Assembly (NCBI GenBank): GCA_017882705.1
Contig: JADGOZ010000178.1
Span: 1 to 38,082 of the forward strand
Direction of reading: 5' to 3'
Source of the DNA: Candidatus Nanopelagicales bacterium
GTDB taxonomy: Bacteria; Actinomycetota; Actinomycetes; S36-B12; CAIYMF01
DNA length: 38,082 bases
Both the position numbers and the translations under genes were made by a program. The notes beneath the pieces are model-generated. The model did not search any database. It was not told the origin of the DNA and worked only from the letters and a program-made list of their open reading frames with translations. This document shows positions 1 through 38,082 of this stretch, in pieces. The first letter of the stretch is position 1; every line of letters starts with the position of its first letter.

Positions 1-1633
<1,633 letters not shown>

Positions 1634-1650
1634 GGGGATCAGGGTATCGG

Positions 1651-1708
1651 GGGCACGGGTCCTGGCGACCGACCGGCGTCGGTCGCCAGGACCGCCCCCT
1701 CCGTGCCC
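1651..1708 (+). terminator. Composite perfect hairpin between the two PII genes
   Basis: Arms 1659-1673 and 1678-1692 pair perfectly over 15 bp around a CGGC loop. An outer 8-bp arm (1651-1658 with 1701-1708) extends the stem, with an 8-nt bulge on the 3' side. There is no T-run, as is usual for strong actinobacterial terminators. It starts 18 bases after the first glnK stop, so it probably ends or attenuates the amtB-glnK transcript before the second PII gene. Confidence 0.8.
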
Positions 1709-1766
1709 TCGGCACCGGGCCTCGACGGCTGCGTCGATGCCCGCCCCGTGGCACAGTCCGGTGTGA

Positions 1767-2141
<375 letters not shown>

Positions 2142-2194
2142 GGACCCCGGCCGCGCCCCCCGCGAACGACGCGACGACACGAGAGGAGCCACGG

Positions 2195-4600
2195 GTGCGG
2201 ATCACGGCGGACGAGGCCACGAGCACCTACGCCGGTGCGCGCGCCGAGCTCCTCGCCCGACCGGGCGCTCCCGGCGCCGCGCGACGCCGTGCGCTGACGG
2301 CTCTCACCGACGACTGGCTGCACGCGCTCTACGTCGCGTCGGGCGCGGGCGAGATCGGCGCCGCCCTGGTCGCGGTCGGCGGCTACGGCCGCGGCGACCT
2401 CGCCCCCGGCAGCGACCTCGACCTGCTGCTGCTCCATCCCGTCAATGCCGACCCGGCCGACGTCACCGTCGTGGCCGACCGGCTCTGGTATCCCGTCTGG
2501 GACGCGGGCCTCAAGCTCGACCACTCGGTCCGCGCGCCGGCGGAGGCCCGACGTCTCGCGGCACAGGACATCAAGGTCGTGCTCGGCCTGCTCGACGCCC
2601 GCACCGTCGTCGGCGACGACGCCCTGACCAAGCAGGTCCGCGAGTCGGTCCTCGGCGACTGGCGGGCGCTGGCCCCGCGGCGCCTCGACGAGCTGCGGCT
2701 CGGCGTCGAGGAGCGCACCGTGCGCTCCGGCGAGCTCGCGCACCTGCTCGAGCCCGACCTCAAGGACAGCTACGGCGGCCTCCGCGACCTCGTGTCCCTG
2801 CGCGCCATCGCGGCGTCGTGGGTGACCGACGCTCCTGTCGCGAGCCTCGCGGTGCACCGCGACCTGCTGCTCGACGTACGAGACGCCCTGCACCTCGTGA
2901 CCGGCCGCGCGAGCGACCGGCTGCTGCACCAGGAGCAGGTCCCGGTCGCCTTGCGGCTCGAGCTCGGCAGCGACGACCCGGGCGACCTGCTGCTGCGCTC
3001 GGTCTCGGGGGCAGGTCGTGCCGTCGCCTACGCCGCCGACACCACGTGGCACCGTGTGGAGCGCCTCACCCGACGGACCGGTGTGCGCAACGGGATCGCG
3101 GGTGCGGCACGCAAGCTGCGCAGCGGCGGCGGCGCGCGTGGCGAGCGGGCGCCGCTGGCCGACGGCGTGGTGGTCCAGGACGGTGAGGCCGTCCTCGCCG
3201 CGGAGGCCCGCCCGGAGCGCGACCCCGTCCTGGTCCTGCGAGCTGCAGCGGCGGCGGCGCAGGCCGGGCTGCGGCTCGCGCCGCACGCCGTGGAGCGGCT
3301 CGCCCGCGACTCCGCGGAGCTGCCGGTGCCGTGGCCGGCACCGGCCCTCGACGCCCTCGTCTCCCTGCTCGGCGCCGGTCGCCCCGCGATCCCGGTGTGG
3401 GAGGCGCTCGACCAGTCCGACCTGTGGAGCCGGCTCATCCCGGAGTGGTCGGCCGTGCGCAGCGCGCCGCAGCACAACCCCGTGCACCGCTACACCGTCG
3501 ACCGCCACCTGGTCGAGGCGGCCGTCCAGGCGTCGGCCTCCACCCGTCGCGTCGCACGGCCCGACCTGCTGCTCGTCGGAGCGCTGCTCCACGACATCGG
3601 CAAGGGCCGTCCCGGCGACCACACCGACAACGGCGTCCTGATCGTGCAGTCCCTCGCACCGCGTCTCGGATTCGACCCCGACGACACCGACACCCTGGTG
3701 GCCCTCGTCCAGCACCACCTGCTGCTGCCGGAGACCGCGACCCGTCGTGACCTCGACGACCCCGCGACGGTGGCCGGAGTCGCGGCCGCCGTCGGCGACC
3801 AGGACACGCTCGACCTGCTGCACGCGCTGACCGAGGCCGACGCCGCCGCGACCGGGCCGGCGGCCTGGAGCGACTGGAAGAAGAGCCTGATCGACGAGCT
3901 CGTGTCCCGCACGCGCGGGGTGCTGGCCGGCAGGCCACGGCTCGAGGACCCGCGGACGACGGCTGCCCAGCACCGGCTGGCCGAGGCCGTCCGCGCGAGC
4001 ACAGCCGACGGCGTCGCGGTCCTCCTCGACGAGGAGGTCGCTCCCGGCATCGCGACCGTGACGGTGGCGGCGCCCGACCGCACCGGGCTGATGGCCACCG
4101 TGGCGGGCGTGCTGTCGCTGCACCGCCTCCAGGTCCGAGGCGCCCAGGTCGACACCGTGACGGCCCCGGACGGGTCGCGACGCGCCGTGCAGGTCTGGAC
4201 CGTGACCCCGGCGTACGGCGACCCTCCGCCCGTGGACCGCCTGCGCGAGGACATCACGCGCGCGCTCGCCCACACCCTCGACGTCGCAGCGAGGCTCGAC
4301 GCCCGCGAGCAGGCCTACCCGGCGCCGCAGGGCACGGCGGCGCCGCGCGTGGCCATCGTGCCGGGCGCCAGCGAGCGCGCGACGGTCCTCGAGGTCCGTG
4401 CCCACGACGCCTCGGCGCTGCTGCACCGCATCACCCGGGCCATCGCGGCGGCCGACGTGACCATCACGGCCGCGCGGGTCGCCACGCTCGGCTCCGAGGT
4501 CGTCGACGTCTTCTACCTCGTCGACCGCGACGGAGCCCCCCTCACCGACGGCCGCGCCGCCACCGTCAGCGTCACCGTCCTCGGCGCCCTCGGCGGCTGA
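2195..4600 (+). CDS. glnD: PII uridylyl/adenylyltransferase GlnD
   Basis: Bifunctional enzyme that modifies and de-modifies PII at Tyr51 according to nitrogen status. The GTG at 2195 is chosen because a ribosome site (GAGAGGAG) lies just upstream and the family N-terminus follows; the protein is 801 residues. The nucleotidyltransferase motif GGYGRGDLAPGSDLDLL begins at residue 62, with the DLD metal ligands. The HD phosphohydrolase motif LLHDIGKG contains His466-Asp467. Two C-terminal ACT domains follow: VTVAAPDRTGLMATVAGV near residue 620, and a second near residue 730 containing VRAHDASALLHRITRA. ACT domains bind glutamine in this family. In actinobacteria the transferred group is AMP rather than UMP. 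Standing directly after two PII genes, it presumably acts on both. Confidence 0.95.
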   Translation: MRITADEATSTYAGARAELLARPGAPGAARRRALTALTDDWLHALYVASGAGEIGAALVAVGGYGRGDLAPGSDLDLLLLHPVNADPADVTVVADRLWYPVWDAGLKLDHSVRAPAEARRLAAQDIKVVLGLLDARTVVGDDALTKQVRESVLGDWRALAPRRLDELRLGVEERTVRSGELAHLLEPDLKDSYGGLRDLVSLRAIAASWVTDAPVASLAVHRDLLLDVRDALHLVTGRASDRLLHQEQVPVALRLELGSDDPGDLLLRSVSGAGRAVAYAADTTWHRVERLTRRTGVRNGIAGAARKLRSGGGARGERAPLADGVVVQDGEAVLAAEARPERDPVLVLRAAAAAAQAGLRLAPHAVERLARDSAELPVPWPAPALDALVSLLGAGRPAIPVWEALDQSDLWSRLIPEWSAVRSAPQHNPVHRYTVDRHLVEAAVQASASTRRVARPDLLLVGALLHDIGKGRPGDHTDNGVLIVQSLAPRLGFDPDDTDTLVALVQHHLLLPETATRRDLDDPATVAGVAAAVGDQDTLDLLHALTEADAAATGPAAWSDWKKSLIDELVSRTRGVLAGRPRLEDPRTTAAQHRLAEAVRASTADGVAVLLDEEVAPGIATVTVAAPDRTGLMATVAGVLSLHRLQVRGAQVDTVTAPDGSRRAVQVWTVTPAYGDPPPVDRLREDITRALAHTLDVAARLDAREQAYPAPQGTAAPRVAIVPGASERATVLEVRAHDASALLHRITRAIAAADVTITAARVATLGSEVVDVFYLVDRDGAPLTDGRAATVSVTVLGALGG

Positions 4601-4603
4601 CCC

Positions 4604-4633
4604 CGACGTTGGCGACCAAGGACGCCTACGTCG
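4604..4633 (+). terminator. Hairpin just after glnD
   Basis: A 6-bp outer arm (CGACGT / ACGTCG), one T-T mismatch and a 4-bp inner arm (GGCG / CGCC) surround an 8-nt loop, starting 3 bases after the glnD stop. Its position fits a terminator, but the stem is modest and has no T-run. Confidence 0.45.
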
Positions 4634-4780
4634 CATAGAGAGCAACTAACTCCGCCTTCATCGCGCCGCACCGTCCCCGGCCGCCCGGCGGCACCAGGGT
4701 CCGAGCGGCCCCGGTTACCCTGGAGCCCTCCGGACCTGACCGGCGCACCTGACGCACCACCCTCGACCGACGGGACGACG

Positions 4781-6355
4781 TTGTTCACCTCCCTCTCCGA
4801 CCGCCTGGCCGCCACGTTCAAGAACCTGCGCGGCAAGGGACGCCTCTCCGAGGCCGACGTCGACGCCACCGTCAAGGAGATCCGTACGGCGCTGCTCGAG
4901 GCCGACGTCGCGCTGCCGGTCGTTCGTGAGTTCACGGCTCGCGTGCGCGAGCGGGCTCTCGGCGAGGAGGTCAGCAAGGCGCTGAACCCCGCGCAGCAGG
5001 TCGTGAAGATCGTCCACGAGGAGCTCGTCGGCATCCTCGGCGGCGAGACCCGTCGCCTGCGGCTGGCCAAGACGCCACCGACCGTCATCCTCCTCGCAGG
5101 CCTCCAGGGCGCCGGCAAGACCACCCTGGCCGGCAAGCTCGCGCGTCACCTCAAGGACGGGGGCCACACACCCCTTCTCGTCGCGGCCGACCTCCAGCGC
5201 CCCAACGCCGTCGACCAGCTGAGCGTCGTCGCCGAGCGCGCCGGCGTCGCGGTCCATGCGCCCGAGCCGGGCAACGGCGTCGGAGACCCGGTCGCCGTGG
5301 CGAGGTCCGGCGTCGAGCTCGCCCGCACCAGGCTCTACGACGTCGTCATCGTCGACACCGCGGGCCGACTCGCGATCGACGCCGAGCTGATGGACCAGCT
5401 CAAGCGGGTGCGCGACGCCGTGCAGCCCGACGAGACCCTCCTCGTCGTCGACGCCATGATCGGCCAGGACGCCGTCCAGACCGCCGTCGCCTTCGACGAG
5501 GCCGTCGGCATCGACGGCGTCGTGCTCTCCAAGCTCGACGGCGACGCCCGAGGCGGTGCGGCCCTGTCGGTCGTCACGGTCACGGGCAAGCCGATCCTGT
5601 TCGCGTCGGTGGGCGAGAAGGTCACCGACCTCGAGACCTTCCACCCGGACCGGATGGCCTCGCGCATCCTCGACATGGGTGACGTCCTCACCCTCATCGA
5701 GACCGCCGAGAAGGCCTTCGACGCCGAGCAGGCCGAGCGGATGGCCGGCAAGCTCGCGAAGGGCGACGACTTCACCCTCGAGGACTTCCTCGAGCAGATG
5801 ATGAGCCTCAAGAAGATGGGCTCGCTCACCAAGCTGCTCGGGATGCTCCCGGGCATGGGGGAGATGAAGGCCCAGCTCGACTCCCTCGACGACCGCGAGC
5901 TCGACCGGGTCGCCGCCATCATCCGCTCGATGACGCCGGCCGAGCGTGCCGACCACACCCTGCTCAACGGCTCGCGCCGCGCCCGCATCGCCCGCGGCGC
6001 CGGTGTGGAGGTGTCCGCGGTCAACCAGCTCGTCGACCGCTTCGTCGACGCCCAGAAGATGATGAAGCAGATGCGAGGCGGGGGCGGGATGCCCGGCATG
6101 CCGGGGATGCCCGGGATGGGCGGCGGCAAGCGGGCCAAGGCCAAGCAGAAGCCGCAGGCGAAGTCCGCGAAGGGCGCCAAGCGCAGCGGCAACCCCGCCA
6201 AGCGCGCCGCCGAGCCCACCGCCCCCGCGGTCGGCGCGGGCGCAGGATCGGGCCTCCCCGACCTCAGCGCCTTCGGCGCGGGCGGACTCGACCCCGCCGA
6301 GCTCGAGAAGCAGCTCGGCCAGCTCCCCCCGGAGTTCAAGGGCCTGCTCGGCTGA
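4781..6355 (+). CDS. ffh: Signal recognition particle GTPase Ffh
   Basis: Protein subunit of the signal recognition particle, which binds signal sequences on ribosomes and delivers them to FtsY at the membrane. The start is TTG at 4781, supported by the conserved family start (FTSLSDRLAATFKNLRGKG); no better upstream start exists. The protein is 524 residues. The N domain is followed by the G domain with P-loop GLQGAGKTT at residues 107-115, VIVDTAGRLA (G3) and SKLDGDARGG (G4/G5). The methionine-rich M domain (KKMGSLTKLLGMLPGMGE, SMTPAERADHTLLNGSRRAR) has a GMPGMPGMPGM run, then a Lys/Ala-rich tail longer than in E. coli, as is common in actinobacteria. Confidence 0.95.
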   Translation: MFTSLSDRLAATFKNLRGKGRLSEADVDATVKEIRTALLEADVALPVVREFTARVRERALGEEVSKALNPAQQVVKIVHEELVGILGGETRRLRLAKTPPTVILLAGLQGAGKTTLAGKLARHLKDGGHTPLLVAADLQRPNAVDQLSVVAERAGVAVHAPEPGNGVGDPVAVARSGVELARTRLYDVVIVDTAGRLAIDAELMDQLKRVRDAVQPDETLLVVDAMIGQDAVQTAVAFDEAVGIDGVVLSKLDGDARGGAALSVVTVTGKPILFASVGEKVTDLETFHPDRMASRILDMGDVLTLIETAEKAFDAEQAERMAGKLAKGDDFTLEDFLEQMMSLKKMGSLTKLLGMLPGMGEMKAQLDSLDDRELDRVAAIIRSMTPAERADHTLLNGSRRARIARGAGVEVSAVNQLVDRFVDAQKMMKQMRGGGGMPGMPGMPGMGGGKRAKAKQKPQAKSAKGAKRSGNPAKRAAEPTAPAVGAGAGSGLPDLSAFGAGGLDPAELEKQLGQLPPEFKGLLG

Positions 6356-6422
6356 GTTCTCTGCGCCTTCCAGCGGCCACCCGTCGGGTGTCCGCGTCGG
6401 CGCCCGCCTCCGGCTCCGGGCA

Positions 6423-6447
6423 GGTCGCGTCGCTGCGCTCCGCGACC
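6423..6447 (+). terminator. Possible ffh terminator hairpin
   Basis: A 7-bp stem, GGTCGCG (6423-6429) with CGCGACC (6441-6447), closes an 11-nt GC-rich loop, 67 bases after the ffh stop. It is the best stem in this part of the gap, but many short palindromes occur here and there is no T-run. Confidence 0.3.
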
Positions 6448-6552
6448 GACGGTCGCTCGCACCCCTGCGGGGGCGTTCCCGGCCATGGCACTCCGGCCTT
6501 CGGCGTAGAGCCTCGCGTGCCCCTGGTGCGTGCGGCGTGGATGCGCAGACCA

Positions 6553-6589
6553 GCACGCTTTTGGCGCTCCGGTCGCGCTCTGGCAGGAT
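6553..6589 (+). promoter_or_regulatory. rpsP promoter (ribosomal-type box)
   Basis: GCACG (6553-6557) is followed by exactly 26 nt and then -10 CAGGAT (6584-6589). TTGGCG (6561-6566) sits 17 nt before the -10 and is a good -35. The same GCACG-N26-(T/C)AG layout precedes rplS and rpsB. Transcription would start near 6596, giving a leader of about 125 nt. Confidence 0.6.
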
Positions 6590-6720
6590 GTGGGGGTTGA
6601 TCCCGACGCCTCGGCGGACCATTCACCGACCGGCGCGATCGGAAATCCAGGGATACGCACGTCGACGGCGCCGCCGTCGTTCGGGCGGTCCCATCACTGA
6701 TGTCAGGAGACAACGGCCCC

Positions 6721-7239
6721 GTGGCTGTCAAGATCAAGCTCAAGCGCATGGGCAAGATGCGCAACGCCCAGTACCGCATCGTCGTCGCCGACGCCCGCAC
6801 CAAGCGTGACGGTCGTGCGATCGAGGAGATCGGCCTCTACCAGCCCAAGGAGGAGCCGAGCCTCATCAAGATCGACTCCGAGCGGGCGCTGTACTGGCTC
6901 GGCGTCGGCGCCCAGCCGACGGACGCGGTTGCGGTCCTGCTGAAGATCACCGGCGACTGGCAGAAGTTCAAGGGCCTGCCGGGCCAGGAGGGCACGCTGC
7001 GCGTGGCCGAGGCCAAGGCCGACAAGAAGTCGATCTTCGAAGCCGCCGCCCTCGACGCCGCGAACGAGCCGGCGAGGGACGCGACGACCCCGAGGAAGAA
7101 GGCCGCCGCCAAGCCCGTCGCCGAGGAGGCCCCGGCCGCCGAGGCCGCTGCCGAGGTCGTCGCCGAGGAGGCTCCCGTCGCCGAGGTCGTCGTCGAGGAG
7201 GCCCCGGTCGCCGAGGCCGCCGAGAGCACCGAGGCCTGA
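6721..7239 (+). CDS. rpsP: 30S ribosomal protein S16
   Basis: Small-subunit ribosomal protein S16. The start is GTG at 6721, giving the family N-terminus [25 protein letters not shown] (6705-6709) lies 11 nt before it. An ATG at 6700 would add seven unconserved residues. The first 80 or so residues are the S16 fold ([36 protein letters not shown]). After it comes a tail of about 60 residues made of near-repeats of [16 protein letters not shown], typical of actinobacterial S16 but of unknown role. It heads the run rpsP-KH-rimM-trmD, with intergenic gaps of 1-5 bases. Confidence 0.95.
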
Positions 7240-7240
7240 G

Positions 7241-7486
7241 GTGCTCGAGGAGGCTCTCGAGCACCTGGTCAAGGGCATCGTCGACAACCCCGACGACGTC
7301 GAGGTCCGCGAGCGCAACAACCGCCGTGGTCCGGGTCGCACCCTCGAGGTCCGGGTCCACCCGGACGACATGGGTCGCGTCATCGGCAAGGCCGGTCGTA
7401 CGGCGACCGCGCTGCGCACCGTCCTGACCGCCCTCTCGGGCGGCAAGGGCGTGCGCGTGGACTTCCTCGACCTCGGAGAGCGCTGA
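7241..7486 (+). CDS. khpA: KH-domain RNA-binding protein (KhpA/YlqC family)
   Basis: An 81-residue single KH-domain protein of the family found between rpsP and rimM in Gram-positive bacteria. The GxxG RNA-binding loop is visible as RVIGKAGRTATALR near residues 46-59. The start is GTG, one base after the rpsP stop, so it is surely cotranslated. In streptococci and lactobacilli the homologue partners with KhpB and affects cell division and small-RNA binding; its role in actinobacteria is less clear. Confidence 0.9.
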   Translation: MLEEALEHLVKGIVDNPDDVEVRERNNRRGPGRTLEVRVHPDDMGRVIGKAGRTATALRTVLTALSGGKGVRVDFLDLGER

Positions 7487-7491
7487 CCTTC

Positions 7492-8052
7492 GTGCAGGTC
7501 GTGGTCGGACGTATCGGCCGCCCCCACGGGATCCGTGGTGAGGTGACCGTCGAGGTGCGCACCGACTCGCCCGACGTCCGCTTCGCGACCGGATCGGTCC
7601 TCACGACCGATCCGGCGCGGCTCGGACCGATCACCGTCGCAGCCGCCCGCTGGCACAGCGGGCGGCTGCTGCTGTCCGTCGAGGGCGTGCACGACCGCAC
7701 CGGCGCCGAGGGGCTGCGCGGAGCGGTCCTGTCGGCGGAGGTCGACGACGGTGACATCCCCGAGGACCCCGAGGAGTTCTACGACCACCAGCTGCGCGGC
7801 CTCACCGTCGTCGCCGTGGAGACCTCCGACGTGATCGGTGTGGTCGACGACGTCGTCCACCTGCCGGGCCAGGACCTGCTCTCGGTGAAGCGCGAGGGCG
7901 GCCGCGAGGTCCTCGTGCCGTTCGTCGCCGAGATCGTCACCGACATCGACGTCGACGCCGGTCGCATCACGGTCGACCTCCCGTCCGGCCTGCTCAACCT
8001 CGACGAGCTCGACGACGTCGAGGAGGCCGGCGAGTCGGCCGAGGAGGACTGA
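7492..8052 (+). CDS. rimM: 16S rRNA processing protein RimM
   Basis: Assembly factor that binds S19 and helps mature the 30S head. The protein is 186 residues from a GTG five bases after the KH gene. The N-terminal RimM domain begins [22 protein letters not shown]. The C-terminal PRC-barrel covers roughly residues 95-170 ([31 protein letters not shown]). An acidic C-terminal tail ([17 protein letters not shown]) ends the protein. Gene order rpsP-khp-rimM-trmD-rplS is the conserved translation cluster. Confidence 0.95.
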
Positions 8053-8057
8053 GCGCC

Positions 8058-8759
8058 GTGCGCATCGACATCGTCTCCATCTTCCCGGACTACCTCGCGC
8101 CGCTGCGGCTCTCGCTGGTCGGCAAGGCGGTCGAGTCCGGCAGGCTCGACCTGCGGGTCCGCGACCTGCGCGAGCACACCCACGACCGGCACCGCACGGT
8201 CGACGACACGCCCTACGGCGGCGGCCCGGGCATGGTCATGCGGCCCGAGCCCTGGGGCGAGGCGCTCGACGACATCCTCGCGTCCGACGCCGAGCGCACC
8301 CCGCGCCTGGTGATCCCGACCCCGAGCGGACGCCGCTTCACCCAGGACGTCGCCCACGAGTACGCCGAGGACGACTGGCTCGTCTTCGCCTGCGGTCGCT
8401 ACGAGGGCATCGACTCCCGCGTCGCCGAGCACTACGCCGCGAGCACGCGTGTCGACGAGGTGAGCGTGGGCGACTACGTCCTCGCCGGCGGCGAGGCGGC
8501 CGTGCTCGTGATGGTCGAGGCCACCGCGCGGCTGCTCCCCGGCGTGCTGGGCAACCCGACCAGCGTGGTCGACGACTCCTTCGCGCCCGGCGAGATGTCG
8601 GCTCTGCTCGAGGGCCCGGTCTTCACCAAGCCCCCGGTCTGGCGCGAGCTCGCCGTGCCCGAGGTCCTGCTCTCGGGCGACCACGGGAAGATCGCCGCCT
8701 GGCGCCGCGAACAGGCCCGCGAGCGTACGGCGGAGCGCCGTCCCGACCTGCTGGGGTAG
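8058..8759 (+). CDS. trmD: tRNA (guanine-N1)-methyltransferase TrmD
   Basis: Methylates G37 of tRNAs next to the anticodon using S-adenosylmethionine, preventing +1 frameshifting. It has 233 residues from a GTG five bases after rimM. The start [16 protein letters not shown] is typical. The trefoil-knot SPOUT motifs are all present: [35 protein letters not shown] and [13 protein letters not shown]. The C-terminal domain is normal in length. Confidence 0.95.
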
Positions 8760-8771
8760 GCCCTCGCCGGA

Positions 8772-8808
8772 GCACGATTTCGGCTCCGCCGGGCATCCGT
8801 GGCAGACT
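8772..8808 (+). promoter_or_regulatory. rplS promoter (ribosomal-type box)
   Basis: CCGGAGCACGATTTCGG, with its GCACG at 8772-8776, is followed by a -10 CAGACT at 8803-8808, exactly 26 nt after GCACG. The same 17-mer and the same spacing occur before rpsB. A leader of about 115 nt would follow. Here alone the box also forms a 6-bp hairpin (CGGAGC / GCTCCG, 8768-8788), which might double as a trmD terminator. Confidence 0.6.
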
Positions 8809-8929
8809 TGCCGGGTTCGCTCCGCTCGCCCTGCCACAGGGGGGACGCGGTGACACCGTCCTCCGGACGGCGAGCACCACCATCAGCACCTGATCCACGA
8901 CCGGCCTGTGGCGTTCGTGAGGAGTTCAC

Positions 8930-9289
8930 ATGAACACGCTCGACTTCGTCGACGCAGCGTCGCTCAAGAGCGACATCCCCAGCTTCCGACCCGGTGACAC
9001 CGTCAAGGTCCACGTCAAGGTCGTCGAGGGCAACCGCTCCCGCATCCAGGTCTTCCAGGGCGTCGTCATCCGTCGCCAGGGCGGCGGCGTGCGCGAGACG
9101 TTCACCGTCCGCAAGGTCAGCTTCGGCGTCGGCGTGGAGCGCACCTTCCCGGTGCACACCCCCATCGTCGAGAAGATCGAGCTCGTGAGCCGCGGCGACG
9201 TCCGCCGCGCCAAGCTCTACTACCTGCGCGACCTGCGCGGCAAGAAGGCGAAGATCAAGGAGAAGCGCGACAACGCGCCCAAGGCCTGA
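8930..9289 (+). CDS. rplS: 50S ribosomal protein L19
   Basis: Large-subunit protein at the 30S-50S interface. It has 119 residues; the start is ATG with AGGAG (8920-8924) at good spacing. Diagnostic segments are [60 protein letters not shown] and [13 protein letters not shown]. It is set apart from trmD by 170 bases that hold its own promoter and leader, so it can be transcribed separately from the rpsP-trmD run. Confidence 0.95.
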
Positions 9290-9309
9290 TCTCGCCCGTC
9301 CTCATGGCC

Positions 9310-9343
9310 GGCGCCCGGGAACCCGCGAGGGGGCCCGGGCGTT
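9310..9343 (+). terminator. rplS terminator hairpin
   Basis: CGCCCGGG (9312-9319) pairs with CCCGGGCG (9334-9341), extended by two G-T pairs. An inner 3-bp stem is capped by a GCGA tetraloop. TTCGGCTTT follows. It is 20 bases after the rplS stop and just before the lepB promoter. Confidence 0.65.
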
Positions 9344-9367
9344 CGGCTTTCGTGCCCCGCGTCCGGT

Positions 9368-9373
9368 TAGGCT
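9368..9373 (+). promoter_or_regulatory. -10 box TAGGCT ahead of lepB, possibly leaderless
   Basis: GGTTAGGCT places a -10 hexamer at 9368-9373, with the ATG only 9 nt further on. Transcription would then begin within about 3 nt of the ATG, and no ribosome site is visible. No clear -35 is present. Confidence 0.4.
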
Positions 9374-9382
9374 CGGCCCACC

Positions 9383-10144
9383 ATGACTGACCAGACGGAC
9401 GTCGCCGCGACGCTCCCGGACCCGGAGCGGCGGCAGCGGGCCGGTCGGGGCGCGCACGCCGCACCGGAGCCCGAGCGGTCCGGGTCGTTCTGGAAGGAGC
9501 TGCCGATCCTGCTGCTCGTCGCGTTCGGTCTCGCGTTCCTGGTGAAGACCTTCCTGGTCCAGGCGTTCTACATCCCGAGCGGCTCGATGCAGAACACCCT
9601 CGAGATCGGCGACCGCGTCCTGGTGAGCAAGGTGGTCTACCACCTGCGGCCGATCGAGCGCGGCGACGTCGTGGTCTTCAACGGCGTCGACTCGTTCACC
9701 CCAGAGGTCTCGATCGTCGAGCCGACCGATCCGGTCGGCAAGGTCACCGACTGGTTCGGCCGCACGTTCGGCTTCGCCCCCCCGAGCGAGCGCGACTTCG
9801 TCAAGCGCGTCATCGGCGTGGCCGGCGACCACGTCGTGTGCTGCGACGCCAAGGCGAGGATCACCGTCAACGGCGTAGCCCTCGACGAGACCGCCTACCT
9901 CTACCCGGGCAATGCACCGAGCTCCGAACCGTTCGACGTCCGCGTCCCCGAGGGCAAGCTCTGGGTGATGGGCGACCACCGTGCGGCGAGCAGCGACTCC
10001 CGCGCCCACCTCGGCGACCCCGGAGGCGGCTTCGTGCCCACCGACCGTGTCATCGGCCGTGCCTTCGCGGTCGTCTGGCCGTTCCAGCACGCCCAGGTGC
10101 TCGAGATCCCCGACACCGTCGCGGCCCTGACGGGCGGGTCGTGA
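9383..10144 (+). CDS. lepB: Type I signal peptidase (first of two)
   Basis: Membrane serine peptidase (family S26) that removes signal peptides from exported proteins. It has 253 residues. A charged cytoplasmic N-terminus of about 38 residues is followed by one membrane segment (residues 40-58). The catalytic Ser68 lies in IPSGSMQNTLEIGDRVLVSK and the general base Lys141 in DFVKRVIGVAGDH. The box E motif reads MGDHRAASSDSR, with His in place of the more common Asn. A CCDAK pair of cysteines is shared with the next gene. Its stop overlaps that gene's start (TGATG). Confidence 0.93.
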   Translation: MTDQTDVAATLPDPERRQRAGRGAHAAPEPERSGSFWKELPILLLVAFGLAFLVKTFLVQAFYIPSGSMQNTLEIGDRVLVSKVVYHLRPIERGDVVVFNGVDSFTPEVSIVEPTDPVGKVTDWFGRTFGFAPPSERDFVKRVIGVAGDHVVCCDAKARITVNGVALDETAYLYPGNAPSSEPFDVRVPEGKLWVMGDHRAASSDSRAHLGDPGGGFVPTDRVIGRAFAVVWPFQHAQVLEIPDTVAALTGGS

Positions 10145-10914
10145 TGTCGACCGAGTCGAGCCCGCAGTCCCGCGACGCGGAGCGTCGCAGCGGGGGGAAG
10201 CAGACGTCGCTGGGTCGTGAGCTGCTGCTCATCATCGGCGTCGCGCTGATCCTGTCGATCCTCGTGCGCACGTTCCTCGCCCAGGCGTTCTTCGTGCCGA
10301 GCTCGTCGATGGAGAACACCCTCCAGATCCAGGACCGCATCCTCGTCTCGAAGCTCACCACACAGCTCGGCGGAGTGCACCGCGGCGAGGTCATCGTGTT
10401 CACCGATCCCGGGAGCTGGCTCCCGGAGGCCGCGCCGGTGGGGGGCGCCGCCGGCGCCCTGCGCAGCGCGCTCATGTGGGTGGGGCTGCTCCCGTCGGAC
10501 ACCGGCGAGGACCTCGTGAAGCGCGTCATCGGCGTGGGCGGCGACCACATCGTGTGCTGCGACGCGAAGCAGCGCATCGTCCTCAACGGCGTGGCACTCG
10601 ACGAGACCTACATCAAGCCCGGAGGGGGCACGGCGCAGGTGCGCTTCGACGTCACCGTCCCCGCCGACCGGTTCTTCGTGATGGGTGACAACCGGGGCGA
10701 CTCCTCGGACTCGCGCTTCCATCTCGAGGTCGAGCAGGGCACGGTTCCCCGCGCCAACATCGTGGGTCGGGTCGTCGCGGTGATCTGGCCGATGTCGGCG
10801 TGGTCCGGCGAGCAGATCCCTGCGATCTTCGAGAACCCCAAGCTCGAGGCCGCACCGGCGAGCCGGCCCACACCGGGCTACGGCGAGGGCTCGACCGTGG
10901 CCGGCGCGAGCTGA
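10144..10914 (+). CDS. lepB: Type I signal peptidase (second of two)
   Basis: Second S26 signal peptidase, 256 residues, starting with an ATG that shares one base with the previous stop. A single membrane helix (about residues 27-44) precedes catalytic Ser55 in VPSSSMENTLQIQDRILVSK; Lys126 lies in DLVKRVIGVGGDH. Box E is the standard MGDNRGDSSDSR. It resembles its neighbour throughout, including the CCDAK segment, so the pair looks like an old tandem duplication. Multiple signal peptidases in a row are known from Streptomyces. Substrate division between the two cannot be read from sequence. Confidence 0.93.
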   Translation: MSTESSPQSRDAERRSGGKQTSLGRELLLIIGVALILSILVRTFLAQAFFVPSSSMENTLQIQDRILVSKLTTQLGGVHRGEVIVFTDPGSWLPEAAPVGGAAGALRSALMWVGLLPSDTGEDLVKRVIGVGGDHIVCCDAKQRIVLNGVALDETYIKPGGGTAQVRFDVTVPADRFFVMGDNRGDSSDSRFHLEVEQGTVPRANIVGRVVAVIWPMSAWSGEQIPAIFENPKLEAAPASRPTPGYGEGSTVAGAS

Positions 10915-10916
10915 CC

Positions 10917-11447
10917 GTGTCGGGCACGCCCGTCACCCCCTGGCCGGGATACGACGTCGAGCGGTCGAGCGTCCGCGTGGTGCTGCTCGACGACGACGGA
11001 CGGCTGCTCCTGTTCCGCACGCTCGACCCCACCATGCCCGAGATCGGCGAATGGTGGGAGCTGCCCGGCGGCGGAGTGGAGGCGGGGGAGTCCTTCGTCG
11101 ACACCGCGGTACGCGAGATCGCGGAGGAGACCGGCTTCGAGCTCGCGCGCACCGAGGTCGGCGTCCCCACGTGGCGTCGCGACAGCACCTACGTCCGCCG
11201 CCACCGCCGCACCTGGCAGCACGAGGTCGTCGTGACCGCCCACGTCGTGGGCTCCGCGCCGGAGCCCGCGCGCGAGGGCCGCACCGAGACCGAGCTGCAG
11301 GAGTACGTCGGACACCGCTGGTGGGACGTCGCGGACCTCGCCGCCGCCGGCGCCACGCAGCGCTTCTTCCCGAGCCGCCTGCCCGACCTGATCGAGGACT
11401 TCCTCGCCGGCGTCGGCATCGACGAGCCGTTCGACCTGTGGAACTGA
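10917..11447 (+). CDS. Nudix hydrolase (first)
   Basis: A 176-residue Nudix-fold pyrophosphohydrolase. The start is GTG at 10917, two bases after the lepB stop, chosen over a frame extending upstream into lepB. The Nudix box is complete: GGGVEAGESFVDTAVREIAEETGF, given here in parts as G-x5-E then REIAEETGF, with the metal-binding glutamates. A WWELPGGG lead-in and a FFPSRLPDLIEDFLAG C-terminus are visible. The substrate cannot be predicted; candidates include oxidised nucleotides, nucleotide sugars or CoA derivatives. Confidence 0.85.
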   Translation: MSGTPVTPWPGYDVERSSVRVVLLDDDGRLLLFRTLDPTMPEIGEWWELPGGGVEAGESFVDTAVREIAEETGFELARTEVGVPTWRRDSTYVRRHRRTWQHEVVVTAHVVGSAPEPAREGRTETELQEYVGHRWWDVADLAAAGATQRFFPSRLPDLIEDFLAGVGIDEPFDLWN

Positions 11448-11455
11448 CCCCGACG

Positions 11456-11461
11456 TAGAGT
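11456..11461 (+). promoter_or_regulatory. -10 box TAGAGT directly before the second Nudix gene
   Basis: TAGAGT ends 6 nt before the GTG at 11468, so initiation would fall on or next to the start codon (leaderless transcript). No ribosome site is visible. The -35 region is weak. Confidence 0.4.
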
Positions 11462-11467
11462 CGCGAC

Positions 11468-11983
11468 GTGGTCGAGACGGGTGACATGGGGCCGACGGTG
11501 CGCCGGGCGTCGCGCGTCCTCGCCGTGTCCGACCTCGGTCGGGTGCTGATGCTGCGCGGCGGCGACCCGGCGCGGCCCGGCACCCACATCTGGCACACCC
11601 CTGGCGGCGGCGTCGAGGCGGGTGAGGACGACCGCACCGCAGCGGTGCGCGAGTTCCTCGAGGAGACCGGGCGCACGATCGAGATCGGCGCCCTGGTGTG
11701 GGACCGGCTGCTCGACTTCTCGTTCAACTTCGAGCAGATCCACCAGTACGAGCTGTTCTTCGTGGCCGCCGTCGGCGCCGAGTTCGAGCCCGACTCGGGC
11801 GGTCACAACGAGATCGAGCAGCAGTACCTCACCGGCCACGGCTGGTTCACGCCGGACGAGCTGCGCGCCGTCGGGGAGCACGACCTGCTCGCGCCACCCG
11901 ACATCGCGGAGCGGCTCGAGGAGCTGCTGCGCGACGGTCCGCCGGGCGACGTCGTGCGCGTGCGCGGGGCGGTGCTTCCGTGA
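11468..11983 (+). CDS. Nudix hydrolase (second)
   Basis: A 171-residue Nudix-fold hydrolase, unlike the previous one in sequence. The Nudix box reads GGGVEAGEDDRTAAVREFLEET, with the REFLEETG core intact. An HIWHTPGGG lead-in precedes it. The start is taken as GTG 11468; an in-frame ATG at 11486 is an alternative. The last 4 bases overlap the rnhB start (GTGA). Position between signal peptidase and RNase HII genes does not indicate a substrate. Confidence 0.85.
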   Translation: MVETGDMGPTVRRASRVLAVSDLGRVLMLRGGDPARPGTHIWHTPGGGVEAGEDDRTAAVREFLEETGRTIEIGALVWDRLLDFSFNFEQIHQYELFFVAAVGAEFEPDSGGHNEIEQQYLTGHGWFTPDELRAVGEHDLLAPPDIAERLEELLRDGPPGDVVRVRGAVLP

Positions 11984-12687
11984 GCACGGCACCGTCGCTG
12001 CGCTACGAGCGCGAGCTGATGCGGACCCACGGCGTGCGCTGGCTCGCGTCGATCGACGAGGTGGGGCGCGGGGCGCTCGGCGGCCCGGTGACCGTGGGCG
12101 TCGTCCTCGTGGAGCTCGACACGCCGTCGGCGCCGACGGGGGTCCGCGACTCGAAGCTGCTGTCGCCCGCCGCCCGGCAACGGCTGGTGCCGAAGCTCCA
12201 GCGCTGGGCGCCCGCCTGGGCGGTGGCGCACGCCAGCGCCGAGGAGATCGACGCCGTCGGGATCCTCCGAGCCCTGCGGCTGGCCGGCGAGCGGGCCTTC
12301 GCGCAGCTGCCGGTGCGTCCGGACCACGTGCTGCTCGACGGCAGCTACGACTGGGTCTCACGCCCTGCGCCGTCGCTGTTCGACGACGACGGCACGCCGA
12401 GCGACCCCGACTCCTGGGACGAGCCGCCGCCCGTGACGGTCAAGGTGAAGGCCGACATGACGTGCTCGTCGGTCGCGGCGGCGAGCGTGCTCGCCAAGAC
12501 GACGCGCGACGCGCTCATGGTCGATCTGGCCGGGCGCTTCCCGGCGTACTCCTGGGACGTCAACAAGGGCTACGCGAGCCCGGAGCACATGGCGGCGCTG
12601 CGCACGGTCGGACCCTGCGAGCTGCACCGCCGCAGCTGGGCGATCCCGGGCGGGCACCACGAGAGCGAGCTCGACCTCGCGACCTGA
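11980..12687 (+). CDS. rnhB: Ribonuclease HII
   Basis: Removes single ribonucleotides and RNA strands from RNA-DNA hybrids. It has 235 residues from a GTG inside the previous stop (GTGA). The metal-binding pair Asp26-Glu27 lies in SIDEVGRGALGGPV; the third acidic residue is in VLLDGSYDW. KADMTCSSVAAASVLAKTTRD and NKGYASPEHMAAL are standard RNase HII blocks. A Pro/Asp-rich loop between the last two blocks, around SLFDDDGTPSDPDSWDE, is longer than in E. coli. Confidence 0.93.
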   Translation: MSTAPSLRYERELMRTHGVRWLASIDEVGRGALGGPVTVGVVLVELDTPSAPTGVRDSKLLSPAARQRLVPKLQRWAPAWAVAHASAEEIDAVGILRALRLAGERAFAQLPVRPDHVLLDGSYDWVSRPAPSLFDDDGTPSDPDSWDEPPPVTVKVKADMTCSSVAAASVLAKTTRDALMVDLAGRFPAYSWDVNKGYASPEHMAALRTVGPCELHRRSWAIPGGHHESELDLAT

Positions 12688-12764
12688 CCGCCGCCGCGGT
12701 CCCGGGTGCGACAGGATGGCCGTACGCCGACCGCACGGGCGGCACGGTGCTGGAGGAGGGGACG

Positions 12765-13085
12765 ATGTCGGCCGAGGACCTCGAGCGCTACGAGACCGAG
12801 ATCGAGCTCGGCCTCTACCGCGAGTATCGCGACGTCGTCGGGCTGTTCTCCTACGTCGTGGAGACCGAGCGGCGCTTCTACCTCTGCAACTCCGTCGACG
12901 TGCAGGTGCGTACGGGTGACGGCGGCGAGGTCTGGTTCGAGGTGCGGATGGCCGACGCCTGGGTGTGGGACATGTACCGCCAGGCGCGCTTCGTGAAGAA
13001 CGTCCGGGTGCTGACGTTCAAGGACGTCAACGTCGAGGAGCTCGCGAAGCCCGAGCTCCAGGTGCCCGACGAGGGCGCGCGCTGA
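12765..13085 (+). CDS. DUF2469 family protein
   Basis: A 106-residue acidic protein of the DUF2469 family, found almost only in actinobacteria next to rnhB. The start is ATG with a GGAGGAGGGG ribosome site. The family core is obvious: YRDVVGLFSYVVETERRFYL, then ADAWVWDMYRQARFVKNVRV, then LTFKDVNVEEL. No function is known to me. A possible -10 (CAGGAT, near 12711) lies upstream, so it may have its own promoter. Confidence 0.9.
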   Translation: MSAEDLERYETEIELGLYREYRDVVGLFSYVVETERRFYLCNSVDVQVRTGDGGEVWFEVRMADAWVWDMYRQARFVKNVRVLTFKDVNVEELAKPELQVPDEGAR

Positions 13086-13232
13086 CGCGGGGCCGACCCG
13101 TCCGCTGCTCGTCGTCACAGCGCTCGCTACGGCGCGTCCTCCACACCCGCGGACCGCGCTGCCACGTCGGCGGTGGTGGCCCCCCGCAGGGTCGGCCCGC
13201 GGGCACGCCGGTGCCCAGGTGGGAGTGACCTC

Positions 13233-13628
13233 GTGGGACGAGCACGAGCGCAGCAGGAGACGACGCGCCCGGTCCGGGCCAAGGACGCCTTGGGCAGGTA
13301 CGGCGAGGAGGTCGCCGCACGTCACCTGGAGGCGGACGGGTTCGTCGTGCTCGAACGCAACTGGCGGTGCGATCTCGGCGAGCTCGACATCGTCGCGCGC
13401 GACGGCCGCGTCCTGGTCGTGTGCGAGGTCAAGACCAGGCGCAGCGCGAGCCACGGCTCGCCCTTCGAGGCGGTGACCGAGCGCAAGCTGCACCGTGTCG
13501 AACGGCTCGGGCTGCGCTGGATGGCCGAGCGCGGCGTGCGACCGTCCTCGATGCGCGTCGACGTCGTCGCCGTCCTGCGACCCGCGTCGGGACCGACGGT
13601 GATCGAGCACGTGCGGGGGCTGCGGTGA
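13233..13628 (+). CDS. YraN family endonuclease-like protein
   Basis: UPF0102/YraN protein of 131 residues, distantly related to Holliday-junction resolvases and restriction nucleases. The start is GTG at 13233 with GGGAG just upstream. An upstream frame without family residues was rejected. Visible core: LGRYGEEVAARHLEADGF, then CDLGELDIVARDGRVLV, then VCEVKTRRS. This gives the PD-(D/E)xK-like pattern with Asp in ELDIVA and Glu-x-Lys in EVK. Its stop overlaps the yifB start (GTGA). Its role is not established. Confidence 0.88.
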   Translation: MGRARAQQETTRPVRAKDALGRYGEEVAARHLEADGFVVLERNWRCDLGELDIVARDGRVLVVCEVKTRRSASHGSPFEAVTERKLHRVERLGLRWMAERGVRPSSMRVDVVAVLRPASGPTVIEHVRGLR

Positions 13629-15187
13629 GCGGCGTCGCGCGCACGCGCGGGGTCGTGCTGCTCGGCGTGGACGGGCACGTCATCGGCGTCGAGGCGCACG
13701 TGTCGATCGGCGTGTCCGGCTTCTCGGTCGTCGGCATGGCCGACAAGCTCGTCAACGAGGCGCGCGACCGGTGCCGCTCGGCGGTCATCAACACCGGGCT
13801 CGAGTGGCCCGGGCCGAAGATCACCGTGGGGCTCTCGCCGGCCGAGCTGCCCAAGCGCGGGCCCACGCTGGATCTCGCGATCGCACTGGCCCTGCTGGCC
13901 GCGAGCGGGCAGGTCCCCCGCGACGACGCAGCCGCGCTCGTCGTCCTAGGGGAGGTGGGGCTCGACGGCCGGGTCCGTGCCGTCCGCGGTGCGCTCGTCG
14001 CCGCCTTGGCCGCGCGCACCGCCGGTGCCACTCGTCTCGTCGTGCCGGCGGCCAACGTCGAGGAGGCGTCGCTCGTCCCCGACCTCGAGGTGCACGGCGT
14101 CCGCACCCTGGCCGGCCTCGTGGCCTTCGTGCGCGGCGACGCGCCGCCCGACGTCGAGGTCGACGCCGACGTCGAGGAGCCGTCGGCTCCGGCCGACGAG
14201 CGCGCGGTGCCCGATCTCGCCGACGTCCGCGGCCAGTACGAGGCGCGCACCGCGCTGGAGCTCGCGGCCGCAGGTGGCCATCACCTCGCGATGACCGGCC
14301 TTCCCGGCGTCGGGAAGACGATGCTCGCCGAGCGGCTGCCGGGTCTGCTGCCGCCGCTCGACCAGCAGGCGGCGCTCGAGGTGACGGCGATCCACTCCGT
14401 GGCCGGTCGGCTCGGCTCGGGCGGCCGGCTGATCACCGTGCCGCCTTTCGAGGCGCCGCACCACAAGGCGACCGACGTCGCGCTCGTCGGCGGTGGTTCG
14501 GGCGCGCCGCGCATCGGCCTCGTGTCGCTGGCGCACCGCGGTGTCCTGTTCCTGGACGAGGCGCCGGAGTTCGACGCGTCCGCACTCGAGGTGCTGCGCC
14601 AGCCGCTCGAGTCCGGCGAGATCGTCGTGACCAGGTCGGCCTTCTCGGTACGGTTCCCGGCCCGGTTCCACCTCGTCCTGGCCATGAACCCGTGCCCCTG
14701 CGGGCGCGGGGGAGGGATGGGCGGTCCTCAGGCGCCCACATGCGTCTGCACTCCGCAGCAACGCCGCCGCTACCTCTCGCGGATCAGCGGACCGCTCCTC
14801 GACCGGGTCGACCTGCGCGTCACCCTCGTCGCCCCGACGCTCGCCGACCTCGAGTTCGGCGCCCACGACGCCGAGTCGACGGCGAGCGTCGCCGGGCGCG
14901 TCCGCGAGGCGCGCGAGAGAGCCGCCCGGAGGTATGCCGGCACGCCCTGGACCGTCAACGCGGACGTCCCCGGCCCGGTGGTGCGCCGGCAGTTCGGCCT
15001 CGAGGGCGACGCCGTGCGGCCGCTGGAGCGCGCGATCATGCTCGGTCAGGTGTCGGCGCGCGGCGCCGACCGCGTCGTGCGCGTCGCGTGGACGGTCGCG
15101 GACCTCGCCGGTCGAGACCGACCGACCCGATCCGACGTGCTGGCGGCGCTGAGCCACCGCGACGGCGGGGCGTCGTGGGCGGCATGA
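13625..15187 (+). CDS. comM: YifB/ComM family Mg-chelatase-like AAA+ ATPase
   Basis: A 520-residue AAA+ ATPase. The N-terminal Lon-protease-like S5 fold contains VEAHVSIGVSGFSVVGMAD and KITVGLSPAELPKRGPTLDLA. The Walker A GLPGVGKT is at residues 225-232 and the Walker B in GVLFLDEAPEFD. A four-cysteine segment (CPCGR ... CVC) sits in the chelatase-like domain. In Vibrio and Haemophilus, ComM is a hexameric helicase that promotes branch migration during natural transformation. Here the neighbours are yraN and dprA, overlapping by 4 bases on each side, which fits a DNA-processing role. Confidence 0.92.
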   Translation: MSGVARTRGVVLLGVDGHVIGVEAHVSIGVSGFSVVGMADKLVNEARDRCRSAVINTGLEWPGPKITVGLSPAELPKRGPTLDLAIALALLAASGQVPRDDAAALVVLGEVGLDGRVRAVRGALVAALAARTAGATRLVVPAANVEEASLVPDLEVHGVRTLAGLVAFVRGDAPPDVEVDADVEEPSAPADERAVPDLADVRGQYEARTALELAAAGGHHLAMTGLPGVGKTMLAERLPGLLPPLDQQAALEVTAIHSVAGRLGSGGRLITVPPFEAPHHKATDVALVGGGSGAPRIGLVSLAHRGVLFLDEAPEFDASALEVLRQPLESGEIVVTRSAFSVRFPARFHLVLAMNPCPCGRGGGMGGPQAPTCVCTPQQRRRYLSRISGPLLDRVDLRVTLVAPTLADLEFGAHDAESTASVAGRVREARERAARRYAGTPWTVNADVPGPVVRRQFGLEGDAVRPLERAIMLGQVSARGADRVVRVAWTVADLAGRDRPTRSDVLAALSHRDGGASWAA

Positions 15188-16293
15188 GCGAGGAACGGGT
15201 GGCGCGAGCCCTGCTCTCGCACCTCGCCGAGCCCGGGGACCGGCGTATCGGCAGGCTGCTCCGTACGTCGTCCGCGGCCGAGGTCGTCGACATGATCCGG
15301 ACCGGCACCACGGGGATCGAGGCCGAGGAGGGCTATCGCGTCCGACTGGCCACGGCCCGCCCGGAGGAGCACCTCGAGCGCGTCGGGGCCCTGGGCGGGC
15401 GGCTGCTGATGCCGGGCGACCTCGAGTGGCCGCGCCAGCTCGACGACCTCGGCGACGCAGCGCCGTGGGCGCTGTGGGTCCGCGGCACCGTCGACCTCCG
15501 GCTCACCGCGCTGCGCTCGGTCGCGGTGGTCGGCGCCCGGGCCGCGACCCGCTACGGCGAGCGGGTCGCGTCCCAGCTGGGCAGCGACCTCGCCGTCTCC
15601 GGGTGGTCCGTGGTGTCCGGTGGGGCGTTCGGCATCGACAAGGCGGCGCATCTCGGGGCGCTCGCCGCGCAGGGCGTGACCGTGGCTGTGCTCGCGTGCG
15701 GTGTCGACGTGTCCTACCCACCGAGCAACGACGTGGTGTTCGCGCGCATCGCCGCCGACGGGCTCATCGTCAGCGAGGTCCCGCCGGGCGCAGCGCCGCA
15801 CCGCACCCGTTTCCTGGTGCGCAACCGGGTGATCGCTGCACTGACGCGCGGCACCGTGGTCGTGGAGGCCGCGCTGCGGTCCGGGGCGCTGTCGACGGCG
15901 CACGAGGCGGAGCGGCTCGGCCGCCCGGTGCTCGGAATCCCCGGGACCGTCACGTCCGAGCAGTCGCGAGGAGTGCACCGGGCGATCCGCCAGGGCGCGT
16001 TGCTGGTCACCTCGGCCGCGGAGGTGATCGAGGCGGTCGGAGGCATCGGGGTCGACCTCGCTCCCGAGCCGTCCGGCCCGGGCGACCCGCGCGACGCGCT
16101 GGATCCGCTCGCGGCGCGGGTGCTCGACGCCGTGCCGGTGCGCAGGGCGGCGACCCTCGAGTCGGTGGCCCGGACGGCCGGTGTCACGCCGGCCGAGACG
16201 GCGGCAGCACTGGGCCTGCTCGAGCTGTCCGGCTTCGTCCAGCACGGGCCGGACGGTTGGGCGCTCGGCGCGCCGCGCGGCGCGCCGCGTTGA
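15184..16293 (+). CDS. dprA: DNA-processing protein DprA
   Basis: DprA/Smf protein of 369 residues, which in transformable bacteria loads RecA on incoming single-stranded DNA. The Rossmann-fold core begins near residue 110 ([16 protein letters not shown]), continues with [16 protein letters not shown] (145-160) and [14 protein letters not shown], and ends with [18 protein letters not shown] (251-268). A helical N-terminal region and a C-terminal winged-helix-like segment (306-360) complete the usual three-part layout. The ATG lies inside the yifB stop (ATGA). Confidence 0.94.
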
Positions 16294-16324
16294 CTCCCGG
16301 CGTGCGCGGCCCGACGGTGGAGCC

Positions 16325-17287
16325 GTGTCCACGAGCGGTCCGGCCCCGTCGGCGGACGACGCTGCGGAGGCACCGCTTCCACCGGAGTTCGTGGACGCCC
16401 TCGAGGCGTTCACGCTGCACCTCGACACCGAGCTCGGCCGCAGTCCCCACACGGTCCGGGCCTACGTCGGTGACGTGACCCGCCTGCTCGGCTACGCCCG
16501 CGCCGAGGGAGCGCTGCACCTGGCCGACCTCGACCTCACCGACCTGCGTGGGTGGCTCGCCCGCGAGGCGGCGGACGGCCACGCGCGCGCGACGCTGGCC
16601 CGCCGGGCCGCCGCCGCCCGGGTGTTCACGGCCTGGGCGCACAAGCGCGGTCTACTCCTCGTCGACCCGGGTGACCGGCTCGGCACCCCGGCCGCACACC
16701 GCTCGCTCCCCGGGGTCCTCAAGCAGGCCGAGGCGGCGGCGCTGCTCGACGTCGCGACCGTGGCGGCCGACGACGGCGACCCGGTGCACCTGCGCGACCT
16801 GCTCGTCCTCGAGCTGCTCTACGCCACCGGGATGCGTGTCGGGGAGCTGGTCGGGCTCGACCTCGACGACGTCGACGACGCCCGGCACACGCTGCGGGTG
16901 CTCGGCAAGGGGGCCAAGGAGCGTGTCGTCCCCTACGGCATCCCAGCCCAGCGGGTGCTCGACTCCTGGCTCGTCGAGGGACGGCCGCGGCTGCAGACGG
17001 CAGAGTCGGGACTCGCCCTTCTCCTGGGAGCGCGGGGGCGCCGCCTGGACCCCCGGACGGCCCGGTCTGTCGTGCATCGAACGCTGCGCCACGTGCCCGA
17101 CGCTCCCGATCTCGGGCCCCACGGGCTGAGACACTCGGCGGCGACACACCTTCTTGAGGGCGGTGCGGACCTCCGGGCGGTCCAAGAGATCTTGGGGCAC
17201 GCTACGCTCGCGACTACACAGATCTACACCCATGTCAGCGTCGAACGGTTGAGAGCAACGTATGAGCAGGCGCACCCGCGAGCCTGA
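16325..17287 (+). CDS. xerC: Tyrosine recombinase XerC
   Basis: Site-specific recombinase of 320 residues that resolves chromosome dimers at dif with a partner Xer protein. The start is GTG at 16325 with GGAG just upstream; the frame extends into dprA but lacks family residues there. The N-terminal SAM-like DNA-binding domain covers residues 20-105. The catalytic set is complete: Arg171 (ATGMRVGEL), Lys195, His266 and Arg269 ([17 protein letters not shown]), His292 ([10 protein letters not shown]) and Tyr301. Its 3' end overlaps the sigma-factor start by 26 bases. Confidence 0.92.
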
Positions 17288-18251
17288 CGGCGTCGACGAC
17301 GCCATCGAGCCCGAGGGCGTCGTCGAGCCCGAGGACGGTCTCGACGACGACCTCGAGGACTCCGTCGCCGACGAGCTCACCGCCGACGAGCTCGAGGCGG
17401 CCGCCAACGCGCTCCTCGACCAGATCGACCTGACGCCCACCGAGGACGAGAAGGCCGCCGCCGCGGCCGAGAGCGACGCGGCGCTGCGCTCCCTGTGGGA
17501 GACCTTCAAGGCCACCGGTGACTCGGCGCTCCGCGAGCGGCTGATCCTGCACTACTCCCCGCTGGTGAAGTACGTCGCCGGTCGCGTCGGAGTCGGCCTT
17601 CCGCCGAACATCGAGCAGGCCGACCTCGTCTCCTACGGCATCTTCGGCCTCATCGACGCCATCGAGAAGTTCGACCTCGAGCGCGCGATCAAGTTCGAGA
17701 CCTACGCCATCAACCGCATCCGCGGCGCGATCATCGACGAGCTGCGCTCGATCGACTGGATCCCGCGCTCGGTGCGCTTCAAGGCACGTGAGGTCGAGAA
17801 GGCCTACCAGGCCCTCGAGGCCAAGCTGCAGCGCACGCCGACCGAGGCCGAGGTCGCGCACGAGATGGGCGTGAAGCTCGAGGAGCTGCACGCGATCTTC
17901 AGCCAGGTGTCCTTCGTCAACGTCGTCGCCCTCGACGAGCTGCTGCACGCCGGCGGCGAGCGCGGCGACAAGATGACGCTCGGCGACACGCTCGAGGACC
18001 CGAAGGCGCCCGACCCGATCAACCTGTTCGAGGGCGAGGAGACGAAGTACATCCTCGCGAAGGCGATCAACACCCTGCCCGAGCGGGAGAAGATCGTCGT
18101 CACCCTCTACTACTACGAGGGCCTCACCCTCGCCGAGATCGGCCAGGTCCTCGGCGTCACCGAGTCGCGCATCTGCCAGATGCACACCAAGGCCGTCCTC
18201 CAGCTGCGCGGCAAGATCACCGACGCGCACACCGACGACCTCGAGGACTGA
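17262..18251 (+). CDS. whiG: WhiG/FliA-family RNA polymerase sigma factor
   Basis: A 329-residue alternative sigma factor. Residues from about 78 onward closely match the Streptomyces WhiG type: [20 protein letters not shown] and [20 protein letters not shown] (region 2), then [35 protein letters not shown] (region 3), and [20 protein letters not shown] plus [20 protein letters not shown] (region 4). WhiG controls spore formation and FliA flagella in other bacteria; which applies here cannot be told. The first 75 or so residues are a very acidic extension ([18 protein letters not shown]) not present in S. coelicolor WhiG. The ATG lies 26 bases inside xerC. Position before rpsB matches Streptomyces. 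Confidence 0.9.
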
Positions 18252-18252
18252 C

Positions 18253-18281
18253 CGCGGGCTTCACCCGTCCTGTGGCCCGCG
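18253..18281. terminator. Possible bidirectional terminator between convergent genes
   Basis: CGCGGGC (18253-18259) pairs with GCCCGCG (18275-18281) over a 15-nt loop. It fills the 48-base space between the convergent sigma-factor and M23-like genes. The loop is long and there is no T-run. Confidence 0.35.
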
Positions 18282-18299
18282 CCTGGCGCCGGACCCGGG

Positions 18300-18851
18300 T
18301 CACGGGAGCAGCACGGGACGGCCGCTGCGGAGCAGGAGCATCGGGTCGAGGTAGTCCTCGCCGCGTCGTAGACCCCAGTGCAGGCACGAGGGCACGCCTC
18401 CGCAGTGCCCGACACCCGGCGCGACCACCCCGAGTGGATCGCCCGTCTCGACGGTGTCGCCGACCGACACCGACGGGTCGACCGGCTCGTACGTCGTGCG
18501 TCGCCCGTCCTCGTGCGTGACCACCACGACGCCGCGCCCGGCGATCGGTGCCGCCCAGGTGACCGTGCCGGCCCCCGCGGCCAGGATCGCGTCGCCGACG
18601 TCGGCGTCGAGGTCGACCCCGCGGTGCCCCGGGAGCCACGGCTCCGGAGGGGGATCGAACCGCCGGAGCACCAGGACGGGGCCGTCGACCGGGGCGGCCC
18701 ACCCGGCGCTCGGCGTGGGGGTCGGGCTGAGCAGGGAGAGGGCCACGGCGACTGCGGCGAGGGGCACGGAGAGGGCAGGGAGCACGTGCCGAGGCTGGCG
18801 CAGCCCCCACTCGAGCCAAGCCCGGGACGACGGCCGGCGTGAGCCCGACAC
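18300..18851 (-). CDS. M23-like (LytM) cell-wall peptidase homologue, possibly degenerate
   Basis: A 183-residue membrane-anchored or exported protein on the minus strand, start GTG. A hydrophobic segment at about residues 24-42 (signal anchor) is followed by a Pro/Thr-rich stretch and a LytM domain. Zinc ligands His76 and Asp80 are visible in HRGVD. The last motif, normally His-x-His, reads Cys156-Leu-His158 (SCLHWGL), so the residue usually acting as catalytic base is Cys. Also visible are VVVVTHEDGRRTTYEPVDPS and VGDTVETGDPLGVV. An M23 gene at this place, between whiG and rpsB, is a recurrent actinobacterial arrangement. It may be a binding or regulatory homologue rather than an active endopeptidase. 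Confidence 0.85.
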   Translation of the reverse strand: MSGSRRPSSRAWLEWGLRQPRHVLPALSVPLAAVAVALSLLSPTPTPSAGWAAPVDGPVLVLRRFDPPPEPWLPGHRGVDLDADVGDAILAAGAGTVTWAAPIAGRGVVVVTHEDGRRTTYEPVDPSVSVGDTVETGDPLGVVAPGVGHCGGVPSCLHWGLRRGEDYLDPMLLLRSGRPVLLP

Positions 18852-18884
18852 GCCGTCGGGGTCGACCTGGGGACGGCGACCGGA

Positions 18885-18921
18885 GCACGATTTCGGGCCT
18901 GAGGGGTCCTGCCCGTAGACT
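18885..18921 (+). promoter_or_regulatory. rpsB promoter (ribosomal-type box)
   Basis: CCGGAGCACGATTTCGG, with its GCACG at 18885-18889, is followed after exactly 26 nt by -10 TAGACT (18916-18921). It is identical over 17 bases and in spacing to the rplS promoter. Transcription would begin near 18928. The box lies just upstream of the divergently read M23-like gene. Confidence 0.65.
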
Positions 18922-18927
18922 TCCCGT

Positions 18928-19129
18928 GCAGCTCACCCCGGTGGGCTGACATCGCACGCCCGCATCCCGGCTCACGAGCCGGCGGCGCCCCTCGGTCCGG
19001 ACCCGTCCGGAACGGCGCGTCGGCGGGAGTCAGGCACCTGGCCGCCCGGTCAGGCGGACAACCGAGTGGCGCTGCCGCGTCGCGGGGATCCCCCGCGTGC
19101 CTCGGCGCCGGATCAAGGAGCGATCGGCC
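18928..19129 (+). promoter_or_regulatory. Long structured 5' leader of rpsB
   Basis: About 200 nt separate the predicted start of transcription from the rpsB ATG. The leader contains a 7-bp hairpin (18930-18936 with 18941-18947, CCCG loop), a 6-bp hairpin (18967-18972 with 18977-18982, CACG loop), and further GC-rich palindromes around 18998-19012. S2 represses its own mRNA in other bacteria, so this leader is a candidate binding site. No known leader family was recognised. Confidence 0.4.
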
Positions 19130-20116
19130 ATGGCCGTCGTCACGATGAAGCAGCTGCTCGAGAGCGGCGTGCACTTCGGACACCAGACCCGCCGTTGGAA
19201 CCCGAAGATGAAGCGGTTCATCTTCAACGAGCGCAACGGCATCTACATCATCGACCTCCAGCAGTCGCTGACCTACATCGACCGCGCGTACGAGTTCATC
19301 AAGGAGACCGTCGCCCACGGCGGCACCGTGATGTTCATCGGCACGAAGCGTCAGGCGCAGGAGCCGGTCGCCCAGCAGGCGACCCGCGTGGGCATGCCCT
19401 ACGTCAACCAGCGCTGGCTCGGCGGCATGCTGACCAACTTCCAGACGGTGCACAAGCGGATCCAGCGCCTCAAGGAGCTCGAGCTCATCGACTACGACGA
19501 CGTCGCCGGCTCGGGCCTCACGAAGAAGGAGCTGCTGGTCCTGCGTCGCGAGAAGGACAAGCTCCTCAAGACTCTCGGCGGCATCCGCGACATGTCGAAG
19601 GTCCCCTCCGCGGTGTGGATCGTCGACACCAACAAGGAGCACATCGCGGTCGCCGAGGCCAAGAAGCTCAACATCCCGGTCGTCGCGATCCTCGACTCCA
19701 ACTGCGACCCGGACGTCGTCGACTTCCCGATCCCCGGCAACGACGACGCGATCCGCGCCGTCGCGCTGCTCACGCGCGTGATCGCCGACGCGGTGGCCGA
19801 CGGCCTCATGGCCCGTGCCGGTCGCGGCTCCGTCGCCGCCGACGAGGGTGTCGTCGCCGCCGACGAGCCCCTCGCCGCGTGGGAGGCCGAGCTGCTCGCC
19901 GGCTCCGACTCGCCCGTCGAGGTCCCGACCAGCGCCGCCGAGGAGGTGGCCACCGAGGTCGCCGCCGAGGAGCCCGTCGCCGGTTCGGCCGAGGCCGACG
20001 CCGAGGCGTCCGCCGCCGTCGCCGAGACGCCGGACGAGGCTGCTGCCGAGGTTGCGGCCGAGGCCGTCGCCGACGCCGCTGCCGAGACCACCGAGGCCAC
20101 GGCCGACCAGGCCTGA
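19130..20116 (+). CDS. rpsB: 30S ribosomal protein S2
   Basis: Small-subunit ribosomal protein S2, 328 residues. The start is ATG at 19130 with AAGGAG (19115-19120), nine bases before it; the frame extends upstream without homology. Core motifs: [65 protein letters not shown], and [20 protein letters not shown]. The last 80 or so residues are an Ala/Glu-rich, strongly acidic tail, similar in character to the S16 tail in this window and longer than in E. coli S2. Confidence 0.96.
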
Positions 20117-20134
20117 GCCACCCCGCTCGATGGC

Positions 20135-20176
20135 CTGCGGCCTGGCACGGTCCACCCGGACCGTGCTGGGCCGCAG
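20135..20176 (+). terminator. 19-bp hairpin between rpsB and tsf
   Basis: Bases 20135-20153 pair with 20158-20176 over 19 positions, with two adjacent G-T pairs in the middle, closed by an ACCC loop. No T-run follows. It starts 18 bases after the rpsB stop and lies 57 bases before tsf, so it is placed to reduce read-through from rpsB into tsf. Confidence 0.7.
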
Positions 20177-20233
20177 CCGCGAGAGACCGACGTACGACCA
20201 CTGACGAACTGACGAGAGAGAGCGACTACAGCC

Positions 20234-21049
20234 ATGGCCGAGATCACCGCCGCCGACGTGAAGAAGCTCCGTGACCTCACCGGCGCGGGGATGATGGACT
20301 GCAAGAAGGCCCTCGTGGAGGCCGACGGCGACTTCGACGCCGCATCCGAGGCGCTGCGCATCAAGGGTGCTGCCAAGATGGCTGCCCGCGGTGCCGAGCG
20401 TGAGGCCAGCAACGGCCTCGTCGCGGCCCAGGACGGCGCGCTCATCGAGCTGCGCGCCGAGACCGACTTCGTGGCCAAGAACGCCGACTTCCAGGAGCTC
20501 GCGGCCAAGATCGTGGCCAAGGCCGCCGAGACCCGTCCGGCCGACGCCGAGACGCTCGCTTCCACCGAGCTCGAGGCCGGCCAGACGGTCGCCGAGGCTG
20601 TCGCCGGCCTCTCCGCAGTCATCGGCGAGAAGCTCGAGCTCGGCCGCGTGGCCGTCCTCGACGGTCCGGTCGCCGTCTACCTCCACAAGCGCGCTGCCGA
20701 CCTGCCGCCGCAGGTGGGCGTCGTCGTGGCCTACGAGGGCTCGGAGGACGCCGCCCGCGGCGCGGCCATGCAGATCGCAGCCATGCGCCCGCGCTACCTC
20801 ACCCGCGACGAGGTCCCGGCCGACATCATCGAGACCGAGCGCCGCGTGGCCGAGGCCAAGGCGATCGAGGACGGCAAGCCCGAGGCCGCGCTGCCGCGCA
20901 TCATCGAGGGCACGGTGACCGGCTTCTACAAGAACAACGTCCTGCTCGAGCAGGAGTCGGTGCAGGAGTCGAAGAAGTCGGTCCAGGCCGTCCTCGACGC
21001 CGCCAGCACCAAGGTCACCCGTTTCGCGCACTTCGAGATCGGCGCCTGA
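20234..21049 (+). CDS. tsf: Translation elongation factor Ts
   Basis: Nucleotide-exchange factor for EF-Tu, 271 residues. The start is ATG with a purine-rich GAGAGAGAG upstream. The N-terminal UBA-like domain is clear ([20 protein letters not shown]). The EF-Tu contact motif TDFVAKN follows, with ELRAE just before it. The dimerisation half contains [20 protein letters not shown]. The C-terminal part ends [11 protein letters not shown]. It is the normal partner of rpsB and is followed by pyrH and frr, the standard order. Confidence 0.96.
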
Positions 21050-21062
21050 CCCTGCCTCACGG

Positions 21063-21080
21063 GTCTGTCTCCTGACAGAC
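21063..21080 (+). terminator. Small hairpin between tsf and pyrH
   Basis: GTCTGTC (21063-21069) pairs with GACAGAC (21074-21080) around a TCCT loop, 13 bases after the tsf stop. The flanking CGGGT/ACCCG offers an alternative outer stem. It could be a weak terminator or a processing site. Confidence 0.45.
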
Positions 21081-21114
21081 TCACCCGCAAGCCGAGCGCC
21101 AGGAGGCCGCAGTC

Positions 21115-21927
21115 GTGGACACATCAGCACCTTCCCCGACTGCGGCTTCCGGCGTATCCGGAGCCGTTCAACCCTCGCTCGACGGCACGATCGACACGTG
21201 GCCGGGCGTGCCTGAGGGCGGCTTCTCGCGCGTGCTGCTCAAGCTCTCGGGCGAGGCGTTCGCCGGCGGACAGAGCCTCGGGGTCGACCCGGACGTCGTC
21301 CAGGCGATCGCACGTCAGATCGCAGCCGTCGTGCACACCGGGGTCGAGGTCGCCGTCGTCATCGGCGGCGGCAACTTCTTCCGGGGCGCGCAGCTCAACG
21401 AGCGCGGGATGGACCGCTCGCGCGCCGACTACATGGGCATGCTCGGCACGGTCATGAACTGCCTCGCGCTGCAGGACTTCTGCGACCGCCAGGGCATCGA
21501 GACGCGTGTGCAGACCGCCATCCAGATGGGCCAGGTCGCCGAGCCCTACGTCCCGCGCCGCGCGATCCGCCACCTCGAGAAGGGTCGCGTGGTCATCTTC
21601 GGGGCCGGGCTCGGGGCGCCGTACTTCTCGACCGACACCACTGCCGCCCAGCGCGCTCTCGAGGTCGGCTGCGAGATCGTGCTCATGGCGAAGGGCGTCG
21701 ACGGTGTCTACGACGCGGATCCGAAGACGGACCCCGACGCGACGCGCTTCGAGACCCTCACGCACTCCGAGGTGCTCGCCCGCGGCCTCAAGGTGGCTGA
21801 TGCCACTGCGATCAGCCTGTGCCAGGACAACAAGCTCCCGATCCTCGTGTTCAACCTGCTCGTCGAGGGCAACATCGCCCGCGCCGTCCGGGGTGAGAGG
21901 ATCGGCACGCTCGTCGCCACCCCGTGA
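21115..21927 (+). CDS. pyrH: Uridylate kinase PyrH
   Basis: Phosphorylates UMP to UDP in pyrimidine synthesis; hexameric amino-acid-kinase-fold enzyme. It has 270 residues from a GTG preceded by a perfect AGGAGG (21101-21106). Motifs: [14 protein letters not shown] (phosphate binding), [37 protein letters not shown], and [19 protein letters not shown], then [17 protein letters not shown]. About 35 poorly conserved Ser/Pro/Gly-rich residues precede the kinase core. The strong ribosome site supports this longer start rather than an internal one. Confidence 0.94.
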
Positions 21928-21982
21928 GCCGACGCGCGACCCACCAGCCAGCCCGACGTACGAAGACACGAGGAGCACTCCG

Positions 21983-22540
21983 GTGATCGACGACATCCTG
22001 CTCGAAGCAGAGGAGAAGCTGGAGAAGGCCGTCGGCGTGGCCAAGGAGGACTTCGCCGGCATCCGCACCGGGCGAGCCACCCAGAAGATGTTCGACAAGA
22101 TCACGGCCGAGTACTACGGCACGATGACGCCCATCACGCAGATGGCCGGCTTCCAGGTGCCCGAGGCGCGCCTCGTGGTCATCTCGCCCTACGACAAGAG
22201 CTCGATGACCGCGATCGAGAAGGCCATCCGCGACTCCGACCTCGGCGTGAACCCCACGAACGACGGTGTCGTCATCCGCATCGCGTTCCCGCAGCTCACC
22301 GAGGACCGCCGCAAGGAGTACATCAAGGTCGCTCGGCACAAGGCCGAGGACGCGCGCATCTCCATGCGCAACATCCGTCGCCATGCGAAGGACACCCTCG
22401 ACAAGCTGATCAAGGACGGCGAGGCGGGCGAGGACGAGGTCCGTCGCGCGGAGAAGTCCCTCGACGACCTGACCCACAAGTACGTCACGGCGATCGACGA
22501 CCTCCTCAAGCACAAGGAGGCCGAGCTGCTCGAGGTCTGA
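21983..22540 (+). CDS. frr: Ribosome recycling factor
   Basis: Splits post-termination ribosomes together with EF-G. It has 185 residues from a GTG with GAGGAG upstream; the frame runs far upstream inside pyrH but only this start gives the family N-terminus. The three-helix bundle and hinge are recognisable: [66 protein letters not shown], and the C-terminal [19 protein letters not shown]. It is the normal neighbour of pyrH. Confidence 0.96.
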
Positions 22541-22561
22541 CGACCTCCGGCTCGACCTCTC

Positions 22562-23410
22562 ATGGCAGACGCACCCGCGGAGCAGACACCGCCGTCGACC
22601 GGACGCGCGGGGCGCAACCTCGTTTCGGCCATCGGCGTGGGCGCTGCACTCGGGATCTTCCTCGTCCTGCTGCCGATGATCTTCGCGCCGTGGCTGTTCG
22701 TCTTCATCGTCTCGGCCGCGATGGTCGTGGCGGCGCACGAGCTCTGTGGCGCCGCTGCGCAGCGCGGAGTCCACCTCGTCCGGGTGCCGCTCTACGTCGG
22801 CGTCGCCGCGATCCCGCAAGCCGCCTACTGGTCGGGCACGCTCGCTCTCGTCGCGACGTTCGGTGCCACGGTGCTCCTCATCCTCGGATGGCGGCTCGTA
22901 GAAGGTCCCGAGGGCTACGTCGCCGACGTGTCGGCCTCGGTCTTCGTGGCCGCCTACACCGGGCTGATGGCCGGCTTCGTCGGGCTCATGATGACCTCGA
23001 CGCACGGCCCCGAGCGCATCGTCGTGTTCGTCGTGCTGACGATCTGCAGCGACATCGGTGGCTACGTCGCCGGCGTGCTCGCCGGTCGGCACCCCATGGC
23101 CCCGAAGATCTCGCCGAAGAAGTCCTGGGAGGGCTTCGCCGGCAGCCTCGTCCTGCAGGCGGTCGCGGGCGTCGCGCTCTTCGTCTACCTGCTCGACGCC
23201 CCGTGGTGGCAGGGCCTGGTCACCGGGCTGGTGCTCACGGTCACCGCGACGGCCGGCGACTTCATCGAGTCGGCCATCAAGCGGGACCTGGGCGTCAAGG
23301 ACATGAGCAACCTGCTGCCGGGTCACGGCGGGCTCATGGACCGCCTCGACTCGCTGCTCCCCAACGCGTTCACCGCATGGCTGCTGCTGCGCGTGTTCCT
23401 CGGCCCGTGA
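22562..23410 (+). CDS. cdsA: Phosphatidate cytidylyltransferase
   Basis: Makes CDP-diacylglycerol from phosphatidate and CTP, the entry point to membrane phospholipids. It has 282 residues. A short charged N-terminus is followed by about eight membrane segments. The family signature is complete near the C-terminus: [20 protein letters not shown] followed by [14 protein letters not shown]. An internal [12 protein letters not shown] motif is also typical. It begins 22 bases after frr, in the usual order. Confidence 0.95.
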
Positions 23411-23435
23411 CGGCCGTGCGAGACTCGACGTCGAC

Positions 23436-24569
23436 ATGACCCAGGACCTCGAGAACCCCCGCGCACCGAAGCCGGGCGAGCTGACCTTCGACTCGCCGAA
23501 GGGCCGCGGGAAGCCGCGTCGCCACCTCGCCGACATGACCGGCGCCGAACGCCGCGAGGCGGTCGCGACGCTCGGGCTCCCGGCGTTCCGGGCCGACCAG
23601 GTGTCGCGGCACTACTTCGCGCGGCTGTCCGACGACGCGTCGGCGTGGACCGACATCCCCGCGGCACTTCGCGACGACCTCGCGTCAGCACTCACCCCGC
23701 CGCTGATGACCTCGGTGCGCGAGCTCACGACCGACGCCGGCACCACGCGAAAGCAGCTCTGGCGCCTGTTCGACGGCGCGCTCGTCGAGAGCGTGCTGAT
23801 GCGCTACCCGGACCGCGTCACGATGTGCGTATCGAGCCAGGCGGGCTGCGGCATGAACTGCCCGTTCTGCGCGACCGGGCAGGCGGGTCTCACCCGCAAC
23901 CTCTCGACGGCCGAGATCGTCGAGCAGGTGGTCGCGGGCGCCCGGGAGCTGGCGCGGGGCGACGTACCCGGGGGACCGGGTCGCGTGTCCAACGTGGTCT
24001 TCATGGGCATGGGCGAGCCGCTGGCGAACTACAAGGCCGTGGTCGCGGCGCTGCACCGACTCGTGGACAAGGGCCCGGAGGGTCTCGGCATGTCGGCCCG
24101 CGGCATCACGGTGTCGACCGTGGGTCTCGTGCCGCGCATGCGCGAGCTCGCGGCGGAGGGCATCCCGGTGACCCTCGCGCTCTCGCTGCACGCGCCCGAC
24201 GACGAGCTGCGCAACACCCTCGTGCCGGTCAACACCCGCTGGGACATCCAGGAGGTGCTCGACGCGGCGTGGGAGTACGCCCGCGTGACGCACCGCCGGG
24301 TGTCGATCGAGTACGCGCTGATCAAGGACGTGAACGACCAGGCGTGGCGGGCCGACCTGCTGGCCAAACGGCTGCGCAACAAGCTCGTGCACGTGAACCT
24401 CATCCCGCTCAACCCCACGCCCGGGTCGAAGTGGACCGCGTCGCGCCGACAGGACGAGCGCGAGTTCGTCCGCCGCCTCGAGGCCGGCGGCATCCCGGTC
24501 ACCGTGCGCGACACGAGGGGTCGCGAGATCGACGGCGCGTGCGGTCAGCTGGCGGCGCTGGATTCCTAG
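23436..24569 (+). CDS. rlmN: Dual-specificity rRNA/tRNA adenine C2-methyltransferase RlmN
   Basis: Radical-SAM enzyme that methylates C2 of A2503 in 23S rRNA and A37 in some tRNAs. It has 377 residues. The iron-sulfur cluster ligands are Cys138, Cys142 and Cys145 in [17 protein letters not shown]. Cys369 in IDGACGQLA matches the conserved C-terminal methyl-transfer cysteine. [22 protein letters not shown] and [20 protein letters not shown] are family blocks. A GAGACT just before the ATG (23420-23425) may be a -10 giving a nearly leaderless transcript. Confidence 0.95.
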
Positions 24570-24607
24570 CGCCTCACGCTCTCGGCGCCTCCAAGCGCGG
24601 CCCCTTC

Positions 24608-24629
24608 GGCGTCGCGCGTCGGCGACGCC
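24608..24629. terminator. Hairpin between convergent rlmN and the secreted-protein gene
   Basis: GGCGTCGC (24608-24615) pairs with GCGACGCC (24622-24629) over a 6-nt loop. It lies 38 bases after the rlmN stop and 66 bases beyond the stop of the convergent gene, so it could serve both. The 126-base gap holds no gene. Confidence 0.45.
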
Positions 24630-24695
24630 TCCGGCTTCGGGCACGGTCGGCGCTCACGCGCCTCCCGGGCGGGCGCTCGCGGTCGCTGCCGCGTG

Positions 24696-27600
24696 TCAGC
24701 GGACCGTCACCGTTCGGGTGAGGCTTCGGGCCGCCTCGCCGACGAGGTTTCCGGCCTTCGCGATCGCGAGGGAGACGGAGACCTTGTAGGTGCCGGCCGT
24801 CGCCGTCCACGGGACGGTCACGACCAGGGTGCGCGGCCGACAGCCGGTGCAGGTCACGGTCTTCGTTGCGACGGTGCGACCGCGTGCGGTGACGGTGATG
24901 GTGAAGGTTCCCGTCGTCGCGGGGACGACGGTACGGATGACCACGCGGGCTGTGGCCGAGCTGCGGCCGCGATGCGCGCTCGTCGAGAGGGTGATGGGCT
25001 GGACCGTCGCGACGACGACCGCTCGGGTCCGTACGACGACGTGCCGTGTGCGTCCTGCGTGGGTGACCGCGACCGACAGCGTCGTCGCCGCGCCGGTCAG
25101 TGCCGCGACGGGCACGGTCATCCGGTCTCCTGCCGCCAGCGCGACCGCGAACCGTCGTGTCTGGGGGCCGGTGCCGCCTCGGAGGAGCGTCGTCGACGTC
25201 GTGAAGCTCATCGTCCCGCCGCTGCTCGTGCTCGCCGCGAGCGCGCCGCCGGTGACCTGCAGTGTCGTGGCCGATCCAGCTCCGCCGGCGACGGACATGG
25301 TCGTCGAGAGCAGGGCCTTCGTCGATCGGCTCACGCTCGTGACGGAGAGCGGCTTCGCCGTGGCCGTCCTGAAGCGCACGCCGCCGGGGACCGACGAGAC
25401 GACGTCGGTGGTGCCGCTCCTCGCCGAGGTGGCCACGGTCGAGACTCCGGACCGGTTGAGCACGCTCACCTGGTACGGCGCGCTCGCCGTCGCCTTCAGG
25501 GAGAGCGCGGCGGTGCCCGGCACCGAGAGCAGGCCGCCGGACTTCCCGCCGCTGAACCCGAGGGGGACGGTGCCCGCGGGCAGAGCGGTCGGCTCGACCG
25601 GGGAGGGCGCGCTGCCCGACGTCGTGGCGGTCGACCCGAAGGTCACGAGGGACGACGCGAAGCCCAGCAGCCCGGTGAAGCTCGGGATGTGCTGCGCCTT
25701 CGTCACGAAGGAGTACGGCAGCACGACGAGTCCGGGGTTGGTCGACCAGCTGCCGCCCCAGGTCTTGCCACCCATGTCGTAGTGCCAGCCGCCGGTGTCG
25801 AAGAAGATCTTGCTGCCGTCGTGCCGACCCACGTGGGCGACCCCCGTCGTGTCCGTGTCCTCCTCGGGCGTGTACTCCTTGTTGTTGTCGTAGACGTCGA
25901 TCGCCCAGCCGAGTCCGCCGAGGTCCTCGAGCCCGTAGGCGACGACCACGTGGCCGCTGAAGGTGAATCCGTCGCGCATGGCGATCAGGGCGGGTCCCTG
26001 GGCCAGGGCCGACTGCAGCCGAAGCTTCGTCGGGAGCGAGGCGGCCAGCTCGTTCTGCACGTTCTGGTCGATGACGGCACCGAGCGTCTCGAGGCTGAAC
26101 TGCTGGAGATGAGCCGCCTGGATCGCCTGGTCCAGCGCGGCCGAGTGCGGAAGGCCGTACACCGTGCTCGTGGTGTGCGGGTACGCCGTCACGGACATCG
26201 CTCCCATGATGAAACGCATGTCGGTCGCGGAGATGCCGTAGCAGTGCCCGCTTCCGGACGTGCCGACGGTGAGGGACCGGACGATGGCGGTCCAGATCAT
26301 CGCGATGGGGTCGCGGAAGCTGACGTTGCAGCCACCGGGCCAGCACAGGTCGATCGTGTCGTACATCTGATCGTGCCCGAAGGCGCGCACCATGTCGTCG
26401 TAGACCAGGTCGTTGACCGGGTAGTTGTGGAACGCGAAGGCGTTGGTGTTGCGGTAGGTCCGGCTCGTCACCGAGCCCGCGGGCACGGGCGAGCCGCCGC
26501 CGGCCGGGTGGACCTGCAGGGGACCCGAGGTCGCGTAGGCCGGTGTCGAGACCGTGTAGTGCCGGAGGTCCGGCCCGCTGATCTGCGGTGCCCACAGCCC
26601 CGACGTCAGCGGCGCGACGGCCTTGTCGTTGCCGACCGTGGCAGTGCTGCCGGCGCAGAAGCCGGCGCCGGTGAGGTCGAAGACCGTGGCGGTCTGCGGC
26701 AGGCCGAGTCCGGGATCACCGATCGGTGGCACCACCTGGCGGTTCGCCGTCGCGACCGCCGGAGCGACCTCGGTGAGCTTGGCCCGCACGACGGTCGTGT
26801 CGGTGGGGTGCCCGACGACGGTCGCCGTGACCTCGAGCCACACGCCGCCCTGCGGCGCGGCGCCGGGGGACGACCACGACACGGTCGTGTCGCGGCCGCC
26901 GTCGTTCGAGGCGAACGAGAGGACGGCCGGAGCGACTGTCACGTCCCAGCCCGGGGTGAGGATCGGCTGCTGCGCGGAGTCGAGCATCCGAGCCGTGACA
27001 GCGATGTCGCCGGCGAAGTCGGGCAGCTTCTCCACCCGCACGTTGCGCGACTGCGGGGTGCACGCCGCGGTGTAGGGCCGGGTCAGCCCGAGCGGGAAGG
27101 AGGCCGTCGTACTGGTGGTCAACGACTGCAGCACCGGTGTGCCGGTGCCGACGGCGGGAACGCCCGCCCCGTCGCCCCCGAGCGACACGTCGAGCGGTCC
27201 CGCGGCAGGCGTGCCCGGCGCAGCGCTGAAGGTCACGACCGTGGCGCCGGTGGCGCTGCCCGAGTACGACGGCGGGCTGAAGGTCGCCGTCACACCGGCG
27301 GGCAGACCCGTCGCGACGAGCGTCACGAGTCCCGCGGAGCCGTTGGACCGGGTCAGGTGCAGCGCCACGCTCGGCGACGACGACGGCGACACGACGACCG
27401 AGGGCACGAACGCGTCCTTGGTGACGGCGAAGGCCGGAGCGGCCGCGGGGTCGTTGGAGTAGGTGAGGTCGTCGAGCCACACCTGCGGTCCGACGTACGC
27501 CGACCGGATGAGCACCCACTGGAGGCCGGAGCCCCCGCCGCTGACGCTGAAGAACGTCGTGGCGCCGCCGGGCGAGACGAGGTCCTGGTCCACGGTCTGG

Positions 27601-28148
27601 TCGGACGTGCGCGTGCCGTCGGCGGAGAAGCCCATCACGCGGAACGAGGAGGTGCCGCTCGACGTACCCGTGCCGATGTAGCCGGAGACCGACAGGCAGA
27701 CGGTGGGGCACCGCAGCAGGATCGCGTCGTTGGAGAACTCGCCCGCGGCGCACCCGATCGGGCCGGCGGCCAGCACGGACGACGGGGAGTGCATGCGGTA
27801 GCCGTCGGGGACCGAGACGGTCTTCACCGGCGCGCTCATCCCGACGCAGAGCGGGTAGCCCTTCGTTCCGTCGGCGAACGTGAAGCCGAGATCGGCCGGT
27901 GTCCCGAACTGCACGCCGTGGACTCCGTCGGAGTACTCGGTCGTGACGGGGCCCGAGGCCGGCATGCAGTCCTCGAAGGTGATCGTCGCCGACGCCTGTC
28001 CGGCCGTGGCCGGGAAGCACGGCAGCGCGATGTCGGCTCTCGCGGCCGACGGCGCCAGCACGCCGACCAGCAGCGCCACGACGGCGGCGACGATGACCGG
28101 GAGCAGGTGCGGGTGGGGCGGACGCGGAGCCTCTCGGTGCCCGCTCAT
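24696..28148 (-). CDS. Large secreted multidomain protein with papain-like cysteine peptidase signature
   Basis: A 1150-residue predicted exported protein; I recognise no named family for the whole. The start is the ATG at 28148-28146, sharing one base with the lipoprotein stop (TGATG). A signal peptide is clear (hydrophobic residues 15-32, likely cut after Ala38, ARA-D). Then come a jelly-roll-like region (about 53-233, ITFEDC ... VWLDDLTYSND), an Ig-like repeat (238-330, GLPAGVTATFSPPSYSG), and an IPT/TIG-like stretch around 490-560 (LTGAGFCAGSTATVGN). A papain-like segment follows, with Cys636 in GSGHCYGIS, His733 in FSGHVVVAYG and Asp754/Asn755-756 in IDVYDNN. The last 150 residues are beta-rich, Thr/Val/Arg-rich and basic. 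There is no sorting signal or C-terminal membrane segment, so it is probably released or wall-bound non-covalently. Catalysis is inferred, not shown. Confidence 0.8.
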   Translation of the reverse strand: MSGHREAPRPPHPHLLPVIVAAVVALLVGVLAPSAARADIALPCFPATAGQASATITFEDCMPASGPVTTEYSDGVHGVQFGTPADLGFTFADGTKGYPLCVGMSAPVKTVSVPDGYRMHSPSSVLAAGPIGCAAGEFSNDAILLRCPTVCLSVSGYIGTGTSSGTSSFRVMGFSADGTRTSDQTVDQDLVSPGGATTFFSVSGGGSGLQWVLIRSAYVGPQVWLDDLTYSNDPAAAPAFAVTKDAFVPSVVVSPSSSPSVALHLTRSNGSAGLVTLVATGLPAGVTATFSPPSYSGSATGATVVTFSAAPGTPAAGPLDVSLGGDGAGVPAVGTGTPVLQSLTTSTTASFPLGLTRPYTAACTPQSRNVRVEKLPDFAGDIAVTARMLDSAQQPILTPGWDVTVAPAVLSFASNDGGRDTTVSWSSPGAAPQGGVWLEVTATVVGHPTDTTVVRAKLTEVAPAVATANRQVVPPIGDPGLGLPQTATVFDLTGAGFCAGSTATVGNDKAVAPLTSGLWAPQISGPDLRHYTVSTPAYATSGPLQVHPAGGGSPVPAGSVTSRTYRNTNAFAFHNYPVNDLVYDDMVRAFGHDQMYDTIDLCWPGGCNVSFRDPIAMIWTAIVRSLTVGTSGSGHCYGISATDMRFIMGAMSVTAYPHTTSTVYGLPHSAALDQAIQAAHLQQFSLETLGAVIDQNVQNELAASLPTKLRLQSALAQGPALIAMRDGFTFSGHVVVAYGLEDLGGLGWAIDVYDNNKEYTPEEDTDTTGVAHVGRHDGSKIFFDTGGWHYDMGGKTWGGSWSTNPGLVVLPYSFVTKAQHIPSFTGLLGFASSLVTFGSTATTSGSAPSPVEPTALPAGTVPLGFSGGKSGGLLSVPGTAALSLKATASAPYQVSVLNRSGVSTVATSARSGTTDVVSSVPGGVRFRTATAKPLSVTSVSRSTKALLSTTMSVAGGAGSATTLQVTGGALAASTSSGGTMSFTTSTTLLRGGTGPQTRRFAVALAAGDRMTVPVAALTGAATTLSVAVTHAGRTRHVVVRTRAVVVATVQPITLSTSAHRGRSSATARVVIRTVVPATTGTFTITVTARGRTVATKTVTCTGCRPRTLVVTVPWTATAGTYKVSVSLAIAKAGNLVGEAARSLTRTVTVR

Positions 28149-28807
28149 CAGGTTGCCGCCAGCTTCTGGGCAGCGGCGATGGCTGACGCGCGCGACTTGG
28201 CGACGTCGCCGTCCTTGCGGGTGGACGCCACCGAGATGAGGCGGTCCCCGACCAGGACGGTGATCTGGCTGTCGACGCCGAGGGGGAGCTTCTGCGTGAA
28301 GCTGATCGAGTTCGGCATGCCGGCGTCGAACGTCGAGACCTGCGCACCAGCTCCAGCCATGCGAGCCTTCGCGGCACCGACCATGGCCGCGCCGATGCCG
28401 GCGTCGACCTGGACGACCGAGTACCCGAGGGACCCGGACGCGAGGTTCTCGTAGACGCACCCGTCGAGCTTCTTCATCTGCGCCGTGTTGACCAGCGGGG
28501 ACGCCAGCCCGGGCTTGGTGGAGAAGCCGAGGATCGCCTCCGCCGTGGGCTGGTCGATCGACGAGCACGCGCCGCGAGCCGTCGCCGTGCCTGGGCTCGT
28601 CGACGCCGGGCTGGCCGACACCGGGCTCGGGGAGCTGGACGTCGGCGTGGCAGAGCCGGAGGTCGCAGTCGCGACGGAGGGCGATGCGCCGGTCGTCGTG
28701 GCAGTCGCCGCAGCGACGCTGCTGCTCGCGCTGCCGGACGAGCAGGCGCTCAACCCGAGGCACAGGACGAGTGCCGTGACGACCGTGACGGTGGGGCGAT
28801 CGATCAT
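28148..28807 (-). CDS. Putative lipoprotein (DUF3558-like)
   Basis: A 219-residue predicted lipoprotein. A short signal peptide ends in lipobox LSAC (residues 19-22), so Cys22 should be lipidated. A Ser/Thr/Pro/Ala-rich linker of about 55 residues would carry the domain through the wall. The folded part has two cysteines (GACSSIDQPTAEAILGFSTK and KLDGCVYENLASG), a layout like DUF3558 lipoproteins, though the match is only by eye. A GGAGG ribosome site lies 5 bases before the ATG. It is translationally coupled to the large secreted protein downstream and lies 96 bases after the LuxR-type gene, so the two surface proteins probably act together. Confidence 0.75.
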   Translation of the reverse strand: MIDRPTVTVVTALVLCLGLSACSSGSASSSVAAATATTTGASPSVATATSGSATPTSSSPSPVSASPASTSPGTATARGACSSIDQPTAEAILGFSTKPGLASPLVNTAQMKKLDGCVYENLASGSLGYSVVQVDAGIGAAMVGAAKARMAGAGAQVSTFDAGMPNSISFTQKLPLGVDSQITVLVGDRLISVASTRKDGDVAKSRASAIAAAQKLAAT

Positions 28808-28869
28808 GGGGACCTCCGGGGGCCGCGAGCCTGGGCGTGACTCGAGGACACCAGCCGCGGGGGCCGGGC

Positions 28870-28892
28870 GGCACCGGGTGAATCCCTGGCAG
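28870..28892 (-). promoter_or_regulatory. 23-bp shared element upstream of the lipoprotein gene
   Basis: On the minus strand this reads CTGCCAGGGATT-N2-C-N2-GGTGCC. A copy identical at 19 of 23 positions lies at 31684-31706, in the luxR/small-gene divergent region. It is 62-84 nt upstream of the lipoprotein ATG, a position typical for an activator site. Both copies are preceded by CGGGGC. The LuxR-type regulator encoded between the two copies is the obvious candidate to bind it; this is inference. Confidence 0.5.
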
Positions 28893-28903
28893 TGCCCCGC
28901 CGG

Positions 28904-31645
28904 TCACTCCTCGCCGGGCGGTACGCCGTCTGCCGGAGGGGTCAGGAGGAGCCGGACCAGGTCCGACCGGTTGCGGACGCCGAGCTTGCGGTAGATGCGG
29001 CCGAGGTGGAACTCGACGGTCTTGCTGGACAGGAACAACGTCGCGGCGATCTCCTTGTTCGACAGCCCGGACGCCGCGGCCGTCGCCACCCTCGTCTCGG
29101 ACGCGGTGAGCGCGTCGTCGCGCGCGGCACCGGTGCGCAGGGTCGCCCCGGAGCCCCGGAGCTCGTCCTGGGTGCGCGCGAGCCACGGCGCGGCGCCGAG
29201 CGCGGCGAAGTCGGTCTCGGCCCCGCGCAGCGCGGCCCGAGCCTCGACCCGGTGACCGAGGCGTCGCAGCATCGCGCCGGAGCTGAGGCGGACCCGAGCC
29301 CGCGGGAACACGTACTCGACCCCGATGAGCTCGTCCGCCAGCGTCAGGCCCTCGTCGGCGAGCTCGCGCGAGTCCGGGCCGATGGCGCTGCGGGCCAGGA
29401 GCTCGCCGGCGCGCGACTCGGGTCGCGGATCGTCGCCGCTGCGAGCGAGCAGCAGGTCGAGGAGATCCCGCGCGTCGGTGCGCCGACCGGTCAGCGCCAG
29501 CGCCAGCGGAGCGTCGAAGTACTCGGGCTGGGCAGCGGCGACGCGGCCGGCGCGCAGGACCCGGGCCAGCGCGTCGGTCGGCTCGACCATCCCGCCGAGG
29601 TCGCCCACCGACAAGGACGCCAGCACCGAGCACCACAGGGCATCGGCGGTGCGCCACGGGCTGCCGACCGCCTCGGCCAGAGTGCTTGCCTCGTGGGCGT
29701 GCGCCAGCGCCTCCGCCGTATGACCCCGTGGACCCTCCAACGTGGCGACCTGGACGAGTGCGTCGGCGATGTCGGCGACCCGCCCGGACATGCGTGCCAG
29801 GTCCAGCACGTCGTCGGCCAGGACGGCCGCCGAGTCCCACTCCGCGACGGAGAAGTCGCACCACGCCAGTCCGCGTACGGCGTGGCCGCGGATACGTGTC
29901 TCGCCCTGCGCCCGCAGGCGCGACACCGCGGCGTCGATCGCAGGGCGCAGGCGCTTCGGGTGGCCGGACCACATCACCGCCTGCACTGTCATCGGCAGGA
30001 TCTCGACGTCGGAGGCGAGCAGGTCGTGGCTCTCGATGGCCTCGAGCGCGAGCTCGAGGTGGTCACGGCCGGCCTCGGTCCGGTCCGCGTTCAGCAGCAC
30101 GAAGCCCTGGACGGCGTGGGACCGGGCCACCTGGGGAGGCTCCTCCGGAGCCGCAGCGGCGGCGATCTCGTCGGCGAGCAGCGCCAGCCGACCGGCGTCG
30201 TCGAGGTGCAGCGCGGGATTGAAGCTCGCGGCGAGGGCCCGCACCTCGTGGTCGCGGTCGCCTGCCGCCCGGGCCTCCTCGACGGCGCGCAGGAACCAGT
30301 CCCAGGCGGCGAGGGGCGATGCGACGCCGTGGGCGATCTGGCCCGCGGTGAAGGCCAGCCGCCAGCGCAGGTCCGTGTCGCGCAACGACGGAAGGGCCTC
30401 CTCGATCAGTCGCGAGGCGGTCTCGGCGTCGTCGGCGGCCCAGGCCTCCAGCGCCGCGGCGGCGAGCCTCGGCGCCGGGTCGGCCCCCATCCGGGCGGCG
30501 GTCTCCCAGGCGTGCGACGACGCCTGGTGCGCGCCCCGTTCCGAGGCGGTCCTCGCCACCGCATCCAGCGCGTCGGCCAAGGCCTCGTCCGGACCGGTCG
30601 CGGCAGCCACCCGGTGCCACACGACGCCGGCCGACTCGCCGTCCGACGTCTCCAGCGCGTCCGCGAGCGCCCCGTGGATCCGCCGGAGCTGCGCTGCGTC
30701 GACGCAGTCGAGCGCCGCGGCACGGGCGAGCGGATGCCGCCACGTGACGCCGCTCAGGGTCACGCGCAGCAGGCCGGTCGCCTCGGCGGGGACGAGCGCG
30801 TCGTGCGACGTGCCGAGGCCGGCCAGCGCCTCGGCGAGGACCGCAGGCGGCAGGGTGTCCGCTGCCGCGGCGGCGACCGCGAGCCGGCCCTGCTCCGGAA
30901 GCGAGTCGAGGAGCCGGCGGTAGGCCATGGTGGGAGTGGTCGACGGCATCGGCCCGGGCAGGGGTGCGGCGCCCGCCCGCTGCGCGGGGGTCAGCAACCG
31001 GGCGAGCTCGACGAGCGCCAGGGGATTGCCGCCGCCGAGCGGCGCCAGGCGCTGGGCGACCGCACGTGCGACGCCGTGGTCGGCCAGCAGGGCGACCGCC
31101 TCCTCGTCGTCCAACGAGGGCAGGTCGTAGACCTCGATGCCGGTCAGAGCCACGCTCTCGGGGCGTGCGGTCAGGATCACGCCGACCGCGTCGTCCTCGA
31201 GTCGTCGAGCGGCGAAGCCGATCGCGTTGCGGGACTCCGAGTCCATCCAGTGCACGTCGTCGACCAGGAGGAGCACGGGTGCGTCGGTGGTCGCGGCGTC
31301 GAGCAGCGACAGCATCGCCGCACCGATGAGCAGGGGAGTGGGCGGGCTCCCGCTCGTCACGCCCAGGGCGAGGTCCAGGGCCTCGCGCTGAGCCGGGACC
31401 AGGCCGGCCACGAGGTGGCGCAGCGGGCGGACGAGCGCATGCAGGGTCGCGAACGGGAGGTCGCGCTCGTCCAGGGATCCTGCGCAGCGCAGCAGAGTCA
31501 ACCCTGCGGTGTCGGTCGCCGCCAGCAGTGCCGTCTTGCCGCTCCCGGCGTCGCCGCGCAGCAGCAGGGCGGCGCCACGGCCGGCGCGGGCACCGGACAC
31601 CACCCACGCGATCCGTTCGAACGCCTCCGAGCGGCCGACGAGCAC
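28904..31645 (-). CDS. Large ATP-binding LuxR-type (LAL) transcriptional regulator
   Basis: A 913-residue LAL-family regulator. The start is taken as the GTG at 31645-31643, which gives the family opening VLVGRSEAFERI; the frame is open further upstream but overlaps a small plus-strand gene and lacks family residues. Walker A GDAGSGKT is at 31-38, Walker B VLLLVDD at 124-130. A long helical repeat region (about 350-830, TPR-like) follows. The C-terminal LuxR helix-turn-helix occupies about 846-901 (LTASETRVATAAASGLSNKE, then SKTVEFHLGRIYRKLGVRNR). Such proteins are MalT-like switches that hydrolyse ATP and bind an inducer through the repeat region. A -10-like CATACT lies 6 nt before the GTG, suggesting a leaderless transcript. 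Downstream lie a lipoprotein and a secreted protein. Confidence 0.9.
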   Translation of the reverse strand: MLVGRSEAFERIAWVVSGARAGRGAALLLRGDAGSGKTALLAATDTAGLTLLRCAGSLDERDLPFATLHALVRPLRHLVAGLVPAQREALDLALGVTSGSPPTPLLIGAAMLSLLDAATTDAPVLLLVDDVHWMDSESRNAIGFAARRLEDDAVGVILTARPESVALTGIEVYDLPSLDDEEAVALLADHGVARAVAQRLAPLGGGNPLALVELARLLTPAQRAGAAPLPGPMPSTTPTMAYRRLLDSLPEQGRLAVAAAAADTLPPAVLAEALAGLGTSHDALVPAEATGLLRVTLSGVTWRHPLARAAALDCVDAAQLRRIHGALADALETSDGESAGVVWHRVAAATGPDEALADALDAVARTASERGAHQASSHAWETAARMGADPAPRLAAAALEAWAADDAETASRLIEEALPSLRDTDLRWRLAFTAGQIAHGVASPLAAWDWFLRAVEEARAAGDRDHEVRALAASFNPALHLDDAGRLALLADEIAAAAAPEEPPQVARSHAVQGFVLLNADRTEAGRDHLELALEAIESHDLLASDVEILPMTVQAVMWSGHPKRLRPAIDAAVSRLRAQGETRIRGHAVRGLAWCDFSVAEWDSAAVLADDVLDLARMSGRVADIADALVQVATLEGPRGHTAEALAHAHEASTLAEAVGSPWRTADALWCSVLASLSVGDLGGMVEPTDALARVLRAGRVAAAQPEYFDAPLALALTGRRTDARDLLDLLLARSGDDPRPESRAGELLARSAIGPDSRELADEGLTLADELIGVEYVFPRARVRLSSGAMLRRLGHRVEARAALRGAETDFAALGAAPWLARTQDELRGSGATLRTGAARDDALTASETRVATAAASGLSNKEIAATLFLSSKTVEFHLGRIYRKLGVRNRSDLVRLLLTPPADGVPPGEE

Positions 31646-31651
31646 AAGCGC

Positions 31652-31657
31652 AGTATG
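31652..31657 (-). promoter_or_regulatory. -10-like box CATACT before the LuxR-type gene
   Basis: On the minus strand CATACT ends 6 nt before the GTG at 31645, so transcription would start at or beside the start codon. No ribosome site is seen. The -35 region is not clear, which would fit a promoter needing an activator. Confidence 0.35.
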
Positions 31658-31683
31658 GGCGTACCGGCCGTCGGCCGGGGCTG

Positions 31684-31706
31684 CTGCCAGGGATTGCCTG
31701 GGTGCC
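31684..31706 (+). promoter_or_regulatory. 23-bp shared element in the luxR / small-gene divergent promoter
   Basis: It reads CTGCCAGGGATT-GCCTGG-GTGCC on the plus strand and matches 19 of 23 positions of the element at 28870-28892. An inverted repeat CCAGG-N5-CCTGG (31687-31701) is embedded in this copy. It lies 39 nt before the luxR start and about 33 nt before the small plus-strand gene. It points toward the small gene just as the other copy points toward the lipoprotein gene. Confidence 0.5.
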
Positions 31707-31738
31707 ACGACCCGGTGCCGGACGGCAGCGTGGGCACC

Positions 31739-32128
31739 GTGCCCGATCCTGTCCTCGCGTCCGGTGCCTGGCGGCTCGCCGGGCGCCGTCTCGGAGACCG
31801 GGAGGGCCCGGGGGGCGAGTTCTGCGCCCTCGTCCTGCTCACCGCCGATGGCACCCTGTCGGTGTCCGTCGACGACGCGACGGGCGCTACCGGGATCGGC
31901 GGCTGGCGTTCCGCCGGCGACCGCCGGCTGGTGGCGCACGTGGAGCTCTTCCTCCGGGACCCCACCTTGCGCGGACCGGACCGGGTCGTGGTCCGCGCGG
32001 CGGCCGAGCTCTCTCCCGACGGAGTCTCCGCCTCGGTCCGGCTGCGGTGGCGGCTCGTCGCCCGTCGCGGCGGGGCGGCAGGGCCCGCAGTCGGCTGCGA
32101 GGGGCGCGCCGAACGGCTCCAGCCGTGA
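31739..32128 (+). CDS. Small uncharacterised protein, divergent from the LuxR-type gene
   Basis: A 129-residue protein with no recognised family. Third codon positions are strongly G/C, and the sequence alternates hydrophobic strands with turns (SGAWRLAGRRLG, FCALVLLTADGTLSVSVDD, TGIGGWRSAGDRRLVAHVEL, RVVVRAAAELSPDGVSASVR). This pattern resembles small beta-barrel or SnoaL/lipocalin-like proteins that open with a G-x-W motif. It has no signal peptide or membrane segment. The start is uncertain: GTG at 31739, 31730 or 31715 are all in frame and none has a good ribosome site. The regulatory element at 31684-31706 sits just upstream. Confidence 0.55.
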   Translation: MPDPVLASGAWRLAGRRLGDREGPGGEFCALVLLTADGTLSVSVDDATGATGIGGWRSAGDRRLVAHVELFLRDPTLRGPDRVVVRAAAELSPDGVSASVRLRWRLVARRGGAAGPAVGCEGRAERLQP

Positions 32129-32199
32129 CGGCGAGCGCGCGTGCGGGCGACCGTCCGGCGCACTGAGCCGCAATCTCGGCGCATCCCCGCGACATCACC

Positions 32200-32228
32200 C
32201 CGACACCGGGACGTCGCGTTCGTAGATT
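32200..32228 (+). promoter_or_regulatory. Promoter of the acyl-CoA synthetase gene
   Basis: CCGACA (32200-32205), a 17-nt spacer and TAGATT (32223-32228) form a reasonable -35/-10 pair. Transcription would begin near 32235, just ahead of a strong GGGAGG ribosome site (32243-32248). Confidence 0.5.
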
Positions 32229-32253
32229 GGGGGGACACCGTCGGGAGGACGTC

Positions 32254-34149
32254 ATGTCGTTGGAGAGCACCGGGCCCTACGCCGCCGCCTACGCACGCAG
32301 TCTCGAGGACCCGGACGGGTTCTGGGGCGACGCCGCGACGGCGATCGACTGGGACGTCGAGCCGACCACCGTGCTCGACGGCTCGGACGCGCCGTACTAC
32401 CGCTGGTTCACCGGCGGGCGGCTCAACACGTGCTGGAACGCCCTGGACCGTCACGTCGAGGCCGGGCTCGGCGAGCGGGTCGCTCTCATCTACGACAGCC
32501 CGGTGACGGGGACCGTCGACACCTACACGTATGCGCGGCTGCGCGACGAGGTTGCGGCGTTCGCCGGCGGACTGCGCAGCCTCGGGGTCGAGGCGGGCGA
32601 CCGTGTGGTGCTCTACATGCCGATGGTGCCGCAGGCAGTGATCGCGATGCTCGCGACCGCACGGCTCGGCGCGGTGCACTCGGTGGTCTTCGGGGGCTTC
32701 GCGCCGCACGAGCTGGCGATCCGCATCGACGACGCGACGCCGAAGGTCGTCGTGTCGGCGTCGTGCGGCATCGAGCCGGGGCGCGTCGTGGAGTACAAGC
32801 CGATGCTCGACAGGGCGCTCGAGCTCGCGACGCACGAGCCGTCGGCCTCGGTCGTCCTCCAGCGGCCGCAGGCGGCCGCGGCGATGGGTGAGAAGGACGT
32901 CGACTGGGACGAGCTCGTCGCGCGCTCCGAGCCCGCGGAGTGCGTGTCGGTCGCGGCGACCGACCCGTTGTACGTCCTCTACACGTCCGGCACCACCGGC
33001 AAGCCCAAGGGCATCGTGCGCGACAACGGCGGCCACGCCGTGGCGCTCGCCTGGACGATGGAGAACGTCTACGGCGTAGGCCCGGGCGAGGTCTTCTGGG
33101 CCGCGAGCGACGTCGGCTGGGTCGTCGGCCACTCCTACATCGTCTACGCACCGCTGCTCGTCGGCGCCACGACCGTTCTCTACGAGGGCAAGCCGGTCGG
33201 TACGCCGGACGCCGGCGCCTTCTGGCGGGTCATCGCGGACCACGGCGTGAAGGCGCTGTTCACCGCGCCGACCGCCTTCCGCGCCATCAAGAAGGAGGAC
33301 TCGACCGCGTCGCTGCGCGCCGGTCACGACCTCTCCTCGCTCGCCACGCTGTTCCTCGCCGGCGAGCGGCTCGACCCCGACACCTACCACTGGGCCACCG
33401 ACATCCTCGGCATCCCGGTCGTGGACAACTGGTGGCAGACCGAGACCGGCTGGCCGATCGCGGCGAACCCTCGCGGCCTCGAGCCGATGCCGATCAAGCC
33501 CGGCTCGCCGACCGTCGCGATGCCCGGCTACGACGTGCAGGTGCTCGACGAGAACGGCAAGCCGGTCGGGCCGGGCGAGGAGGGCAACATCTGCATCAAG
33601 CTGCCGCTGCCTCCCGGCACGCTCCCGACGCTGTGGAACGACGACCACCGCTACGTCGACTCCTACCTGAGCGTCTTCAACGGCTACTACACGACCGGTG
33701 ACGGCGGCTCGATCGACGCCGACGGCTACGTGTTCGTCATGGGGCGTACCGACGACGTCATCAACGTCGCTGGGCACCGGCTCTCGACCGGCTCGATGGA
33801 GGCCGTCGTCGCGACGCACCCGATGGTCGCGGAGTGCGCGGTCATCGGCGTGCACGACCAGCTCAAGGGCCAGCTCCCGCGGGCGTTCGTGGTGCTCAAG
33901 ACGGGTGCCGACATCGACCCGGAGCAGCTGCAGCGCGAGATCGTGAAGTCCGTGCGCGACGAGATCGGTCCGGTCGCGGCGTTCAAGAGCGTCGTCGTCG
34001 TACCCGCGCTGCCGAAGACTCGCTCGGGGAAGATCCTGCGGCGCACGATGCGCGGGATCGCCGACGGCCGTCCGGAGGCGCCGCCCTCGACGATCGAGGA
34101 CATCGGCGTGCTCGACGTGCTGCGTCCGCTCCTGCAGCAGACGGACTAG
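32254..34149 (+). CDS. Propionyl-CoA synthetase-like acyl-CoA ligase (PrpE/AcsA family)
   Basis: An AMP-forming short-chain acyl-CoA synthetase of 631 residues; it activates propionate, acetate or similar acids with ATP and CoA. The start is ATG at 32254, five bases after GGGAGG. Motif YTSGTTGKPKGIVRDNGGH begins at Tyr243; the VRDNGGH extension is closer to PrpE/ACSS3 than to AcsA. Others: SDVGWVVGHSYIVYAPLL, DNWWQTETGWPI, TDDVINVAGHRLSTGSMEA. The catalytic and acetylation-target Lys593 is in KTRSGKILRR. It stands alone on the plus strand, converging on a glutarate-type operon with only 4 bases between stops. Acetyl-CoA synthetase is the main alternative. Confidence 0.88.
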   Translation: MSLESTGPYAAAYARSLEDPDGFWGDAATAIDWDVEPTTVLDGSDAPYYRWFTGGRLNTCWNALDRHVEAGLGERVALIYDSPVTGTVDTYTYARLRDEVAAFAGGLRSLGVEAGDRVVLYMPMVPQAVIAMLATARLGAVHSVVFGGFAPHELAIRIDDATPKVVVSASCGIEPGRVVEYKPMLDRALELATHEPSASVVLQRPQAAAAMGEKDVDWDELVARSEPAECVSVAATDPLYVLYTSGTTGKPKGIVRDNGGHAVALAWTMENVYGVGPGEVFWAASDVGWVVGHSYIVYAPLLVGATTVLYEGKPVGTPDAGAFWRVIADHGVKALFTAPTAFRAIKKEDSTASLRAGHDLSSLATLFLAGERLDPDTYHWATDILGIPVVDNWWQTETGWPIAANPRGLEPMPIKPGSPTVAMPGYDVQVLDENGKPVGPGEEGNICIKLPLPPGTLPTLWNDDHRYVDSYLSVFNGYYTTGDGGSIDADGYVFVMGRTDDVINVAGHRLSTGSMEAVVATHPMVAECAVIGVHDQLKGQLPRAFVVLKTGADIDPEQLQREIVKSVRDEIGPVAAFKSVVVVPALPKTRSGKILRRTMRGIADGRPEAPPSTIEDIGVLDVLRPLLQQTD

Positions 34150-34153
34150 CTCG

Positions 34154-34816
34154 TCAGTCGTCGGCGGTGATGGCGGCGGTGACCGCCTCGACGCTGGCGT
34201 CGCGATGGCGCTTCTGCACGGCGATTGCGGCGCGGACGTCGCGCGCACGCAACGCGTCGACCATCTCGGCGTGGTCGTGCTGCACGCGGGTCCGGTTGCC
34301 GCTGCCGGCGAAGTAGACCGCCCGGTAGACGTCGGTGGCGTCCCAGAGCTGGCGCAGCGTGCGCGACAGTCTCGGCATCCCCGCGGCGTCGAAGAGCAGG
34401 AAGTGGAAGTCCCGGTTGTACGCCGTCATCTCGGCCAGGTCGCCGCGGCGTCCCGCGGCCTCCACGGCGCGCGACGCCGCCCCGATCGACTCGATCGTGG
34501 CCGCATCCAGTCGTGGCACCGCGACGCGGATCGCCTCCGCCTCGAGCAGCTCGCGCAGGCGGTAGACCTCGGTGAGGTCGTCGACGGAGAGCTCCGCCAC
34601 GACGTAGCCCCGGTGTGCGGCGTAGACCACGTGGCCCTCGCCCTCGAGCACCTTGAGCGCCTCGCGCACCGGAACCCGGCTCACGCCGAGGCGCTCGGCG
34701 ACGGCCTCCTGCCGCACGGGCGTCCCAGGCGCCAGCTCGCCGGTGACGAGGAGGCGGCGTATCTCGGTGAGCACGGCCTCCTGCGCCGTCGGCGGACGGA
34801 CGAAGGCCTCGGTCAC
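34154..34816 (-). CDS. GntR-family regulator with FCD ligand domain
   Basis: A 220-residue transcriptional regulator. The start is GTG at 34816, overlapping the CoA-transferase stop (GTGA). The N-terminal winged helix is at about residues 10-75 (RQEAVAERLGVSRVPVREAL, EGHVVYAAHRGYVV). The helical FCD domain follows, with likely metal ligands His138, His182 and His204; the usual aspartate of the D-x3-H motif is Asn134 here. FCD domains bind small carboxylates. As the last gene of a dehydrogenase/CoA-transferase operon it probably represses that operon. The palindrome ATTGGATCCAAT in the operon promoter (37204-37215) is the likely operator. Confidence 0.9.
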   Translation of the reverse strand: MTEAFVRPPTAQEAVLTEIRRLLVTGELAPGTPVRQEAVAERLGVSRVPVREALKVLEGEGHVVYAAHRGYVVAELSVDDLTEVYRLRELLEAEAIRVAVPRLDAATIESIGAASRAVEAAGRRGDLAEMTAYNRDFHFLLFDAAGMPRLSRTLRQLWDATDVYRAVYFAGSGNRTRVQHDHAEMVDALRARDVRAAIAVQKRHRDASVEAVTAAITADD

Positions 34817-35988
34817 GGCGTGTCCGAGAACGAGGGCATGGTCGGCGGGGGAGTCCGGTACGTCGGCGGCGTCGCGGACATCCGCAGCGGGTTCGCGACC
34901 TGCGGAACGTCGCTGCCCGGCACGGCGACGACGGGCTCGAGCCCCAGTGACGCGGCGAGGTCGAAAGCACCTGCGACGCCGTTGATCGGGCCGCACGGGA
35001 CACCGGCGGCCGTGAGCGCGGCGTGCCACGGGGTGGCGCCGTCCGTGGCCAGGGCGGACTCGAGCAGCGCGCGCAGCTCGTCGCGGTTCGCGACGCGCGC
35101 GGGGTTCGTGGCGAACCGCTCGTCGGAGCCGAGCGACGCGATCCCGAGGACGCGGCACAGCGAGCGGAACTGCCCGTCGTTGCCGACCGCGAGGACGAGT
35201 GGGCGGTCGCCGGTCGCGTAGACGCCGTACGGCGTGATGGACGGGTGGTCGTTCCCCAGGATCCCGGGCACGACACCGCCGGCGACGTACGACGACGCCT
35301 GGTTCACGAGCGCGGACAGCAGCGACGACAGCAGGTTCACCTCGACGTGCTGGCCCTCGCCGGTCCGGTCGCGGTGGCGGAGCGCGGCGAGGATGCCGTA
35401 GACCGCGTGCAGGCCGGTCACGACGTCGACGAGCGCGACGCCGACCTTCGTCGGATGACCGGCCTCGGGGCCGGTCACGGACATGAGGCCACCCATGGCC
35501 TGGACGAGCAGGTCGTAGCCAGGCAGGCTCGCGCCATCGCCGGACCCGAAGCCGCTGATCGAGCAGAGGACCAGCCCAGGGTTCTCGGCCGAGAGAGCGG
35601 CGTATCCGAGCCCCATCCGCTCGAGGCCACCGGGCTTGAAGTTCTCCACGACGACATCGGCACGCAGCGCGAGATCCCGTGCCTCTGAACGTCCCCCGGG
35701 CGCGGCGAGGTCGATCCAGCGGGTGGTCTTGTTGCGGTTCACGCCGGTGAAGTACGTCGCCTGGCCGTCCGCGGCATAGGGCGGGCCCCAGTGTCGCGTG
35801 TCGTCGCCCGCGCCCGGACGCTCCACCTTCACGACCTCCGCGCCGAGGTCGGCGAGGAGCATCGTGGCGTAGGGCCCGGCCAGGACGCGGGAGAAGTCCG
35901 CGACGACGACGCCGTCGAGCGCGCCTGCGCCTAGGGCGCCGGGGCTGCGGGGCTCGCTCCGCTCGCTCCTCGCATCCGGCGCGGTCAT
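34813..35988 (-). CDS. Class III (CaiB/BaiF) acyl-CoA transferase
   Basis: A 391-residue family III CoA-transferase, which moves CoA between carboxylic acids through an aspartyl intermediate. The core opens LDGVVVADFSRVLAGPYATM near residue 24 and continues LLADLGAEVVKVERPGAGDD and FTGVNRNKTT. The catalytic Asp is Asp188 in VGVALVDVVTGLHAVYG. The first 20 or so residues are Ser/Arg/Pro-rich and unconserved. The ATG overlaps the upstream dehydrogenase stop (ATGA). Paired with a glutaryl-CoA-dehydrogenase-like gene, a succinyl-CoA:glutarate CoA-transferase (SUGCT-like) role is the best guess, with other dicarboxylates possible. Confidence 0.88.
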   Translation of the reverse strand: MTAPDARSERSEPRSPGALGAGALDGVVVADFSRVLAGPYATMLLADLGAEVVKVERPGAGDDTRHWGPPYAADGQATYFTGVNRNKTTRWIDLAAPGGRSEARDLALRADVVVENFKPGGLERMGLGYAALSAENPGLVLCSISGFGSGDGASLPGYDLLVQAMGGLMSVTGPEAGHPTKVGVALVDVVTGLHAVYGILAALRHRDRTGEGQHVEVNLLSSLLSALVNQASSYVAGGVVPGILGNDHPSITPYGVYATGDRPLVLAVGNDGQFRSLCRVLGIASLGSDERFATNPARVANRDELRALLESALATDGATPWHAALTAAGVPCGPINGVAGAFDLAASLGLEPVVAVPGSDVPQVANPLRMSATPPTYRTPPPTMPSFSDTP

Positions 35989-37163
35989 CCGCGGTAGGCG
36001 GCGAGACCGGTGAGCGCCTCGCCGACGACGAGGGTGTGCATCTCGTTGGTGCCCTCGTAGGTGAAGACCGACTCGAGGTTGTTCATGTGCCGGATCACCG
36101 GGTACTCGAGCGTGATGCCGTTGGCGCCGAGGATCGAGCGGCATTCGCGCGCGATCGCGAGGGACTCGCGCGCGTTGTTGAGCTTGCCGACGCTGATCTG
36201 CTCGGGGCGGATCGTGTGCGCGTCCTTGAGGCGACCGAGGTGCAGGGCGAGCAGGTATCCCTTGTCGAGCTCGAGGGCCATGTCGGCGAGCTTCTTCTGG
36301 GTGAGCTGGAAGCCGGCGATCGGGCGGTCGAACTGCTCGCGGTCGATGGAGTAGGAGATCGCGGTCTCGAGGCAGTCGCGGGCCGCACCCAGGGTGCCGA
36401 AGACGATGCCGAAGCGCGCCTCGTTCAAGCAGGAGAGCGGGCCGCGCAGTCCCTTCACGTTCGGCAGCATCGCGTCGGCGGGCAGACGCACACCCTCGAG
36501 GATCAGCTCGGCGGTCACGGACGCACGCAACGAGAGCTTCTTGTGGATCTCGCGCGCGGAGAATCCTGGCGTGCTCGTCGGTACGACGAAGCCGCGGACG
36601 CCGTCGTCCGTGCGGGCCCAGACCACGGCGACGTCGGCGACGGTTCCGTTGGTGATCCACATCTTCGTGCCGTCGAGCACCCAGTCGTCGCCGTCTCGCT
36701 TGGCCGACGTACGCATGCCGCTCGGGTTGGAGCCGAAGTCGGGCTCGGTGAGGCCGAAGCACCCGATCGCCTCGCCGCTTGCCATCCGGGGGAGCCACTC
36801 CTGCTTCTGCTCCTCCGAGCCGAACGCGTGGATGGCGTACATCGCGAGCGACCCCTGCACGCTCACGAGGGAGCGGATGCCGCTGTCGCCCGCCTCGAGC
36901 TCGAGACAGGCCAGCCCGTACGCCGTGGCGCTCGTGCCCGCGCAGGCGTACCCCTTGAGGTGCATGCCCAGCAGCCCGAGCCCGCCCATCTCGAGCGCGA
37001 GCTCGCGCGCGGGGATCTGGCCCGACTCGAACCAGTCGCCCACCTCGGGCTTGATCCGCTTGTTCACGTAGTCGCGGACGACGTCGCGGATCGCCGTCTC
37101 CTCGTCGCTGATCAGCGTGTCGAGGTCGAGGAGGGCGAACGGGTGCTGCGGGCTGCCGGCCAT
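35985..37163 (-). CDS. gcdH: Acyl-CoA dehydrogenase, glutaryl-CoA dehydrogenase type
   Basis: A 392-residue FAD-dependent acyl-CoA dehydrogenase. Several segments follow human GCDH closely: GDSGIRSLVSVQGSL (with Arg97 matching the substrate-binding Arg of GCDH), GCFGLTEPDFGSNPSGM, TKMWITNGTVADVAVVWAR, KLSLRASVTAELI and TYEGTNEMHTL with catalytic Glu370. GCDH oxidises and decarboxylates glutaryl-CoA to crotonyl-CoA in lysine and glutarate breakdown. The start is ATG with AGGAG six bases upstream. First gene of the operon with the CoA-transferase and GntR regulator; coupling is by 4-base overlaps throughout. Confidence 0.9.
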   Translation of the reverse strand: MAGSPQHPFALLDLDTLISDEETAIRDVVRDYVNKRIKPEVGDWFESGQIPARELALEMGGLGLLGMHLKGYACAGTSATAYGLACLELEAGDSGIRSLVSVQGSLAMYAIHAFGSEEQKQEWLPRMASGEAIGCFGLTEPDFGSNPSGMRTSAKRDGDDWVLDGTKMWITNGTVADVAVVWARTDDGVRGFVVPTSTPGFSAREIHKKLSLRASVTAELILEGVRLPADAMLPNVKGLRGPLSCLNEARFGIVFGTLGAARDCLETAISYSIDREQFDRPIAGFQLTQKKLADMALELDKGYLLALHLGRLKDAHTIRPEQISVGKLNNARESLAIARECRSILGANGITLEYPVIRHMNNLESVFTYEGTNEMHTLVVGEALTGLAAYRG

Positions 37164-37193
37164 GAGATCTCCTGTGCGTGAGGACGTGGGGAG

Positions 37194-37222
37194 AGGTTAG
37201 CAGATTGGATCCAATATTCAAA
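37194..37222 (-). promoter_or_regulatory. Promoter of the gcdH operon
   Basis: On the minus strand, -35 TTTGAA (37222-37217), a 17-nt spacer and -10 TAACCT (37199-37194) lead to a start near 37187 and an AGGAG before the ATG. The AT-rich stretch stands out in its surroundings. Confidence 0.65.
37204..37215. promoter_or_regulatory. Palindromic operator ATTGGATCCAAT (GntR-FCD type)
   Basis: A perfect 12-bp palindrome lying wholly within the -35/-10 spacer of the gcdH promoter. The TTGGATCCAA core is of the kind bound by FCD-type GntR repressors. A dimer bound here would block polymerase. The regulator encoded as third gene of the operon is the likely ligand. Confidence 0.65.
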
Positions 37223-37258
37223 TGATCGATCTCGTGCCCAGCGTCGCTGCCGTGCATG

Positions 37259-37298
37259 CCGGTGGGGCGGGAGGGCGGCTGCCCTCCCGCCCCACCGG
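37259..37298 (-). terminator. Perfect 18-bp terminator stem after the collagen-like gene
   Basis: Bases 37259-37276 pair without mismatch with 37281-37298 around a GGCT/AGCC loop. It lies 20 bases after the collagen-like stop and about 37 bases from the gcdH promoter, insulating the two units. No T-run is present in either direction. Confidence 0.8.
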
Positions 37299-37317
37299 GC
37301 GGTCCTTGCTGGGTCGT

Positions 37318-38082
37318 TCAGCTACCGACGCAGATGTAGGAGAACGTCGGGGTTCCGTTCTGCGAGCTCACGGTGAAGCTGCTGCCGCTGGTGATGTTGA
37401 CGTACAGCCGGCTCGCCGTGCTGAAGGTGTTCTGCGCCACGCAGTAGTACGTGTTGTTGGCGAACACCGCCGAGCCGGTGAGGGTGACAGCCACGCCGGT
37501 CGTGCTGGCCGTGCCCGTCCCGGTCACCATGTGCTGAGTCGCGCGCGGGGTGCCGTTGCTCGAGTACACGAGGCCCGCACCGCCGGCGGGACCCGCGGGA
37601 CCCTGGGCTCCAGCCGCACCTGCGGGACCCTGCGGCCCGGCTGCGCCGGTGTCGCCCTTGGGGCCCTGGGCTCCGGTGGCGCCGGTGGCTCCGGTCGCAC
37701 CCGCGGGACCCTGGGGTCCGGCTGCGCCGGTGTCCCCCTTCGCGCCCGGAGCACCGGGCGCGCCCGTGTCGCCCTTGGCGCCCGTCGCGCCGTCAGCACC
37801 CGTGTCGCCCTTGGCGCCCGTCGCGCCGTCAGCACCTGCCGGACCCTGGGGTCCGGCCGCGCCGGTGTCGCCCTGCGCGCCCGGCGCGCCGACTGCCCCA
37901 GCGGGACCCTGCGGGCCGACAGCCCCGTCCGCGCCTGCGGGACCCTGGGGTCCGGCTGCGCCGGTGTCGCCCTGGGCGCCCGTCGCCCCGACTGCCCCTG
38001 CGGGACCCTGCGGGCCGACAGCTCCGTCTGCGCCCGCGGGGCCCTGGGGGCCGGCCGCTCCGGCCGGGCCGGCCGGTCCTGC
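37318..38082 (-). CDS. Collagen-like repeat protein (5' end outside window)
   Basis: Partial gene read from the right window edge on the minus strand; the start lies beyond base 38082. The frame is open throughout: 254 residues remain. About 55 uninterrupted Gly-X-Y triplets (units such as [17 protein letters not shown] and [16 protein letters not shown]) end at [13 protein letters not shown] compact C-terminal domain of about 85 residues follows ([17 protein letters not shown] ... [12 protein letters not shown] ... [19 protein letters not shown]), beta-rich with two cysteines. Such domains may nucleate trimerisation, as in the C-terminal domain of Bacillus BclA. Bacterial collagens usually sit on the cell surface; signal sequence and anchor cannot be seen here. 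Confidence 0.9.
37583..38082 (-). repeat. Tandem Gly-X-Y coding repeat
   Basis: Nine-base collagen triplet repeats, further organised in longer near-identical blocks of about 63-108 bases. Examples are the [16 protein letters not shown] unit, seen at about 38016-37969 and again at about 37938-37885, and the [11 protein letters not shown] unit. Such arrays often vary in length between strains by slippage or recombination. The repeat runs off the window. Confidence 0.85.

Follow-up and report, generated by a model that had tools for sequence, protein, structure and literature searches.

A candidate 23-bp operator on both sides of a LAL-type regulator gene in an actinobacterial genome and its orthologous clusters

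Two copies of a 23-bp sequence lie in opposite orientation around a single large LuxR-type regulator gene, raising the question of whether they are the binding sites of the protein encoded between them. Few LAL regulators have known binding sites. For SCO6993 a consensus is reported not to have been predictable (PMC9628970). The window, by which we mean the whole 38,082-nucleotide stretch of Candidatus Nanopelagicales DNA that was analysed, contains the following features at this locus.

24696-28148, minus strand: large exported protein of 1150 aa, only in the cluster of the window genome
28148-28807, minus strand: lipoprotein of 219 aa with an LSAC lipobox; its gene opens the operon that follows the dn-site
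28846-28854, minus strand: CTGGTGTCC, a SYGGTSYCC-like box 15 bp past the dn-site
28870-28892, minus strand: dn-site, candidate operator copy between the LAL stop and the lipoprotein gene
28904-31645, minus strand: LAL-type regulator of 913 aa with N-terminal AAA_16 ATPase and C-terminal GerE/LuxR HTH
31652-31657, minus strand: CATACT, resembling a -10 and placed 6 bp ahead of the LAL start codon (in the orthologues TAGACT, TAGACT and TACACT)
31684-31706, plus strand: up-site, candidate operator copy in the gap that separates LAL from the divergent small gene
31739-32128, plus strand: small divergent protein of 129 aa, kept in all four clusters and predicted to form an eight-stranded calycin-like beta barrel

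The paired element and the genes around it

The dn-site (CTGCCAGGGATTCACCCGGTGCC) and the up-site (CTGCCAGGGATTGCCTGGGTGCC) were identical at 19 of 23 bases, and their positions and strands were as given in the first-pass annotation, which had also correctly placed the LAL gene between them. The dn-site begins 11 bp past the LAL stop and the up-site lies 38 bp upstream of the LAL start codon. Dyad symmetry inside the single sites was weak. No further copy was found in the window at up to three mismatches (0.03 matches expected), nor was a third copy present in the whole assembly (3.56 Mb, 194 contigs) even at three mismatches, so the genome-wide search that had been proposed returned the cluster copies only. 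In 17 of 5000 dinucleotide shuffles the best 23-mer match between the two intergenic regions, in either orientation, reached at least 19 (p about 0.0034), and the earlier chance estimate of 1 in 1000 was therefore somewhat optimistic. On its own the coincidence within the window is modest and only suggestive. The CGGGGC that precedes both copies in the window, which the first-pass annotation had pointed out, was not conserved in the three other genomes described below and is a chance identity outside the element.

The regulator has the sequence features of the LAL family, namely an AAA/STAND-type ATPase, a C-terminal HTH and a length (913 aa) within the family range of about 800-1000 residues. 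Its AAA_16 match (E 3e-15, residues 2-152) includes the Walker A and B motifs GDAGSGKT and LLLVDDVHW, and the GerE match (E 1e-17) covers residues 845-899 in an HTH that was nearly invariant among the four LAL orthologues. The GTG start at 31645 is backed by the orthologues, all of which begin (M/V)LVGR. The MalT equivalog model NF003420 scored 28.8 bits against a cut-off of 537 with a match limited to the HTH, ruling out a MalT equivalog, while a PAS-LuxR protein of the PimM type was ruled out by a Pfam scan in which a PAS domain was absent.

The lipoprotein gave no match in Pfam, PDB or plasmid searches and its fold prediction (pLDDT 36) was too poor for use. The exported protein starts at an ATG that shares bases with the stop codon of the lipoprotein gene (ATGA). 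Its Cys motif (CYGIS) and His motif (GHVVVAYG) point to a papain-like fold. For this protein Pfam and PDB gave no match and 118 relatives no orthologue; weak matches of 22-27% identity over the peptidase-like part alone fell in four genomes, all from a single other family. The start of the small gene (GTG, 31739) was fixed by alignment with its orthologues, and the small protein was modelled (pLDDT 84) as an antiparallel barrel of eight strands that matches calycin-like folds at low scores.

Conservation and specificity of the site

LAL orthologues were sought in 119 relatives, 395 class genomes, the relatives of two carriers and 166 order genomes, these sets overlapping. Close orthologues were rare, with four carriers found: the window genome (G000), its congener G007 (JAKOVT010000032.1), and G188 (PLCK01000286.1) and G137 from other families. 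The three further orthologues were 51-67% identical to the window LAL. The comparison of orthologous clusters, on which the first-pass annotation had staked its proposal, came out in favour of the element as all three further genomes carried both sites beside the LAL gene. The order small gene, site, LAL, site, lipoprotein was common to all four genomes, and spacing was narrow at most positions. The distance from LAL stop to dn-site was 11 bp in the window genome and 14, 14 and 15 bp in the others, that from dn-site to lipoprotein start 62, 63, 65 and 54 bp, and that from up-site to small-gene start 32, 32, 31 and 30 bp. The LAL start lay 38 bp from the up-site in the window genome, 39 and 37 bp in two others and 75 bp in G007. 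All eight sites share T2, G3, G7-G9, T12, C15, G21 and C22. In a prospective test the motif derived from the window was found in 6 of 6 orthologous intergenic regions (combined p 7e-12 for the 12-mer and 7e-14 for the 19-position pattern). More distant LAL genes (at most 39% identity) were without a site at the corresponding positions. The LAL gene of G014 (34% identity) had no site and different neighbours.

The lipoprotein gene was seemingly broken in two of the four carriers, both draft MAGs. In G007 (G007:C236, L026 17571-17850) it breaks off at about 87 codons, with a transposase-like frame behind it at the contig end; the same contig carries an integrase gene (L026 9625-10863), and its LAL gene is split into two overlapping frames by one frameshift at about 16600, perhaps an assembly error. 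In G137 the lipoprotein gene beside LAL (G137:C174, L056 12619-13080) was readable only with frameshifts and was 39% identical to the window lipoprotein across the readable part; contig C376 of this genome carries an intact gene for a different type of lipoprotein behind the same promoter. As read from these sequences, the type of lipoprotein is swapped between clusters while the predicted promoter and site stay.

Sites were counted genome-wide by pattern and model searches. A degenerate consensus covering all eight sites had two exact matches each in G000 and G007, all of them in the cluster, three in G188 and four in G137, and was absent from seven related genomes without a LAL orthologue. 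As the consensus was built from these eight sites, the cluster matches occur by construction and the absence elsewhere is the finding. A strict dn-site pattern run on 375 class genomes matched before lipoprotein genes in all three LAL carriers of that set; single matches in G365 and G370 were inside genes and were read as chance. Of the matches at three mismatches in the congeners, only G007:C236 was at the cluster. Model R2 gave E-values of 3e-13 to 2e-11 for four promoters, all in its training set, against 0.005 for the best other match.

One exact match in G137 (G137:C376) was on a contig other than that of LAL, with a second lipoprotein gene following after 84 bp, and had the 15-bp spacing to a SYGGTSYCC-like box seen at the cluster promoters. 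The encoded lipoprotein is a 35% identical relative of the one beside LAL in G188. A match at G137:C299 (L087 6937-6958, CTGCCGGGGAATCCCCTGCTGC) is a possible further site; a peroxiredoxin gene follows at a distance of about 75 bp. The match falls within the 3' end of a frame resembling alcohol dehydrogenases and is without the second box. The extra exact match G188:C87 was rejected since it sits within a cell-wall-binding-repeat gene, and three overlapping matches at G009:C150:27490-27548, in 18-bp steps, are a tandem repeat with a chance resemblance. A wider regulon was likewise rejected, as the consensus at one mismatch gave 4-17 matches per genome, in most about as many as a reversed control pattern. 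With so few specific matches genome-wide, the regulon seems to consist of two or three promoters. The element thus keeps its place beside the regulator gene in the orthologous clusters and is rare elsewhere in the genome, as is looked for in the operator of a local regulator.

Promoter geometry and the proposed circuit

A -10-like hexamer (TAGACT, TACACT or CATACT) was located 6-9 bp before the LAL start codon in 4 of 4 genomes, which suggests a probably leaderless LAL transcript. A good -35 was not visible in this promoter. In three of the four genomes 37-39 bp separate the end of the up-site from the LAL start codon; if the transcript is leaderless, the site would lie just upstream of the -35 region, a position at which LuxR-type activators bind (PMC7567727, PMC9774167). 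In G007 the up-site is 37 bp farther away and GATGCT occupies the usual distance. All lipoprotein promoters featured the SYGGTSYCC-like box, at 15, 15, 15 and 15 bp from the site, with that of G007 at 26 bp or one helical turn more. This box may be a -10 or a second contact; a consensus -10 was absent from the lipoprotein promoters inspected.

Because the element recurs at the same two positions beside LAL in three other actinobacteria, we read it as the operator of LAL itself, the only recognisable DNA-binding protein kept in the module. The LAL protein, with ligand and ATP, would bind an imperfect dyad with a consensus of about CTGCCRGGGRTT-N2-C-N2-GGYGC and, bound just upstream of the -35 region, would activate its target promoters. 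The up-site would govern the divergent promoters of LAL and of the small calycin-like protein, and the dn-site that of the lipoprotein gene, in the window genome first in an operon with the large peptidase-like protein. Binding, activation and autoregulation are inferred here from sequence, and we give the reading of the copies as operators of this MalT-like regulator, activating promoters that include its own, a probability of roughly 0.77. There is precedent in the MalT-like regulator of Actinoplanes, with a palindrome that ends 34 bp upstream of the start site (PMC7567727), and in the LAL protein SCO6993, which binds its own promoter (PMC9628970).

The regulon put forward in the first-pass annotation, a surface lipoprotein, a secreted peptidase and a small protein, stood in part. 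The shared promoter element is tied to LAL and the lipoprotein and small genes are conserved neighbours, whereas the peptidase was found only in the cluster of the window genome and is not conserved as a member; the G007 contig, ending shortly after the lipoprotein start, is uninformative on this point. The up-site had been taken to point at the small gene, which is indeed conserved, but as the site is located between two divergent genes LAL is an equally likely target, by autoregulation.

It is possible, if unlikely, that LAL binds the same sites as a repressor of its own gene and the lipoprotein genes and is relieved by a ligand. In Streptomyces coelicolor the LAL protein SCO6993 acts as a repressor of its targets (PMC9628970), and the up-site, only 30-32 bp from the small-gene start, could block the promoter of that gene. 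However, the sites are upstream of the LAL -10 and not over it, the lack of a visible -35 resembles activator-dependent promoters, and MalT and PAS-LuxR proteins activate at -35 (PMC7567727, PMC9774167). Improbable is the proposal that another, perhaps global, regulator owns the sites and controls LAL as a mere regulon member together with the lipoprotein genes. Regulator genes are often controlled by regulators encoded elsewhere, but many sites would be expected of a global one, and those found were only beside LAL and at one lipoprotein promoter in a LAL carrier, being absent in relatives without LAL; the module is moreover patchy across families and yet the site travels along with it.

The inverted orientation of the copies, exactly bracketing LAL in a patchily distributed module, would also fit terminal inverted repeats of a mobile unit carrying the LAL gene. 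This is highly improbable and is contradicted by a conserved unit that does not end at the repeats, since the small and lipoprotein genes are outside them and yet kept in 4 of 4 genomes. At positions 13-17 each copy is nearer to its counterparts elsewhere than to the other copy (GCCTG vs CACCC), an unpaired copy precedes the lipoprotein gene at G137:C376, and a transposase is absent inside the unit. Chance similarity of two GC-rich intergenic regions, to which the window alone would leave some room (p about 0.003), is refuted by the replication in the orthologous clusters of three further genomes.

The window LAL was 67% and 63% identical to the proteins from other families vs 51% to that of the congener G007, and carriers are scattered, so that horizontal transfer of the module as a whole, with its operators, is probable. 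A more speculative proposal, and one we consider doubtful, gives the lipoprotein and the cytosolic calycin-like barrel the role of dedicated ligand-binding partners feeding the LAL ATPase, in a horizontally moving, self-contained four-part sensing cassette with exchangeable lipoproteins under the same operator. A LAL protein with its own small regulon is a real and ordinary kind of gene circuit. Phylogenetic footprinting here yields a concrete candidate operator of 23 bp, a regulon of two to three promoters and a promoter geometry that is fixed, and indicates that genomes of other families can confirm a regulatory element first put forward on raw sequence only.

Comparison with known LuxR-type systems

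SCO6993 is likewise a LAL regulator and binds short inverted repeats in its own promoter, but it represses antibiotic regulators and a consensus for its sites was not derivable (PMC9628970). The site of PimM-type PAS-LuxR regulators is CTVGGGAWWTCCCBAG (PMC9774167). These systems differ in that the regulator here is a large ATPase without a PAS domain and no polyketide cluster is present, while a GGGAWT core and a GerE-type HTH are shared, and the best site, the dn-site of G007 (CCAGGGAATCCCCTGA), matches at 12 of 16 positions. Among MalT-type systems the enteric site is GGGGA(T/G)GAGG and that of the MalT-like LuxR regulator of Actinoplanes sp. SE50/110 is TCATCC-5nt-GGATGA (PMC7567727). The core here is instead CAGGGATT, with two or three sites vs 17, and the candidate targets are lipoproteins and a calycin-like protein in a locus without sugar-metabolism genes. 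Common to both are a large ATP-binding LuxR-type protein, a site with a short G-run core upstream of or overlapping the -35, and the retention of sites with the regulator across relatives, the two apparently having been transferred together.
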